From: Halomicroarcula saliterrae
GTDB lineage: Archaea > Halobacteriota > Halobacteria > Halobacteriales > Haloarculaceae
Direction of reading: 5' to 3'
DNA length: 64,000 bases
Assembly: GCF_031624395.1 (NCBI RefSeq)
Contig: NZ_JAMQON010000001.1
Coordinates: 868,001-932,000, forward strand
The position numbers and the translations under genes are program-made. The notes under the pieces were generated by a model. That model was not told the origin of the DNA and ran no database searches. It was given only the letters and a program-made list of their open reading frames with translations. This document shows, piece after piece, positions 1 through 64,000 of the stretch; position 1 is the first letter of the stretch, and the number at the start of each line of letters is the position of its first letter.

Positions 1-526
1 GCTCCTCATCACGAGCTAAGTCGCGTTCAGCTACGTGCCGGTCACAGGACCGACACACATAGTCGGGTGTCTCGACCGGCTGGTCGTCTCGCATCGGGAG
101 CCAGTCGTCAACAGTCGTGGAATCCTCGTTGACGGGCTTGAGCGATGACTTCTCATCGAGGATCCCGAACCGCTTGTCGAGACCAAGTTTCTCGGCTGCT
201 TCGACGACTGCGGAGCCGGCAGCGTCGATGGCTTGCCCCGCTCGGAGGTGGTCACCACAGTGCGGGCATTCGCGTGCAACTGCTGGATCGGTGTCTACGG
301 GGTCGGCACCGAGCAGCCCGGTAATCTCGTACGTCTCGCCGGTTTCGAGATGCCACAACGAGTCGCTGTCCGGGGTGGCGAGTATACTGAACTGGTTGCC
401 TGCCTGGTCGGTGACGAGCAGCCGAAATACCGTCTCGCCGTCGCAGCCGAGTGGTCGTTTGGTGATGAACTCGACAGAGAGGTCGAGGCGTGCGCCGGGT
501 CGTGCATCCGCGAATATCCCATCCAT
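1..526 (-). CDS. OB-fold-like protein with zinc-finger cysteines (C-terminus beyond window)
   Basis: Open reading frame from ATG at 526 running off the left edge (175 codons visible). The first ~85 residues look like a beta-rich OB-fold similar to replication-factor-A-type single-strand DNA-binding modules of haloarchaea. They are followed by a CPHC knuckle (about residue 88) and a second CRSC knuckle near residue 160, suggesting one zinc site built from two C-x2-C pairs. No function can be assigned with certainty; single-stranded nucleic-acid binding is an inference. The gene points away from the ATPase gene to its right and is the leftmost member of the accessory island. Confidence 0.6.
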   Translation of the reverse strand, partial: MDGIFADARPGARLDLSVEFITKRPLGCDGETVFRLLVTDQAGNQFSILATPDSDSLWHLETGETYEITGLLGADPVDTDPAVARECPHCGDHLRAGQAIDAAGSAVVEAAEKLGLDKRFGILDEKSSLKPVNEDSTTVDDWLPMRDDQPVETPDYVCRSCDRHVAERDLARDEE

Positions 527-859
527 AGTTTGTTGATAGCTGCCGCTCACCCGGGCAGCCAACGGGCCCCTAACCACGATACACGCGCCTCCCAAGCGCG
601 CCAGCCAATTAGCACCAACGCAGTGGCGCTTTTGTCACACTTACACCCAACATTATGTCTCATGCCGAGATAAATGTTTCGACAGTATGCACTATAAAGT
701 CGTATTTGAAGCATTAAACTACACTGTTATGATGTTTAATCCCGCAAGATCACTTTTCGAGCCGTTTAGAGTGGTTTCTGGTGGTAAATCAGCGTTGCAA
801 CGCCGAGTAGACGGGCGTAACAATCATTGGGATGGCGCTCATGGACCAAGCAATAACCT
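527..859. other. Intergenic region between divergent genes
   Basis: 333 bases without a convincing gene. The right two-thirds (about 640-860) is AT-richer than its flanks and presumably holds the divergent promoters. A 66-codon frame at 687-887 overlaps the start of the ATPase gene and has no recognisable domain, so it is not called. Confidence 0.6.
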
Positions 860-2425
860 ATGTCTCTCGATGCTGGTGACGCCTTAGTCGAGTCCCTCCA
901 CGAACACAACCCGTGGTGGGACGACAGGACCGACGCCTTCGACCTTCCTGCCCGGCAGAAAAGCGATTTCTACCATCTCGCACGCCCGGAAGCGTCCGGT
1001 AGCCAATTCGAAGATCAGTCTATCCTCGCACTTGTCGGTCGGCGCGGCGTCGGCAAAACTACGCTTCTCCACCAGTTCATCCACCACCGAATCGAGACTG
1101 GCGCTGCTCCTGAGCAATTTCTGTACCTTCCGTTTGACGCCGATCCACTCTACCAACTCCAGTCGGACGAGCAGCTCGCACGCGCCGTCCGATACTACGA
1201 AAGCCGCGTCTACGGTCGAACACCCAACGACGGGCCACAATTCGTTCTCATCGACGACATCCATCAGATCGAACACGCGAGCAAACCCACGATTGACGGA
1301 TGGGGCACACCCGTCGCCGAACTCATCGAGCAAACCTCGGACCGGCACGTGATTATGACGGCCAGCGCTGAGGTCCAGATCGAACGGGAACTCGCAGATA
1401 CCGAAATTTCTCCGGACGCGTACGACGTACAACCTATTCTTCCCGAGAAATTCCGAGACTACCTGTTCACTCTCTACCCCGACCTCGAAGCCGACGACAA
1501 TCGCGTCAGTCCGAGCTCTATCCGAGCAGGTGAGAACAGCCTCCCGGCAGCGATTGCCAAAGCGGATACAGCGAGCCTCACTGAGGAACTGCGACGCAAG
1601 TACGAGAAAGTCATCGACGCGGAACGCCGGATCCAGTCGCAAGTCGTCGAGTACCTGACGATGGGCGGTATCATCAGTTACGAACACGACGGAGCCGTCG
1701 AATCAGCAAGTGACCTCTCCTCGAAAGATTACGCTCGCCTCCGGGACAACGTCAGGACAGCCCTATATCAGGACGTTCCCGGCTTCGAATCAATTCAAAC
1801 AATTGCTGACCTCGAACGGCTGTGTGCGCTGGCCGCTCGGAACCGCGCCACCGAGTCCTTCCGCTACCAGGAACTCGTCGAACTGTTCGACGTCGACCGC
1901 CGCACAATCGCAGACAGTTACCTCCCCGCACTCAGCGAACTGTACGTCCTCACGGGCGTCACGGAATACGACAACAGTCGCCCGCGCGGCGTCCGACTCT
2001 ACCTCCGTGACACCGGCCTCGCAACGGCCCTATCGGACGGCGACGCATCAGCCGTCCGCAACGACTTCCAGCGAGAAGCAGAACTCGCCCGCGTCGCCGC
2101 CTTCGACCACACAATGCGATTCGCCTACGGCGTCAACGCAGCACAAGGCAACGACCCGACACCGAGTGTCCAATACTGGCGTGGCCGGGAAGGCGAGGTT
2201 GACTTCGTCTTCGAGGTCGGAGAGACGCCAGTCCCAATCGGGCTCGCATATCGCTCGCGTGACAGGGACGCGGCGCTTGCTGCTATCCAAGAGTTCCAAA
2301 ATGAATTCGACTCGCCACTCGGCTTCCTTCTCGCAGGCGATACTGTTCGCGGCTCGAAACCAGTACAGCAAATCGACGAGAGTGTTATTCAGCTACCGTA
2401 CTGGCTGTACCTTCTACTCTGCTAG
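860..2425 (+). CDS. AAA_14/DUF4143-like P-loop ATPase
   Basis: 521-residue protein. An N-terminal P-loop is seen at residues 60-67 (GRRGVGKT), with a Walker B acidic pair (LIDD) near 130-133. A winged-helix-like middle segment (around 340-390) follows. The C-terminal domain contains GEVDFVFEV near residue 440, the arrangement of the DUF4143 PD-(D/E)xK-like fold. Family knowledge: AAA_14-DUF4143 proteins are common in archaea and bacteria, often in mobile or defence regions, and their molecular role is poorly known. The ATG at 860 follows an AT-rich stretch and no ribosome site is obvious, so a leaderless transcript is likely. It stands alone, with 131 bases before the HicBA pair. Confidence 0.75.
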   Translation: MSLDAGDALVESLHEHNPWWDDRTDAFDLPARQKSDFYHLARPEASGSQFEDQSILALVGRRGVGKTTLLHQFIHHRIETGAAPEQFLYLPFDADPLYQLQSDEQLARAVRYYESRVYGRTPNDGPQFVLIDDIHQIEHASKPTIDGWGTPVAELIEQTSDRHVIMTASAEVQIERELADTEISPDAYDVQPILPEKFRDYLFTLYPDLEADDNRVSPSSIRAGENSLPAAIAKADTASLTEELRRKYEKVIDAERRIQSQVVEYLTMGGIISYEHDGAVESASDLSSKDYARLRDNVRTALYQDVPGFESIQTIADLERLCALAARNRATESFRYQELVELFDVDRRTIADSYLPALSELYVLTGVTEYDNSRPRGVRLYLRDTGLATALSDGDASAVRNDFQREAELARVAAFDHTMRFAYGVNAAQGNDPTPSVQYWRGREGEVDFVFEVGETPVPIGLAYRSRDRDAALAAIQEFQNEFDSPLGFLLAGDTVRGSKPVQQIDESVIQLPYWLYLLLC

Positions 2426-2556
2426 AAGCACAGCCGGAGCTGATACGGTCACACCGTTTCGGATACCTGTTTTACTCCCTCTATCGTCTCTACAGACAAT
2501 TCACCCACCCCGTCACTTTCATACCGACTGGACCAGTAGGTAGGTACAGAGAGTGT

Positions 2557-2805
2557 ATGAGTACCGGGATTGAACCGACCATCACGCTCACCGAGTCCGA
2601 CGAGTGGTGGATTGCCCGCGATATTGAAACCGGCGTAACGTCGCAGGGAAAAACGCGTCAAAGTGCCCTTGAAAACCTCGACGAAGCTATGGCTGGATAC
2701 CGAGGCGAGGGTAATGCTCCTAGCGACGAAGAATTACGCGAACTCGGCATTGATCCTTCGAACAATACGTCCGGGGCACGTGACGAATCGGATATTTTCG
2801 AGTAA
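2557..2805 (+). CDS. hicB: HicB-family antitoxin
   Basis: 82 residues. The N-terminal half (ITLTESDEWWIARDIETGV) has the HicB partial RNase-H-like fold, in which a substrate-like strand is followed by the T-x-G-x-T/S turn and an ALENLDEA helix. Family role: it neutralises the HicA mRNA interferase and usually autoregulates the operon. The stop is three bases before the HicA start, so the two are co-transcribed in antitoxin-first order. No separate C-terminal DNA-binding domain is obvious; the tail is short and acidic. Confidence 0.8.
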   Translation: MSTGIEPTITLTESDEWWIARDIETGVTSQGKTRQSALENLDEAMAGYRGEGNAPSDEELRELGIDPSNNTSGARDESDIFE

Positions 2806-2808
2806 CTC

Positions 2809-3063
2809 GTGGCTCGTGGGACGTTTTCTGGAATGGACGTCGTAAAGGTCATGGTGAATAGTGGTATCTACGAGTGGGTCAGAACGAACGGAGACCACGC
2901 TATCTTGCGATGGAATCCACCTGCCGCCCATGATTCCGACGCTCGAACAGTCCCCATCCCACTCCATGACGAACTGGACACCGGGACGCTACGGAGCATC
3001 GGTGAGCAGGCCGGGATGAAAGATTTTGACGAGTTCCGTGATTGGATCGACCGGAACTCTTGA
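2809..3063 (+). CDS. hicA: HicA-family mRNA interferase toxin
   Basis: 84 residues with a GTG start at 2809, chosen because it lies three bases after the HicB stop. An internal ATG at 2833 (SGMDVV) is the alternative. The dsRBD-like HicA fold is evident: the catalytic-type histidine sits in NGDHAIL, then VPIPLHDELDTGTLRSIGEQAG matches the family helix-turn that normally reads H-x-E-x-x-x-GTLR-x-I-x-x-QAG. Family role: translation-dependent mRNA cleavage, blocked by HicB. The gene ends four bases from the 3' end of the opposing nuclease-ATPase gene, so the two are convergent. Confidence 0.8.
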   Translation: MARGTFSGMDVVKVMVNSGIYEWVRTNGDHAILRWNPPAAHDSDARTVPIPLHDELDTGTLRSIGEQAGMKDFDEFRDWIDRNS

Positions 3064-3066
3064 GTA

Positions 3067-5340
3067 TCAGCCGAGCAGTCTGGAGAGAAAGCCACCGGAC
3101 TCGTCGTTCGAATCTGCGCTTTCTTCTGCGTCTTCCTCTTCTTTGTTGTTCATGCCAGTCTCGGCTGCACCGGTTAACAGTTCGTCGACGGTGTAGCCGG
3201 CCCATTCGGCGAACTCTTCAGGGGCACCGATATACACGCTGGACGCGGATTTTTCCGCCATGAACCGTTTCGGGAGGCGTTTCGCGTAGTCGTGTACTTC
3301 GTACCCGTCGCGGTCGAACTCAGCCGTGATTGCCCCTGGTTCAGGTTCGAAGGAAACGCGGCCACCCTGAATGTCTCGCTGCCAGTTGATTCGACCCGTA
3401 TCGTACGTCTTCTCGGCCGGCTCGTCCGCAGGGAAGTACTCGGGTTGCTTCCGGCCGGCTTCCTCGTAGAATTCTCGAACGATACGCCGGACGTCTTCGA
3501 TGGTACCAGTCCCGTCTTCCCACGGTTGTTCGGTAAGCATGCGTCGCGCGACGTAACTGAAGATCGGGTTCTGTCGTTCCAGCACTTCTGCGAGGTCGTC
3601 TTGCGCCTCACGAAACCCGGGGTCTTCAGGATTGGAAGGGAATGAAACGTCCATACTCAGGATTTTCATACGATTCCGGAACTCCGATTTCGGGAGTGCA
3701 TCGTTGGTCGTGAAAATGAGGCACGGCTGGTCAACGCTAGTTGGGGTCCAATCACTCCAGTAGTTCCGGATCGGGCTCCACCGCTGGATTTTCTCTTTTT
3801 CAGCGTCAATGATGGCGTACGGGAAGCTGGTGTCCCATTGACGGATTCCGCGAATCTCTTTCACGCCGACGTCGTCGGCATCCACGCCGGAAATCACCGT
3901 GTTGTCCGAGATGAGACGTAGAATGTACTCGGTGAGCTTGTCCTTCCCGGCGTCGCTTTTCCCTTCGATGTAGAGGTGCTGCAGGACGTTGTCAAGTGTT
4001 CTGGACGGTGAAGAAAGCGCTTCTGCATACTGGTTGGCGAACGGTGCCCAAAAGCCGTAGAGGAACGCTTCGTACATTTGGCCCATCACAGCAGTTTCCG
4101 ACTGCGTGTGCCCGTGGTTCTCGACAGTCTCGATGTAGTCCTCGATAGTTTCGAGACAGTGGTTGAGAACATCAGGTGTCGGGTCATCAGTAGCGACGAG
4201 AATCATCTCGTCGTCGTCACCGATGACGAGTTGCTCAGCGTCAGGCAGCACAGACATCGTCGGGATGGTGGTCGATTCCTTGACCTGGTTGTTGTACGCG
4301 CTCAGGGGCGCAGCGATGCTGTGGTCTTCGACGGTCGCACCGCGGTCGCGGAGACTCGTCCCGAATTCGTCGGCTGTGTCCCTGTCGACCTTGCTCGTCC
4401 CCATCCGTATCTGCTGGTCAGGTGCCCGGACACGTGGCCGATCGAGCGTCTCTGTCAGGTCCGTTTCGTGGTCCGATTCGACCAGTCCGACATCCGGCGA
4501 CTCGGTGTCTTCACTGTCCCGCTCAGAATCCTCGTCATCCGCGGAGTCTTCAGGCTCGACGACGGTTCGGTCAGCGTTCTCTGGTTCTTCGACGAACGCG
4601 ACCGTTTCATCAGCGCCCTCAGGATCGTCAACGACGGCAGTGACATGGTCAGCGACCGATTTGAGGTCCTCGACTGCGTCTTGATTCAATGCCGCTGTGT
4701 CGCTCACTTCGAGGTCACCCGCACCGACCCAATACTCGATGCGGTTGTCTCGTTCTTCTGGCGTGTCTGCGTCTTCGAGAGCCTCGACGAGCCCGTCGAG
4801 AAGCGTTTGGTCGCTGTATCCCTCTCTGTACTCGTCGATGAATTGCTTGAATTGCTCGTCGAGTTGTGTATCGACGTCGGTCGTGATGACCGAAATTTGG
4901 TTCGTGTGGTACTCCCACGAGTTCCGTGAGAGGTTCGCTGAACCGTGCACGAGTTTGACCGTGTCATCCGGCATGACGATACGGTAAATCTTCGAATGGA
5001 CGGTTTTCTGGTTCTTCAGTCGAACGGTGAGTCGCCCGTCCTGGCGAAGCTCCACGAGCGACCGTGCTGTCGATACCTCATTGACTCGGTCAGCATAGTC
5101 GTCCGCGTTGCCAATCAGAACATCGAGAGAATCGATATCGTACTCGGTGAGCATCGTCACCATCAGCTCGGGCGTCTCCGCGTATGTGACCGCGTCGACG
5201 TGGCGAGCCCCTTCGAACAAATCCAGAAAGTCCGCCCGTTCTTTCACCATCGCCAAACGAAACTTCGCAGCCCCTGAGCCGTAGAACTCCGGCATATCGG
5301 CGAACCGATCAAACGAGATGTTCGCCGTTAGTTCATCCAT
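3067..5340 (-). CDS. Phospholipase-D-type nuclease fused to a P-loop ATPase-like domain
   Basis: 757 residues. The N-terminal domain has a single HKD motif: H115-x-K117 (VHSKIYRI), followed by GSAN at 133-136. This is typical of homodimeric PLD endonucleases of the Nuc/BfiI type. A long acidic linker (about 235-300) follows. The C-terminal half carries a degenerate P-loop (GKSDAGKD, 460-467), an FPYAIIDAE strand and an asparagine sensor-like strand (LIFTTND, 541-547), resembling superfamily-3/AAA+ ATPases of viral primase-helicases. The last 40 residues are acidic and low-complexity. Inference: an ATP-controlled DNA or RNA cleaving protein, plausibly anti-virus. It is a single-gene unit with its own promoter, convergent with hicA. 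I do not know a named family with this exact fusion. Confidence 0.65.
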   Translation of the reverse strand: MDELTANISFDRFADMPEFYGSGAAKFRLAMVKERADFLDLFEGARHVDAVTYAETPELMVTMLTEYDIDSLDVLIGNADDYADRVNEVSTARSLVELRQDGRLTVRLKNQKTVHSKIYRIVMPDDTVKLVHGSANLSRNSWEYHTNQISVITTDVDTQLDEQFKQFIDEYREGYSDQTLLDGLVEALEDADTPEERDNRIEYWVGAGDLEVSDTAALNQDAVEDLKSVADHVTAVVDDPEGADETVAFVEEPENADRTVVEPEDSADDEDSERDSEDTESPDVGLVESDHETDLTETLDRPRVRAPDQQIRMGTSKVDRDTADEFGTSLRDRGATVEDHSIAAPLSAYNNQVKESTTIPTMSVLPDAEQLVIGDDDEMILVATDDPTPDVLNHCLETIEDYIETVENHGHTQSETAVMGQMYEAFLYGFWAPFANQYAEALSSPSRTLDNVLQHLYIEGKSDAGKDKLTEYILRLISDNTVISGVDADDVGVKEIRGIRQWDTSFPYAIIDAEKEKIQRWSPIRNYWSDWTPTSVDQPCLIFTTNDALPKSEFRNRMKILSMDVSFPSNPEDPGFREAQDDLAEVLERQNPIFSYVARRMLTEQPWEDGTGTIEDVRRIVREFYEEAGRKQPEYFPADEPAEKTYDTGRINWQRDIQGGRVSFEPEPGAITAEFDRDGYEVHDYAKRLPKRFMAEKSASSVYIGAPEEFAEWAGYTVDELLTGAAETGMNNKEEEDAEESADSNDESGGFLSRLLG

Positions 5341-5360
5341 ACACTACTTCCCAACTGCTT

Positions 5361-5370
5361 ATCAATAAAC
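5361..5370 (-). promoter_or_regulatory. Probable TATA element of the PLD-ATPase gene
   Basis: On the minus strand GTTTATTGAT lies 21-30 bases before the ATG at 5340. That is the spacing expected of an archaeal TATA box for a leaderless or nearly leaderless transcript. Confidence 0.45.
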
Positions 5371-5575
5371 ACTGACGAAGCGACTATGTTTCTTTGAGGA
5401 GAGAATCCCGTCGTTCAAGCCGAGGGTGCATCTGACACCCCCCACCAACCCCCGTTGAGAACAGCCCGGATATTTCACGCTAATCTAAACCATTTCTAAT
5501 TTGGTCGATGCTGTTGTCATGACACGGACGGCTAATTAAACAGTTATTCTATCGGGCACCCACTATCTCTTCACG

Positions 5576-5884
5576 ATGACGACGGGGAACGACAAAATCC
5601 AGTTTCGGGGGGAAACAGAGAAGCAGGCAAGCCAAATCGTTGATCAGATGCGGTTCGGAGGTATCAATCTTGGCGAACTCGCTCGGCGGGGATTTCGTGA
5701 AAAACTGCGTGAGACGCTGTCGAATGAAGAGAAGATTCAGATTCACCAGCAGTACAGGGACGGAGAGATATCCGAGGATGTCGCTCGAATTCTTATCGGA
5801 GATGGAATTGAAGAAATCGAGCGAGAACGTGCAGCATTCGAGGAGGCAACTGAAATTGATACCCACGGCGTGTACCAATCGTAG
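5576..5884 (+). CDS. Small putative DNA-binding/antitoxin-like protein
   Basis: 102 residues. The N-terminus (IQFRGETEKQASQIVDQMRF) resembles a ribbon-helix-helix strand and helix. The C-terminal half (QYRDGEISEDVARILIG) resembles the helix-turn-helix of UPF0175/VapB-type antitoxins, ending in a charged coiled helix. No toxin gene is adjacent on this strand. The ATG at 5576 is preceded by an AT-rich region with TTATTCTA about 25 bases upstream. The family is not recognised with confidence; a transcriptional regulator is the alternative. Confidence 0.5.
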   Translation: MTTGNDKIQFRGETEKQASQIVDQMRFGGINLGELARRGFREKLRETLSNEEKIQIHQQYRDGEISEDVARILIGDGIEEIERERAAFEEATEIDTHGVYQS

Positions 5885-6074
5885 CCGGTGGGGAGTGAGA
5901 AGCGCCATCAGTTCTCGTTGACACGGATACTCCCCCTCGAAACCGCTGAGACTCTACCGCTCGGGATTCCTTCGAGTTCATGCGGAGGATGTAAGATGAT
6001 GCTGGCCGGTCTAAGTTGGCACACACCGACCCGGCATCAAAATCGAATTCCACGTCCGCGTCGAAAGGCGAGAC

Positions 6075-6872
6075 ATGAACATCGAGACGGAAGTTATCGA
6101 AAACAGGAGTACGGATGCAGTCTTCGAACGCGGGAGAAACTACCGCGACGAGGGACGTATTCAGCAACTGGATCGATTCGGTAACCTCGTTACGGCGACC
6201 GTCAGCGGCTCGAACCTGTACGATGTGACTGTTGAATTCGGCGGGCACCATATCGACACCCGGTGTACTTGTCCGTACGACGGGAACGGTGACTGCAAGC
6301 ACGTCGTCGCCGTATTATTGGATATTGCCGCAAGCCCACCACAGGACGAGAGTGACCGTGTCGAGGCAGTTTTAAACGATGTCTTAGCCGAGGACCTGCG
6401 TGAGTTCGTCCGTGATTCACTTGCCGAACGCCCCGAGTTACGCGAGCAGTTTCTCGCGCGGTTCGGCGACGACTACAAATCGGTCGACGAGTATCGTGAA
6501 GAGATTGCACAACTATTGGAACAGCATGCCGACCCGGTCGTGTTCGAGGCCATCGACTTCTCCAGGTTCTTCGAGATTGCCGAGCAGTATCGGGACCGAA
6601 ACCGGTATTTGGCCGCTGCGACCGTCTATCGAGCGGTGTTTGAGGAGATCGACGAGAAGTACAACTTGATCGACGGTGCTTACGACCACTACGCACGGAC
6701 CATCCAGACCGCAATCGATGGATACGCCGACTGTATTCTTGCGACGAATCCAAGGCCCGAGGAATTCGACACGTACGCCGGCGTGTTAGAAGAGCGGGCA
6801 ACGACAGAGCCCCGGATCAATGATGAACAGTTCTGGCGCGCACTTGATGATCTTGAGGAGCGATATGAATGA
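6075..6872 (+). CDS. SWIM zinc-finger domain protein
   Basis: 265 residues. The SWIM motif (C-x-C-x(n)-C-x-H) is visible as CTCPYDGNGDCKHVVAVLL, about residues 64-82, in the usual position after a beta-rich N-terminus. The rest is alpha-helical with a repeat-like segment and no catalytic motif. SWIM domains bind nucleic acid or protein, and haloarchaea carry many such proteins of unknown role. The last 13 codons plus about 25 bases downstream recur, diverged, at 14026-14090, which marks this gene as one boundary of the AT-rich block. Confidence 0.75.
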   Translation: MNIETEVIENRSTDAVFERGRNYRDEGRIQQLDRFGNLVTATVSGSNLYDVTVEFGGHHIDTRCTCPYDGNGDCKHVVAVLLDIAASPPQDESDRVEAVLNDVLAEDLREFVRDSLAERPELREQFLARFGDDYKSVDEYREEIAQLLEQHADPVVFEAIDFSRFFEIAEQYRDRNRYLAAATVYRAVFEEIDEKYNLIDGAYDHYARTIQTAIDGYADCILATNPRPEEFDTYAGVLEERATTEPRINDEQFWRALDDLEERYE

Positions 6873-6895
6873 GCGAGTCAACGGACGGACTCATA
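6831..6895 (+). repeat. Left copy of SWIM 3'-end repeat
   Basis: Ends of the SWIM coding sequence (FWRALDDLEERYE, stop) plus trailing bases containing GTCAACGGAC. A diverged direct copy lies at 14026-14090. Most coding differences are synonymous third-position changes. Confidence 0.7.
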
Positions 6896-6902
6896 ATTAA
6901 CT

Positions 6903-7565
6903 TTAGAGGCCATACAGATCACTGCGTTCGTCTAATGCACGCCGAATCGTCTTTCGGCCACAATTGAGTTCTTTGGAGGCTTGTCGCTGGCTCATTTCGT
7001 CACGAGCCACTTGTTCCAGTGTTTCACACACTCGGTGATAGTTGCCAGCCTGAACGAGTTCTCCATTGTCTTTCTCGAACCCGAGCGGAGCTGGCCCGTG
7101 GCGATAGTCCTCACTTTCTTGCCGGGCCGCGATTCCTTGACGGATATTCTGACGCTTGATTTTTGCATCCAATTCGGCGAACACACCGAGCATCTGAAAG
7201 AGCGCACGCTGGTACGGATCCTCGTCTTCCTGATCGGGTCGCAATACCATTCGCTCCGAAACGATGTGGACAGCGACGCCGGCATCCCGGAGTTGCTTGA
7301 CTGTGCGCTCAAGATCAGAAATACTTCGAGCAATACGCGAGACTTCGTGTACTACCACTGCTTCCAGTTGTCCCACCTCTGCATCGTTCAGGAGAGCTTG
7401 ATACCCGGAACGTTCGATATCGGTCCCGGTTGATTTGTCCCGGTACACTTCCAGGGTAGACGGATCACACCCGAGTTCGTCGACCGCATAGTCATGTGTT
7501 GCTTCCAGTTGTCGGTCCAAATTCTGGTCGGCAGTCGAGACCCGAACATAGGCGGCGACGGTCAT
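6903..7565 (-). CDS. Serine recombinase / resolvase-invertase family
   Basis: 220 residues from ATG 7565; an upstream ATG at 7577 would add four residues. The catalytic N-terminal domain shows YVRVST with the nucleophilic serine and EVSRIARS with the conserved arginines. The long helix GVFAELDAKIKRQNIRQGIA follows, then a C-terminal helix-turn-helix (MSQRQASKELNCGRKTIRRAL). Length and layout fit small resolvase/invertase enzymes that recombine DNA through a 5'-phosphoserine link. It sits just inside the duplicated SWIM end and is the best candidate for having mobilised the neighbouring block, though no paired recombination site was proven. Confidence 0.85.
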   Translation of the reverse strand: MTVAAYVRVSTADQNLDRQLEATHDYAVDELGCDPSTLEVYRDKSTGTDIERSGYQALLNDAEVGQLEAVVVHEVSRIARSISDLERTVKQLRDAGVAVHIVSERMVLRPDQEDEDPYQRALFQMLGVFAELDAKIKRQNIRQGIAARQESEDYRHGPAPLGFEKDNGELVQAGNYHRVCETLEQVARDEMSQRQASKELNCGRKTIRRALDERSDLYGL

Positions 7566-7969
7566 ACACTCGCCCATGCTTTATGGCTATTTAAAAAACC
7601 GTATTTCTGCCCATATGGGCAGGTAGTACACTAATCACCCATACCACATCGCTGAGAGAATTAGTTTACTGAATTATTGAGGAACCAGTCGGGAAAACCA
7701 GGGTTATGAACGCCGTTTTCCGAAAATTCCCTCCCTCGGTATGTGGGCACCACACCGAAGAACTACTAGTAGAGCGTGCAGAATAGAAAATATCCACTCT
7801 CATTGGCCGCCTTTATTTTAGTACTACTGCGCTGGACTATCTGCTCAGTCTGAATCCCCAAGGGGGGCTCTGTACTGCGGAAGACAGTCTAAGATAGTAA
7901 TGAGATCAGAATTAGGAATCGTAATTCTACGTTGTCTTCTTATTCCTTCAGGACATCAGCATATTTTTG
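7566..7969. other. Non-coding AT-rich segment with repeat A
   Basis: 404 bases with no supported gene. It contains the first copy of a ~65-base element (7708-7772) that ends in the palindrome CTACTAGTAG. The composition shifts to AT-rich here and stays so to about 14.0 kb. Confidence 0.6.
7708..7772 (+). repeat. Diverged repeat, copy A, ending in CTACTAGTAG
   Basis: Begins GAACGCCGTTTTCC and ends in the perfect palindrome CTACTAGTAG (7763-7772). It aligns with 9432-9495 in the same orientation: the first 11 bases are identical, a CACCA-AC core is shared, and the terminal CTACTAGTA is identical. The two copies flank the membrane DnaJ gene. Confidence 0.5.
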
Positions 7970-9187
7970 TTAGAGAGATTCCCGACTTTTAATCATATTT
8001 ATCATATTGTATCCAAGGAGGTTGGCAGTAAACGATAGAAACCCGTGGATGATAATAACAGGCAGGAATAAAATGATGACCGCGCTTATCGTGGATATAA
8101 TACCAAAATTGGTCAATATAGAAAATGCTAACAGAGATACCACAAAAAGGAATAGCTGCCAAGTGGTTAGTGCGATAGCAGAGGATACGACTTGCAAAAG
8201 CCCACTCTCTCTTACTGAAGTCTGGACATAGATACTGCTAATTACGAACGCAAGAAATTTGAATCCAACAGAAATCACTCCCCAAATCTCATTGAGCTCT
8301 GTGAGATTTATCGACAAACCTGCGTAATTCAGAGCCCACGAAAGCTCGAAGATGCTGCTGGTATAAAAAAATGAAGAACCCACAAACGTAAATGGAGTGA
8401 ACAAATTGGCAACCGCTGTGCCGCTGCGAAGTCCACCTATTACAGGATACACTAGCAGGGACCAAAACAAGATCGTCGCTGAAGACGCAATAAAAGAGGA
8501 CTTCCAAATAATTGAGTTGAGAACGCTATGTATGAGCGAGCTCAGGAGATTGTTGTGGCTGCCGTTCTCTGTTTTAGTGTAATCCTGTGAACCAAGATTT
8601 TCTTGCTCGACCGATTCTGAGTCGCTAGGTTTATCGGCGCTTTCATTTGCACCACTATTTACAGACGCTTGTCTTTCTTTTTCCGCCCTTTCCCTAGCTT
8701 GCCTCGCTTTCGAGGCTTGTTCTGAAGACTCCGTTGCGGTGGAAGACTCCGAAGACTGACTTTGGGCTTGCCTTGCTTCGGCGGCCCGTTCCCTGGCTTG
8801 TCTTGCTTTTGAGGCTTGATGTGAAGGCTTGCTTGTGCTTGAGTTCCGCTCCGAAGACTCCGTTGCGGCCGAGGACTCCGAAGACTCCGTTGCGGCCGAG
8901 GACTCCGAAAAATCAGGTGGATTCCCTTGGGAGTCCCATTCTTTTCGCACCTTTACAGAAGCATTGGCTTTGGTGTAGATTGTATGACTGAAATTATCGT
9001 ATACTGCTCTATCAGAACTGTCAAGCACACTACCAGCTTCCTGTATATCTTTAAATCGATCAGTAGCATCATCTCGGCTGCAGACATCTGGATGGAACCG
9101 TTTCGACTGTTTACGCAAAGCAGCCTGAATTTCTGAATTGGTTGCTGATTCCGATACCCCTAATACAGAATAGAAGTCGGAAGGCAT
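7970..9187 (-). CDS. Membrane-anchored J-domain (DnaJ-like) protein, island copy
   Basis: 405 residues from ATG 9187, chosen because MPSDFYSVLGV is the standard J-domain start; an in-frame upstream ATG at 9280 gives an unconvincing leader. The J domain (about 3-66) has the HPD tripeptide for Hsp70 stimulation. A low-complexity Ser/Glu/Ala linker follows with repeated ATESSE units, encoded by a 27-base tandem repeat, and two QARERA charged segments. The C-terminal ~170 residues contain about five hydrophobic membrane segments. Architecture matches the core-genome protein at 40822-41754, so this is a diverged paralogue. Codon use is AT-rich compared with core genes. Inferred role: recruitment of DnaK to the membrane; substrate unknown. 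Confidence 0.75.
   Translation of the reverse strand: MPSDFYSVLGVSESATNSEIQAALRKQSKRFHPDVCSRDDATDRFKDIQEAGSVLDSSDRAVYDNFSHTIYTKANASVKVRKEWDSQGNPPDFSESSAATESSESSAATESSERNSSTSKPSHQASKARQARERAAEARQAQSQSSESSTATESSEQASKARQARERAEKERQASVNSGANESADKPSDSESVEQENLGSQDYTKTENGSHNNLLSSLIHSVLNSIIWKSSFIASSATILFWSLLVYPVIGGLRSGTAVANLFTPFTFVGSSFFYTSSIFELSWALNYAGLSINLTELNEIWGVISVGFKFLAFVISSIYVQTSVRESGLLQVVSSAIALTTWQLFLFVVSLLAFSILTNFGIISTISAVIILFLPVIIIHGFLSFTANLLGYNMINMIKSRESL
8853..8906. repeat. Two perfect tandem copies of a 27-base unit
   Basis: GAAGACTCCGTTGCGGCCGA followed by GGACTCC occurs twice in a row, inside the linker of the J-domain gene, and encodes repeated ATESSE-type residues. A partial further copy lies near 8728. 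Copy number is likely to vary by slippage. Confidence 0.8.
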
Positions 9188-9675
9188 GAGGACTGCTACG
9201 ATGTTAATTTGCTTTATAATAAAGGTTAGACTCGTCGATTCGATATTCAATAGACTTGTGAATGAGATACTGTGATTCAATTGTTAATTAGAATATTCTT
9301 GATTTCAGAGACGCGCCCTGTGTTCAGCAGACACCTCGATTCATATAAGAAAACGTGTATTTTGGGCAATCAATCTGGCGCAGTCTATCGGTCTTTGACC
9401 TAATAACAGCTACTAGTAGCTTCTTGATGTGGAACGCCGTTTCCTGCAGAGTCCCTGTTCCCCTGTGCGGTCACCATACTTGAGAGCTACTAGTACGCAT
9501 ACCAAAGCCATGCACAGGCGAGGCAGTACATCATGCTACATCACCTTCGATAGACTGCGTCGTTCCTTGATTGCGACAATCTTTTCGCGTCCCTTCTTGG
9601 CCGTCTTGGTCATCCTTCTGGTGTTGGTAGCAGTGAAAAATATAACCGCTGTGAGGATTTATTGAGCCAATAGCA
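9188..9675. other. Non-coding AT-rich segment with repeat B and palindrome
   Basis: 488 bases between divergent genes. It holds a 12-base palindrome GCTACTAGTAGC (9409-9420) and repeat copy B (9432-9495). A 78-codon frame (9429-9665) overlaps repeat B and is not supported as a gene, although its end encodes a hydrophobic stretch. Confidence 0.55.
9432..9495 (+). repeat. Diverged repeat, copy B, ending in CTACTAGTA
   Basis: Second copy of the element at 7708-7772, same orientation, about 1.7 kb away. The identical start GAACGCCGTTT and terminal CTACTAGTA support common origin; the middle is diverged. Confidence 0.5.
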
Positions 9676-10479
9676 ATGTCCGATTTCAAGCGTTCTGTCA
9701 GCCCTTCTACTTTCTTGTTCGGCGCTCTTCCACGTCAGCTTTTAACTGCCGTAGTATTGGAGGGAATAACACTAATTGGATTTCTACAAGTAACATCTAC
9801 AGGTTTTATCGATTTAGACGTCACCCGGAACTACATCATAGGAACTGCAACATTGGGCGTCGTATCAGTAGGTCTCACGATCATATACACATACAGTATT
9901 GGGAGATCGTCATATTCTCCTGCCCTCCACAAGAATCGGACCTTAGTAATCATCGCTGCAGGTTATACAGCTCTCGGGATATTGATGACGGCGGTAGCCT
10001 TCTTGGCTCACTCAGTTCTACTGGAGCAGCCACCTATACTGAACTCAGAAGAGATAGTATTCGGCCTCAGTATAGGATCCATATTTGGATTCTTGATATT
10101 GTTGTACATCAGTCGGTTTGGGATTGATACTCCTAAAAATACGGAGGAGCTACAAGCCGCTGTATCTGAGGTTCGCCAGTCTCAAAGTGCGTTGGATAGC
10201 AGCATAAAGGCCCCTATCCATTTGACTAAGCTCTATGGTTCTCTTGGGAAGTCTATGGAAGACGTTTCAAATTGTTTGCGGCAGTCTTCGACAGACGGCG
10301 GCCGAGAATTAGCTCAGGATATAGAAGAGTGGGTGGAAGTGTTCAGTGAGAAGCCAGAGATATCGCAGGCGGTGATCGTCCACCGTTCTCGAAGCCCTGA
10401 TGGGGAAGAGTTAACAGAGCTGCGAAATGATTTCCAATCAATAATCGCCCGGCTTAATAAAATAACCAAAGATGAATGA
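9676..10479 (+). CDS. Four-helix membrane protein, first gene of the SMC cassette
   Basis: 267 residues. Four hydrophobic segments lie at roughly 15-42, 49-75, 85-113 and 127-153. They are followed by a soluble helical tail (about 155-267) rich in Ser/Glu with no known motif. Its stop overlaps the next start by eight bases, so the four genes 9676-14023 form one operon. Family not recognised. By analogy with other multi-gene defence cassettes, a membrane protein beside a Rad50-like ATPase could be the toxic effector; that is inference only. AT-rich codon use. Confidence 0.6.
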   Translation: MSDFKRSVSPSTFLFGALPRQLLTAVVLEGITLIGFLQVTSTGFIDLDVTRNYIIGTATLGVVSVGLTIIYTYSIGRSSYSPALHKNRTLVIIAAGYTALGILMTAVAFLAHSVLLEQPPILNSEEIVFGLSIGSIFGFLILLYISRFGIDTPKNTEELQAAVSEVRQSQSALDSSIKAPIHLTKLYGSLGKSMEDVSNCLRQSSTDGGRELAQDIEEWVEVFSEKPEISQAVIVHRSRSPDGEELTELRNDFQSIIARLNKITKDE

Positions 10480-10999
10480 GCCAAAATCGAAGGAGGACGT
10501 TTGGCCCCATACAGAGACTGTCATATTTCTGACCGACTCTGACAGTTGCTTCGGGAATCCTATCCAGGAAGTGATGAGCGAGATGTCGGATTGCGATCAT
10601 CTCAGCAATGACGGACAGCACCGAGGGAATGAGCTTTCAGCAAATTTCCTCCGATTCGGCAGCGATCGAATCAAGGACAGTGATGAAATTGTACCGAATA
10701 GCCTGATCTTCGTTCACTGCGACGTGCTTCTGGATACCAAAATGTACGATCATGTCAAAGGAAGTACAATTCCAAGCAGTTCTGAAGTCGTAGTTTTACT
10801 TGAGAATTCGGAATATTCGGCTCCTGAAGAACGTATTGCTAATTTAACAAGAGCTGTGGAGATTGCACAATCACTGGATGATGTGAAGGATGAGACTAGA
10901 CGGTACTTCAAAAATATTTGCCCGGAGTGCCGGGGAGATGTTGCGAAAGGTTGGGTGTTTGATTGGAAGAAGGCGGTGTATCATAGGGTGGAGAACTGA
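10472..10999 (+). CDS. Unknown cytoplasmic protein, second gene of the SMC cassette
   Basis: 175 residues, overlapping the preceding gene by eight bases. Alternating hydrophobic strands (TVIFLTDSDS, SLIFVHCDVLL, EVVVLLENSEYS) separated by helices suggest a Rossmann- or flavodoxin-like alpha/beta fold. The C-terminus has a CPEC pair that could bind metal only with other ligands. No family recognised. Position in the operon suggests an accessory or middle component between the membrane protein and the ATPase. Confidence 0.55.
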   Translation: MNEPKSKEDVWPHTETVIFLTDSDSCFGNPIQEVMSEMSDCDHLSNDGQHRGNELSANFLRFGSDRIKDSDEIVPNSLIFVHCDVLLDTKMYDHVKGSTIPSSSEVVVLLENSEYSAPEERIANLTRAVEIAQSLDDVKDETRRYFKNICPECRGDVAKGWVFDWKKAVYHRVEN

Positions 11000-11001
11000 C
11001 C

Positions 11002-11931
11002 ATGTCGGGTAGAGAAACTCATCAAAAGGCGGTTACCCGTGTCGGTCAGTGGCTCGATCTAACTGGAGAGCAGCGGAGGGAGTTCATTGACTTAGTGCAC
11101 CAGTCGTTCGGAGCGGAAGAAATGGACTTCTCGAATTACGACGAGCGGTACTTGAATTTCTTAGAGGAGAATATCTTCACTGACGATGAGATTATTGACT
11201 ATTTGCATCAGGCAGGGATAGAGCCAGAGACTGTTGAGTTATTCGAGACTCAAAACATCCCATTTGACGAGGTTTACAAGAGTTGGAACGAGATCCGGTA
11301 CTCAATTAACGAGATTCTGGATCTAACGATGCTCCTGAAATTGATTCACGAGTACTCTGAGCAATCCGAGGATAATCTCGTCAATAGCCGGTTTAAACTG
11401 CAAAAGCTGGTATATCTGGTGAATCGGGAGTTGGTCGAGCAGGATAGAATAGGCCAAGATACTAGGCCTGTAGATCATGGGAAACTGGAGGCGACTGGTT
11501 TCCGGTACACGTATCGGAAGAGAGAGTCTGGACCGTTTTCGAGAAATCTGCAAGAGGACAAGCATCGACTCTATGCATCAAACCTTGTTGACGAAGAGTT
11601 GGTAGAAGGTGATTCAACACCGGAAGTGAACGAGAATAGAGCTAGGTTTGAGATCTCTTTAGGAGGATCAGGTGAGGTATTGATGGACCGATTTGCAGGG
11701 ATCCTTCAGAATCTCAGCACTGACGTGTTGTCCGAGTGGGAAGCCGCAATTACAGCGGTGGTTAACAGGTGCGGTTCCATGTCGATTGAGGAACTTCAGG
11801 ACCATGTTGACAGCATCGACGATGTAAATGAAGCTGATGAACGCGGTGTGTTGATCAGAGGGCGTCAGGTGGAGTACGATTCGGAGCCGTGGCTGGAAGT
11901 TTCGGCAGAAGGAGGTGTGAGCTATGTCTGA
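11002..11931 (+). CDS. Panacea (SocA-like) domain protein, third gene of the SMC cassette
   Basis: 309 residues, starting two bases after the previous stop. The central part has the Panacea/DUF4065 hallmarks: FKLQKLVYLV (about residues 131-140), then aromatic FRYTYRKRESGPFS with the GP[FY]S turn (about 177-180). Known Panacea proteins act as antitoxins or as adaptors for proteolysis. The ~110-residue N-terminal helical extension and the C-terminal ~60 residues are unfamiliar. It overlaps the ATPase gene by eight bases. The domain call is from motifs only; alternatives are a degenerate relative or convergent similarity. Confidence 0.5.
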   Translation: MSGRETHQKAVTRVGQWLDLTGEQRREFIDLVHQSFGAEEMDFSNYDERYLNFLEENIFTDDEIIDYLHQAGIEPETVELFETQNIPFDEVYKSWNEIRYSINEILDLTMLLKLIHEYSEQSEDNLVNSRFKLQKLVYLVNRELVEQDRIGQDTRPVDHGKLEATGFRYTYRKRESGPFSRNLQEDKHRLYASNLVDEELVEGDSTPEVNENRARFEISLGGSGEVLMDRFAGILQNLSTDVLSEWEAAITAVVNRCGSMSIEELQDHVDSIDDVNEADERGVLIRGRQVEYDSEPWLEVSAEGGVSYV

Positions 11932-14023
11932 AGAAGAAATCAAGTCGAAGGTGCAAGAAGCGATTCAGGAGGATCAAGATATTGATGAGAAATATGAAGC
12001 GGAGTTCCTTGAGATCTTAGAAAACAGGTACTCACGTTTGACTTTCGATGAGTCCTCTGTCTCTCTTTCTCGGATGCATATCGAGGGCTACAGAGCAATC
12101 CAGAAACTCGATATATCGTTTACCGATCCGAACACGGTGGTTCACGGGAAGAATTCGAAAGGGAAGAGCAGCTTCATTGAAGCTACACGGTTCAACCTAT
12201 TCGGTCGAAAAGATGACGATCCGCTCGTGACAGACCCAATCCGAGAGGACTTTGAACGGTTGGGGACTAACGGTTATTGGTCGAAAGACGACACGGATTA
12301 CCGCGTCTATCGGGGTATGGAGGGAGGTCCTGGAGTAGGCTACAGCGGTCAGAACGAGCCGAATATTATCGAGAATCCGGATGAGAATAAGACTTCAAAG
12401 GTTCAAAGACATACTCAAGGCGATATCCGGGAGTTTATTGGGTACACTCCAATCTATCAGCAGGACTTCGATGACTTCGATGTTTTCTCGTTGTTCAGCG
12501 TCATCACAGGCGAGTTGAGGAAGTTCTACAGCTGTGACGATGCAACTGACTTAATCGATGTCCTGTTTGGAATCACTTTGACGAACGTTGAACGAGGGGT
12601 CGAGAATCAGATTGAGGAATGCAGACTTAGCGAAGAAGAGCAAGAGGCGAAAGCTCATCTACGAGGAAGAGAGCAGCGAGCTGTCAGTATCAGTAAGGAC
12701 ATCCGGAGTCTTATCGACGAACAAGAGGAAATAGAGTCAGAGATAGTGGAGAAAATAGAGGAAAAGGAGGAGCTTTCTCGCCTGCTGGAGAATAAGGAGG
12801 ATATCAGCGAAACCCTTACTGAGAAGATCGATATTCAGGACGAAATCTCTGACTTGCAGAACAGGAAGCAGGAGAAGGATGACGAGTTTGGGTCAATTAA
12901 ACAAGAGATTTCGAAGCTTGAGAGCGATGCTGTTACTGAGGAGATTGCTCCTGCGTTGGAAGAGATGAAGCAGATGGTTGCTTTGCCGAATCGATGTCCT
13001 GTCTGTACAAACGATATTGATCCAAGTGAGCACAGACAATTCCATGAGGAAGGAGATTGCCCTCTCTGCGGTAAGGACGTCGACGATGACCGTTATGAAT
13101 CGGTTTCTGAAGTGGATGAAGAGGGGGAGATCTTAGAGCAGGAGAAGCGTCAGGAAGAGCTGAACGAGTTGGAGGAAAAGAAACGGAGGGTTAGAGGGGA
13201 GATTGAGTTCTTGGCTGAGAGGATTGAGGAGAAGAAGGAACAGCTGGAAGAGTTGGAGGAGGAACAGTCGGAGTCGAAGTTCAGGGAGTACAAACAGAGG
13301 AAAAGCACGTTGGAGGAAAAGATTGGTAGCCTGAAAGAGCAGAGTCGGAAGCTTGAACTCCGGATTGAGACGAAACGTGAGATGCTTCACGACCTCGCCT
13401 TGGAGGTCCGTCGGTTAACGAGGTTGAACGAGCAGCGGGTTCACAAAGAGGAGCGTCGGGCAGCTTTGAAATCGTTCCAAGACTTACTAGTTGAGGAACG
13501 GATTGAGGCGAGGAGAGAATTGCAGACACGTCTGAAGCGGAGAATGGAGTCTTTGCTTGACGTGTTCTCACGGGGTACGTTCAAGGAAGCAGATTACGTG
13601 ACGTTCAGAGACAGGGATTCGTACCGCTATACTGTCCATGTCGCTAATGACAAGTCGAAACCGGAGCTATTGGAGCAAACCAACGCCGAGCTTACTCTCA
13701 GTATGTTACTGTTCCATACTTCGGTACTAGCTGAATTGCAGAGAGAAGAGACTATGCTTCCGTTGAAGCTGCTCATGATTGACTCTCCTTATGGGAACGG
13801 TCAGGACGGAGAGAACGCTGAGGACATTACAGACTTTCTTCTGGAGATACCGGAAGTGCTTGATGAGTATCAAATCATCATTTCTATGGCTGATTCTAGC
13901 GTCGCCGATCAAGTACGGTTGGAGCAAAAGTACGATATTGAATCAATCGACGACTATCTTGATGATGAGGTGTCTGGAAGGCAGATGACGCTCGGTGACA
14001 TTGACGACGAAACTGAACAATAG
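11924..14023 (+). CDS. Rad50/SMC-like ABC ATPase with zinc-binding coiled coil, fourth gene of the cassette
   Basis: 699 residues. Walker A GKNSKGKSS lies at 75-83 in the Rad50-type context MHIEGYRAIQKLDISF. A long Glu/Lys coiled coil (about 205-520) is interrupted near its tip by CPVC (358-361) and CPLC (379-382), a compact zinc ribbon rather than a single zinc-hook CxxC. Walker B LKLLMIDSP lies near 615-623. Such ATPases occur in DNA repair (Rad50, SbcC) and in defence modules (Lamassu, ABC-three-component systems). The eight-base overlap with the Panacea-like gene implies translational coupling. AT-rich, unlike the core genes. Confidence 0.8.
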   Translation: MSEEEIKSKVQEAIQEDQDIDEKYEAEFLEILENRYSRLTFDESSVSLSRMHIEGYRAIQKLDISFTDPNTVVHGKNSKGKSSFIEATRFNLFGRKDDDPLVTDPIREDFERLGTNGYWSKDDTDYRVYRGMEGGPGVGYSGQNEPNIIENPDENKTSKVQRHTQGDIREFIGYTPIYQQDFDDFDVFSLFSVITGELRKFYSCDDATDLIDVLFGITLTNVERGVENQIEECRLSEEEQEAKAHLRGREQRAVSISKDIRSLIDEQEEIESEIVEKIEEKEELSRLLENKEDISETLTEKIDIQDEISDLQNRKQEKDDEFGSIKQEISKLESDAVTEEIAPALEEMKQMVALPNRCPVCTNDIDPSEHRQFHEEGDCPLCGKDVDDDRYESVSEVDEEGEILEQEKRQEELNELEEKKRRVRGEIEFLAERIEEKKEQLEELEEEQSESKFREYKQRKSTLEEKIGSLKEQSRKLELRIETKREMLHDLALEVRRLTRLNEQRVHKEERRAALKSFQDLLVEERIEARRELQTRLKRRMESLLDVFSRGTFKEADYVTFRDRDSYRYTVHVANDKSKPELLEQTNAELTLSMLLFHTSVLAELQREETMLPLKLLMIDSPYGNGQDGENAEDITDFLLEIPEVLDEYQIIISMADSSVADQVRLEQKYDIESIDDYLDDEVSGRQMTLGDIDDETEQ

Positions 14024-14025
14024 GG

Positions 14026-14067
14026 TTCTGGCGCGCCTTGGACAACCTCGAAGAGCGATACGAATGA
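14026..14067 (+). pseudogene. Remnant of a SWIM gene: last 13 codons and stop
   Basis: Directly after the ATPase stop, the reading FWRALDNLEERYE-stop matches the end of the SWIM protein encoded at 6075-6872, with one residue change and many synonymous base changes. Similarity continues to about 14090 (GTCAACGGAC). It is all that is left of a second, diverged SWIM gene and marks the right boundary of the AT-rich block. Confidence 0.8.
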
Positions 14068-14080
14068 GAAGGTCAACGGA

Positions 14081-14365
14081 CTAATCCGTAACTTCGACAC
14101 CGGTCTGTCCAGCGAGTGTATCCTCGACTGATTGTGTCTTTCGGCCTTCAGCTGTTTCAACTGTGACGCGGACAGTCGCTTTGGTAGCGGAGAGGCCGGG
14201 CTGTAGCTCCTGGAGGCCCTCAACAGTGACAGCGAGGATCCCGTCGGCGCGCGAGAGCCGCCGCTCTGCGTTGGTCGTGAGGTCGCCGTCCGCTCCGTTC
14301 GGAACGCGGACGGTGACGACTAGGGTCGTAGTCTGTCGCGTGTCGTTGTCACTGGTGATTGCCAT
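14081..14365 (-). CDS. Small protein encoded behind the TROVE gene
   Basis: 94 residues from ATG 14365, chosen because a strong ribosome site (GGAGGT, about 14369-14374) precedes it. Two upstream in-frame ATGs (14458, 14488) would add poorly conserved-looking leader. The pattern strand (TLVVTVRV), helix (TTNAERRLSRADG), strands (LAVTVEG; ATVRVTVET) suggests a small ferredoxin-like alpha/beta fold. No family recognised. It lies 150 bases downstream of the TROVE stop on the same strand and is probably the last gene of that operon, so a role with the Ro RNP is possible. Confidence 0.6.
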   Translation of the reverse strand: MAITSDNDTRQTTTLVVTVRVPNGADGDLTTNAERRLSRADGILAVTVEGLQELQPGLSATKATVRVTVETAEGRKTQSVEDTLAGQTGVEVTD

Positions 14366-14368
14366 CGT

Positions 14369-14374
14369 AGTACC
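14369..14374 (-). promoter_or_regulatory. Shine-Dalgarno site deciding the start of the small TROVE-linked gene
   Basis: Minus-strand GGAGGT a few bases upstream of ATG 14365. It supports internal initiation within a polycistronic message. Confidence 0.6.
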
Positions 14375-14515
14375 TCCATTGGAGCGACCCGGCGGGACCG
14401 TCCCGCCATGATTCGCTCCGAATGCGCGAGAGACGATTTGAACGCCTGTTTCAGCCATGGCACAGCCGCGTGGTAGGCCAGACTCCACTACTCGCGCAAA
14501 AATCGGAAACTGCAG

Positions 14516-16045
14516 TCACGCTGGCTCGAAGTCATCGATCTTGCCGATGACCTGCATCGGTTCTTCGGCGTAGCCGATGAACTCCAGCACTTGCTCAGAC
14601 CACCCCGAGACGTTGTACACGTCCTCGTATCCTTCCGGTGTTGCGAGGTCGCCGTACGATGCGAGGTCGACCATGTACAGCGATGCTTCTGACGCCACCG
14701 CTGCACGGTACTCCTCAAAGGCCTCGCGGACAGTCCGGTCGCCGTCGACCAGTCGAGCCGTCGAGTCCCAAATCTGCATGTCGGTGAACAGGACGACTCG
14801 CTCGACAGCGATGTCTTCCTCCCGGAGGTAGTCGAGGACTTTCCAGCCGTTAGTCGAGTTCCCGACCTCGTCATCGATACCCATGACTGCTCTCTGTCGC
14901 TGCAGGACTGGCGTATCGATGTGGGTGGAAACAGTCTGGAACTCTGACCCGAACCCGCCGACGCGGGCACCCTGGTCGGCAAGCACCGCACCGAACAGTG
15001 CACCGATTTCCTTCCGTTGGAGTGTGCCCTGATCGGAGAGCGCCGCGGTCATGGACCCCGAGAGGTCCACCCCGACAAACGTGTTGCCGAGGTCATCAGG
15101 GACATGCTCGACGGCCACGTCGACGGCCTGTTCCAGCCACCGCTCGACCTCGGGCGCGTCAAGGCCAGCGTTCTGCAGCGCTTTGTACGCTTGGTAGTAC
15201 CGGAACGGGTACAGCGGCGCACGCTGCACCGCTTCCAGCTCCAGGTGCCCGACAATTGTCTCCTCGTCGACGCCGGCTTCGAGCATGTTCCGCAGGTTCC
15301 GAATCGAGGCGAAGATGGGCAGGGAGTACTCGTCGTCTTCGATGAGTGTCTCCCACGCCTCGGCCGTGTTCCCCTGCTCAGAGATGACCGTCTCCCACGT
15401 GTTCGGCGACGGCAGCGGCTCCACATCCGGATAGTCGTCGAGGTCACCGCGCATGAACCGCTCGAACAGGTCTTCCTGCTCCTCGTCAACCGGTGTCGGG
15501 TGGACGCGGTTGAACACGTCGTGCAGCGTCACCTCCCGCCGCGGGAGCGCGTACTTCTCCAGCGTGTACGCGTCAGCCATCTCGACGAGTGCGTCCTCGA
15601 TACCGCGACGCAGCGGCCACGGCGCAGTCCCACCGAACAGTTTGTCGTGGACCGCGAGCGCCGTCGCTGTCTCATCCATCCGCTGGACGATGGCCTGCGT
15701 CCACTCCCGAATGAGTGACTCGTCCGAGTCATCTTTGAACCGCGCGTCGTTCGCCGCCAGCACGAGCAGGACCTGCGGGATGTCCCGGAGGTGCATCTCC
15801 TGGCGCGCGTACGCGGCGAGTTTCAGGACGAACTCCGGGTCCTCGGCCGTCGCAGCGTCGAAACGCTCGACGACCGCCCGCAGGTGCTCCGTGTCGTCCT
15901 CGTAGTACGAATCTTCGAGCAGCTGGTTGATCGTTCGTTTGTACAGTGCGAGTCGTGGGTCCACAGGCCGGAACGCCTCACCGCCCTCGTGGTTGGTGGT
16001 GCGTGTCGCCTCTGCGACCGTCTGTTTCGTATCGTTCAGTTGCAT
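14516..16045 (-). CDS. TROVE-vWA protein, Ro60/Rsr orthologue (Y RNA-binding)
   Basis: 509 residues. The TROVE HEAT-like ring is seen from about 25 to 315: RLALYKRTINQLL, the REVTLHDVFNRVHP element (170-183), and LPIFASIRNLRNMLEAG (242-258) matching the conserved arginine-asparagine-leucine helix of Ro60. The C-terminal von Willebrand A domain starts near 322 with the metal site DLSGS (327-331). Ro proteins bind Y RNAs on the outer face of the ring and misfolded RNA 3' ends in the cavity; bacterial Rsr works with RNA-degrading and repair enzymes. Here four candidate Y RNAs and a tRNA lie immediately upstream on the same strand, which strongly supports the assignment. Length matches Ro60 orthologues (about 500-540). 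Confidence 0.92.
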   Translation of the reverse strand: MQLNDTKQTVAEATRTTNHEGGEAFRPVDPRLALYKRTINQLLEDSYYEDDTEHLRAVVERFDAATAEDPEFVLKLAAYARQEMHLRDIPQVLLVLAANDARFKDDSDESLIREWTQAIVQRMDETATALAVHDKLFGGTAPWPLRRGIEDALVEMADAYTLEKYALPRREVTLHDVFNRVHPTPVDEEQEDLFERFMRGDLDDYPDVEPLPSPNTWETVISEQGNTAEAWETLIEDDEYSLPIFASIRNLRNMLEAGVDEETIVGHLELEAVQRAPLYPFRYYQAYKALQNAGLDAPEVERWLEQAVDVAVEHVPDDLGNTFVGVDLSGSMTAALSDQGTLQRKEIGALFGAVLADQGARVGGFGSEFQTVSTHIDTPVLQRQRAVMGIDDEVGNSTNGWKVLDYLREEDIAVERVVLFTDMQIWDSTARLVDGDRTVREAFEEYRAAVASEASLYMVDLASYGDLATPEGYEDVYNVSGWSEQVLEFIGYAEEPMQVIGKIDDFEPA

Positions 16046-16102
16046 GCTATCACTGGCGTCGCAACAGTCGACGCCGCAAACCGCTCACCGCGAGCGGGGA
16101 AC

Positions 16103-16176
16103 GTCCCTGACAAGATTCGAACCTGTGACACCCGGCTTCGAAAGCCGGTGCTCGTTCCGAACCGAGCTACAGGGAC
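16103..16176 (-). tRNA. tRNA-Arg (anticodon TCG)
   Basis: 74 nt. Acceptor GTCCCTG/CAGGGAC, anticodon stem CCGGC/GCCGG with loop TTTCGAA, T arm ACAGG-TTCGAAT-CTTGT with one wobble. It lies 57 bases before the TROVE start and four bases after the first Y-like RNA, so RNase P and Z processing would release both. Confidence 0.85.
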
Positions 16177-16180
16177 AAGC

Positions 16181-20624: not shown

Positions 20625-20706
20625 GGCTCGAAACGAATGGCCACCCTGCGGTTAGGGTAGCCCTTTCGAGCCGAGGACCAGGGTCAAATCCCTGACCGAG
20701 CATTTT
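20625..20706 (+). ncRNA. Candidate structured RNA with T-rich end
   Basis: A 9-bp stem GGCTCGAAA/TTTCGAGCC encloses ACCCT-GCGGTT-AGGGT. A second hairpin CAGGG-TCAAATC-CCTG follows, and the element ends in TTTT. The second hairpin resembles a tRNA T arm that is one base short, so a degenerate tRNA 3' half or integration-site scar is an alternative to a guide RNA. It is the last accessory feature before core genes resume. Confidence 0.45.
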
Positions 20707-20819
20707 GCTGCGACCAATACGTGAGCAGCGACCGGTATTCTTTCGCCGACCGCTCGCGGAAATATGGGAATCGCTGCCACAGCGGTAGCTATTTTCGGGG
20801 GCCGTGAGTCCGACGACAT

Positions 20820-22001
20820 ATGCAAGCAGTCGTACTCGCTGCCGGTGAAGGCACACGGATGCGCCCACTGACCGAGAACACGCCGAAACCGATGCTCCCC
20901 GTGGCTGACCGCCCGCTGGTCGCTCACACCGCGGACACGGCCATCGAGGCGGGGGCCGAGGAACTCATCTTCGTCGTCGGCTACGAAGCCGACGCCGTCC
21001 GGAAGTACTTCGGCGAGCGCTACCGCGGCGTCCCGGTGGAGTTCGCCGTACAGGAGGAACAGCTCGGGACGGCCGACGCCGTCAACGCCGCCAGCGAGTA
21101 CCTCGACGGGCCCTTCGCCGTGTTGAACGGCGACAATCTCTACGACGAGGCGAGCCTCGCGGCGCTGTTCGACGCCGCGCCCGCTATCGCGGCCTACCGG
21201 GTGCCCGACCCGTCGAACTACGGGGTCCTCTCGACTGACGGCGACCGGGTCACCGCTATCGTCGAGAAGCCCGAGGAGCCGCCGACCGAACTCGCGAACG
21301 CCGGCGCGTACGTCTTCCCCGCGGAGGCCCGCGAGTGGCTCGACGTGGAGCTGAGCGAGCGGGGCGAACGGGAAATAACCGACGTTCTCACCCGGGTCAT
21401 CGAGGAGCACTCGGTGACGGCCGTCGAGGTGGACCGCTGGCTCGACGTGGGACGGCCCTGGGAGCTACTGGCGGCCAACGAGTGGAAACTCGCCGAGGTC
21501 GACCGCCGTATCGACGGCGAGGTCCGGGGCGACGCGGACCTGCGGGGCGACGTGGTGGTCGAGGAGGGAGCGGTCGTCGAACCCGGCGTCGTCATCGAGG
21601 GGCCGGCGCTGGTCCGCGCCGGGGCGACCGTCGGTCCGAACGCCTACGTCCGGGGCGCGACGATGCTCGGCGAGGACACCCACGTCGGCCACGGCGTCGA
21701 GGTGAAAAACAGCGTCGTGATGGCCGACTCGAACGTGCCACACGTCTCCTACGTCGGCGACAGCGTGCTGGGAACCGACGTGAACCTGGGCGCGAGCACG
21801 CAGGTGGCGAACCTGCGCCACGACGGCGAACCGGTGACGATAACGGTCAAAGGCGACCGCGTCTCGACGGGCCGCCGGAAGTTCGGGGTCGTCGCGGGCG
21901 ACGGCGTCCGGACGGCTATCAACACCAGTCTCAACGCCGGCGTAGTGCTCTCGGCGGGCGCGACCACGACACCCGGTGAGACGGTCATACGGGACAGGTA
22001 G
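20820..22001 (+). CDS. glmU: Bifunctional sugar-1-phosphate nucleotidylyltransferase / acetyltransferase (GlmU-like)
   Basis: 393 residues. The N-terminal nucleotidyltransferase domain opens with LAAGEGTRMRPLTENTPKPM, which carries the G-x-G-T-R-M and PKP nucleotide and sugar-phosphate motifs; LNGDNLYD provides the metal aspartate. From about 235 the C-terminal left-handed beta-helix shows hexapeptide repeats (VVEEGAVVEPGVVIEG) and a typical acetyltransferase end. Archaeal enzymes of this type make UDP-GlcNAc or dTDP-sugars from glucosamine- or glucose-1-phosphate for glycoproteins. The start codon follows a TATA-like CTATTTTC by about 30 bases, fitting a leaderless transcript. Confidence 0.85.
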   Translation: MQAVVLAAGEGTRMRPLTENTPKPMLPVADRPLVAHTADTAIEAGAEELIFVVGYEADAVRKYFGERYRGVPVEFAVQEEQLGTADAVNAASEYLDGPFAVLNGDNLYDEASLAALFDAAPAIAAYRVPDPSNYGVLSTDGDRVTAIVEKPEEPPTELANAGAYVFPAEAREWLDVELSERGEREITDVLTRVIEEHSVTAVEVDRWLDVGRPWELLAANEWKLAEVDRRIDGEVRGDADLRGDVVVEEGAVVEPGVVIEGPALVRAGATVGPNAYVRGATMLGEDTHVGHGVEVKNSVVMADSNVPHVSYVGDSVLGTDVNLGASTQVANLRHDGEPVTITVKGDRVSTGRRKFGVVAGDGVRTAINTSLNAGVVLSAGATTTPGETVIRDR

Positions 22002-22137
22002 CGAGGGCCCGAACGGCGTCGGGAACCTCGGTACTGCCGAACGGGGACAGACGCGAGCGCCGAAGAAGTCGCGAGGTTGACGGGTTCTCGGGACGAGTAT
22101 GTGAGATTAAGTATGGTGACGACGACGCTCCGGTAAG

Positions 22138-22323
22138 ATGGTCGACCCAACATCGGATCACCACGAGGATATCGACGAGGCGGACGCCCCGAACTGCGCT
22201 GTATGTGACGCCGCAATCGCTAACGAGGTGACACACCGCGTCATCACGTGGGTCGAGGACAACAGCGTCCAGACGGCGCATTTCTGCGACGACGACTGTC
22301 GGGCGGAGTGGGACGGCGAGTAA
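22138..22323 (+). CDS. Small zinc-binding protein (DUF7576-like)
   Basis: 61 residues. Two cysteine pairs, CAVC near 20 and CDDDC near 50, make a treble-clef or TRASH-like zinc site; the C-terminus is acidic. Such proteins of about 60 residues are common in haloarchaea and of unknown role; nucleic acid or protein contact is likely. Monocistronic. Confidence 0.7.
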   Translation: MVDPTSDHHEDIDEADAPNCAVCDAAIANEVTHRVITWVEDNSVQTAHFCDDDCRAEWDGE

Positions 22324-22351
22324 CGCTCTTTCTCTACTCTCTCGATGGGTT

Positions 22352-22864
22352 TCACTCCACCTCGTCGTAGGTCTGCTCTATCGACTGCTGACCGCCGATG
22401 CGGTCCGACACAGTTCTCGTAAGCAGGTCGAACACAGTGACCACCGGGTACAGGAGGAGTTCGACGTACCGGAGTGGCCTGACGACGGTGAGCGCGAACG
22501 ACTGAGCGTGTCCCAGCCCGTAGGATTTCGGTAGTATCTCGCCGGCGACGAGGATGACGGTGCTGGCGACGACCGTCGTGGCGACTACGGCCAGCCCGGG
22601 TTCGAGTCGGTCGACGAGCAGGGCGGTCAACAGGCTCGACAGCGTGATGTTGACGACGTTGTTCCCCACGAGCAGCGTGACCAGCAGTCGGTGTGGGTCT
22701 TCGAGCACGTCCGCCACGGCCGCTGCCCGTGCGTCCGTCGGGGCCGCCTGGGCGACCCACTCCCGCGAGAGCGAGAACAGGGCCGTCTCGCTGCTGGAGA
22801 AGAAGGCGCTGCAAGCGAGTAGGAGGACGATAGCGACGAGCGTGGGCGCGAGCGGGACAGCCAT
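22352..22864 (-). CDS. DUF21-domain membrane protein (CNNM/CorC-like transporter core)
   Basis: 170 residues. Three to four hydrophobic helices and the DUF21 signature SSSETALFSLSR near 23-34, plus GEILPKSYG near 108-116. The family are Mg2+/Co2+ transport or efflux proteins normally followed by CBS and CorC_HlyC domains. This one ends after the membrane domain, so it is a short form. A tRNA-Glu lies upstream on the same strand. Confidence 0.8.
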   Translation of the reverse strand: MAVPLAPTLVAIVLLLACSAFFSSSETALFSLSREWVAQAAPTDARAAAVADVLEDPHRLLVTLLVGNNVVNITLSSLLTALLVDRLEPGLAVVATTVVASTVILVAGEILPKSYGLGHAQSFALTVVRPLRYVELLLYPVVTVFDLLTRTVSDRIGGQQSIEQTYDEVE

Positions 22865-22929
22865 ACCGTTCGGTCGTCCCCGTCCCTCAAAGAACCGCCG
22901 CCATCGCTCGGCACGTCGAACAGAGGAAT

Positions 22930-23003
22930 GCTCCGGCAGGGATTTGAACCCTGGTCATCACCGTGAGAGGGTGATATGATTGGCCGGACTACACCACCGG
23001 AGC
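22930..23003 (-). tRNA. tRNA-Glu (anticodon CTC), native copy
   Basis: 74 nt. Acceptor GCTCCGG/CCGGAGC, D arm with TCCGGCC, anticodon stem TCACC/GGTGA with loop CTCTCAC, T arm CAGGG-TTCAAAT-CCCTG. It has the standard haloarchaeal tRNA-Glu layout, unlike the array copy at 18265. Confidence 0.95.
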
Positions 23004-23070
23004 GTACATTCTGTCGAAGGACAGAGGTACGTATAATCATTGCGCTTCGGGAGTGCCCTGTGTGGGTTTC

Positions 23071-24180
23071 TCACTCCTCGTCGAAGGGAGAGCCGGCCGC
23101 GTCGGGCTCTTCACCGGCGAGGCTGATGATGTTCTCACGGCCCACGCGGAGCTTGCTGATATCCCCTTCCTCTTCCATATCCGAGAGGAGCATACTGACT
23201 TTCGATTTCGACCACTCGGTGGTCTCGACGATGTCGACCTGCTTCATCCGGCCGCCGTTGTCTTCGAGCAGTTTGATGACGCGGTCGTCGTCGTTGAGGA
23301 GCTCGTCGTCCGTGACGGCGGTGTCGGACGCTGGCTCGGGGGCCGACTCCGTCGCGGCCCCGCCGTCGTCGTCGGAACCGAGGACGGCTGTCGCGGCCCC
23401 CGACCGCCAGGCTGCGGCGGCGACAACTCCGAGCGCGATGACTGCGAGCGCGAGCGCCAGCTGCCACATGCTCTCACCCGGTGTGGCCCCTGCCGCGGAG
23501 ACGTTGGGCGTCGCCGTGGCCCCTGTCGCCGGCGGCGGCCCGAGTTCGACGTACGGTCTGCTGTCGGTGAACGTGCGTTCCCCGGCGTAAGTTATCGTCC
23601 CGCTCTGACGGAGCGACTGCGGGTCGCTCTGTGAGGCCGGTGACGGCTCGGCGGCGGTAAACGCCAGCGACGTGTCGTGCTCGAACACCAACGTCTGGCC
23701 GGTCCCGATGTAGAACCCGCCCTCGAACACGTCGCTGACGACGACGCGGTCCGCGTACACTCGCGAGAAGTTCGTCCACAGGAACGACATCCGAACCGTC
23801 CCCCGGTCCTGGACGGGCTCGATTCCCGCCGACCGCCGGAAGTTCCGGGCGTCCATCTGCCGGTCCGTCTTGTTTGTCCCCGTCCGTGTGAGCGTCTCGG
23901 CGTCGTCGACGAAGTTCCGGTACAGCTCCGTCTCGTTTTCCTCGAACGCCTCGGCGTAGCTCCGGAACTGCGCGGTCTCGTTGTCGGTCTCCAGGGGCTG
24001 GTGGTGCGCTATCGTCCACGTCGCCGACCCGTTCTCGTACAGGGCGATTCGGAACGTCGTCGTGTCGAACCTGTCCGGCGTCTGTAGTCGGTTCTCGCTC
24101 GACGCCGCTACAGCGGGCGAAACGGCGAGGCTGCCCACCAGCAGGACAGCGGCGAGTGTGACGACAACCGCGCGGGACAT
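23071..24180 (-). CDS. Secreted/membrane protein with cytoplasmic winged-helix domain
   Basis: 369 residues. Signal peptide (about 1-26), an extracellular beta-rich domain with several N-x-S/T sites, and one transmembrane segment near 237-260. A cytoplasmic C-terminal winged helix (about 300-350; LLEDNGGRMKQVDIVETTEWSKSKV split by turns) matches the DUF7343 group. This layout is typical of haloarchaeal membrane-tethered regulators. Ligand and target are unknown. Confidence 0.75.
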   Translation of the reverse strand: MSRAVVVTLAAVLLVGSLAVSPAVAASSENRLQTPDRFDTTTFRIALYENGSATWTIAHHQPLETDNETAQFRSYAEAFEENETELYRNFVDDAETLTRTGTNKTDRQMDARNFRRSAGIEPVQDRGTVRMSFLWTNFSRVYADRVVVSDVFEGGFYIGTGQTLVFEHDTSLAFTAAEPSPASQSDPQSLRQSGTITYAGERTFTDSRPYVELGPPPATGATATPNVSAAGATPGESMWQLALALAVIALGVVAAAAWRSGAATAVLGSDDDGGAATESAPEPASDTAVTDDELLNDDDRVIKLLEDNGGRMKQVDIVETTEWSKSKVSMLLSDMEEEGDISKLRVGRENIISLAGEEPDAAGSPFDEE

Positions 24181-24229
24181 CTATCTCGTAAGACCCGAGG
24201 ACAGCATAAAAGCGCTGTGAATGGACCCC

Positions 24230-27200
24230 CTACTCACCGTCTGTCCGGACGGCGTCTGCCAGTTTTTCCACCGGGTGTGGGACCGGGCCGTCGGTGGGGC
24301 CGTCGCCGAGTTGCGTCCGGCAGGAGGCCCCGGGAGCGACCACTCGGTCGCCGTCGCTCGCCCGGACCTGGCCAAAGAGGATGTCGGCGATGGACTGGCT
24401 CATAGAGTAATGTTCGGCTTCGTAGCCGAAGGACCCGGCCATGCCACAGCAGCCCGAGTCGAGCGGGTCGACGGCGTAGCCCGCCCGGCGGAGAACACCG
24501 ACCGCGTGGTGGTCCTTCTTTATTGCCTTCTGGTGGCAGTGGCCGTGGTAGGTCAGCGACTCGTCGGGTGCGGCCCAGCGTATTTCGGCGTCGAGCGCGA
24601 AGCGGTCGAGATACTCACAGAGGCCGAAGGCGCCGGCCGCGAGCCCGGTCGCGCCGTCGTGGTCGTGGCCCAGCAGGTCCAGATAGTCGGACTGGAACAT
24701 CACCGCGTCGGAGGGTTCGACGACGACCACGTCCCACCCATCGGCGACCCGGGGGGCGAGCGCGTCGACGTTCGCCGCGGCCCGGTCGCCGGCCACGTCG
24801 AGGAACCCCTTCGAGTGGGCGGCCCGACCCGAGGGCCCCGCGTCGTCGGGGACCTGCACGTGGACCCCGGCGGCTTCGAGCACCTCGACGGCAGCGCGCA
24901 GGACCTCTGGGTGGCTGTAGTTGTTGTAGGTGTCCGGGAACAGCAGCGCGCGGCGCGTCGCCTCGGCCTCGGGGACCGCGGGGCCGCGGTCGGCCCACCA
25001 CGCCTCGAAGGATTCGCGCTCGAAGGTCGGGAGGTCCCGTTCGCGGGCGATACCCAGCAGCTTCTCGCCGAGATAGCCGCTGCCGGGCACCGCCCCGACC
25101 CAGTTCGATACCGGCGCGAACGCGGAGCCGAGCCGCGAGAGCGCCTCCACGTTGGCGAAGAGCCGGTCTCGGCGGCTGGCCCCGTGCTCCTCGTGGTGGG
25201 CGTGTTCGACCTCGGCTTTGAGCTTCGCCATGTCCACCTCGCTCGGGCAGTCCCGCGCACACCCCTTACAGCCGATACAGAGGTCCATCACCTCCGAGAC
25301 GAACTCGCCGTCGGTCGGGTCGTCCGGCAGGTCGCCGCTCATCGCCTGCCGGAGCATGTTCGCCCGGCCCCGCGTCGAGGTGCTCTCCTCGTCGGCCGCG
25401 CGGTAGGTCGGACACATCACGCTCCCCGTCGTCTCCTGTGGGCCGCGACAGCCGCCACAGCCGTGACAGAGCTCGACCATCCCCTGCATGCCGTTCTCCT
25501 CGGGCCAGGACAGCTGCGGGTCGAACCCCATCTCGAACTCGTAGTCGGGGTCGAAGCGGAGCTGTTCGGTCATATCGACCGTTCCGGCCCGCGGCGGCGC
25601 GTCGCCGGCCTCGACGGCCGCCTCGTCGACGCCGACCACCTGGCCGGGGTTCAACAGCCAGTCGGGGTCGAACGTCGCCTTGAGCTCCTGGAACAGCGCC
25701 CACACGTCGTCGCCGTACAGCTTGTGGTTCCACTGGGTCCGGGCGCGACCGTCGCCGTGTTCGCCGGAGACGCTGCCGCCGTATTCGCGGACGAGGTCGG
25801 TCGCGCCGTCGGCGATGGCTTCCATTCGCTCGACCCCCTCGACGGTCTTCGTATCGACCAGCGGGCGGATGTGGAGACAGCCCGGTCCGGCGTGGGCGTA
25901 GAAGGAGGCGAACGTCCCCTGCTCCGCCAGCAGCTCCCGGAAGTCGGCGACGTACTCGGGGAGATTCTCCGGCGGGATGGCGGTGTCCTCGATGAAACTG
26001 ATGTGCTTGGCGTCGCTGGTCCGGCCCAGCAGAATCGGCAGGCCGGACTTGCGGAGCTTCCAGAACCGCTCTCGCTCGGCGTCGCTGTGTGCCTCCCGAC
26101 CCAGAAACGCGTGTGTCTGTGCCTCGGTCCGCGCGGTCGCGTCGTCGCTCGGCGCGACCGCCGTGTCCACGTCGCCGATGCGGTCGGCGAGCAGGTCCGC
26201 GACCCGCTGTTTCCCGGCGTCGTCGCTGTCGGCGTAGAACTCCACGAGCAGTATCGCGCCCGTCCCCTCGGGCACGATGTCGGCGACGAGGTCGCCGAAC
26301 TCCTCGGTCTCCGCGGCGAGGTCGAGCAACACGTCGTCGAGTACCTCGACCGCGGCGGGGTCGTGGCGCAGTATCGGCTCCACGTCCCGCATCGCGGTCA
26401 CGAGGTCGTCGTAGGTCAGCAGGGCGAGCGCCTCCGTCTCGGGGACCGGTTCGAGCGAGACGGTCGCCTCGGTAACGACCGCGAGCGTCCCCTCGCTGCC
26501 GGCCAGCAGCCGCGCGAGATTCACCGTCCCCGCCTCGCCGTACTCGCCGCGGGCCTCGGCCAGCAGCCGGTCGAGGTTGTAGCCCGAGACGTTGCGCTTG
26601 AGGCGGGGATAGGCCGCGTCGATAGCTCCGCTGCCGTCCTCGACCAGCCGGACCAGGGCGTCGTAGATGCGGGCTTCGAGGTCGCCGTCGGGGTCGCCGG
26701 CCGCTCGGAGCTGTGCCAGCGAGCTCTCGCCGAAGGTCGTCACGGTCCCGTCGGCAAGCACCACCTCGCAGGACTCGACGTAGTGGTCGGTCTTGCCGTA
26801 CTGCAGCGAGTGCGCCCCGGTGGAGTTGTTGCCGATGGCGCCGCCCAGGGCCGACTTGTCGCCCCACGCCGGGTCCGGCGCGAACTTCAGTCCCTCGCTC
26901 GAAAGCGCCGCGTTCAGGTCGCCAAGCGTCGTCCCGACCTGCGCCGTCGCCCGGTGGTCCTCGGCGTCGACTGACAGGATTTCGTCCATGTGGCGCGTGA
27001 AATCCAGCACCACGGCCCTGTTGACGGACTGGCCCGCGAGGCTCGTCCCGCCGCCGCGGGGCAGGACGGGGATCTCCCGCTCGGCGCAGTAGGAGACCAC
27101 GGCGGCCACGTCGGCCGTCGATTCAGGGAAGACGACGCCGACGGGTGTCACCTCGTACGCGCTCGCGTCCGTGGCGTAGAGCTGTCGGGAGTAGTCGTCG

Positions 27201-27337
27201 AACCGAACGTCGCCAGCGACGCGCTCGGTGAGCTCGGCGACCATCGCCGGCCGGGCGACGTCCGCGCCCTGATAATCGTAGTCCGCCCGCGCGTCGCCCG
27301 CCGGGTCGTCACTCGGTTCCTGCTCGGTAGCGCCCAT
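24230..27337 (-). CDS. FAD/Fe-S D-2-hydroxyacid (D-lactate/glycolate-type) dehydrogenase
   Basis: 1035 residues. An N-terminal FAD_binding_4 domain (LPRGGGTSLAGQ near 90-105) is followed by the FAD-oxidase C domain with GEHGDGR. A ferredoxin-like part has CHGCGGC and CIGCKGCARDCP clusters (about 630-725). At the end is a CCG domain (YHGHCHQKA, SGCCGMAGSFGYE). The full FAD-FeS-CCG fusion oxidises a D-2-hydroxyacid and passes electrons to the respiratory chain. Single gene; the ATG lies inside an acidic leader typical of haloarchaea. A long reading frame on the opposite strand is a GC-bias shadow. Confidence 0.9.
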   Translation of the reverse strand: MGATEQEPSDDPAGDARADYDYQGADVARPAMVAELTERVAGDVRFDDYSRQLYATDASAYEVTPVGVVFPESTADVAAVVSYCAEREIPVLPRGGGTSLAGQSVNRAVVLDFTRHMDEILSVDAEDHRATAQVGTTLGDLNAALSSEGLKFAPDPAWGDKSALGGAIGNNSTGAHSLQYGKTDHYVESCEVVLADGTVTTFGESSLAQLRAAGDPDGDLEARIYDALVRLVEDGSGAIDAAYPRLKRNVSGYNLDRLLAEARGEYGEAGTVNLARLLAGSEGTLAVVTEATVSLEPVPETEALALLTYDDLVTAMRDVEPILRHDPAAVEVLDDVLLDLAAETEEFGDLVADIVPEGTGAILLVEFYADSDDAGKQRVADLLADRIGDVDTAVAPSDDATARTEAQTHAFLGREAHSDAERERFWKLRKSGLPILLGRTSDAKHISFIEDTAIPPENLPEYVADFRELLAEQGTFASFYAHAGPGCLHIRPLVDTKTVEGVERMEAIADGATDLVREYGGSVSGEHGDGRARTQWNHKLYGDDVWALFQELKATFDPDWLLNPGQVVGVDEAAVEAGDAPPRAGTVDMTEQLRFDPDYEFEMGFDPQLSWPEENGMQGMVELCHGCGGCRGPQETTGSVMCPTYRAADEESTSTRGRANMLRQAMSGDLPDDPTDGEFVSEVMDLCIGCKGCARDCPSEVDMAKLKAEVEHAHHEEHGASRRDRLFANVEALSRLGSAFAPVSNWVGAVPGSGYLGEKLLGIARERDLPTFERESFEAWWADRGPAVPEAEATRRALLFPDTYNNYSHPEVLRAAVEVLEAAGVHVQVPDDAGPSGRAAHSKGFLDVAGDRAAANVDALAPRVADGWDVVVVEPSDAVMFQSDYLDLLGHDHDGATGLAAGAFGLCEYLDRFALDAEIRWAAPDESLTYHGHCHQKAIKKDHHAVGVLRRAGYAVDPLDSGCCGMAGSFGYEAEHYSMSQSIADILFGQVRASDGDRVVAPGASCRTQLGDGPTDGPVPHPVEKLADAVRTDGE

Positions 27338-27466
27338 GTATCGTGGTCTGGTCCGGCGAACCGTTAAGTTGGCGCACCCCTGCCAGTTCCGGCTACCGGA
27401 CCGAGAGCACCTGGCCGTCTACGTCTCTCGGTGCTACGACAGCTCCCCCGATAGATCTCGGAGACC

Positions 27467-28210
27467 CTAGGGCGCGAGCCGGTTCTTTCGGTTCTTCATC
27501 TCGCGCTCGTAGTAGTCGAAGGTGATGGGACACCAGTCGGCGGCGATGTCGAGCAGGTCCTCGGTCAGCCCGCGGATCTCCCACTGGGCGTCGGCGGCGG
27601 CGCGCATGTCGGCGACGTGCATCAGCATCCGTGCGTTCATCGACATCACCATGTTGACCTTCGTCCCGATGGGGAGGACAAAGCGGGCGTCCTCGGGTGG
27701 CATCCCGAGGTCGAGCAGGTCCTGATAGGACTCGACGGCGTCCTCGATGCTGTCTCTGAAAATCTCGGCCCGTTCCTCGACGGTCGACTCGTCGACGGCC
27801 CCGCTCTGCTGATTGCGGCCCACCCAGTCCGGGTCGGTGGCCGACGGCGGAATGACGACCATCTCGCCCTCGCGGACGTCGGCCGGGTCCACGTCGTCGA
27901 AGGCGACGTACCGCATCGACTGCACGTCGAAGGAGACGTGGCGGTGGCGGGTAATCTGGGCCATACACGACCTGGAGACGCCCTCCACGGCGAACGTTAT
28001 CTGCGGGTGTTCGAACGGGCCGTAGTGGCCGTGGTCCAGCAGGTGGCCGATGAGCGTCTCCTGTTTCTCCGCCAGCGTGTCGCCCTCGACGGTCTCCATG
28101 GTCGCGTCGAGCGACTGCCCACCGACGAACGCCGCGCTGTAGTCGTTCCGGGCCGCCTTGCAGACGAGCTCCTCCGGGTTCTCGGTCGCTTCCAGCAGCG
28201 TGACTTCCAT
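27467..28210 (-). CDS. thyX: FAD-dependent thymidylate synthase
   Basis: 247 residues. The ThyX signature RHRHVSFDVQSMRY (family R-H-R-x-x-S-x(4)-S-x-R) lies at about 88-101, preceded by EHPQITFAVEGVSR. It makes dTMP from dUMP using methylene-tetrahydrofolate, NAD(P)H and FAD. Length is within the family range of 210-270. Confidence 0.95.
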   Translation of the reverse strand: MEVTLLEATENPEELVCKAARNDYSAAFVGGQSLDATMETVEGDTLAEKQETLIGHLLDHGHYGPFEHPQITFAVEGVSRSCMAQITRHRHVSFDVQSMRYVAFDDVDPADVREGEMVVIPPSATDPDWVGRNQQSGAVDESTVEERAEIFRDSIEDAVESYQDLLDLGMPPEDARFVLPIGTKVNMVMSMNARMLMHVADMRAAADAQWEIRGLTEDLLDIAADWCPITFDYYEREMKNRKNRLAP

Positions 28211-28262
28211 ACCGGGTGGGAACGCCCGAGAGGCAAAAATACTCCCCTCCGGCGGCGACGGG

Positions 28263-28922
28263 TCAGATTCGCTTCCAGTCGGTGGGTTCCGTGGCCAGTC
28301 CGAGGACGCGGGCCTCGCGGCCGCCGCCCTCGGCGTCCCGGATATCGATGAGCCCGTCGAACGCCTGTTTGATGACCTGAATGGTCTGCTGGTCGTGTGC
28401 GCTCGAATCGATGGTGAACACGCCGACGTAGCCGGCCGCGTCCAGCCGCGACGAGAGCACGTGACAGAACTTGAAGACGGTCTTCTTGTCCGTGTAGGTC
28501 AGCATCGTCGACAGCGAGATGAGCGCCAGCCGCCCGCGTTCGAGCCCGGAGTTGTGCAGCGATTCGAGCGCTTTGGTGATGCCGATACCGATGCCGGTGA
28601 GGTCCCCCGGCGAGGAGACCTGATGGACGGAGACGCCCTCGATGAGTTCCGGGTCGGCGCCGCCCTCGCCGCGGCAGTCGACGACGCCGAGCTGTGACCC
28701 TTTCAGCTCCGGTACCCGGTCGCGGAACTCCTCGACCACGTCCGACGCCTTGTCGCTCGTGGTCACGACGACGGCGCCGTCGCCGCTGGCCGCGCCGTCG
28801 GCCAGGATATCGTAGGCCAGTTGCTGTTTCCCGGTCATCGCCGGGCCGGAGACGAGGATACTGGACCCGGGTCGGACCTCGGCCAGTGCGTCGAAATCGA
28901 CAACTGATGACAGGTCGTACAT
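28263..28922 (-). CDS. RecA/KaiC-superfamily HTR-like ATPase
   Basis: 219 residues from ATG 28922 (MYDLSSVVD), the usual start of this haloarchaeal family, with a G-rich ribosome site upstream. An ATG ten codons earlier would overlap the preceding response-regulator gene. P-loop SGPAMTGKQQ deviates at the last positions. TLTYTDKK-type signalling segments follow. It starts 13 bases after the HalX response regulator, so the two form an operon. Probable role: signal-responsive ATPase partner; no enzymatic target known. Confidence 0.8.
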   Translation of the reverse strand: MYDLSSVVDFDALAEVRPGSSILVSGPAMTGKQQLAYDILADGAASGDGAVVVTTSDKASDVVEEFRDRVPELKGSQLGVVDCRGEGGADPELIEGVSVHQVSSPGDLTGIGIGITKALESLHNSGLERGRLALISLSTMLTYTDKKTVFKFCHVLSSRLDAAGYVGVFTIDSSAHDQQTIQVIKQAFDGLIDIRDAEGGGREARVLGLATEPTDWKRI

Positions 28923-28935
28923 TTGTTTACCCCCC

Positions 28936-29520
28936 TTATTCGTCTTCGCCATTGCTCAGCCCACGCAATGTGGCGATGAAGTCATCGTCGTCTTCGATAC
29001 CCCCGAGCGTGTCGTCGAGCCCCTCGCGCATCTCCGCGATCTCCGCCGTCAGTGCCGCGTACTGCTCGCTCTCTGCCAGCTCCGCGCTGGATTTCGTCGC
29101 CTCCAGCGTCGCCTGTTTCTCCACGAGCGAGTAGTACTCCTGTAACAGCGAGTCGTACTCGGACCGTTCGAGCAGATTGGTCACCGTATCGTGTAGCTGC
29201 TCGCTTCGAATCGGCTTCGAGAGGTAGGCGTCAAAACCCATCTCGAGGATGTCGAAATCGGGTTCGACCGCGGTGACCATCGCCACTCGACAGCCAAGGT
29301 CCCGCTCACGGATCTGACGCAGGACCTCGTCGCCGGAGAGCCCCGGCATCATCCGGTCCAGCAGGACCACGTCGACGGTCTCGTCGAGTAGTTCGAGACC
29401 TTCGTCACCGTTTTTCCCCATGCGGACCTCGTAATCGCCGTCCAGCCACAGTTGGTACGTCTCCGCGACGTCCGGTTCGTCCTCCACGATAAGTACGACA
29501 GGTGGGTCCGGCTCTGACAT
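28936..29520 (-). CDS. HalX-type response regulator
   Basis: 194 residues from ATG 29520; an ATG six codons upstream is the alternative. The receiver domain (about 8-120) has acidic VEDEPD, the phospho-acceptor in VDVVLLDRMMPG, and the KP pair in YLSKPI. The C-terminal HalX helical domain (about 125-190) is specific to haloarchaea. No DNA-binding domain is seen; signalling is probably through protein contacts with the downstream ATPase. Confidence 0.88.
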   Translation of the reverse strand: MSEPDPPVVLIVEDEPDVAETYQLWLDGDYEVRMGKNGDEGLELLDETVDVVLLDRMMPGLSGDEVLRQIRERDLGCRVAMVTAVEPDFDILEMGFDAYLSKPIRSEQLHDTVTNLLERSEYDSLLQEYYSLVEKQATLEATKSSAELAESEQYAALTAEIAEMREGLDDTLGGIEDDDDFIATLRGLSNGEDE

Positions 29521-29686
29521 GCTATTCCTTGCTATCACAATTTCTGTATCCTCCTACATAGCCCTGTGGGTGTTCCGCCACAGAGCGTCGGTACAGCTGA
29601 CATATCCGCCGTAGACGCGGGGTTTGCCGACCGCTCGGTCGAGCCCGGAGCGACACCGACATGACCGGGCCGACCGAACGGCCGGT

Positions 29687-30262
29687 ATGATTCGGAACCT
29701 CGCTCGGAACGCCGACTCCTTTACCAGCAACGCCTTCCTGGTCAGCGGCGAGCGACGCGTCCTCGTCGACGTGGGCAACGAGTTCGACGTCGTCTCGCTG
29801 GTTCGTGACCACGTCGACGACCTCGACGCCGTCGTCCTGACCCACACCCACTACGACCACGTCGGGAACCTCCCGGCCGTCGTCGAGGCGTTCGATGTCG
29901 ACGTGTGGGGCTACGACACCGCTCAGGAGGGGGTCGACCACGCGCTCGACGACGACGGGACTGTCCGGCTCGGCGACCACGAGTACCGCGCGCTCCACAC
30001 CCCGGGGCACAAGAACGACCACGTCTGTCTGTACTCGGCGGACGCGGGCGTGCTGTTCGCGGGAGACCTGGTGTTCGCCAACGGGAGCTTCGGTCGGACT
30101 GACCTCGAAGAGGGCGACCGGGACCTGCTCGTCGAGAGCATCGGCCGCGTGCTCGATACCGTCTCGGAGGACCTCGCGGCGATGCACACCGGCCATGGGC
30201 CGAGCGTCGAGGACCGGCCGTACCACGACATCGAGCTGGCATGGCAGGCCGCCCGGTTCTAG
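29687..30262 (+). CDS. Metallo-beta-lactamase-fold hydrolase (glyoxalase II-like)
   Basis: 191 residues from ATG 29687. Metal ligands THTHYDH (about 51-57), a histidine in LHTPGH, the aspartate in FAGDLVF and a final HTGHGP make the binuclear metal site of the fold. Size and motifs fit small glyoxalase-II/beta-lactamase-like hydrolases; the thioester substrate is not defined. The following kinase gene starts about 45 bases later. Confidence 0.85.
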   Translation: MIRNLARNADSFTSNAFLVSGERRVLVDVGNEFDVVSLVRDHVDDLDAVVLTHTHYDHVGNLPAVVEAFDVDVWGYDTAQEGVDHALDDDGTVRLGDHEYRALHTPGHKNDHVCLYSADAGVLFAGDLVFANGSFGRTDLEEGDRDLLVESIGRVLDTVSEDLAAMHTGHGPSVEDRPYHDIELAWQAARF

Positions 30263-30306
30263 CGGTTCCAGCAAAGACATTTATCGGTCGGCCCGCACAA
30301 TCAGGT

Positions 30307-31788
30307 GTGAGTCGAGATGCGCCGCCGTCCGACAGCGTCCATGTCGAGACACTCGAGCGCATCTCCGACGGCGTCGTCGCGCTGGACTCCGACTGCAGAT
30401 ACACCTATCTCAACAGCCGTGCGGCGGCGCTGCTGGGCGGCGAGCGGGAGACGTTTCTCGGGACGGTGGTCTGGGAGACGCTCCCCGACGGGGCCACAGC
30501 GGTCGTTCGCCCGACGCTCGAACGGGCCACGGAGACCGGCACCGCCCAATCGTGCGAGTGGACGGCGACCGACCACGGCCGGAGCTGCCTCGCCCGCGTC
30601 TACCCTGACGACCACGGTCACACAGTCGTCGTTACCGAGACGACCGACCAGCGACAGCACGAGCGGACGCTCGGACGGCTCCACGAGGCGACCCGTCGGA
30701 TGCTCCTCGGAGAGACCCCCGAGCAGGTCGCGGACCTGATGAGTCGAGCGGCGGTAGAGATCCTCGAACTCCCAGTCAACGCCGTCCACCTCTACGACAG
30801 CGACCGCGAGGCGCTCGTCTCCGTCGCGCAGTCGACGGGGTGTTACGAAATCCTCGGCGAACCGCCCGAACTGGCCAGCGGATTGGCCTGGAACGCCTAC
30901 CAGTCGGGCTCGGTCGGGGTCTACACGGACGTCTCGTCGGAACGGAACGTCTTCGATGCGTCGACGCCCTTCCGGAGTGAACTGCTGGTCCCGCTCGGGG
31001 GCCACGGCGTGTTCATCGTCGCCTCCGAACAGCCCGACGAGTTCACCGAGGCGGACGTGACTCTCGCGAAGCTGCTTGCCGCCAACGCGACGGTGGCGCT
31101 CGACCAGGTGACGAGCGAGAACCGACTGGCACGACAACGCGACAACCTCGAACTGCTCACGCGGATGATGAGCCACGACATCCGCAACGACCTCCAGGTC
31201 GTCGGTGCCGTCGCGGACCTGCTCGGTGAGACCGTCGACGGGACCCAGCGGGAGTACGTCGAGAAGATACGGCGGAGCACGGCCGCTGCCGTCGAGCTGA
31301 CGACCAGCGCCCAGGAGCTCGTGGAGGCGATGCTCCGGACGGACACCGAGCCGTGTCCGGTGGCGCTCGAGCAGACACTCGGCGAGCAGATAGCACAGGT
31401 GCGCGAGACACAGACGGCGGCGACCATCATCGTCGCCGGGACACTCCCCGCGGTCTCGGTCGTCGCCGACGAGATGCTGGGGTCCGTGTTCCGGAACCTC
31501 CTCAAGAACGCCGTCCAGCACAACGACTCGGAGACCCCTGCAGTGACCGTCGCCGTCGAGGTCCTCGACGATAGCGTCCGGGTCAGCGTCGCCGACAACG
31601 GCCCCGGCATCCCCGACGAGCGAAAGGAGGATATCTTCGGCCGCGGCGAACGCGGGATGTCGAGCCGGGGGACCGGTATCGGGCTCTATCTCGTCCAGAC
31701 GCTCGTCGACCAGTACGGCGGGCGCGTCTGGGTGGAAAACAACGAGCCCACCGGCGCGGTGTTCCTCGTCGAACTTCGGCGGCAGTAA
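30307..31788 (+). CDS. PAS-GAF sensor histidine kinase
   Basis: 493 residues from GTG 30307, chosen because a TATA-like CATTTATC lies about 27 bases upstream; an ATG at 30241 lies inside the preceding gene. PAS domain (about 10-115), GAF (about 135-275), phospho-acceptor MMSHDIRND near 305. The ATPase domain has NLLKNAVQH, DNGPGIPDE and GTGIGLYL. No membrane segments, so it is a cytoplasmic sensor; the signal is unknown. No response regulator is adjacent. Confidence 0.88.
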   Translation: MSRDAPPSDSVHVETLERISDGVVALDSDCRYTYLNSRAAALLGGERETFLGTVVWETLPDGATAVVRPTLERATETGTAQSCEWTATDHGRSCLARVYPDDHGHTVVVTETTDQRQHERTLGRLHEATRRMLLGETPEQVADLMSRAAVEILELPVNAVHLYDSDREALVSVAQSTGCYEILGEPPELASGLAWNAYQSGSVGVYTDVSSERNVFDASTPFRSELLVPLGGHGVFIVASEQPDEFTEADVTLAKLLAANATVALDQVTSENRLARQRDNLELLTRMMSHDIRNDLQVVGAVADLLGETVDGTQREYVEKIRRSTAAAVELTTSAQELVEAMLRTDTEPCPVALEQTLGEQIAQVRETQTAATIIVAGTLPAVSVVADEMLGSVFRNLLKNAVQHNDSETPAVTVAVEVLDDSVRVSVADNGPGIPDERKEDIFGRGERGMSSRGTGIGLYLVQTLVDQYGGRVWVENNEPTGAVFLVELRRQ

Positions 31789-31820
31789 CGGCTTTGCGGC
31801 GGCGGTCCGTTCTGTCGGAC

Positions 31821-32261
31821 ATGGCGCTCCCAATCGACCCAGCGGCGCTGGAATCGGGCGATATCGGCGAGAAACGGGCGACCCTCGAGATGGACCACGA
31901 GGCCGCCGTCGAACACGTCCGGAGCGTGTTCACCGAGGCGGGCTTTGGCGTCCCAGTCGAGTTCTCGCCGTCGGAACTGCTCAACGAGAAAGTCGACGCC
32001 GACCGGGACCCGTACTACGTCCTCGGCGCGTGCAACCCGGAGATGGCCGACCGGGCGCTCGATGCGACAGACGACCGCATCGGCGCGCTGTTCCCCTGTA
32101 ACGTCGTCATCTGGGAGACAGCGCCCGGCGTCCAGACGGTGTATCACGTCAGCATCATGCGGGCCGCCAGACTGCTGGGGATGGCGCCCGACGACGACGT
32201 GATGGCCGACATCGTCGCGGACACCGGCGAACTGGTCGAGGAGGCCTTCTCGAACCTGTAG
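31821..32261 (+). CDS. DUF302-family protein
   Basis: 146 residues from ATG 31821. The DUF302 core is visible as EHVRSVFTEAGFGVPVEFSP and PYYVLGACNPEMADRAL, followed by LFPCNVVIWE. The fold is small alpha/beta and the function unknown, although members occur in redox and sulphur contexts. Confidence 0.8.
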   Translation: MALPIDPAALESGDIGEKRATLEMDHEAAVEHVRSVFTEAGFGVPVEFSPSELLNEKVDADRDPYYVLGACNPEMADRALDATDDRIGALFPCNVVIWETAPGVQTVYHVSIMRAARLLGMAPDDDVMADIVADTGELVEEAFSNL

Positions 32262-32283
32262 ACTCCCGTCTGGAGCGGGTCGC

Positions 32284-33147
32284 TCAGTCGAAGGCCGCCG
32301 CCAGCAGGGCGTCGTAGGCGTGGTCGTAGGCGTCGGCGACGGCCTCGGGGTCCGCGCGCGTCTCTTTGTCCAGGGCCGGGAGCCGGACCGCGCTGGTGCG
32401 GTCGATGAGGTCGACGACGTTCTCGACTCGCTCCTCCAGTTGCCCCTCACCGGGACCGCCGGTCGCGATTTCGCAGGCTTTCGCGTAGCGGCGGCCGTCG
32501 TAGACGCGCGCCCGACCCGGCTCGACGACCGCGACGGCGTCGGGCTCGAACCCCTCCAGCGGGCGTGCGATGTCGCCGTACGACTCGACGACGGCCCGGT
32601 CGGCGGCCGCGATCGTCTCGCCGAGCGCCGCGAGCGCCTCGGCGTGCATCACCGCCATCAGGTCGTTGAAGTCGGGCAGCGACGTGACCCGCGGCGCGGC
32701 GTCGAGGGGGAGTCGCTCGGCGGCGGAGTCGGGGATATCGACGGTGCCGTTGACGACGAACTCGCCGACCCCGTCCGCGTCGTCGGCCGCAGGCCGACTG
32801 CTTGCGGGACGGCCTCCCGCGCTGTCGCCCACCCGGTCGACGACGAACTGGCGCGGCGACTGCCCGAGAATCCCCTTCGAGGGGCCCGGCGACGGGTGCC
32901 AGAGCCGGTGGACGGCGTTGATTGCTTCGGGCCGGACCGCACCCGGCGAGGCGTCCGCCAGCCGGCGGGCGTCCTTACCGTATAGTCGGCCCTCCTTCGT
33001 CGCCCGCTCGTAGTCGTCGTGGTCGAACCAGTAGTTGTTGCCCGCCCGGGGCTTGAAGCCGCGAGCGCCGGTGTGGGCGAGCAGCCCCACGGAGAAGGTC
33101 GTCTTGCCGGCGTCGACCCGGTCGCCGCCGGCCACGAGCAGCTTCAT
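32284..33147 (-). CDS. Predicted P-loop ATPase/GTPase of haloarchaea
   Basis: 287 residues from ATG 33147. N-terminal P-loop AGGDRVDAGKTT (about 6-17), then a conserved GARGFKPRAGNNYW segment and AVVESYGD as a Walker-B-like strand. The product resembles predicted MobB/dethiobiotin-synthase-type P-loop proteins; substrate unknown. The start overlaps the stop of the upstream small gene by four bases (ATGA), so the two are translationally coupled. Confidence 0.7.
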   Translation of the reverse strand: MKLLVAGGDRVDAGKTTFSVGLLAHTGARGFKPRAGNNYWFDHDDYERATKEGRLYGKDARRLADASPGAVRPEAINAVHRLWHPSPGPSKGILGQSPRQFVVDRVGDSAGGRPASSRPAADDADGVGEFVVNGTVDIPDSAAERLPLDAAPRVTSLPDFNDLMAVMHAEALAALGETIAAADRAVVESYGDIARPLEGFEPDAVAVVEPGRARVYDGRRYAKACEIATGGPGEGQLEERVENVVDLIDRTSAVRLPALDKETRADPEAVADAYDHAYDALLAAAFD

Positions 33148-33413
33148 TCGTCGGCGAGGCCGTAGAGCCCGACGACTTCGTCGTCGTCCGGTTCGGCGAA
33201 GACGAGGGCCTCCTGGTTGTATATCATCCACGGGATGGCCCAGTCGATGAACACCGACTCGTTGAAGTCGGAGAGCTCCGCGTCGGCCGGGAGGCCCTGC
33301 AGCAGTCGCGCCAGTTCTGGAATCGTGTACAGCAGCTCCGGGTCGAGCACGTCCGCGGGCTCGTACAGGTCGAACGAGCGGACGTCGTCGAACTCCGTTT
33401 TCCGTGCAGGCAT
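33144..33413 (-). CDS. Small acidic protein (DUF5827-like)
   Basis: 89 residues, acidic, beginning MPARKTEFDDVRSFDLYEPA. A haloarchaea-specific family without known function. Coupled to the following P-loop gene through an ATGA overlap, which suggests a shared task. Confidence 0.7.
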   Translation of the reverse strand: MPARKTEFDDVRSFDLYEPADVLDPELLYTIPELARLLQGLPADAELSDFNESVFIDWAIPWMIYNQEALVFAEPDDDEVVGLYGLADE

Positions 33414-33506
33414 GGGGACCGCTAAGCCGAGGCGGCGTGTAAAACTCTCGAAGTCGGCACAACGGCTGCTCGACGGACAGCTCGCAAAAAAGTGCGTGTT
33501 CGGGAG

Positions 33507-34118
33507 TTACTCGAAGTGACCGACTGCGGTGCTGTACTCCTCGGCGACCTCGTCCCAGTCGACGACCTCGAAGAAGGCGTCGATGAAGTCGCCGCGGGCC
33601 GGACCGTAGTCGTAGTAGTACGAGTGCTCCCAGACGTCGAGGGCCAGAATCGGGTGCGAACCCCAGAGTGCGCCCTGGTCGTGCTTGTCGACCGCGACGT
33701 TGCGCAGCTGCTTTGCAACCGGGTCGTACACGAGCAGCGCCCAGCCGCCGGCAGCGGACGCGGCGGCCTCGAACTCGCCTTTCCAGCCTTCGTAGGAGCC
33801 GAAGTCCTCCTCGATGCGGTCGGCGAGGTCACCCTCGGGCTCGCCGCCGCCGTTGGGGTCCATGTTGTTCCAGAACAGCGTGTGGAGATAGTGGCCACAG
33901 CCGTTGTGGGTGACGTTACCCAGGGCACCGGCGGACGAGCCGAAGTCCCCCGACTCGCGGTTCTCGGCCAGCGTCTCCTCGGCCGACTCGAGCCCGTTTA
34001 CGTACCCCTGATGGTGGGTGTCGTGGTGCCAGGTGAGCACCTGCTCGGAGATGTGGGGCTCCAGGGCGTCGTAGTCGTACGGGAGCGGTGGCAGTTCAGG
34101 TTCTGAGTGTTCGGGCAT
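33507..34118 (-). CDS. sod: Superoxide dismutase (Mn/Fe family)
   Basis: 203 residues. Metal ligands are seen in HHDTHHQGYVNG (first histidine), GCGHYLHTLFW (second), and the C-terminal DVWEHSYYYDYG (Asp and His). Strong similarity to haloarchaeal Mn-SOD. Detoxifies superoxide in the cytoplasm. It has its own promoter and ribosome site, listed separately. Confidence 0.95.
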   Translation of the reverse strand: MPEHSEPELPPLPYDYDALEPHISEQVLTWHHDTHHQGYVNGLESAEETLAENRESGDFGSSAGALGNVTHNGCGHYLHTLFWNNMDPNGGGEPEGDLADRIEEDFGSYEGWKGEFEAAASAAGGWALLVYDPVAKQLRNVAVDKHDQGALWGSHPILALDVWEHSYYYDYGPARGDFIDAFFEVVDWDEVAEEYSTAVGHFE

Positions 34119-34127
34119 ATGAAATCG

Positions 34128-34132
34128 CCTCC
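34128..34132 (-). promoter_or_regulatory. Ribosome site of sod
   Basis: Minus-strand GGAGG nine bases before ATG 34118. A leadered transcript is therefore likely, unusual for a monocistronic haloarchaeal gene. Confidence 0.5.
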
Positions 34133-34152
34133 ATCGTAATTGTCGGGCGGAT

Positions 34153-34162
34153 GCCTTTTAAA
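34153..34162 (-). promoter_or_regulatory. TATA box of sod
   Basis: Minus-strand TTTAAAAGGC about 40 bases before the ATG. Together with the ribosome site this predicts a short 5' leader. Confidence 0.5.
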
Positions 34163-34169
34163 CGTTTAG

Positions 34170-34559
34170 AAGCCGTATGATACCACTGTACACGCGGCGC
34201 AACCCGGCGAGTGGATTCACGCCGAGCCCCCGCGAAGGCAACCGACAGTCGAAAAGGTACTCGATGTGTCATGAACGCCGGTGGCCCGCGTTCGTCCTGC
34301 GGTTCGCTTTTCCGGCGCCCGCTTCGCGGGGCGACGACTGACCGAAGGAGGGAGCCGTCCCGCGCTTTCTCCGCGGCTCGCTCCGAGAGGTGCGGTCGTT
34401 CCCATACCGGTCAGCTATCTCGCGCTTGCTCCACGGCTCCCGCCGGTTGCCGTTCCGCTTCGAGGTGACGCTTGAGCGTAGCGAGAGCGTCACCTCGCGT
34501 CTGCTCCGCGGTTCGCTGCGCTCACCGCTCCGCTTCGAGGGGCGACTCCTTCACTTCGT
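34170..34559. other. GC-rich intergenic stretch with inverted repeats
   Basis: No gene. It contains repeated degenerate phrases of the type CGCTTGCTCCRCGG and a perfect 11-bp hairpin GAGGTGACGCT/AGCGTCACCTC at 34462-34496. A second hairpin GAGGGGCGAC/GTCGCCCCTC at 34537-34575 reaches over the photolyase stop codon. Such expansions are frequent between haloarchaeal genes. Confidence 0.55.
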
Positions 34560-35966
34560 TCAGTCGTCGCCCCTCGCTACCTCGAACATCTCGATAGCTT
34601 CCTCCCGCCGCTCGCTGTGGTCCACGATGGGGTCGGGATAGTCGGGCGCGGCCGACCGCCGCTGGGTCAGCGACGCCTCGTGCCACTCGTGGATTATCTC
34701 GGCCCCGGCGTCCCGCAACTCCGGCACGTAGCGCTTGATGTACTCCGCGTCCGGGTCGTAGCGCTCGCCCTGTGTCATCGGGTTGAAGATGCGGAAGTAG
34801 GGCTGGGCGTCGGTCCCGGTGGAGGCGGCCCACTGCCAGCCGCCGTTGTCGTTTCCGGTGTCGTGGTCGACCAGCTTCTCGCGGAACCAGTCGTACCCCT
34901 CCCGCCAGTCGATGAGCAGGTCCTTCGTCAGGAACGAGGCGACGATCATCCGCACGCGGTTGTGCATGAACGCCTCCTCGCGGAGCTGTCGCATCCCGGC
35001 GTCGACGATGGGGTAGCCCGTCTCGCCGTCCTTCCAGGCCTGCAGCGCCTCGGGGTCGTCGTTCCACTGAATGGGGTGCTCGTACTCCTTGTAGTTCCGA
35101 GTCACGACGTTCGGGTTCGCAAAGAGGACCTGCGTGTAGAACTCCCGCCAGGCGAGCTGGGACTGGAACTCGGCGACGGACTCGTCGCGCTCGCTCCCGG
35201 GCTCGACCGCGTCCCGGGCCTCGGCGGTGCCCTCGTACACCTCCCGGATACCGATGGTGCCGTACTTCAGATGGGCCGAGAGCCGCGACGTGTTGCCGTC
35301 GGCGGGGTAGTCGCGGCGCTCCTCGTAGCTGTAGACGCCGTCGTCGAGGAAGGCATCGAGGAGCTCGCGGGCGGGTCCCGTCCCAGCCGGGGGGATGTCG
35401 GCCTCGGGCTCGTCGAAGCCCAGCGCGTCCAGCGTCGGGAGGTCGGTGTCGTCGGTCACGGTCACCAGCTCGTCGGCGGCCGGGGGGTCGTACGGGGCCG
35501 CCTTCTCCCGGTCCTGCCACTTCCGGCCGAAGTAGGTGAAGACGCTGTAGGGGTCGCCGTCGTTGGTGGTTATCTCGCCGGGCTCGTGGAGCACGGCGTT
35601 CTGTACCGCTTCGCGGGCGATAGCGGCGTCGTCGAGGGCCCGGCGGACGGCGGCGTCGCGCTCGCGGGCGAGGCCGGAGTAGTCTTTCCCCCAGCTCACC
35701 CGGTCGGCGCCGTAGTCGGCCGCCAGTTCGGGCAGGACCTCACGGGGGTCGCCGCGGGCGACGACGAGGTCGCTGTCGCGCTCGCGGTACCACTCTCGCA
35801 GCCGCGAGAGCGCGTCGAGCATGAACGCGACCCGCGGCGGGCCGGCGTGAGCGAGCACGTCGCTGTCGAAGACGAACACCGGAAGGGCGGGGTTGTCAGC
35901 GCTCGCGCGGGCCAGTCCCGCGTTGTCCGCCGCTCTGAGGTCCCGCCGGTGCCAGTGGAGGCGCAT
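34560..35966 (-). CDS. phr: Deoxyribodipyrimidine photolyase (class I)
   Basis: 468 residues from ATG 35966 (MRLHWHRRDLRAADN), the family start. The N-terminal Rossmann-like antenna domain is followed by the FAD domain with SRLSAHLKYGTIG, LAWREFYTQVL, MHNRVRMIVASFLTKDLLIDW (written here in parts) and NDNGGWQWAASTGTDAQPYF. It repairs cyclobutane pyrimidine dimers with blue light. Monocistronic, divergent from the enoyl-CoA hydratase gene with an 82-base gap. Confidence 0.95.
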   Translation of the reverse strand: MRLHWHRRDLRAADNAGLARASADNPALPVFVFDSDVLAHAGPPRVAFMLDALSRLREWYRERDSDLVVARGDPREVLPELAADYGADRVSWGKDYSGLARERDAAVRRALDDAAIAREAVQNAVLHEPGEITTNDGDPYSVFTYFGRKWQDREKAAPYDPPAADELVTVTDDTDLPTLDALGFDEPEADIPPAGTGPARELLDAFLDDGVYSYEERRDYPADGNTSRLSAHLKYGTIGIREVYEGTAEARDAVEPGSERDESVAEFQSQLAWREFYTQVLFANPNVVTRNYKEYEHPIQWNDDPEALQAWKDGETGYPIVDAGMRQLREEAFMHNRVRMIVASFLTKDLLIDWREGYDWFREKLVDHDTGNDNGGWQWAASTGTDAQPYFRIFNPMTQGERYDPDAEYIKRYVPELRDAGAEIIHEWHEASLTQRRSAAPDYPDPIVDHSERREEAIEMFEVARGDD

Positions 35967-36048
35967 ACGCCTCTCTCGGGACCGCCCGTTGAAAAAGTCG
36001 TACCCAACGGACAGCAACGTTTTGGTCGCGGGGGCGGTCCTCCGTGGT

Positions 36049-36840
36049 ATGACCGAGGATGCCGTACTGCTGACCGTCGAGGACGGTGTCGCGACCGTCA
36101 CGCTGAACCGACCCGACGAGCGCAACGCCCTGGCGGAGCCGACGGCCGCGCGGCTCGTCGAGCGGTTCGACGCTATCGCCGACAGCGACGCCCGCTGTGT
36201 CGTCGTCCGCGGGGCCGGTTCGGCGTTCTGTGCCGGCGGGGACATCGGCGCGATGGTCGAGGGGGTGGCCAGTGAGGCCCCCCCTGCCGACCGGATGACG
36301 TTCGTCACGGCGATTCAGGACGCCGTCGAGACGGTCCACGACTGTCGGCTCCCCGTCGTGGCGGCCATCGACGGGCCGGCCTTCGGTGCCGGCGCCGGGC
36401 TGGCACTGGCCTGTGATATACAGCTCGCCAGTCCCGACGCGAAGATCGGCTTTGGCTTCCGTCGGGTCGGGCTCGCCGTCGACTCGGGCGTCTCCTACTT
36501 CCTTCCCAGAGTCGTCGGGCCGAACAAGGCCAAGGAGCTGGTGTTTACCGGGGAGCTACTGGACGCGGATACGGCCCGCGAGCTGGGTCTCTTCACGCGG
36601 CTGTTCGAGGCCGAATCCTTCGAGGCCGGCGTCGAGAACATCGTGGCGACTATCGCCGAGGGCCCGACCGTCGCGCTCTCACAGGCCAAACAGCTCATCG
36701 ACCGGGGCGCCGCCTCGACCGTCGAGGAAGCGCTGGACCGGGAGGCGACCGCACAGGGGGTCGCGTTCACCACGGCGGACCACGAGGAGGGGACCACGGC
36801 GTTCATGGCACAGCGAGAGCCGGAGTTCGAGGGACGCTGA
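36049..36840 (+). CDS. Enoyl-CoA hydratase/isomerase family protein
   Basis: 263 residues from ATG 36049. Crotonase fold: the oxyanion-hole segments GAGSAFCAGGDIGAM and IDGPAFGAGAGLALACD are clear. Likely acts in fatty-acid or branched-chain acyl-CoA breakdown; the exact substrate cannot be read from sequence. No partner gene in beta-oxidation lies next to it. Confidence 0.85.
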   Translation: MTEDAVLLTVEDGVATVTLNRPDERNALAEPTAARLVERFDAIADSDARCVVVRGAGSAFCAGGDIGAMVEGVASEAPPADRMTFVTAIQDAVETVHDCRLPVVAAIDGPAFGAGAGLALACDIQLASPDAKIGFGFRRVGLAVDSGVSYFLPRVVGPNKAKELVFTGELLDADTARELGLFTRLFEAESFEAGVENIVATIAEGPTVALSQAKQLIDRGAASTVEEALDREATAQGVAFTTADHEEGTTAFMAQREPEFEGR

Positions 36841-36891
36841 GGGCGAGCGATTCCACTCGGCGCGGGGAGAGCCACAGAAGTCGGCAGATAT

Positions 36892-37173
36892 CTACAGCTT
36901 GCTCTCGGCGTCCTCGGCGAGCTCTTTCATCCGCTTGCCGACGCGGCCCGCGTCGGAGAACTCGTCTTCGCTCATCGCCGTCGCCAGCGCGTTCCCGAGG
37001 ACGAAGACGGCGTGTTTGTGTTCGCTCTTCGATTTGTGCACGTCGGAGGGGCGCACGTCCAGCTCGCCGTAGGGGTCGAACAGCTCCGGGTCGACGGTGT
37101 CCATCTCGTCACGGAAGAACTCCATGATGGTCACCATCTGTTCGTGTAGCTCTAGCAGCTCGTCTTTGTGCAT
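36892..37173 (-). CDS. UPF0058 protein
   Basis: 93 residues, helical, beginning MHKDELLELHEQMVTIMEFF and with HKSKSEHKHAVFVLG. This matches UPF0058, a small family conserved in Euryarchaeota without known function. Monocistronic. Confidence 0.88.
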   Translation of the reverse strand: MHKDELLELHEQMVTIMEFFRDEMDTVDPELFDPYGELDVRPSDVHKSKSEHKHAVFVLGNALATAMSEDEFSDAGRVGKRMKELAEDAESKL

Positions 37174-37304
37174 TGTTGTCCAAGCTATTCGGTCCGACCC
37201 GTATAAGAATTGCCCGAGAACGGATACCAGACTGCCACGTCGAGGTACTGCCCGTGCTACGCCGCCCGCAACCGAGATATCTGGTTTCGTTCGATATCTC
37301 GATT

Positions 37305-37523
37305 TCAGAACACGTACTCGTCGTCGTGCCCCATCATCCCGTCTTCTTCTTCGAAGCCCGGTTCGTCGTCTTCGTCCGTCGGACCGGAGGTCTTGTACGC
37401 CTTCAGCCCGGTCGCGAGGAGGTCCTCGATGGCCTCCTCACGATTGAGGAACTCGCCTTGCTCGACCAGCTGAGCGATCTGCATTTCGAGGTGCTCAGGG
37501 ATATTGATCTCTACCTTTGGCAT
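37305..37523 (-). CDS. Ribbon-helix-helix protein (CopG-like, DUF7120-like)
   Basis: 72 residues from ATG 37523. The N-terminal MPKVEINIPEHLEMQIAQLV is the strand-helix of an RHH DNA-binding dimer; NREEAIEDLLATGLKA is the second helix. The C-terminus is acidic with DEDDEPGFEEEDG. Probably a haloarchaeal transcription regulator or chromatin-associated protein. Confidence 0.8.
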   Translation of the reverse strand: MPKVEINIPEHLEMQIAQLVEQGEFLNREEAIEDLLATGLKAYKTSGPTDEDDEPGFEEEDGMMGHDDEYVF

Positions 37524-37724
37524 CGCAACGTTGGGTCCTTTGAGCAAGGTCTATTTAAATTTGGCGGGGGTAGGCGCCGGCCGCGGGACCGGTAGATTCG
37601 GCCTGTCTGCGACGCGAAACCGGAAGGTGGTGACTACTCCGGTAGCAACGCGGACCCTGCCCCGGACTGGGCGGCGTTGAGGGTATAGTCAGGCTCAAAG
37701 GGACGCACTCCTAAGGGCGAGGTG

Positions 37725-39065
37725 ATGGAACCACTGCGTGGTGCGGAGTCGACGGTCGGTGAGACGACGGTCGTCACGCGCGGGTGCCGACTCGGTGCCG
37801 GGTCGGTCCGGCTCGTCCTCGACACCGAGACGCGTCCGCGCTTTGGCTGGGCGACGCCCGCGGAATCGATTGCTGCCACCGGTGCCGCCGCCACGATAAC
37901 GGCGGAGGGGCCGTCGCGGTTCGCCGAGGTCCGGGCGGCGGCCACAGCGCTTTTCGACCGCTGTGAGACGCCGGCCGGTGGGCTCCCGAGCGTGGCCCGT
38001 CCGCGGTTGTTCGGCGGGTTCGCGTTCCACGACGGCGACCACGACGGCGCGGACTCCCCCTGGGAGTCGTTCCCCGGTGCCGCCTTCTTTCTCCCCGAGG
38101 TGCAGGTGACTGCCCGCGACGGGGACCGCTGGCTGACCACCGCGGCCGCCGGCGAGGGCGCCGCCGACCGCGCCGAAACACGGCTCGCCGCGTGGAAGGA
38201 GGAGCTGGCCGACGAGCCCGCAGTGAACGCAAAGCGCAGACCGGGCATCGCGACGCGGGAGCGCGAGCCCTCGCAGGCGGCGTGGCGCGACCAGGTCGGC
38301 CACGCCCTGGAGCGCGTCGAACAGGGGAGCCTCCAGAAGGTCGTCCTCGCACAGGCACTGCGTCTCGGTCTGCAGTCCGATCTCTCGGTCCCGGACGTAC
38401 AGGCCCGACTCGCCGAGACGTACCCGGACTGCTACCGGTTCGTCTTCTCGCCCGACGACGGGGCCACGTTCTACGGCGCCACGCCCGAACGGCTGGTCTC
38501 GCTGCGGGGCCGGACCGTCCGGACGGAGGCGCTCGCCGGTTCGACGGGGCGCGGCGACACCCCCGCCGAGGACGAGTGGCTGGCCGCCGAACTGCTCGAC
38601 AGCACGAAAGACATCCACGAGCACGAGATCGTCGCCGAGGCTATCCGGGACCAGCTCGAACCGTTCGCGGCGTCGGTCCGCATCGGCGACCGGAGCGTCC
38701 GGCGGCTGGCGACGGTCCAGCACCTCCGGACCTCGATAACGGCCGAACTGGCCGACGACGAACACGTCCTCTCGCTGGTCGAGGCGCTCCACCCGACGCC
38801 CGCCGTGGGCGGTTTGCCCCCGGACGAGGCGCTGCGGACCATCCGCGAGACGGAGGCGTTCGACCGCGGCTGGTACGCCGCTCCCATCGGCTGGGTCGAC
38901 GCCCGGGGTAACGGCACCTTCGCGGTCGGAATCCGGTCGGCTGTCGCCACCGAGCGGACGGCGACGCTCTTCGCCGGCGCGGGCATCGTCGCCGACAGCG
39001 ACCCGGACCGCGAGTGGGACGAGGTACAGCTCAAATACCGGCCGATGCTCGACGAACTGGAGTAA
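37725..39065 (+). CDS. menF: Isochorismate synthase
   Basis: 446 residues from ATG 37725 (a GTG lies one codon earlier). The chorismate-binding domain takes the C-terminal half, with GSTGRGDTPAEDEWL, LLDSTKDIHEHEIV and HPTPAVGGLPPDEAL characteristic of the family. Converts chorismate to isochorismate, first step of menaquinone synthesis. Its stop overlaps the menD start (TAATG), so the two are translationally coupled. Confidence 0.93.
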   Translation: MEPLRGAESTVGETTVVTRGCRLGAGSVRLVLDTETRPRFGWATPAESIAATGAAATITAEGPSRFAEVRAAATALFDRCETPAGGLPSVARPRLFGGFAFHDGDHDGADSPWESFPGAAFFLPEVQVTARDGDRWLTTAAAGEGAADRAETRLAAWKEELADEPAVNAKRRPGIATREREPSQAAWRDQVGHALERVEQGSLQKVVLAQALRLGLQSDLSVPDVQARLAETYPDCYRFVFSPDDGATFYGATPERLVSLRGRTVRTEALAGSTGRGDTPAEDEWLAAELLDSTKDIHEHEIVAEAIRDQLEPFAASVRIGDRSVRRLATVQHLRTSITAELADDEHVLSLVEALHPTPAVGGLPPDEALRTIRETEAFDRGWYAAPIGWVDARGNGTFAVGIRSAVATERTATLFAGAGIVADSDPDREWDEVQLKYRPMLDELE

Positions 39066-40825
39066 TGTACCCCAACGTCAACACGCTGTGGGCCGAGACG
39101 CTGGTCGAGGAACTGGTCGCCGGCGGCGTCGAGGCGGTGTGTGTCTCGCCCGGCAGCCGCTCGACGCCGCTGACAGTCGCCTGCGCGGAACATCCGGAGC
39201 TGCGGGCGTTCTCGCATCTCGACGAGCGGTCGTCGGCCTTCTTCGCGCTCGGGCGGGCCCGCCGGACCGGCGAGCCGACGCCGCTCGTCTGTACGTCCGG
39301 GACCGCGGCGGCGAACTTCCACCCCGCCGTTATCGAGGCCGCACAGTCCGGCGTCCCGATGTTGCTGCTCACCGCCGACCGCCCCCCCGAGCTCACCGAC
39401 AGCGGCGCCAACCAGACCATCGACCAGGAGAAGCTCTACGGCGACTCGGTGCGCTGGTACCGCGATATGCCCGAGCCGGCGGCCGAGCCCCGGAAAGTTC
39501 GCATGCTCCGGACCACGGTGGCACGGGCGCTCTCCAACAGCACCGGCAGCGACCCCGGCCCGGTCCACCTGAACTGCCGCTTTCGCAAGCCACTGGAGCC
39601 GACACCAGTTCCCGACGGCCATCCGGCTGCCGTCCCGACAGACTGGGCCGACGGCGACCGACTGGCCGCCGACGGCCGTGACGGGCCGTTCGTCCGGACC
39701 GCACAGGGGACAAGCGAGCTCTCCGCGCCGGACCGCTCGCGAGTGACAGCCGCCGTCGACGCGGCCGACCGCGGTCTCGTCGTCGCCGGCCCATCGGACG
39801 GCGGGCTCGGCCCCGAGGCCGTCGAGGAACTGGCGGCGGCGACGGGGTTTCCCGTGCTCGCGGACCCGCTCTCGAACTGCCGCTTTGGCCCCCACGTCGG
39901 GTCGGTGCCCGTCTGTGGCGGCTACGACGGCTATCTCGGGAGCGAGGCCGCGGCCGACTGGCCCGACCCGGAAGTCGTCCTGCGATTTGGAGCCTCCCCC
40001 ACGTCGAAGCCCCTGCGCCACTACCTCCGGGACGCCGACTGCCGGCAGTTCGTCGTCGACCCGAGTGACGGGTGGACGGAGGCGACCTTCACGGCCTCGG
40101 ACCTGCTGGTGGCCGACTCCGACCTGACCGCACGAACCGTCGCCGAACGCGTCACCGAGCCCGCTGACCCGGTCTGGGCCGAGCGATTCGAGCGCGCAGA
40201 GCGCGTCCACTGGGAGACGGTCTCGGACGGGCTCACGGGAGAGTACTGGGAGGGCGGGGTGCTGGCAGACGTGACCCGATTGGCCCCCGACCCCGCGACG
40301 CTGTTCGTCTCCAACAGCATGCCGGTCAGGGACCTGGACCGCTTCGGCGAGCCGCGGACGGCCGACCTCACCGTTCTGGGCAACCGCGGCGCCAGCGGCA
40401 TCGACGGTATCACCTCGACGGCGCTGGGCGCGGGGAGCGCGACCGACGACCCGCTGGTGCTCGTCACCGGCGACCTGGCGTACTACCACGACATGAACGG
40501 GCTGCTCGCGCTCGGCCGCTGTGGCGTGGACGCCACCATCGTCCTCGTCGACAACGACGGCGGCGGCATCTTCCACATGCTGCCCATCGAGGACCACGAC
40601 ACCTTCGAGTCGCAGTTCAAGACGCCCCACGGGCTCGACTTCGAGCCGACCGGTGAGCTCTACGGACTCGACTTCGAGCGCGTCGAGGGCCGCGAGGGGT
40701 TCGTCGACGCGTTCGAGGGGTCCGTGGGGAGCGAGGGGACACAGGTGCTCTCGGTCGCGTTCGACGCCGAAGCGAGCCACGGGCGCCGCGACACACTCCA
40801 GCGACGACTCGCCGAGGCGCTCTAG
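39065..40825 (+). CDS. menD: 2-succinyl-5-enolpyruvyl-6-hydroxy-3-cyclohexene-1-carboxylate synthase
   Basis: 586 residues from ATG 39065 (MYPNVNTLWAETLVEEL). Thiamine-diphosphate enzyme with CVSPGSRSTPLT at the N-terminus and the TPP-Mg site GDLAYYHDMNGLL...VDNDGGGIF near 475-510. Second committed step of the classical menaquinone pathway. Convergent with the J-domain gene; the two stop codons overlap by a few bases. Confidence 0.95.
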   Translation: MYPNVNTLWAETLVEELVAGGVEAVCVSPGSRSTPLTVACAEHPELRAFSHLDERSSAFFALGRARRTGEPTPLVCTSGTAAANFHPAVIEAAQSGVPMLLLTADRPPELTDSGANQTIDQEKLYGDSVRWYRDMPEPAAEPRKVRMLRTTVARALSNSTGSDPGPVHLNCRFRKPLEPTPVPDGHPAAVPTDWADGDRLAADGRDGPFVRTAQGTSELSAPDRSRVTAAVDAADRGLVVAGPSDGGLGPEAVEELAAATGFPVLADPLSNCRFGPHVGSVPVCGGYDGYLGSEAAADWPDPEVVLRFGASPTSKPLRHYLRDADCRQFVVDPSDGWTEATFTASDLLVADSDLTARTVAERVTEPADPVWAERFERAERVHWETVSDGLTGEYWEGGVLADVTRLAPDPATLFVSNSMPVRDLDRFGEPRTADLTVLGNRGASGIDGITSTALGAGSATDDPLVLVTGDLAYYHDMNGLLALGRCGVDATIVLVDNDGGGIFHMLPIEDHDTFESQFKTPHGLDFEPTGELYGLDFERVEGREGFVDAFEGSVGSEGTQVLSVAFDAEASHGRRDTLQRRLAEAL

Positions 40826-41754
40826 TACCGCAGCGCCGAGGCCGTCAACACCGAGAACCCGAAGGGGAGGACAGTCCCGATAAGGACGACGAGCCCGACG
40901 ACCGAGAGGTAGCCGAAGCCGAACACCGCCAGCCCCACGAGGCTGATACCGCTCCAGCCGCCGAACAGACACAGCGCGACACGGGGCATCGACTGGAGGT
41001 AGATTATCGTCAACAGCGTACACGCCCCGAGGACGACGTTGACGAACGACGGGAACGCCGGGAGCAGCGCGGAGAACAGCAGAACGGGGTAGAGCGCGAA
41101 GAAGATGCCAAGCAGTGTGAGCTCCTGGCCTTGGGGCAACAGCGGTCCGTGGCTCGTCGTCGTGGCGACGTCCTCCCGGACGCTGTAGGTGTTGCCGGTC
41201 GCGGTCCCGCTCGTCGGGTCGGTGGCCCCTGCTCGTCGGCTCCCTGCCGACCCCGTGTCGTGCTCGGCTGTGGGTTCAGTCGTATTCGCCCTCGCGGACG
41301 TCGCCGCGTCGTCGGTCCGCGCGTCCTCGGCGGCCTGTCGACGTCGCTGCCGCGCCTCCCGCGCCCGCCGGCGTTCCTGTCGGACGCGCTCGCTCGCCCG
41401 CTTTTCCCGCCGGCTGCGGCTCTGGCTCCCGCTATCGGCCGCGCCCGCCCGGTTGCCACCAGTCTGTCCGTCCCCGTCGGCGTCCGTCTGGCTCGCCCCG
41501 GCAGCCGCCTCGCTCGGCGATGGCGCGCCGTTCCCGACGTAGGCGCCGTGACCGAGACGGTCGTAGCGTGCCCGTTCGTCCTCGTCGACGAGCACGTCGC
41601 GGGCCTCGATGAGCGTCTTCGTCTCCTGGCCCGCGTCGTCGTCGTCACTCACGTCGGGATGGGTCTCCTTGAGCCGCTCCCGGTAGGCGGACTCTATTTC
41701 GTCGGTCGTCGCGTCTTCGGCGACGCCGAGCACGTCGTAGAAGCTCTCGGTCAT
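40822..41754 (-). CDS. Membrane-anchored J-domain protein, core copy
   Basis: 310 residues. J domain (about 3-68) with HPD in KETHPDVSDDD; a charged Arg/Ala/Glu linker; then about four hydrophobic segments in the last 100 residues. Same architecture as the AT-rich island protein at 7970-9187, but GC-rich codons and clearly a resident gene. Likely Hsp70 co-chaperone at the membrane. Confidence 0.8.
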   Translation of the reverse strand: MTESFYDVLGVAEDATTDEIESAYRERLKETHPDVSDDDDAGQETKTLIEARDVLVDEDERARYDRLGHGAYVGNGAPSPSEAAAGASQTDADGDGQTGGNRAGAADSGSQSRSRREKRASERVRQERRRAREARQRRRQAAEDARTDDAATSARANTTEPTAEHDTGSAGSRRAGATDPTSGTATGNTYSVREDVATTTSHGPLLPQGQELTLLGIFFALYPVLLFSALLPAFPSFVNVVLGACTLLTIIYLQSMPRVALCLFGGWSGISLVGLAVFGFGYLSVVGLVVLIGTVLPFGFSVLTASALRY

Positions 41755-41813
41755 GACGAGTGGGATTGGTAGGTAGTGGGCAACATCTCGGTATAAAACC
41801 TCGTGACCGATTC

Positions 41814-42017
41814 TCAGCCGTCGTGCTCGCTCCTTTCGCGCAGCGTGACCACGAGCAGGAGAAGCAAGTAGACGAGCCAGATGGCGGCGACGAACAACAT
41901 GCCAAGCAGTATCTGCTGGGCGATGATGAGGCTGTACAGCAGTACCAGCAGTGAGAGGACGGCGAGGGCGACGCCGAGCGCGACGCCGAGCGAGACGCGG
42001 ATGATGGAGGGGACCAT
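41814..42017 (-). CDS. Small two-helix membrane protein
   Basis: 67 residues from ATG 42017 (MVPSIIRVSLGVALGV). Two hydrophobic helices separated by a short turn and a charged tail RERSEHDG. Unknown haloarchaeal family; 59 bases upstream of the J-domain gene on the same strand. Confidence 0.6.
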   Translation of the reverse strand: MVPSIIRVSLGVALGVALAVLSLLVLLYSLIIAQQILLGMLFVAAIWLVYLLLLLVVTLRERSEHDG

Positions 42018-42098
42018 ACTTTCACTTTTCGGACAGGTGGACAAAATGGTTCCGAAGCCACCGGGACGCTTTTGCCACTTTCACCCCGCAACGACAGT

Positions 42099-43058
<960 letters not shown>

Positions 43059-43491
43059 TACTGTTGGCTGTACGTCCGTGGAGGTATTGAGATCAGATAG
43101 AACAACCCTACAAGAACCCGGCAACACAGTTAGCCCCAGATGTCGGGACGTTCATGGATAGCAGACGGTCCAATCGGATTGGACTTCTTCGATGTGGCCT
43201 CGAAAAGGTATGCTCCCAGTCGACAGCCAACTCCGTTTCCGGGACGACCGTCGCCTCCGTGAGTTCTCCTGACTTTGTCGGGAGAGTTAGTCTGAAAAGC
43301 CGTGGCGATGGTAGTTTTTCCGGATGTGTGACTATTGAACTGTGGCTGGACGATTCCAGACTGCGTTCACTGTAGCTGCCTAGCTTGAATTTTATTCCGT
43401 GCGAAACTATGGCATTTATCTGCCTCACAATGCGTCGTGCTACTGTGTCACAAATGACTGAAACCAGTAAACACGCAACTGAGGGAGGACA
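43059..43491. other. Lower-GC intergenic region
   Basis: 433 bases. Short frames on both strands (for example 43154-43375 plus, 43108-43500 minus) resemble nothing I recognise and may be decayed sequence. The lower GC continues into the following SDR gene, so some transfer is possible. Confidence 0.45.
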
Positions 43492-44274
43492 ATGAGTCAA
43501 CTACTCACAAACGAGACGGCCGTCGTGACGGGCGGAGCGAGTGGGATCGGCCGTAGGATCGCGTTGACGTTTGCCGATCACGGTGCCGATGTCGTCGTCG
43601 CCGATGTCCGCGAAACGCCACGAGAAGGCGGCGAGCCGACACACGAGCAGATCACGACCGAGACCGACCAAACGGCGGTCTTCGTCGAGTGCGATGTGAC
43701 CGAGCGAGCGGATTTGGAAGCCGCCGTTGACGCTGCCGAAGATCTCGGTGGCCTCGATATCATGGTCAACAATGCAGGCGTTCACAGTGAGACCCCGTTC
43801 CTCGAAATTACGGAAGAGGAATACGATCACCTCATGGACATAAATGTCAAAGGCGTCTTTTTCGGGGCGCAGGTCGCTGGCGAACGACTGACCGAAAACG
43901 ACGAAGGAGGGACGATCATCAACATGGCAAGCCTCGCGGCAGACCGTGGGGCGTCTTACCAGACGATATATTCTGCTTCGAAAGGGGCAGTGAAATCACT
44001 GACCTACGCGCTGGCTGACTACTTCGGTGGTCATGGGGTTCGCGTCAACGCGATCAAACCAAGTTTCACCGAGACGCAAATGTTAGCCCAGGGGGGAATG
44101 GGAGAAGGCGAAACTGGCAAGCACCTCCAAGAGGCGGTGCTGGGTGCGACGCCCGCCGGTCGCTTCGGCCAACCCGAAGAAATCGCCAATGTGGCGCTGT
44201 TTCTCGCCAGTGACTTGAGTTCCTACGTCAACGGTGAGTCGATCTTAGTTGACGGGGGGCTCGGGAATACCTGA
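43492..44274 (+). CDS. Short-chain dehydrogenase/reductase
   Basis: 260 residues. NAD(P)-binding TGGASGIG (about 14-21), NNAG near 94, catalytic YSASK near 163-167 with upstream Ser, and a C-terminal FLASDLSSYVNG-x-x-x-VDGG typical of classical SDRs such as glucose or 3-oxoacyl-ACP dehydrogenases. Substrate unknown. GC is visibly lower than in the neighbouring men genes. Confidence 0.85.
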   Translation: MSQLLTNETAVVTGGASGIGRRIALTFADHGADVVVADVRETPREGGEPTHEQITTETDQTAVFVECDVTERADLEAAVDAAEDLGGLDIMVNNAGVHSETPFLEITEEEYDHLMDINVKGVFFGAQVAGERLTENDEGGTIINMASLAADRGASYQTIYSASKGAVKSLTYALADYFGGHGVRVNAIKPSFTETQMLAQGGMGEGETGKHLQEAVLGATPAGRFGQPEEIANVALFLASDLSSYVNGESILVDGGLGNT

Positions 44275-44499
44275 CAATATACCTGCGCTTTGTATTCGAC
44301 CGCCGATTCCTGCCACAGCGCAGAAAGGCTGCAGACGTAGGTGCACGACTCAACCGCTGTATCTTGCACTGCCGTCTGTAACTATTCTCTCTCGACGCTT
44401 CCATCTCAGATTGTACCACAGAGAGTCGGCTGTGCCAAATTCTATGGCACCCTGATAGCCGTCAGCCTGATTGGGTCAGAGCAGGCCCTGATGTGGCCC

Positions 44500-46110
44500 T
44501 CACCCCTCGCCTATCATCCGGTCTTCCTCGTCCCACTCGCGCTGGCGGAGTTCGTACTTCTGGACCTTTCCGGTCGCCGTCGTCGGGAGCGCCTCGACGA
44601 ACTCGACCTGGCTCACGGCTTTGTAGGTCGCCAGATGCTCGCGGGTGAACGCGACCAGTTCGTCCACGTCGGTCCCGGGCTCGCCCGGGTCGCCCGACGC
44701 CGGGACGACGAACGCCTTCGGTGTCTCGCCCCACTCGCTGCTGGGGGCCGGGATGACCGCCACGTCCGCGACGGCGTCGTGTTCGTACAGCGTGTCCTCC
44801 AGTTCGATGCTGGAGATGTTCTCGCCGCCGGAGATGATGATGTCCTTCTTGCGGTCCCGGATGGCTATCATCCCGTTCTCGTCGACCGTCGCGAGGTCGC
44901 CGGTGTGGTAGTACCCCTCGATGCGGTCGGTGAACGCTTCCTCGGTCGCCTCGGGCTTGTTCCAGTAGCGGTCCATCACTTGGTTGCCCCGGACGACCAC
45001 TTCACCGAGCGTCTCGTCGTCCTCGGGCACGTCATCGCCGTCCTCGTCGACGACCCGGACCTCCGTGCCCAGATAGCCCAGTCCCTGGCGTTTCTTGATA
45101 CCGAAGCGGGCGTCGCTCCCGTCCTCGAAGAAGCGGCGGGCGTCGGATGTCGTGATGAGCGGGCCCGTCTCCGTCGCCCCGTAGACGTGTTTGAGATACC
45201 AGCCGAAATCGTCCTCGACGGCGCGGATGACCGCTTCGGGCGGGGCGCTGCCGGCGGTGGCGATACGGACGTCGCTGTCGCCGGTCGTGGCCACGTCGTG
45301 GTCCTCGTAGTAGTCCACGAGCATGTTGAGCACCGTCGGCGCGCCACAGAGGTAGGAGACGTTCTCCGAGCGGACGGTATCGAAGATGCCGCCGGCGTCG
45401 ACGCCGCGCGTACAGACGTGTGTCGCGCCCATCCCCGTCACCGCGTAGATGTGCCCCCAGCCGTTGACGTGGAACATCGGGAGCGTCCAGAGGTAGACGT
45501 CGTCGTCGCGTATCTCCTGGTGCAGGCTCACGAGGTAGGCGTGGAGCGTCTCGGTGCGGTGTGTCCGACAGACCCCTTTGGGCTCGCCCGTCGTCCCCGA
45601 GGTGTAGTTGATTGTGATGACGTCGGTCTCGTCCATCGGCGGGCGCTCGACGGACGCGTCGGTGTCGACGATGTCGTCGAAAGCGTCCCAGTCGCCGTCG
45701 ACGGCGTCGGTGTCGTTCGTGATGAACGTCTCAGTCGGGACCTCGTCACGCACGGCCGCTATCTTCTCCGCGTGTTCGTAGTCCGCGTAGATGGCGTCGA
45801 CGTCCGCGTCGTTCAGTATGTACGCGAAGTCGTCGGGGACGAGTCGGTAGTTCAGCGGGGTGTGGACCGCCCCGAGTTGCATGGTGCCGTAGGCGGCTTC
45901 GAGGTGGTAGTGCGTGTTCGGGTCGAGCACCGCCACCCGGTCGCCCTTCGTTATCCCGCGGGCGGCGAGCGCCGCGGCGAACCCGTCGGCGCGCGCACCG
46001 AACTCCGAATAGGTGTAGCGTTCGCCTGTCGTGGCGACTATCGCTTCCTGGTCGCCGTAGTATCGGCGCGCACGGTCGAGAAAGTCGGTCACGAGCAGTG
46101 GCTTCTCCAT
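44500..46110 (-). CDS. Acyl-CoA synthetase (AMP-forming)
   Basis: 536 residues from ATG 46110 (MEKPLLVTDFLDRARRYYG). AMP-binding motif TSGTTGEPKG near 177-186, YGATETGP near 310, YHTGDLA near 400, and RKKDIIISGGENIS near 417. Medium- or long-chain acyl-CoA synthetase type. A divergent, unrelated SDR gene precedes it. Confidence 0.88.
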   Translation of the reverse strand: MEKPLLVTDFLDRARRYYGDQEAIVATTGERYTYSEFGARADGFAAALAARGITKGDRVAVLDPNTHYHLEAAYGTMQLGAVHTPLNYRLVPDDFAYILNDADVDAIYADYEHAEKIAAVRDEVPTETFITNDTDAVDGDWDAFDDIVDTDASVERPPMDETDVITINYTSGTTGEPKGVCRTHRTETLHAYLVSLHQEIRDDDVYLWTLPMFHVNGWGHIYAVTGMGATHVCTRGVDAGGIFDTVRSENVSYLCGAPTVLNMLVDYYEDHDVATTGDSDVRIATAGSAPPEAVIRAVEDDFGWYLKHVYGATETGPLITTSDARRFFEDGSDARFGIKKRQGLGYLGTEVRVVDEDGDDVPEDDETLGEVVVRGNQVMDRYWNKPEATEEAFTDRIEGYYHTGDLATVDENGMIAIRDRKKDIIISGGENISSIELEDTLYEHDAVADVAVIPAPSSEWGETPKAFVVPASGDPGEPGTDVDELVAFTREHLATYKAVSQVEFVEALPTTATGKVQKYELRQREWDEEDRMIGEG

Positions 46111-46198
46111 CGTCCGAATTAATACGAACAATGATTATATAATGCCTTTGTCTATTCCCGGGGACCCGCTCGCCCCCGTCGGCCGTCTAGCGTCGGAT

Positions 46199-47989
46199 TC
46201 ACTCCCCGGGCGAGTCGGCCAGCGGGAGCGTCAGTTCGACCCGGGTCCCCGGCTCGGTGCCCGAGATACTGAACCTCCCGCCGCTGTTTACGGTCATCCA
46301 GCGGACGAACCACAGCCCCAGTCCCTTGGTGTGCTGGAGGTCGGACTCGATACCGGAGTTGAGCGCAGCCATCTCGACGCTGTCCAGCCCGGTCCCGTCG
46401 TGGCTGACAGTGATAGCGACGGTGTCGTCGGCGCGGTCCGCGGTCAGCTCGACGACGATCTCCGCCACGTCGTCGGCCGTCGCCGCTCGCTCCAGCAACT
46501 CGGTCATCGCGAGCTCGAAGGAGTCGTGGGCGGTCGCCCACAGCGGGGCCGGGACGTCGACGGCGACCGCGACCTGTCCGTGCTCTATCCTAGTCTCCTC
46601 GACCGCGTGGCGGGTGGTGCTGCCGACGTCGACGGGTCCGACGGAGTCGTCTTCCGCCGGGTCGACGGTCTGCTTGAACTGCCGGGCCGTCTCGGCGAGG
46701 TCGAGCAGTTCCTCGCCGGCCGTCTCGATGGCCCCCGCAGCGTCGAGGACGGCGCCGTCGTCGCTCCGGCTCTGTATCTGTTCGACCTGTGCCAGCATCA
46801 CCAGCAGCTTGTTGCGGAGGTTGTGCCGCAGGACGCGGTCGAGCACCGAGAGGCGCGATTCGCGCTCCCGGTCTTCCGTGATGTCGCGGCTGACACAGAC
46901 GACGCCCTCGAACTCCTGGGCCGGGAGCGCGGCGACCGTCGTCTGGAAGCGTCGTGGTCGACCCTCGGCGTTCTGGACCACGGTGCCGATAGTCGTCCGG
47001 TCGGTGCCCGACTCCGCGAGTTTCAGGACCGCCGCGCCCAGTATCTCGGCGTGGTCGTCGCCGAAGACACGCTCGACGTGGCTCCCCAGAATCTCCGCCT
47101 CAGACGAGTTGGAGAACGCCGCCGTCGCATCGTTCAGGAGCGTAAAGCGGAGGTCGCCGTCGAGCGCGTAGATGGGGTCCCCCGCGGCTGTGACTATCTC
47201 CTCGTAGCGCCGGAGCGTCTGGGTCCGCAGGACCTCTTCCGTGATATCCTGCTGGAAGCCGACGAAGTGGGTGACACCGCCCTCACCGTACACCGGAGCG
47301 ATTTCGAGGTCGTTCCACCACTGTTCGCCGTTTTTTCGGTAGTTCCGCAACTGGACGCGGACGGCCTCCTCCGCGTCGATGGCCGACCGGATCTGTCGGA
47401 CCGTCTCGGGGTCCGTCTCGGGCCCCTGCAGGAACCGGCAGTTGCGGCCCAGCACTTCGTCCCGTTCGTAACCGGTCACCTCCAGAAACGCGTCGTTCAC
47501 GTACTGCAGCTCCTGGTCCCCACCGGCGTGGGCGATGGATATCCCCGTCTGTGCGTCGTCCATCGCCCGGGCGAACAGCGCCAGCTGTTCGGACTGCCGT
47601 CGCGTGCTGAGCAGCGCGTCCACCCGGTGTCTGAACGTCTGTCCCGAGGTCGGGACCGGCAGGACGTCGTCGATACTGTCCCAGTACGGGCCGACGGCAT
47701 GCTCCGAATCGTTGGGGCCCAGAACCAGGAGCACGGGCAGGTTAACCGACCCCAGCTCCCCGCGCCGCGCTTCGACGGTGTCGATAACCGACGGATACCG
47801 CGACGTGTCAACGACACAGAGGTCGAACTGCGGGACCGGCTCCGTCCCATCGGCCGTGACGACTTCGAGGTCGTCCGAGCGGAGCTGGTCGGCCAGCAGT
47901 TCCCGGTCACGGGGGTTGGAGAGACACAGCAGGACCCGCATCGACCTGCTGAGGAACGCGTCCGTCCCCTGGAACGACGACTCGAACAT
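46199..47989 (-). CDS. Sensor histidine kinase with LOV-like PAS domain
   Basis: 596 residues. Receiver-like N-terminal domain (about 17-120). Then a PAS domain with GRNCRFLQG near 180-190, the LOV signature whose cysteine forms a flavin adduct in blue light, with NDAFLEVTGY before it. A second PAS (about 275-385), an H-box VLRHNLRNKL near 415, and a divergent ATPase domain (GLGLWFVRW). ATG 47989 overlaps the stop of the upstream KaiC gene (ATGA), so the two are coupled; an internal ATG at 47941 is less likely. Inference: flavin-based light or redox sensing. Confidence 0.8.
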   Translation of the reverse strand: MFESSFQGTDAFLSRSMRVLLCLSNPRDRELLADQLRSDDLEVVTADGTEPVPQFDLCVVDTSRYPSVIDTVEARRGELGSVNLPVLLVLGPNDSEHAVGPYWDSIDDVLPVPTSGQTFRHRVDALLSTRRQSEQLALFARAMDDAQTGISIAHAGGDQELQYVNDAFLEVTGYERDEVLGRNCRFLQGPETDPETVRQIRSAIDAEEAVRVQLRNYRKNGEQWWNDLEIAPVYGEGGVTHFVGFQQDITEEVLRTQTLRRYEEIVTAAGDPIYALDGDLRFTLLNDATAAFSNSSEAEILGSHVERVFGDDHAEILGAAVLKLAESGTDRTTIGTVVQNAEGRPRRFQTTVAALPAQEFEGVVCVSRDITEDRERESRLSVLDRVLRHNLRNKLLVMLAQVEQIQSRSDDGAVLDAAGAIETAGEELLDLAETARQFKQTVDPAEDDSVGPVDVGSTTRHAVEETRIEHGQVAVAVDVPAPLWATAHDSFELAMTELLERAATADDVAEIVVELTADRADDTVAITVSHDGTGLDSVEMAALNSGIESDLQHTKGLGLWFVRWMTVNSGGRFSISGTEPGTRVELTLPLADSPGE

Positions 47990-49443
47990 CAGTCGGTCTG
48001 TCGCGTCGGCGTCCCCGTCAGGACACCGCGGAGGTCGGAGAGGGTGTCACCGATGTGGATGCCGTCGTCCTCGATACGAAACGCCCTGAGCGTGGACTCG
48101 AACTGTCCGAACCGCTTTTTCAGCACGCCGACGGCCTTCCGTATCTCGCCGCCGACCTCGATGTAGCGGATGAACACCACGTTGTCGGCGAGGTAGCTGA
48201 CGTGGGAGTCAGACGCCTGGAACGTCCCCGTCACCGACGATAGCTCGTCCGTCAGGGCGACGGTCACGCCCATGTTCCGGAGATACCGACAGAGCGCGTG
48301 GAGCTCCGCCCGGAGCTCGCGGTCGGGGTTTTGCAGGGCCAGCCGGTAGCCCGCGGTCCCGTCGAGCAGGACGAACTCTGTGTCACGCGCCTCGACGCTC
48401 TCCCGGACCCGCTGGGCGAACTCGTCGGCCGAGATACGCAGCGGTTCGACCTCGTGAACCTCCAGCGAGCCCGCCTCCCGCAGTTCGCTCACGCCCAGGC
48501 CGATGGCGTCCGAGCGGTGGCTGAAACTGTGTTCGGACTCCTCGAACAGGAACGCCGCCGCGCGCTCGCCGCGGCGCGCGCTGGCACAGGCCAGTGCCGT
48601 CCCGGTCGTGGACTTGCCGACGCCGCTGGGTCCGCTGACGAGGGTGATGCTCCCCCGCTCGATGCCGCCCCCGAGCAGCTCGTCGAACTCGTCGATGTCG
48701 CTCGACAGCCGCTCGTAGCTGAACGGCTGTCGGTGGTCGTCGGGAACGAGGCTCGGGAACACCGTCAGCCCGCGCCCGCCGTCGATGCGGAGCCCGTGGG
48801 TACCGCCCCGGAACCCCGAGCCGCGGAACTTCTCGACCGCGATTTCGCGGCCCCGGTCGGTGCGGCGCAGCGTCACCGAGCCGTCCGCGAGGTACTGCAG
48901 GTCCTCGTCCGACTGGGTGGCCGTCGCCTGCGTGGTAAACAGCGTCGTTACGCCCCGTTCTTTCATGTAGCTCATCAGCGACGCCGCGGTCCGCTTGAAC
49001 TGGTACTCGTCGGGCGTCAGGTGGCGAAGCAGCGTGAGCGGATCGATGAACACCCGGTCGGGGTCGTTGCTGGCGACCGCGTCGCTGATTCGCGAGACGA
49101 TGCCGCTGGCTTCGACCTCGCCCGGGCCGAAGACAGTGTAGGTGCCGTCCTCCATGAACTGCGTCGCGGAGGGGCTCATGTCCTCGATAACCACGTCGCT
49201 GAGGTCGAACCCGAGCGAGGCCGCGTTGGCCGTGATGTCCTTCGCGGTCTCCTCGAAGGCGAAGTAGAGCCCGGTCTCGCCGGCCGCTGCCCCGGCCGTC
49301 AGGAAGTGGTAGCCGAGAATCGTCTTCCCGGTCCCCGATTCGCCACGGATGCTGTAGGTCCGCTCGTCGATGAACCCACCGTCGAGAATCTCGTCGAGTC
49401 CAGCGAGCCCCGAGGACACGCGCGAAGAATCAGGGGAAGCCAT
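47989..49443 (-). CDS. KaiC-like tandem RecA-domain ATPase
   Basis: 484 residues. Two P-loops, RGESGTGKT (about 33-41) and VSGPSGVGKST (about 268-278), each followed by KaiC-type segments (LYFAFEE; AAFLFEES). Haloarchaeal KaiC-like proteins are signalling ATPases. The four-base overlap with the LOV-type kinase argues that the pair works as one sensory unit. Confidence 0.85.
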   Translation of the reverse strand: MASPDSSRVSSGLAGLDEILDGGFIDERTYSIRGESGTGKTILGYHFLTAGAAAGETGLYFAFEETAKDITANAASLGFDLSDVVIEDMSPSATQFMEDGTYTVFGPGEVEASGIVSRISDAVASNDPDRVFIDPLTLLRHLTPDEYQFKRTAASLMSYMKERGVTTLFTTQATATQSDEDLQYLADGSVTLRRTDRGREIAVEKFRGSGFRGGTHGLRIDGGRGLTVFPSLVPDDHRQPFSYERLSSDIDEFDELLGGGIERGSITLVSGPSGVGKSTTGTALACASARRGERAAAFLFEESEHSFSHRSDAIGLGVSELREAGSLEVHEVEPLRISADEFAQRVRESVEARDTEFVLLDGTAGYRLALQNPDRELRAELHALCRYLRNMGVTVALTDELSSVTGTFQASDSHVSYLADNVVFIRYIEVGGEIRKAVGVLKKRFGQFESTLRAFRIEDDGIHIGDTLSDLRGVLTGTPTRQTD

Positions 49444-49576
49444 ACTGATGGTTTGTTGTAATATGATAAAAAATGGTGTCTTACTGGTAATCTCGCAGAC
49501 AGTATCCGGTATCGACGCTCACCGCCGGTTCGCCGAACCACAGTCGCTTTGGGGGGGCCGTCCCTACGCCCGGGCA

Positions 49577-50536
49577 ATGAGTACCGCGACGGCGGATATC
49601 TCGAAACGCGAGGCGTGGCTCATGGCCGCCAGGCCACAGACGCTGCCGGCCGGCGCCGCGCCGGTCGTGGTTGGCGCGGGGCTGGCGGTCCACGCGGACG
49701 TCTTCGCCCCGCTCGTGGCGCTGGGCGCGCTCGTCGGGGCACTCCTCATCCAGGTCGGGACGAACTTCGCGAACGACTACTACGACGCGGTCAAGGGCGC
49801 CGACACGGACGAACGCGAGGGCTTTACCCGCGTGACGGCTGGCGGGCTCATCGAACCGTCGTCGGTCAAGCGGGCGATGCTACTGACCTACGGGCTGGCC
49901 GTCGTCGTCGGCGTGGCCCTGGTCGCCATCGGCGGCGTCCCCATCGTCGCCGTCGGGCTGTCGGGTATCGCCGCCGGCATCCTCTACACCGGCGGCCCGT
50001 TCCCCTACGGCTACCGCGGGCTGGGGGACCTCTTCGTCTTCGTCTACTTCGGCCTCGTCGCCGTCACCGGGACCTACTACGTGCAGGCCGTGGCGACCAA
50101 TCCCGCCGTCGGCACCTTCCCGACGACGCTCCCGGCCGGGAGCGTGCCCGTCGACGCCGTGGTCGCCAGCCTCCCGGCCGCGGGGCTCTCGACGGCTATC
50201 CTCGTCGTCAACAACATCCGCGACCGCGAGACCGACATGGCCGCGGGCAAGAAGACGCTGGCCGTCTACCTGGGGTACGGCCCCAGTCGGGCGGAGTTCG
50301 TCGCGCTGGTCGGGATGGCCTACGTCGTCCCCGTCCTCTTCGCGCTCGACCCGGCCTACGGACCGGCGGCGCTCGCACCGCTGCTGACCATCCCGCTGGC
50401 CGCGAGGACGGGCAAGACCGTCCTGACACGCACCGACGGTGAGTCGCTGAACCCGACGCTCGAACGGGTCGGCCAGACGCTGTTCCTGCACTCGTTGCTC
50501 TTCGCTGCGGGGCTTGCGCTCCCACGGCTGCTATGA
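49577..50536 (+). CDS. menA: 1,4-dihydroxy-2-naphthoate polyprenyltransferase
   Basis: 319 residues from ATG 49577. UbiA-family membrane enzyme with about eight helices. First aspartate-rich motif FANDYYDAVKGAD, second motif VVNNIRDRETDMAAGKKTLAV. It attaches the isoprenoid tail to dihydroxynaphthoate. Its TGA overlaps the menC ATG. Confidence 0.93.
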   Translation: MSTATADISKREAWLMAARPQTLPAGAAPVVVGAGLAVHADVFAPLVALGALVGALLIQVGTNFANDYYDAVKGADTDEREGFTRVTAGGLIEPSSVKRAMLLTYGLAVVVGVALVAIGGVPIVAVGLSGIAAGILYTGGPFPYGYRGLGDLFVFVYFGLVAVTGTYYVQAVATNPAVGTFPTTLPAGSVPVDAVVASLPAAGLSTAILVVNNIRDRETDMAAGKKTLAVYLGYGPSRAEFVALVGMAYVVPVLFALDPAYGPAALAPLLTIPLAARTGKTVLTRTDGESLNPTLERVGQTLFLHSLLFAAGLALPRLL

Positions 50537-51579
50537 ACACGACGCCGTTCTCGCTCCCGCTGTCCAGCCCGCTCGCGACGGCCAGTGGCACCATCGAGGA
50601 GCGCGACGGGCTCGTGGTGCGCTACGACCACCGCGGCCACACCGGCGTCGGCGAGGCCACGCCGCTCCCGGGGTGGACGGAGTCGCTCCCCGACTGCCGG
50701 GCGGCGCTAGCGAGCGCCGCCACCGCCGAGATAGCGGGCGGCCACGCCGCCGCGATGCTCGAACTCGCCGCCGACAGCGTTCCCGCGGCCCGTCACGGTT
50801 TCGCCACCGCACTGCTCGACGCCGACGCGCGGGCCGACGGGGTGCCGCTCTACCAGTGGTTCGACGCCGACCGCCGCTGTCAGTCGGTGCCGGTCAACGC
50901 CACCGTCGGCGACGGCGCTCCCGCGGCGACCGCCGACGCGGTCGCGGAGGCCGACGACGCCGGCTTCGACTGCTGCAAGCTGAAGGTCGGTGCCCGCTCG
51001 GTCGAAGACGATATCGAACGCCTCCGTGCCGTCCGGGAGCGCGTCGGGGACGACCTGACGCTGCGAGCCGACGCCAACGGCGCGTGGCGCCCCGCCGAAG
51101 CCGAGCGGGCGTTCGAGGTCTTCGCCGACTACGGCGTCGACTACGTCGAACAACCCCTTCCGGCCGACGACCTCGACGGCCACGCCGCGCTCCGTGGCGG
51201 CCCCGTCGGCGTCGCCCTCGACGAGTCGCTCGTCCACCGTCGGGCCGACACGGTGCTCTCGGCCGACGCCGCGGACGTGCTGATACTGAAGCCGATGGTG
51301 CTCGGCGGCCCGGGCAACGCCTACACGCTGGCGATGCGGGCTCGCGACCACGGCGTCGAGCCGGTCGTCACGACCACTATCGACGGCGTCGTCGCCCGGC
51401 TGGCCGCGCTCCACGTCGCCGCCGGCGTCCCCGACATCGGCGCCTGCGGGCTGGCAACCGGGGACCGGCTGGCGCACGACCTCGCGCCCGACCCCGCCAC
51501 GCTGTCCGGCGGGCGGCTCTCGGTCCCACAGACCGACGGCCTCGGACTCGACCCGGCGGAGGTGAGCCCCGATGCGTGA
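50533..51579 (+). CDS. menC: o-Succinylbenzoate synthase
   Basis: 348 residues, ATG overlapping the menA stop. Enolase-superfamily barrel: catalytic lysine in KLKVG (about 151-155), metal aspartate in LRADANGAW, VEQPLP, and ALDESL. Dehydrates SHCHC to o-succinylbenzoate. Overlaps menE by eight bases. Confidence 0.93.
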   Translation: MNTTPFSLPLSSPLATASGTIEERDGLVVRYDHRGHTGVGEATPLPGWTESLPDCRAALASAATAEIAGGHAAAMLELAADSVPAARHGFATALLDADARADGVPLYQWFDADRRCQSVPVNATVGDGAPAATADAVAEADDAGFDCCKLKVGARSVEDDIERLRAVRERVGDDLTLRADANGAWRPAEAERAFEVFADYGVDYVEQPLPADDLDGHAALRGGPVGVALDESLVHRRADTVLSADAADVLILKPMVLGGPGNAYTLAMRARDHGVEPVVTTTIDGVVARLAALHVAAGVPDIGACGLATGDRLAHDLAPDPATLSGGRLSVPQTDGLGLDPAEVSPDA

Positions 51580-53062
51580 ACCGGTCGAGTGGCCCACGCG
51601 TGACCTGCTCTCCCACCGGGCTGAGACCACGCCCGAACGGACGGCCGTGGTCGACGCCGAAACCGGCGCGGAGCGGTCCTACCGAGAGTTCGACGCCGCC
51701 GCCGATTCGGTCGCCGCCGCCGTCGACGGTCTGGCCGATACGGCCGGCGGTCGCGTCGCCACGCTCGTCGATACACGGCCCGCGGTCGGGCGGCTCCTCT
51801 ACGGCGTCTGGCGCACCGGCCGGACGTACGCGGCGCTGAACGTCGACCTCGCCGCGGACACGCTGGGGGCCCAGCTCGACGCGCTCGACGCCGACCTGCT
51901 GGTCTGTGAGCGCGCGACAGAGGAGCTGGCCGCGACTGTCGCCGACTGCCCCGTCGCGTCCGTGGACGAGCCGACAACCGGGGCCGTCGAGCGCCTCGAA
52001 ACCGTGGAATCGTCGACGGTCGCCGTGGAACCGGCCGAGCGCTCCCGGGACGAGACGGCGCTAATTCTGTTCACCTCGGGGACGACGAGCGAGCCCAAAG
52101 GGGTCAGACTCACCGTCGGCAACCTCGTCGCGAGCGCGACGGCCTCGGCGTTCCGGCTGGGCGTTCGGCCCGGCGACCGCTGGCTTGTCTGTCTCCCGAC
52201 CTACCACATGGGCGGGCTGGCCCCCTTCGTGCGGGCCGCGCTCTACGGGACGGCGGTCGTCGTCCAGCGCGAGTTCGAGCCCGCCGCGACGGCCCGACTG
52301 CTGGACGACCACGGCGTGACCGGCGTCTCCCTCGTGCCGACGATGTGCAAGCGCCTCGTCGACGCTGGGTGGGCGCCCGGGGACTCGCTCGGGGCCGTCC
52401 TGCTGGGCGGCGGGCCGGCCGACCCCGACCTCGTCGAGCGCTGTCTGGCCCGGGAGATTCCGGTCTGTCCGACCTACGGCATGACCGAGACGGCCTCCCA
52501 GATAGCCACGGCGCTGCCGGAGACGGCGAGACGGTACCCGGACACCGTCGGTCAGCCGCTGGTCTGTACGGACGTGACCGTCCTCGCAGACGGCGACCCG
52601 GCCGGCCCCAACGAGACGGGGGAAATCGTCGTCTCGGGGCCGACCGTGACGCCCGGCTACCTCGACGACGACGCGACTGCGGCCGCGTTCGGCCCCCACG
52701 GCTTCCACACGGGCGACCGCGGCTACCGGGACGAGGACGGCCGCCTGTGGGTTGTCGGCCGCGTCGACGACCGAATCCTCACCGGCGGGGAGAACGTCGA
52801 GGCCGGGACCGTCGCCGCTGTCATCGGAGAGTGCAACGGCGTCGAGGACGCCGCCATCGTCGGCATGCCCGACGAGGAGTGGGGCCAGCGAGTGGGCGCG
52901 CTCGTAGTCGGGACTGCCGACGAGGAGACGATTCTGGCCCACTGCCGCGACGAACTCGCCCCCTACGAGGTGCCGAAGACGGTGCGCGTCGTCGACGCGC
53001 TCCCGCGGACGCCGTCGGGGACGGTCGACCGGGACGCCGTCCGACGACTGCTACAGTCCTAG
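51572..53062 (+). CDS. menE: o-Succinylbenzoate-CoA ligase
   Basis: 496 residues. AMP-forming ligase: FTSGTTSEPKGV near 167-178, PTYGMTETAS near 305, FHTGDRGY near 378, GGENVEAGTV near 410. The menA-menC-menE overlaps show one translationally coupled operon giving the later menaquinone steps; menB and menFD are 7-14 kb away. Confidence 0.93.
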   Translation: MREPVEWPTRDLLSHRAETTPERTAVVDAETGAERSYREFDAAADSVAAAVDGLADTAGGRVATLVDTRPAVGRLLYGVWRTGRTYAALNVDLAADTLGAQLDALDADLLVCERATEELAATVADCPVASVDEPTTGAVERLETVESSTVAVEPAERSRDETALILFTSGTTSEPKGVRLTVGNLVASATASAFRLGVRPGDRWLVCLPTYHMGGLAPFVRAALYGTAVVVQREFEPAATARLLDDHGVTGVSLVPTMCKRLVDAGWAPGDSLGAVLLGGGPADPDLVERCLAREIPVCPTYGMTETASQIATALPETARRYPDTVGQPLVCTDVTVLADGDPAGPNETGEIVVSGPTVTPGYLDDDATAAAFGPHGFHTGDRGYRDEDGRLWVVGRVDDRILTGGENVEAGTVAAVIGECNGVEDAAIVGMPDEEWGQRVGALVVGTADEETILAHCRDELAPYEVPKTVRVVDALPRTPSGTVDRDAVRRLLQS

Positions 53063-53107
53063 CGGTGCGGGCAAGCCGTTTTCTCCCTGAAGTGCCTACA
53101 GACGTTC

Positions 53108-53845
53108 GTGTGTACCATCGCCCTCGCCTGGCAGGTGTTCGAAGAGACGCCGATAGCCTTCGCGGCCAACCGCGACGAACTGCTCGACAGACCGTCGGAA
53201 CCGCCCCAGCGCCGACAGTGGGGGCGCGAGGTCGTCGCGCCGGCCGACGCCGAGGCCGAGGGGACGTGGGAGGGGTACAACGAGGACGGCCTGCTGGTCG
53301 CCGTCACCAACCGCTGGGTGGACGCTGAGCTCGCGGGCGAGCGTTCCCGGGGCCTTCTCGTTCGGGACTGCTTGAGCCACGAGTCGGCCGAGGCGGCCGC
53401 CCGCGCCGTCGAGGGGGCCGTCCGCGAAGCCGAATACGCCGGCTTCAATCTCCTGCTGGCCGACGAGAACGCCGCCATCCTGCTGGAGTGGGACGGCCAG
53501 CTCGCGGTGCGGAACGTCCAGCCCGGGGTCCACGTCGTCATCAACGTCGGTGCGGACGGGGACTACCGGATTCCGAGTCACCGGCCCGACGCGGGCGAGC
53601 GGCAGGCGACCAACGCCGACCGGCTGCGCGAGACGCTGCAGGTCGAAGCCGGCGAGTCGGTCGATTCGTGGCTGGACCGCGCCGGCGAGACCATCGCCGA
53701 CCACGACTACGGCGTCTGCGTCCACGGCGACGGCTTTGGCACCCGCTCCTCGTCGCTCATCGCACTGGGCGAGAACGCTCGCTACGAGTTCGCCGACGGC
53801 CCGCCCTGTCGCACCGAGTACCGCCCCGTCGAAGGCCAGATTTAA
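53108..53845 (+). CDS. NRDE-family (TANGO2-like) protein
   Basis: 245 residues with a GTG start at 53108, required because the family begins M-C-T-I and the catalytic-type cysteine is residue 2. NRDE motif in FAANRDELLDRP near 18-29. Ntn-hydrolase-like fold; roles in haem or lipid handling have been proposed for eukaryotic TANGO2, and the archaeal role is unknown. Confidence 0.85.
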   Translation: MCTIALAWQVFEETPIAFAANRDELLDRPSEPPQRRQWGREVVAPADAEAEGTWEGYNEDGLLVAVTNRWVDAELAGERSRGLLVRDCLSHESAEAAARAVEGAVREAEYAGFNLLLADENAAILLEWDGQLAVRNVQPGVHVVINVGADGDYRIPSHRPDAGERQATNADRLRETLQVEAGESVDSWLDRAGETIADHDYGVCVHGDGFGTRSSSLIALGENARYEFADGPPCRTEYRPVEGQI

Positions 53846-53872
53846 GCGGCCGACCGGCGGAGTACACTGTAT

Positions 53873-54226
53873 ATGAGTTCGGCAACGTCGGAGGCGGACC
53901 TCTCTGAGGACGAGCGTGCCGGATTGGAGCTTATCCGCGAATCCGGCGGCATCCACCAGAGCGACTTCTGGAAGGAGCTCGACGTCTCCTCCCGGAAGGG
54001 TAGTCGCATCGTCGAGTCCCTCTTCGAGAAAGGGCTCATCCAGCGCGAAGACACCGTGTACGAGGGCCACAACACCTACTTCCTCACGCCCGCGGCCCGG
54101 GACCTGGAGTTCAGTCTGCTGATGGCCGGCGACCAGCTCTCCCCGTTTATCGGCGACGAGGAGGTCGACCCGCACGACGACACCTTCTCGCAGTGGGTCA
54201 TGACGCTGGCCTACGAGGACGGATAG
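53873..54226 (+). CDS. Winged-helix transcriptional regulator
   Basis: 117 residues. HTH around LELIRESGGIHQSDFWKELDVSSRKGSRIVESL (read in parts), then wing GLIQREDTVYEGHNTYF, as in Lrp/MarR-like haloarchaeal regulators. The C-terminal 40 residues may dimerise. Target unknown. Confidence 0.78.
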   Translation: MSSATSEADLSEDERAGLELIRESGGIHQSDFWKELDVSSRKGSRIVESLFEKGLIQREDTVYEGHNTYFLTPAARDLEFSLLMAGDQLSPFIGDEEVDPHDDTFSQWVMTLAYEDG

Positions 54227-54359
54227 GCAGCTTGTTCTAGACGGCGTCGACCGGAATCGGTGCGACCAGGGGTCGCCTCGCGAACCGCTCCGCTACGGGC
54301 AGTCGAACGTCTCGCAGTGCTACCGCTCTAGAGTCGGAAAGCGTAGAATCGCTCTGTCG

Positions 54360-54770
54360 TCAGTCTTCGAGCGCGTCGGCGATGCGGTCGAGCGTGCGTC
54401 GCACGTCGTGGACCTCGTCGCGGAGCTTCCGCATCTCGCGGGTCAGTTCTTCGTTGTCGCTGCCCCCTTCCTGTGCCTGCCCGGGCGCACCGCCGGGGCC
54501 GCCGCCCATACCGCCGGGGCCGCCGCCCATCATGCCGCCCATCATCTGTGCGAAGGGGTTGCCGCCGCCGCCGCCCATACCGCCGGGGCCGCCACCGCCG
54601 CCCATCATCTCTTCCATGCGTTCCTCGCGGCTCATCCCCTCCCCGTCGTCACCTTCCTCGGCGCGCTTCTGTCGGATCTCCTCGACGCGCTCGCGGAAGG
54701 ACTTCTCCTCCTCGCCGTTTTCGGTCGATTCGGCCGACTCGTCGCCTGTCTCGGGCTCGTCATCTGCCAT
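54360..54770 (-). CDS. Gly/Met-rich low-complexity acidic protein
   Basis: 136 residues. Acidic N-terminus with a charged helix, a 45-residue Gly/Met/Pro-rich middle encoded by GC-rich repeats, and a C-terminal heptad-like helix (LTREMRKLRDEVHDVRRTLDRI). Haloarchaea-specific, function unknown. The Gly/Met block resembles the disordered tails of chaperonins but no chaperonin domain is present. Confidence 0.7.
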   Translation of the reverse strand: MADDEPETGDESAESTENGEEEKSFRERVEEIRQKRAEEGDDGEGMSREERMEEMMGGGGGPGGMGGGGGNPFAQMMGGMMGGGPGGMGGGPGGAPGQAQEGGSDNEELTREMRKLRDEVHDVRRTLDRIADALED

Positions 54771-54810
54771 GGATTCCGGTTCGGCTGGCCCGCTGAAAAG
54801 GGTTGTCGTG

Positions 54811-55113
54811 TCAGGTCAGTCGGCGCACGAGGGCGGAGAGTCCGCCGACACAGCACAGTAGCACGACGAGGTTGAACCCGGCCATGAACAGCGGGCGGTA
54901 GCGACGCGTGACGAAGGTCTCGACGGCGGTAGACACGGCGAAGTAGAGCCGGACCGTCGCGAGCAACGCGACGAGGACGAGCAACGCGAACGCGGCCCAC
55001 TGGGCGGTCCGGACCATCTGTCTTGAGGTCTCCGTGTCGCTGTGGCCCGTCGACGGCGTCGCGGGCGGTTCGTCGGTCGGTGCGTCGGTCGTGGCGGTGG
55101 CGTCGTCGCTCAT
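54811..55113 (-). CDS. Two-helix membrane protein
   Basis: 100 residues: Thr/Asp/Pro-rich N-terminus, then hydrophobic helices near 40-62 and 77-95. It overlaps the stop of the upstream PGF-CTERM protein by four bases (ATGA). Unknown function; the operon suggests it assists or accompanies that surface protein. Confidence 0.65.
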   Translation of the reverse strand: MSDDATATTDAPTDEPPATPSTGHSDTETSRQMVRTAQWAAFALLVLVALLATVRLYFAVSTAVETFVTRRYRPLFMAGFNLVVLLCCVGGLSALVRRLT

Positions 55114-56132
55114 ATCTGTCTCCGGATAGCTACGAGGGCGGCGAGCGCGAGGGCGGCGAGCCCCGTCCCGACGGTGAAGCCGGGGCCGCTGCCGCCGGTG
55201 GTCAACTGTGACTCCTCGTTCGACCGGTCGCGGTCGCCTCCCGATTCGGTCCGGCGGACGAAGTCGTCCGACCGGAACCCGGTCTCTCTCGTCGTCGTGT
55301 TCGCTCGGAGTGTCTCGGTCGGGTCGAGATCGGCGACGGACCGCTCCGTGCCGACGATGACGCCGTCGGAGCTGAGGATGCCGTCGAGCCAGTAGTCGTA
55401 GCCGTCCGGCACGGCGAGTTCGGTGCTGACAGTGCGGGTCCGACCGGGCCGTATCTCCCCGACCGTCACGGTGTCGGCGTCCGCGATGACGTTGGACTCG
55501 GCCTGTCTGGCTCGCAGCTGGACCTCGACGCCGCCGGCGGCGTCGTCACCGGTGTTCGTGAGGTAGGTCGTCACGTTGAGCCGCGATTCGTTGTCCCGGA
55601 CGTCGACGATGCGGTAAGAGATGGCCTCCAAGTCCGCGCTCGCGTCGTCGAACTCGTGAAAGCGGACAGCGGAGCGGGCCGACGCCGGCACGAGCGCATC
55701 GAGGTTCGACACCGTCCCGCTGTGGGTCGTCGCTCTGCGCCCGTCGGCGTACACCTCGGTCTCGATTCGGTAGCTCCCCGCCCGCTCGACGGTGATGTTC
55801 GTCGTGTAGGGCACGTCCCGGTCGCCATCGAGCGTTCCGAGTGACAGCCGTTCGGTCGTCTCGACCAGCCCTGTCTCGGTGTCGACGGCCCGCGTCTCGA
55901 CGGTGACGTTGTCGGCCGGCCCGCCGCGGTGTGCCAGTCGAGCCGACAGCGAGAGCGTCACGGTCTCACCGCCCACCGCCGTGGCTTCGACGTACGGCTG
56001 TTGCATCTCCAGCCGGCTCTCACGCAGCTCCTCCGGGGGCTCGGCGAGGGCACCGGGAATCGCGACTAGACCGACGACCATCGTCAGGACGACAGCACCG
56101 ATAGCGCCGCCGAGGAGGGTTTCACGTCGCAC
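55110..56132 (-). CDS. Secreted PGF-CTERM-anchored surface protein (DUF7490-like)
   Basis: 340 residues from GTG 56132. Signal peptide (about 1-32), two CARDB/DUF7490-like beta domains with many N-x-T/S sites (NVTVE, NITVE, NVTTY), and a C-terminal PGF-CTERM signal: GSGPGF followed by a hydrophobic stretch and arginines. Processed by archaeosortase A and lipid-anchored at the surface. GTG was chosen because upstream in-frame sequence runs into the next gene's promoter. Confidence 0.78.
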   Translation of the reverse strand: MRRETLLGGAIGAVVLTMVVGLVAIPGALAEPPEELRESRLEMQQPYVEATAVGGETVTLSLSARLAHRGGPADNVTVETRAVDTETGLVETTERLSLGTLDGDRDVPYTTNITVERAGSYRIETEVYADGRRATTHSGTVSNLDALVPASARSAVRFHEFDDASADLEAISYRIVDVRDNESRLNVTTYLTNTGDDAAGGVEVQLRARQAESNVIADADTVTVGEIRPGRTRTVSTELAVPDGYDYWLDGILSSDGVIVGTERSVADLDPTETLRANTTTRETGFRSDDFVRRTESGGDRDRSNEESQLTTGGSGPGFTVGTGLAALALAALVAIRRQI

Positions 56133-56191
56133 GACCGTGGGGGCGGAGGGACGCAGTAAATGTCTTGTGTGTGACCGGAACTGAGCCGAAT

Positions 56192-56983
56192 CTATCCGAA
56201 CGCGCCCAGACTGGACTGCAGCTCCCGCTCGGTGCTCCCCTCGAGGAGTTCGTACCCGACCAGGTCCCGGAGGTCGACGGCGTAGGTGGTGTCGTTGTTC
56301 TCGACGACGGCGACGCGTCCTTTGGTCCCCCGAACCGTTCCGGTCGCCAGCGTCTCGGCCAGCGGGCGGTCCGCGAGGTCGAGGCCGTAGTCGAACGCGT
56401 AGGTCTCCACGGGGTCGTGTTCGGCACAGAGGTCCGCCCAGAGCGCCTTGTCGACGGTCTCGGCGAACCCGGCTATCTTCGTCGGCACGCGCACCCGGTC
56501 GCCCAGGTCGGCGGCGATGTCGGCCTCTATCTGGCGGGCGATGCGGCCGTCCGCGACGGTCCGGAGGTGGGCCGCGCGGTCGGCGCCCTGCTCGCGCAGG
56601 CGGGTCTCCAGCCGCCACGAGCGGGTGACGCCGACTTTCACGGTCTCCGGGGCGAACGCCGCCAGATACACCGCGTGTTCCTCGTCGCAGGCCGCGACGG
56701 GTTTCCCGCAGTCGCCGGTACAGCGCGCACAGGGCCACCGGCTGGTGTGTTCGGCGCAGTAGGGCGCCTCGCCGGTGTCACAGGCGTAGTGGACCAGCGT
56801 GTCGCCGGCTTCCCGCTCTCGGTCCGGCGCGACGCTGTCGACGGCGCCGGCGCAGTGGCGCTCGCCGAGCCGATAGGCGAGTTCCGTCCCCGGGTCCAGC
56901 CGCTCCGTGGTCACCTCACCGTCCGCTGCCAGCAGGAGAGCGGCGTGGGTATCGACCCGGGCGCGGTAGCCGACGACTTGCAC
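56192..56983 (-). CDS. DUF2797-family protein
   Basis: 263 residues from GTG 56983 (VQVVGYRARVDTHAALLL). Several cysteine pairs (CAGAVD, CDTGEAPYC, CARCTGDC) precede the central VYLAAFAPETVKVGVTRSWRLETRL, the family core that resembles a GIY-YIG-like fold. Function unknown; zinc binding likely. Confidence 0.82.
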   Translation of the reverse strand: MQVVGYRARVDTHAALLLAADGEVTTERLDPGTELAYRLGERHCAGAVDSVAPDREREAGDTLVHYACDTGEAPYCAEHTSRWPCARCTGDCGKPVAACDEEHAVYLAAFAPETVKVGVTRSWRLETRLREQGADRAAHLRTVADGRIARQIEADIAADLGDRVRVPTKIAGFAETVDKALWADLCAEHDPVETYAFDYGLDLADRPLAETLATGTVRGTKGRVAVVENNDTTYAVDLRDLVGYELLEGSTERELQSSLGAFG

Positions 56984-57057
56984 GCGGTGGCGTTGGCAGT
57001 CGGCGGACAAATGGGTACCGGGACGGGGCTTTTGTCTGTGGCGCGACAACACTGCCC

Positions 57058-57513
57058 ATGGCCGACCTCGAACTGTCGAGCCCGGCGTTCGACGACGGCG
57101 AGCGAATCCCCGAGGCGCACGGGTACACCGAAGCGAACACGAACCCGCCCCTGGAGATACGCGACGTCCCGTCAGCGGCCGAGTCGCTGCTCCTGATAGT
57201 CGACGACCCCGACGCGCAGGAGCCGGCCGGGAAAGTGTGGAACCACTGGCTCTGCTGGTCGATCCCGCCGGACACCGAGTCCATTCCCGAGGGGACGACG
57301 CCCGAGGGTGCGACGGAGGGACAGAACGACTACGGCGAGGCCGGCTGGGGCGGGCCGAACCCTCCGGACAGGGAACACAGCTATCGCTTCCTGCTGTACG
57401 CGCTCGATACGGAGCTCGACCTCCCGGCCGACGCGACGAAAGACGACATCTACGACGCGGCCAGCGGTCACATGGTCGGGAAAGCGGAGCTGACAGGCAC
57501 GTATCCGGCCTGA
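57058..57513 (+). CDS. YbhB/YbcL (PEBP) family protein
   Basis: 151 residues. SLLLIVDDPDAQEP and NHWLCWSIPPD, then GYGGPNPP-type segment (WGGPNPPDREHSYRF), all family marks. Phosphatidylethanolamine-binding-protein fold; in prokaryotes the role is unclear, perhaps ligand or kinase control. Confidence 0.9.
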   Translation: MADLELSSPAFDDGERIPEAHGYTEANTNPPLEIRDVPSAAESLLLIVDDPDAQEPAGKVWNHWLCWSIPPDTESIPEGTTPEGATEGQNDYGEAGWGGPNPPDREHSYRFLLYALDTELDLPADATKDDIYDAASGHMVGKAELTGTYPA

Positions 57514-57519
57514 CCCGGC

Positions 57520-57837
57520 TCAAAAGAGGTTCATGAGCGCCGCGATGGCGCCGATGACGAACAGCACCGGGAGCCCGGACTGGGTTCCCATGAGGATAGC
57601 GATCACGCCGACACCGCCGAGAGCGATCGCGCCGGTGCGCTTGTAGTCGGGCACGCTGTTCCTGATTGCGGGTGTCGCTGCACCGCCGAGATAGATCGAA
57701 AACACCCCGAAGAGGGCCCCCTGGTCGTCATTTCCGGAGAGAAACACGAGTATCGTCAACACACCGGTTATCACCGCCCCGAGCGCGAACAGCGCGCGCT
57801 CGGTCCCGATATCCGACAGTCGTGACGCTACGTCCAT
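57520..57837 (-). CDS. Small membrane protein
   Basis: 105 residues with three hydrophobic helices (about 15-32, 43-58, 72-102). No motif. Convergent with the YbhB gene, six bases apart. Confidence 0.62.
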   Translation of the reverse strand: MDVASRLSDIGTERALFALGAVITGVLTILVFLSGNDDQGALFGVFSIYLGGAATPAIRNSVPDYKRTGAIALGGVGVIAILMGTQSGLPVLFVIGAIAALMNLF

Positions 57838-58024
57838 GTGGTGTCATCTACGAGCGGCCGTATAATAGCCACCGGAAACCGCTGTGCCCGTACAGCCTGT
57901 CGGGAAGCGCGAACTGGAGGAGGGGGTCACTCGATCGCCGCGGTCACCGCCGCCGCTGTCAGCCGTGGGCGTCGGGTCCCGCGATGACAACGCCGTTTTA
58001 TATCTCCCCGGCTGAGAATCGCGT

Positions 58025-58693
58025 ATGAAGACTCCGACACGCCGAGAGTTCGTCGCCGGGGGCGTCGCGCTCGCGGCGGCGACCGCCGGCTGCCTCGGGG
58101 GCGATAGCGGGAGCGAGTCGCCGGAGCTCGGCACGATAGCCGAGTCGACGACGCCGACGGGCGGGCAACCGCTGCCGTCGCCGGTCGCCGGCGACCCCGA
58201 CGCCGACGTGACCGTCGCTGCCTTCGAGGACTACGCCTGTCCGCACTGCGGAACGTACTCCTTAGAGGTGTTCCCCCAGCTCGCCGCCGACTATCTCGAA
58301 ACGGACCAGGTCCGGTACGAGTTCCACGACTACCCCATCCCGGTCGACCAGCGCGACTCCTGGCAGGCCGCAAACGCCGCCAGAACGGTGCAGGCCGAAG
58401 CCGGCGACCAGGCGTATTTCCGCTATTCGGAGCGGCTCTTTCGGAACCAGGACAGCCTCGGGTCGGAAACGTATGGCTCACAGGCCGACGGGCTCGGTGT
58501 GGCCGCTGAGACGGTCCGAACGGGGGCGACAGAGCGGCGCTACGACGAGACCGTCGCCGCCGACAGAGCGCTGGGCGTCGACCGGGGCGTGCAGGGGACG
58601 CCCGCTATCTTCGTCGACGGCGCTCCCGTGGAGTGGCAAGAAATCGCCTACGACCCCGTCAAAGAGGCTATCGAAGCTGCGAGGGGACAATGA
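58025..58693 (+). CDS. DsbA-family thiol-disulphide oxidoreductase lipoprotein
   Basis: 222 residues. Twin-arginine signal TRREFVAGG followed by lipobox ATAGC, so exported folded and lipid-anchored. Thioredoxin-type CPHC near 76-79 (YACPHCGTYSLEVFP) and a cis-proline GTPAIFVDG near 194-202. Forms or isomerises disulphides outside the cell. The TGA overlaps the next ATG. Confidence 0.9.
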   Translation: MKTPTRREFVAGGVALAAATAGCLGGDSGSESPELGTIAESTTPTGGQPLPSPVAGDPDADVTVAAFEDYACPHCGTYSLEVFPQLAADYLETDQVRYEFHDYPIPVDQRDSWQAANAARTVQAEAGDQAYFRYSERLFRNQDSLGSETYGSQADGLGVAAETVRTGATERRYDETVAADRALGVDRGVQGTPAIFVDGAPVEWQEIAYDPVKEAIEAARGQ

Positions 58694-59244
58694 GAGACAG
58701 CCAGAGCGTGACAGTGCTCAGACTGGGCCACCGGCCCGGGAGAGACGAACGGATCACGACGCACGTCGGTCTGACCGCCCGGGCGCTGGGCGCTGACAGG
58801 GTCGTCCTCGCCGGTGCGGCCAGCAGTCGGGCCGACACCGTCGTCGACATCACGGACCGCTTTGGCGGCCCGTTCGACGTGGAGACGACCGACGAGCCAA
58901 AGCGGCGCATCCGCGATTTCGCGGGGACAGTCGTCCACCTGACGATGTACGGCGAACCGATACAGGACGTGGAGGGCGATATCCGCGCGGCCCACGACGC
59001 GGAGCCACTGCTCGTGGTCGTCGGCGCCGAGAAGGTCCCCTTCGAGGTGTACGAGCGGGCCGACTACAACGTCGGCGTGACGAACCAGCCCCACTCCGAA
59101 ATCGCCTCGCTGGCCGTCTTCCTCGACCGGCTCTACGGGGGCGCGGAACTCGACCGCGACTGGCAGGACCCGGACCAGGTCGTCGTCCCGATGGAGACCG
59201 GCAAGAAGGTTATCGACCCGGAGGACGCCGACGATGGGACGTGA
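58690..59244 (+). CDS. trm56: tRNA (cytidine(56)-2'-O)-methyltransferase
   Basis: 184 residues from ATG 58690. SPOUT fold with the archaeal Trm56 opening VTVLRLGHRPGRDERITTHV and the C-terminal knot IVVGAEKVP-like (VVVGAEKVPFEVYERADYNVGV, read in parts) and NQPHSEIASLAVFLDR. It methylates C56 in the T loop of tRNA, the same loop that carries the insertions in the array tRNAs 40 kb away. Coupled to the DsbA gene by ATGA overlap. Confidence 0.92.
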   Translation: MRDSQSVTVLRLGHRPGRDERITTHVGLTARALGADRVVLAGAASSRADTVVDITDRFGGPFDVETTDEPKRRIRDFAGTVVHLTMYGEPIQDVEGDIRAAHDAEPLLVVVGAEKVPFEVYERADYNVGVTNQPHSEIASLAVFLDRLYGGAELDRDWQDPDQVVVPMETGKKVIDPEDADDGT

Positions 59245-59275
59245 GCCCGCCGCCTCACTGGAGGGGTAGCGGCCC

Positions 59276-59464
59276 GTGTTCGGCGACCCCTCGACGCTGA
59301 CATCGCGGATTATCCTACTGCTCGGTCCCATCTATCTCGTCTACATGGCGCTGCAACCGCCGCCGACCAGATGGGTCGGACTGGCCTGCCTGGCGGTCCT
59401 GACTCCGTTCGCCGTCGGCTGGCTGCTCGGTCGGTACGCGGATGTCGGACCGTGGGCTGAGTAG
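59276..59464 (+). CDS. Small membrane protein
   Basis: 62 residues with GTG start; two hydrophobic helices (about 11-26, 33-50). No family recognised. It follows trm56 by 31 bases. Confidence 0.5.
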   Translation: MFGDPSTLTSRIILLLGPIYLVYMALQPPPTRWVGLACLAVLTPFAVGWLLGRYADVGPWAE

Positions 59465-59555
59465 CCGGCGACCGCCTCGCGCTTGCGAGCCGCGGAGCGC
59501 TGGCACCGTCAGAGACCCGGAGGTTTTAACCACGTGACCCCCCGACAACACGGTA

Positions 59556-60080
59556 ATGGCTTTTGAGGACCTCTTGGAGGACCCCGTCATACAGAAGTAC
59601 CTCCACGAGCTGGTCGGACCGAAAGGGATGCCGGTCGCCGCCGCGCCGCCGGACGGCGAGGTGACCGACGAGGAGTTGGCCGAGGAACTGGGCCTCGAAC
59701 TGAACGACGTTCGCCGCGCGCTCTTTATTCTCTACGAGAACGACCTGGCGGCCTATCGCCGGCTCCGCGACGAGGACTCGGGGTGGCTCACGTACCTGTG
59801 GACGTTCGAGTACGAGGAGATCCCCGAACAGCTCGAAGAGGAGATGTACCGGCTGCTGGAGGGGCTCGAAGAGCGCCGCGAGTACGAGCGCAACAACGAG
59901 TTCTACCTCTGTGAGCACTGTGGCATCCGATTCGAGTTCGGCGAGGCCATGGAGTTCGGCTTCGAGTGCCCCGAGTGTGGCAACCAGGTCGAGGCGATGG
60001 AGAACACCCGCCTCGTGACGGCGATGGAGAACCGGATCGACGAACTGCGCTCGGAACTAAACGTGGAAGCCGAGGCCTGA
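59556..60080 (+). CDS. tfe: Transcription initiation factor E, alpha subunit
   Basis: 174 residues. N-terminal extended winged helix (VTDEELAEELGLELNDVRRALFILYEN in parts) and C-terminal zinc ribbon CEHCGIRFEF...CPECGNQV. Stimulates promoter opening with archaeal RNA polymerase. The stop overlaps the next ATG (TGATGG context). Confidence 0.95.
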   Translation: MAFEDLLEDPVIQKYLHELVGPKGMPVAAAPPDGEVTDEELAEELGLELNDVRRALFILYENDLAAYRRLRDEDSGWLTYLWTFEYEEIPEQLEEEMYRLLEGLEERREYERNNEFYLCEHCGIRFEFGEAMEFGFECPECGNQVEAMENTRLVTAMENRIDELRSELNVEAEA

Positions 60081-60763
60081 TGGTCGTCCTTGGTTCCAAA
60101 GTGTACGTGACGGGCGACGCCCGTGACCGTGCGCTCGACGGCCTGCGCGGGCTGGTGAACGACCGGTTCGGTGACCTCGACGTGGAGTTCGAGATCGGCC
60201 ACCGGGATGACGACTTCCCGGTCGTCACGGTGGAGGGCCCCGACGCCGTGGTCGCCCGGAATATCCTGCGCGAGGAGTTCGGCGAGGTCGTGCCGACCCA
60301 CGAGGCCGGCGACACCTACGTCGGCACGCTAGATAGCTGGGACGACGACGGGTTCGTGCTGGACGCCGGGCCGGCTGGCGACGTGCGGATTCCGGCGGCG
60401 AACCTCGACCTCGGACAGGGGACCCCACACCAGATTCGCAAGCGGTTCGGCCTCGTCCAGCACCTCTCGATGCGGTTCGTCGCCGGTGACGAGCCCCGAC
60501 TGGCCGACGAGGAGGTCGACCGCCTCTACGACTGGAAACGGGGCGGCGACCACGGTAACGGTCGCGTCAACACCAACAGCGCGACACGCTCGGAGGTGCG
60601 GGCGACGGTCAACAAGTCCGGTCACGCCCAGGATATCGTCACCGTCGAACGCCTCGGACTGCTGGAGATGAGCATCATCTGCAACCCGGACACCGACGCC
60701 CCGGGCCTGCTGGCCGACATCGGCCGGTTCATGCCGTCGGAACTACTCGCCGTCGTTCCCTGA
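60080..60763 (+). CDS. DUF2110-family protein
   Basis: 227 residues from ATG 60080, overlapping the TFE stop. Family marks: VLGSKVYVTGDARDRAL near the start and GTPHQIRKRFGLVQH. DUF2110 commonly follows tfe in euryarchaea, suggesting a link with transcription or translation, but its function is not known. Confidence 0.85.
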   Translation: MVVLGSKVYVTGDARDRALDGLRGLVNDRFGDLDVEFEIGHRDDDFPVVTVEGPDAVVARNILREEFGEVVPTHEAGDTYVGTLDSWDDDGFVLDAGPAGDVRIPAANLDLGQGTPHQIRKRFGLVQHLSMRFVAGDEPRLADEEVDRLYDWKRGGDHGNGRVNTNSATRSEVRATVNKSGHAQDIVTVERLGLLEMSIICNPDTDAPGLLADIGRFMPSELLAVVP

Positions 60764-60764
60764 T

Positions 60765-61556
60765 ATGCAACGTCGCATCCTCGCACTGCTTGCCGTCCTC
60801 GCGCTGGTCGGACTCGCCGGCTGTACCGGTATCTTCGGCCCCGAAGAGGTCGACTCGGACCAGCTGAACGAGAACGCGAGCTACGACTGGGACACCGAGG
60901 CGAACGCCTCGCTAACGCTCAATCGAACCTCCTACAGAGCGGTGTACGACATTCCGGACAACTCCACGTTCACCATCTACAACCGGGACGACCTCGGTCG
61001 GGAGGAGAGCGTCCCGGTCAGCGCCCTGCGGTTCCGCTACGACAACGGGACCGTCATCAGCCCGGCTAACTCCTCGCTCACTGCCGACCGAACCGGCCGC
61101 TCTACTATCATCCGACTGCCCAACAACAGCAGCGGGCAGGTCGCCTACAGCGCGCCGCGTCAGGGCAAGTCCTTCTCCACGCCGACCTACGCGTCCGGCT
61201 ACAACTACTCGGTGACGCTTCCGCCGGGCCGACGCGTGGGGATTCCGCTGCTCTCGCAGGTCACGCCCGGCGGCTACGAGACGGAGACGAACGCCACGAC
61301 CAATCGGATGACCGTCACGTGGGACGAACCCGTGGACGCGCGGGCGATACGGCTCCGGTTCTACCTCGAACGTGACCTCTACATCTTCGGCGGGCTCGCC
61401 GCCATCGCCGTCGTCGTCGGCGGCGTGGGGACGGTGTACTACTGGCGCCAGCTGCAGGCGGTCAGACGGCGGCGACAGGAGGCCGGTATCGACCTCGAAG
61501 AGGAGTACGACGACGACGACTTCGGCGACGACGGCCCGCCACCGGGCATGCGCTGA
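60765..61556 (+). CDS. Membrane-anchored lipoprotein (DUF5803-like)
   Basis: 263 residues. Lipobox LAGC near 17-20, an extracellular beta domain with many N-x-S/T sites, one transmembrane helix near 205-225, and an acidic cytoplasmic tail. Haloarchaea-specific. Two bases after DUF2110, so probably the end of the tfe operon. Confidence 0.72.
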   Translation: MQRRILALLAVLALVGLAGCTGIFGPEEVDSDQLNENASYDWDTEANASLTLNRTSYRAVYDIPDNSTFTIYNRDDLGREESVPVSALRFRYDNGTVISPANSSLTADRTGRSTIIRLPNNSSGQVAYSAPRQGKSFSTPTYASGYNYSVTLPPGRRVGIPLLSQVTPGGYETETNATTNRMTVTWDEPVDARAIRLRFYLERDLYIFGGLAAIAVVVGGVGTVYYWRQLQAVRRRRQEAGIDLEEEYDDDDFGDDGPPPGMR

Positions 61557-61617
61557 GAGGGGGCCGTCCACGGTCGGCTGGCGACACGTTATGCCGTTCC
61601 AGTTAGTACAGTGACGT

Positions 61618-62082
61618 ATGCCGACAGAGACATACGGGCAGTGGATGGGGACGCCGATGGACGAGCGGGACATCGACCGACTGCTGACAGACGCCGGCTG
61701 GGGCGTCCTCTCGCTGGCCGAGGGCGACGAGCCCTACAGCATTCCCGTCTCCTTCGGCTACGACGGCGCGGACGTGTTCCTCGCGCTCATACGCGATAGC
61801 CCGGCGAACACGAAGTTCGAGTTCGTCGAGGACGGCCAGCGGGCGCGCCTGCTCGTGACCGACATCGGCGGCCGCTTCGACTGGCAGTCGATCGCTGTGA
61901 CGGGGTCCGTCCGTGCGCTCGACCGGGACGGCAGCGAGTGGGACGGCGCCGTCGAGACGCTGGACGACAACGCCTGGTTCTCGACGGATTTCGAGCGGGC
62001 CGAGGGCATCGAAGAGATAACTGTGTGGCGCCTCGCTCCCGACGAGGTCCGGGGGCTGGAAGTGCGGGAAGACGAGAACTGA
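61618..62082 (+). CDS. Pyridoxamine 5'-phosphate oxidase-fold flavoprotein
   Basis: 154 residues. Split-barrel pattern WGVLSLAEGDEPYSIPVSFGYDG (in parts) and TDIGGRFDWQSIAVTGSVRAL. Such small proteins bind FMN or F420 and reduce or scavenge small molecules; the exact substrate is unknown. Confidence 0.82.
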   Translation: MPTETYGQWMGTPMDERDIDRLLTDAGWGVLSLAEGDEPYSIPVSFGYDGADVFLALIRDSPANTKFEFVEDGQRARLLVTDIGGRFDWQSIAVTGSVRALDRDGSEWDGAVETLDDNAWFSTDFERAEGIEEITVWRLAPDEVRGLEVREDEN

Positions 62083-62127
62083 AACGCGGTGGTCGGTACC
62101 CACCGACAGCGTGGGGCCCCGATGTGA

Positions 62128-62520
<393 letters not shown>

Positions 62521-62621
62521 TCGCTCGCTCTCTCCGCTCTCCTCGTCCGTTTCGGTACGTAACTCGCATGTAGATTTATTAACATTACGGGGCGACGTAT
62601 CTACCGAGAGGCGTGATATCT

Positions 62622-63476
62622 ATGCACACGGTAGTTCTGACCAAAGGGGTCCCCGACTTCCGCGAAGGGCAGGTCTCCTTCGACGAGGACGGGCACCTCG
62701 AACGCGGCAAGACGCCCACGGTGATGAACCCGAACGACCGACACGCGCTGCGGGCGGCGCTCCAGACGACCGTCCGCAACGGCGGGACCGTCTCGCTGAT
62801 GAGCATGGGTCCGCCGGGGTACGAGGACGTGTTGCGGGAGGGAATGCGCGACGTCTACGCCGACGACTGCTATCTCCTCTCCGACCGGGAGATGGGGGCG
62901 GCGGACACCTGGGCGACGGCCATGACCGTCGCGACGGGCCTCCAGCATCTGGCGGAACCGCCGGACCTCGTCTTCGCGGGGTTCAAGACCGCCGACGGGG
63001 AGACCGGTCACACCGGGCCCCAGACCGCCTACTGTCTGGACTGGCCGATGGTGACCCACGTCGTCTCGCTGTCGGTGGACGAGGACGCGGGGCGGCTCAC
63101 CGCCGAACGGCTCGTCGACGGCGACGTGACCGAGATAGAGACCGTCGAGGCGCCGCTGCCCTGTTTCGTCATGGCCGACCCCGAGTTCGAGCCCACCTAT
63201 CGCACGGCGGGCCATCGGCTCGAACACAAGGACCGCCGGGCCGCGACACGGGCGCGGGCCGACGAGTTCGAGGACCACCTGACGGTGTGGGACCACGAGG
63301 AGCTGAATCTGGACCCCGACTACATCGGGCTGGACGGCTCCCCGACCATCGTCGCCGGCGTCGACCCAATCCCGAAGGCGCCCGCCGAGCGCGAGGCCAC
63401 GGTGGTCGACGGCGCGGACCCCGGCGCGCTCGAACCGGTCGTGGACGAGCTCCTCCCACACGCGGCGGGTGACTGA
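62622..63476 (+). CDS. etfB: Electron transfer flavoprotein, beta subunit
   Basis: 284 residues from ATG 62622; a GTG at 62613 is the alternative. Family features: VLTKGVPDFREG at the start, NPNDRHALRAAL, and a C-terminal KAPAEREA segment. The FixA/EtfB subunit binds AMP and shuttles electrons from acyl-CoA dehydrogenases to quinone. etfA follows three bases after the stop. Confidence 0.9.
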   Translation: MHTVVLTKGVPDFREGQVSFDEDGHLERGKTPTVMNPNDRHALRAALQTTVRNGGTVSLMSMGPPGYEDVLREGMRDVYADDCYLLSDREMGAADTWATAMTVATGLQHLAEPPDLVFAGFKTADGETGHTGPQTAYCLDWPMVTHVVSLSVDEDAGRLTAERLVDGDVTEIETVEAPLPCFVMADPEFEPTYRTAGHRLEHKDRRAATRARADEFEDHLTVWDHEELNLDPDYIGLDGSPTIVAGVDPIPKAPAEREATVVDGADPGALEPVVDELLPHAAGD

Positions 63477-63478
63477 CG

Positions 63479-64000
63479 ATGCCGGATATCGACCTCTCCG
63501 ACCACGAGATAGCCGAGCTGGGACCGATGCTGAAGGACATCGAAGACCCCGAGGTGCTGCGGGAGCTGCTGGCCGCCGAGGCCGGCGGGCTGGACCGGGC
63601 GCCGGTGATTCGCCTCATCGAGGACCGCATCGAGAAAGCCGAGACCGTCGAGGAGGGCGAGAGCCGCCCCGAAGCGGCCGACCTCACCGAGCTGTCCGTC
63701 GCGGACGTGGCCAACATGGTCCGGGACATCGACGACGCGGAGACGCTGCGGACCCTCCTCGAACGCGAGCGCGAGGGACGGGACCGCGACAGCGCCGTCA
63801 CGCAGATAGCGAACCGAATCGAGTCGGTCGAGGGCAGCGAAGAACGCGACGAACCCGTCGAGACCGTTCCGCCCGAGGAGAAACACCCCGAACTCGACCA
63901 TCCGACCAACGAGAAACAGTGGGTCGAGGGGACCGTCGACGGCGAGTACCGCGACATGTGGGTGTACTGCGAGACGCAGGCCGGCGAACTGGTCGACGTC
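63479..64000 (+). CDS. etfA: Electron transfer flavoprotein, alpha subunit (start only)
   Basis: 174 codons visible from ATG 63479, running off the right edge. About 140 residues of acidic helical extension (with repeated LLxxExxG-type helices) precede the expected EtfA core, which seems to begin near KQWVEGTVDGEYRDMWVYCE. The N-terminal extension is larger than in bacterial EtfA and may dock the ferredoxin or membrane dehydrogenase. Confidence 0.85.
   Translation, partial: MPDIDLSDHEIAELGPMLKDIEDPEVLRELLAAEAGGLDRAPVIRLIEDRIEKAETVEEGESRPEAADLTELSVADVANMVRDIDDAETLRTLLEREREGRDRDSAVTQIANRIESVEGSEERDEPVETVPPEEKHPELDHPTNEKQWVEGTVDGEYRDMWVYCETQAGELVDV

Follow-up and report, generated by a model that had tools for sequence, protein, structure and literature searches.

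The window analyzed in this work is a 64,000-nucleotide stretch (G000:C1:868001–932000) of a chromosomal contig of a haloarchaeon. A gene on its minus strand codes for a 757-residue protein in which a predicted nuclease domain of the PLD superfamily is followed by an AAA+ ATPase domain; the initial annotation had correctly delimited this open reading frame at 3067–5340 and was silent on its strand. The features of the gene, and the neighboring gene discussed below as a possible partner, are as follows:

3067–5340, minus strand: AgaP-family PLD nuclease/AAA+ (SF3-Cch-like) fusion protein, 757 aa
4786–5274, minus strand: N-terminal PLD nuclease domain, aa 23–185 (Pfam and fold matches)
4990–4998, minus strand: HxK catalytic motif H115-S116-K117 (H115 and K117 invariant in 66/66 homologs)
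4933–4944, minus strand: GSxN catalytic motif G133-S134-A135-N136 (G133, S134 and N136 invariant in 66/66 homologs)
4420–4641, minus strand: acidic, probably disordered linker, aa 234–307 (pLDDT <50 over most of it)
3406–4188, minus strand: AAA+ ATPase domain of the SF3/Cch/MCM type, about aa 385–645 (AF2 model and fold matches)
3940–3963, minus strand: Walker A-like loop G460-KSDA-G465-K466-D467, with Asp replacing Ser/Thr
3805–3819, minus strand: Walker B-like strand (D512 invariant in 66/66 homologs)
3700–3720, minus strand: sensor 1/SF3 motif C-like segment (N546 invariant in 66/66 homologs)
3664–3678, minus strand: candidate arginine-finger/sensor cluster R555, R557, K559 (in 65/66 homologs)
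860–2425, plus strand: AAA_14-DUF4143 ATPase, possible partner, convergent with the PLD gene

Purifying selection on the gene is strong, with a dN/dS of 0.045 overall in comparison with a Haloquadratum homolog (L068, 91% identical) and of 0.013 for the ATPase part alone. Since many genomes also yielded homologs that agree with it in length and frame, it is a genuine gene rather than a chance open reading frame; further, the ATPase half being its most constrained part argues against decay. Just upstream of the gene, a 54 bp segment (5384–5437) matches, in inverted orientation, a segment about 3.5 kb from the Haloquadratum homolog (L068:15800–15853).

Searches with the N-terminal half recovered the Pfam domains RE_NgoFVII (E=2.7e-5, over the cut-off) and PLDc_2 (E=3.1e-5, just under the cut-off) across residues 55–166, and fold searches retrieved SauUSI (7clg, Z 13.0), Nuc (1byr, Z 12.1) and NgoAVII (4rct, Z 11.7), as well as NucT. 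The active site reads HSK(115–117)-x15-GSAN(133–136). The single HKD motif previously assigned to this protein was thus correctly placed at H115, but is not an HKD in the strict sense of HxK(x)4D, as V122 occupies the position of the D. Both the fold and the HxK...GSxN active site that typify the PLD superfamily are present. No full-length match to the family was found in PADLOC, NCBIfam or PHROGs, and where PADLOC does match relatives of the protein (ZacB, PLD_Helicase, PbeA), the match is confined to the PLD part.

The C-terminal half had no Pfam match. AlphaFold2 models of the full-length protein (43-sequence alignment, pLDDT 73.7) and of residues 385–725 (36 sequences, pLDDT 91.0, pTM 0.88) both display an AAA+ fold in this half; they bear out the SF3-like ATPase that had been proposed as fused to the PLD nuclease, and the P-loop fold, whose absence from a predicted structure had been named as counter-evidence, is there. 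The best fold match is the SCCmec helicase Cch (5dgk, Z 12.7 over 236 residues, rmsd 6.3), followed by the SaPI Rep helicase (8tch, Z 12.2) and, lower, by MCM (Z about 10), the SaPI5 primase-helicase (9.4), papillomavirus E1 (8.6), BrxL (8.2) and poxvirus D5 (8.0); an independent Foldseek search placed Cch first and the SV40 T antigen third. Within the Walker A-like loop, G460, G465 and K466 are invariant in 66/66 homologs, the lysine being K466 and not, as first numbered, K465. The loop departs from the GxxxxGK[ST] consensus in having D467 in place of Ser/Thr, and the residue after the lysine among the 66 homologs is Asp in 35, Gly in 29 and Ser in 2, both of the last being bacterial (Mitsuokella and a Clostridia MAG). 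The R555/R557/K559 cluster follows the sensor-1 N546, as in SF3-type proteins. Judging from these motifs, NTP binding by the AAA+ half is plausible, and ATP hydrolysis is uncertain for want of a conserved Ser/Thr in Walker A; among published fusions of SF3 domains with HerA/FtsK proteins, the SF3 domain is frequently inactive (PMC10853773).

The characterized relative of this protein is AgaP, the PLD protein that shares a transcript with the long-A Argonaute in haloarchaeal APAP systems (Cheng et al., 2024, PMC11442185). When expressed alone in a heterologous host, AgaP is toxic via its catalytic residues, with mutations of H105, K107, G157, S158 or N160 abolishing the toxicity; together with its Argonaute, it restricts a plasmid in a manner requiring the catalysis of AgaP but not that of the Argonaute, and strengthens immunity to an ssDNA virus (PMC11442185). 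For alignment we translated the Natrinema pellirubrum AgaP from the plasmid pNATPE02 (L141:5953–8103; NC_019963.1 121345–123495), where the full-length gene is missing from the plasmid gene table, which lists three short hypothetical proteins in its place. In BLASTP, the window protein aligns with it along 725 columns that take in both domains, at 29% identity and an E-value of 1e-90, and the H105, K107, G157, S158 and N160 of AgaP align with H115, K117, G133, S134 and N136. By this full-length homology and these matching catalytic residues, the window protein is, on sequence grounds, a member of the AgaP family, and shares with AgaP the C-terminal AAA+ domain as well. It differs in the spacing between HxK and GSxN, which is 15 residues as against 49 in AgaP, whose motif was published as a split HxK(x)49GSxN with the spacing held to be distinctive (PMC11442185); in the N. 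pellirubrum protein the split corresponds to an acidic loop insert of ~34 residues that is absent from the window protein and its clade. Further differences are the Asp after the Walker A lysine, in place of the Gly of AgaP, and, unlike in the APAP systems, the lack of an adjacent long-A pAgo, or indeed of any pAgo, in the window's genome. As the main text of Cheng et al. (2024, PMC11442185) deals with the PLD half only and mentions no ATPase or Walker motifs, the AAA+ half of AgaP appears to be undescribed there.

In a census of 391 haloarchaeal genomes, the AgaP family was found, patchily, in 91; the searches also yielded 22 haloarchaeal plasmids with family members and 69 named loci. Relatives with the same architecture occur in bacteria (Mitsuokella, a Clostridia MAG and plasmids of Arcobacter, Acetobacter and Komagataeibacter), as single genes with no adjacent Argonaute. 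Of the 53 NgAgo-like genes in the 391 genomes, 27 are accompanied at a distance of no more than 3 kb by an AgaP-family gene, in every case on the same strand; commonly the Argonaute is upstream and the gap is 64 bp. The two genes co-occur per genome far more often than by chance (Fisher p 2.5e-17, phylogeny ignored). The aligned NgAgo-like Argonautes retain the DEDD tetrad, its positions being read from the alignment by comparison with NgAgo. The majority of family members, including the window's clade, nevertheless lack an adjacent Argonaute: in a quick tree, this clade of 30 has one such neighbor. No Piwi domain was detected in the window's genome, and no pAgo in 26 of 36 genomes examined, a set made up mostly of carriers of clade-I genes. 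The pAgo label changes at least five times on the quick tree, which has long branches, SH-aLRT support only and no readable direction of gain or loss; a single origin of the linkage was rejected on this count. Several other Argonaute-related arrangements were encountered: a long conserved cassette (L119–L132; e.g., L120:5287–18514) comprising an AAA_14 ATPase, an NgAgo-like Argonaute, the PLD-AAA+ protein and UvrD-like, PD-(D/E)XK and UvrD/PD-(D/E)XK proteins; separate proteins of 340–400 aa corresponding to the N-terminal domain of NgAgo-like Argonautes (L105:8547–9671 and several genomes), some of them adjoining Argonaute-free PLD-AAA+ genes (G227:C4); and a different group of Argonautes 8–30 kb from AgaP-family genes with no adjacent Argonaute (G147, G199, G223, G268, G326, G439, G189, G248).

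A second recurrent association is with genes for HerA, NurA, a metallophosphoesterase (Mre11-like) and Rad50/SMC, which adjoin 11 of 31 clade loci. The 391 genomes contain 40 NurA genes belonging to this subfamily, and 18 of them have an AgaP-family gene no more than 12 kb away, as against 0.19 expected by random placement, a contrast inflated by shared defense-island location and relatedness. An N6-methylase gene stands beside 10 of the 31 clade loci, and the pAgo, HerA-NurA and N6-methylase neighbors together constitute a defense-type context for the family. The HerA link could also be read differently, namely that the protein is a repurposed former partner of pAgo, with its AAA+ domain as a mere DNA-binding element or scaffold and its PLD domain acting in general DNA repair or end processing alongside HerA-NurA-Mre11-Rad50-type machines. 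The non-canonical Walker A would suit such a role, as would the strength of the association, which in L089–L091 extends to a PLD gene directly after HerA on the same strand with a gap of 40–115 bp. We hold it to be unlikely, however, as the patchy distribution (91/391 genomes) and single-gene transfer are unlike those of a repair gene, the AAA+ domain as the most conserved part is not decaying, and neither the HerA-NurA cassette nor its NurA subfamily was found in the window's own genome. Elsewhere in the window, a Rad50/LmuB-like SMC protein (PADLOC LmuB 3e-32) is encoded together with a 309-aa protein lacking any Pfam match (11002–14023); by their sequences, the two may form a Lamassu-like or similar defense pair.

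The immediate neighborhood offers one candidate partner. In the locus of the closest relative (G015/L038; PLD protein 97% identical), the AAA_14 gene is 43 bp from the PLD gene and convergent with it; AAA_14 homologs are found in most pAgo-PLD loci, distant ones adjoin pAgo-PLD operons, and in L106/L108/L109 AAA_14 is again convergent beside PLD. As AgaP requires a restraining partner (PMC11442185), the PLD-AAA+ protein might be the effector of a multi-protein system in which a nearby partner, most likely the AAA_14-DUF4143 ATPase at 860–2425, keeps the nuclease in check or loads it, the part played by pAgo in APAP. Against this stand the convergent orientation, hence no operon, the lack of AAA_14 from most clade-I loci, and the position of the close homologs of the window AAA_14, mostly distant from any PLD-family gene; we regard such a system as improbable, and AAA_14 as an obligatory partner is unsupported across the clade. 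The toxin-antitoxin neighbor pointed out in the initial annotation, a HicA/DUF7387 (HicAB) pair at 2557–3063, does exist but is incidental, being absent from the syntenic G015 locus with its 97%-identical relative, and was dropped as a part of the system. Genes for VWA-domain and HEAT-repeat proteins recur a few kb from PLD-AAA+ genes in the window's genome and two others (L031, L038, L067).

DNA shared among clade members typically ends near the start of the gene and ~100–150 bp from its stop. Because the shared DNA stops near the gene's own ends, the PLD-AAA+ gene seems, from these comparisons, to move as a single gene. The possibility that it is a virus gene only, which had been named at the outset as speaking against a defense role, was checked with a single protein and a 43-row alignment: there were no matches in phages or viral contigs, nor in phages when the bacterial member was used as well, and a virus origin was discarded. 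Could the protein instead serve the replication or maintenance of a mobile element, be it plasmid, virus or integrative element, with the AAA+ domain as a replication helicase? Its top folds are indeed those of Cch of SCCmec and the SaPI Rep helicases, the viral-model fold matches include phage D5/VirE-type proteins, and many homologs are plasmid-borne. Yet the absence of homologs from phage records and viral contigs, the lack of a primase or an origin-type operon around the gene, the confinement of shared DNA to the gene's ends, the ordinary host genes from ~23 kb, and the AgaP phenotypes, which are of restriction rather than replication, render this very unlikely. A provirus context, suggested by the adjacent tRNA cluster, was likewise set aside in view of the host genes that follow from ~23 kb onward. 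The tRNA genes of that cluster (14422–23003), 22 in number, all lie on the minus strand, next to a TROVE/Ro60-like gene (14516–16045) and one for an RlaP-type RNA-repair nucleotidyltransferase (16767–17588); the region resembles an array of tRNA genes accompanied by an RNA-repair module, rather than a provirus.

Three known systems have comparable architectures. SauUSI, an ATP-dependent PLD restriction enzyme (PMC7913695) and a barrier to foreign DNA, likewise combines an N-terminal PLD nuclease (fold Z 13.0) with a motor ATPase; however, its motor is SF2 helicase-like and it has a target-recognition domain for modified DNA, whereas the window protein has an SF3/Cch-type AAA+ motor and no modified-base reader found with Pfam. 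The BrxL-HKD variants of type 1 BREX (PMC12839542) also join an AAA+ motor (BrxL fold Z 8.2) and an HKD nuclease in one protein, but with the HKD domain C-terminal instead of N-terminal and with sequences not recognizably related; no BREX genes were recognized in a scan of proteins encoded within the window's first 14 kb. Cch and SaPI Rep (5dgk, 8tch; Cch2 in PMC7581432) provide the closest solved folds to the C-terminal half, but are mobile-element replication helicases that lack a PLD nuclease and have a sequence identity of about 10%.

We hence favor, at a probability of roughly 0.6, the reading that the gene encodes an AgaP-family defense nuclease working without an Argonaute, most likely as a stand-alone or differently partnered anti-plasmid/antiviral nuclease. 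Since no Argonaute is attached here or in most relatives, the protein probably acts alone or with another partner. As the window locus has neither a pAgo nor a HerA-NurA cassette, we infer the defense role of the gene from its relatives. The stand-alone antiviral or plasmid-restriction protein of the initial annotation thereby gains indirect support, from the plasmid restriction and enhanced ssDNA-virus immunity of the AgaP homolog (29%) and from the Argonaute-free genome of the window. Two PLD domains would pair into an active site, as in single-HKD nucleases such as SauUSI, where PLD dimerization serves double-strand cutting (PMC7913695). The AAA+ domain would assemble as a ring on single-stranded DNA or replication forks of plasmids or viruses entering the cell, and its binding of NTP, through a Walker A motif that is non-canonical, would decide when the nuclease cuts, in keeping with the NTP gating suggested in the initial annotation. 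In the pAgo-linked relatives, the Argonaute would provide targeting and restraint; in the orphan clade, these may come from the AAA+ domain itself or from another host partner. The biochemistry of the orphans may differ, because AgaP is toxic alone in a heterologous host and yet the orphans persist. As counterpoints, the Asp/Gly of Walker A argues against ordinary Mg-ATP hydrolysis, and the predicted Cch/SaPI-type fold is also that of mobile-element replication helicases.

More broadly, at odds a little short of even, the PLD-SF3/Cch family would be an anti-plasmid/antiviral nuclease that is widespread in archaea and bacteria and encoded by a single gene, with an atypical AAA+ ring gating the nuclease. 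On several occasions, haloarchaeal Argonautes and HerA-NurA-Mre11-Rad50 cassettes would have co-opted this ready-made effector, and the published AgaP would be only its Argonaute-bound branch. While AgaP itself is already known, the conserved AAA+ motor domain, the mainly Argonaute-free distribution and the second partner cassette appear to be new. Given that AgaP kills cells in the absence of Argonaute, the orphans raise the question of how such a nuclease is restrained and targeted to foreign DNA. They also bear on the use of PLD partners by active NgAgo-type Argonautes, and on whether the AAA+ domain provides the DNA-opening activity that Argonautes are missing.
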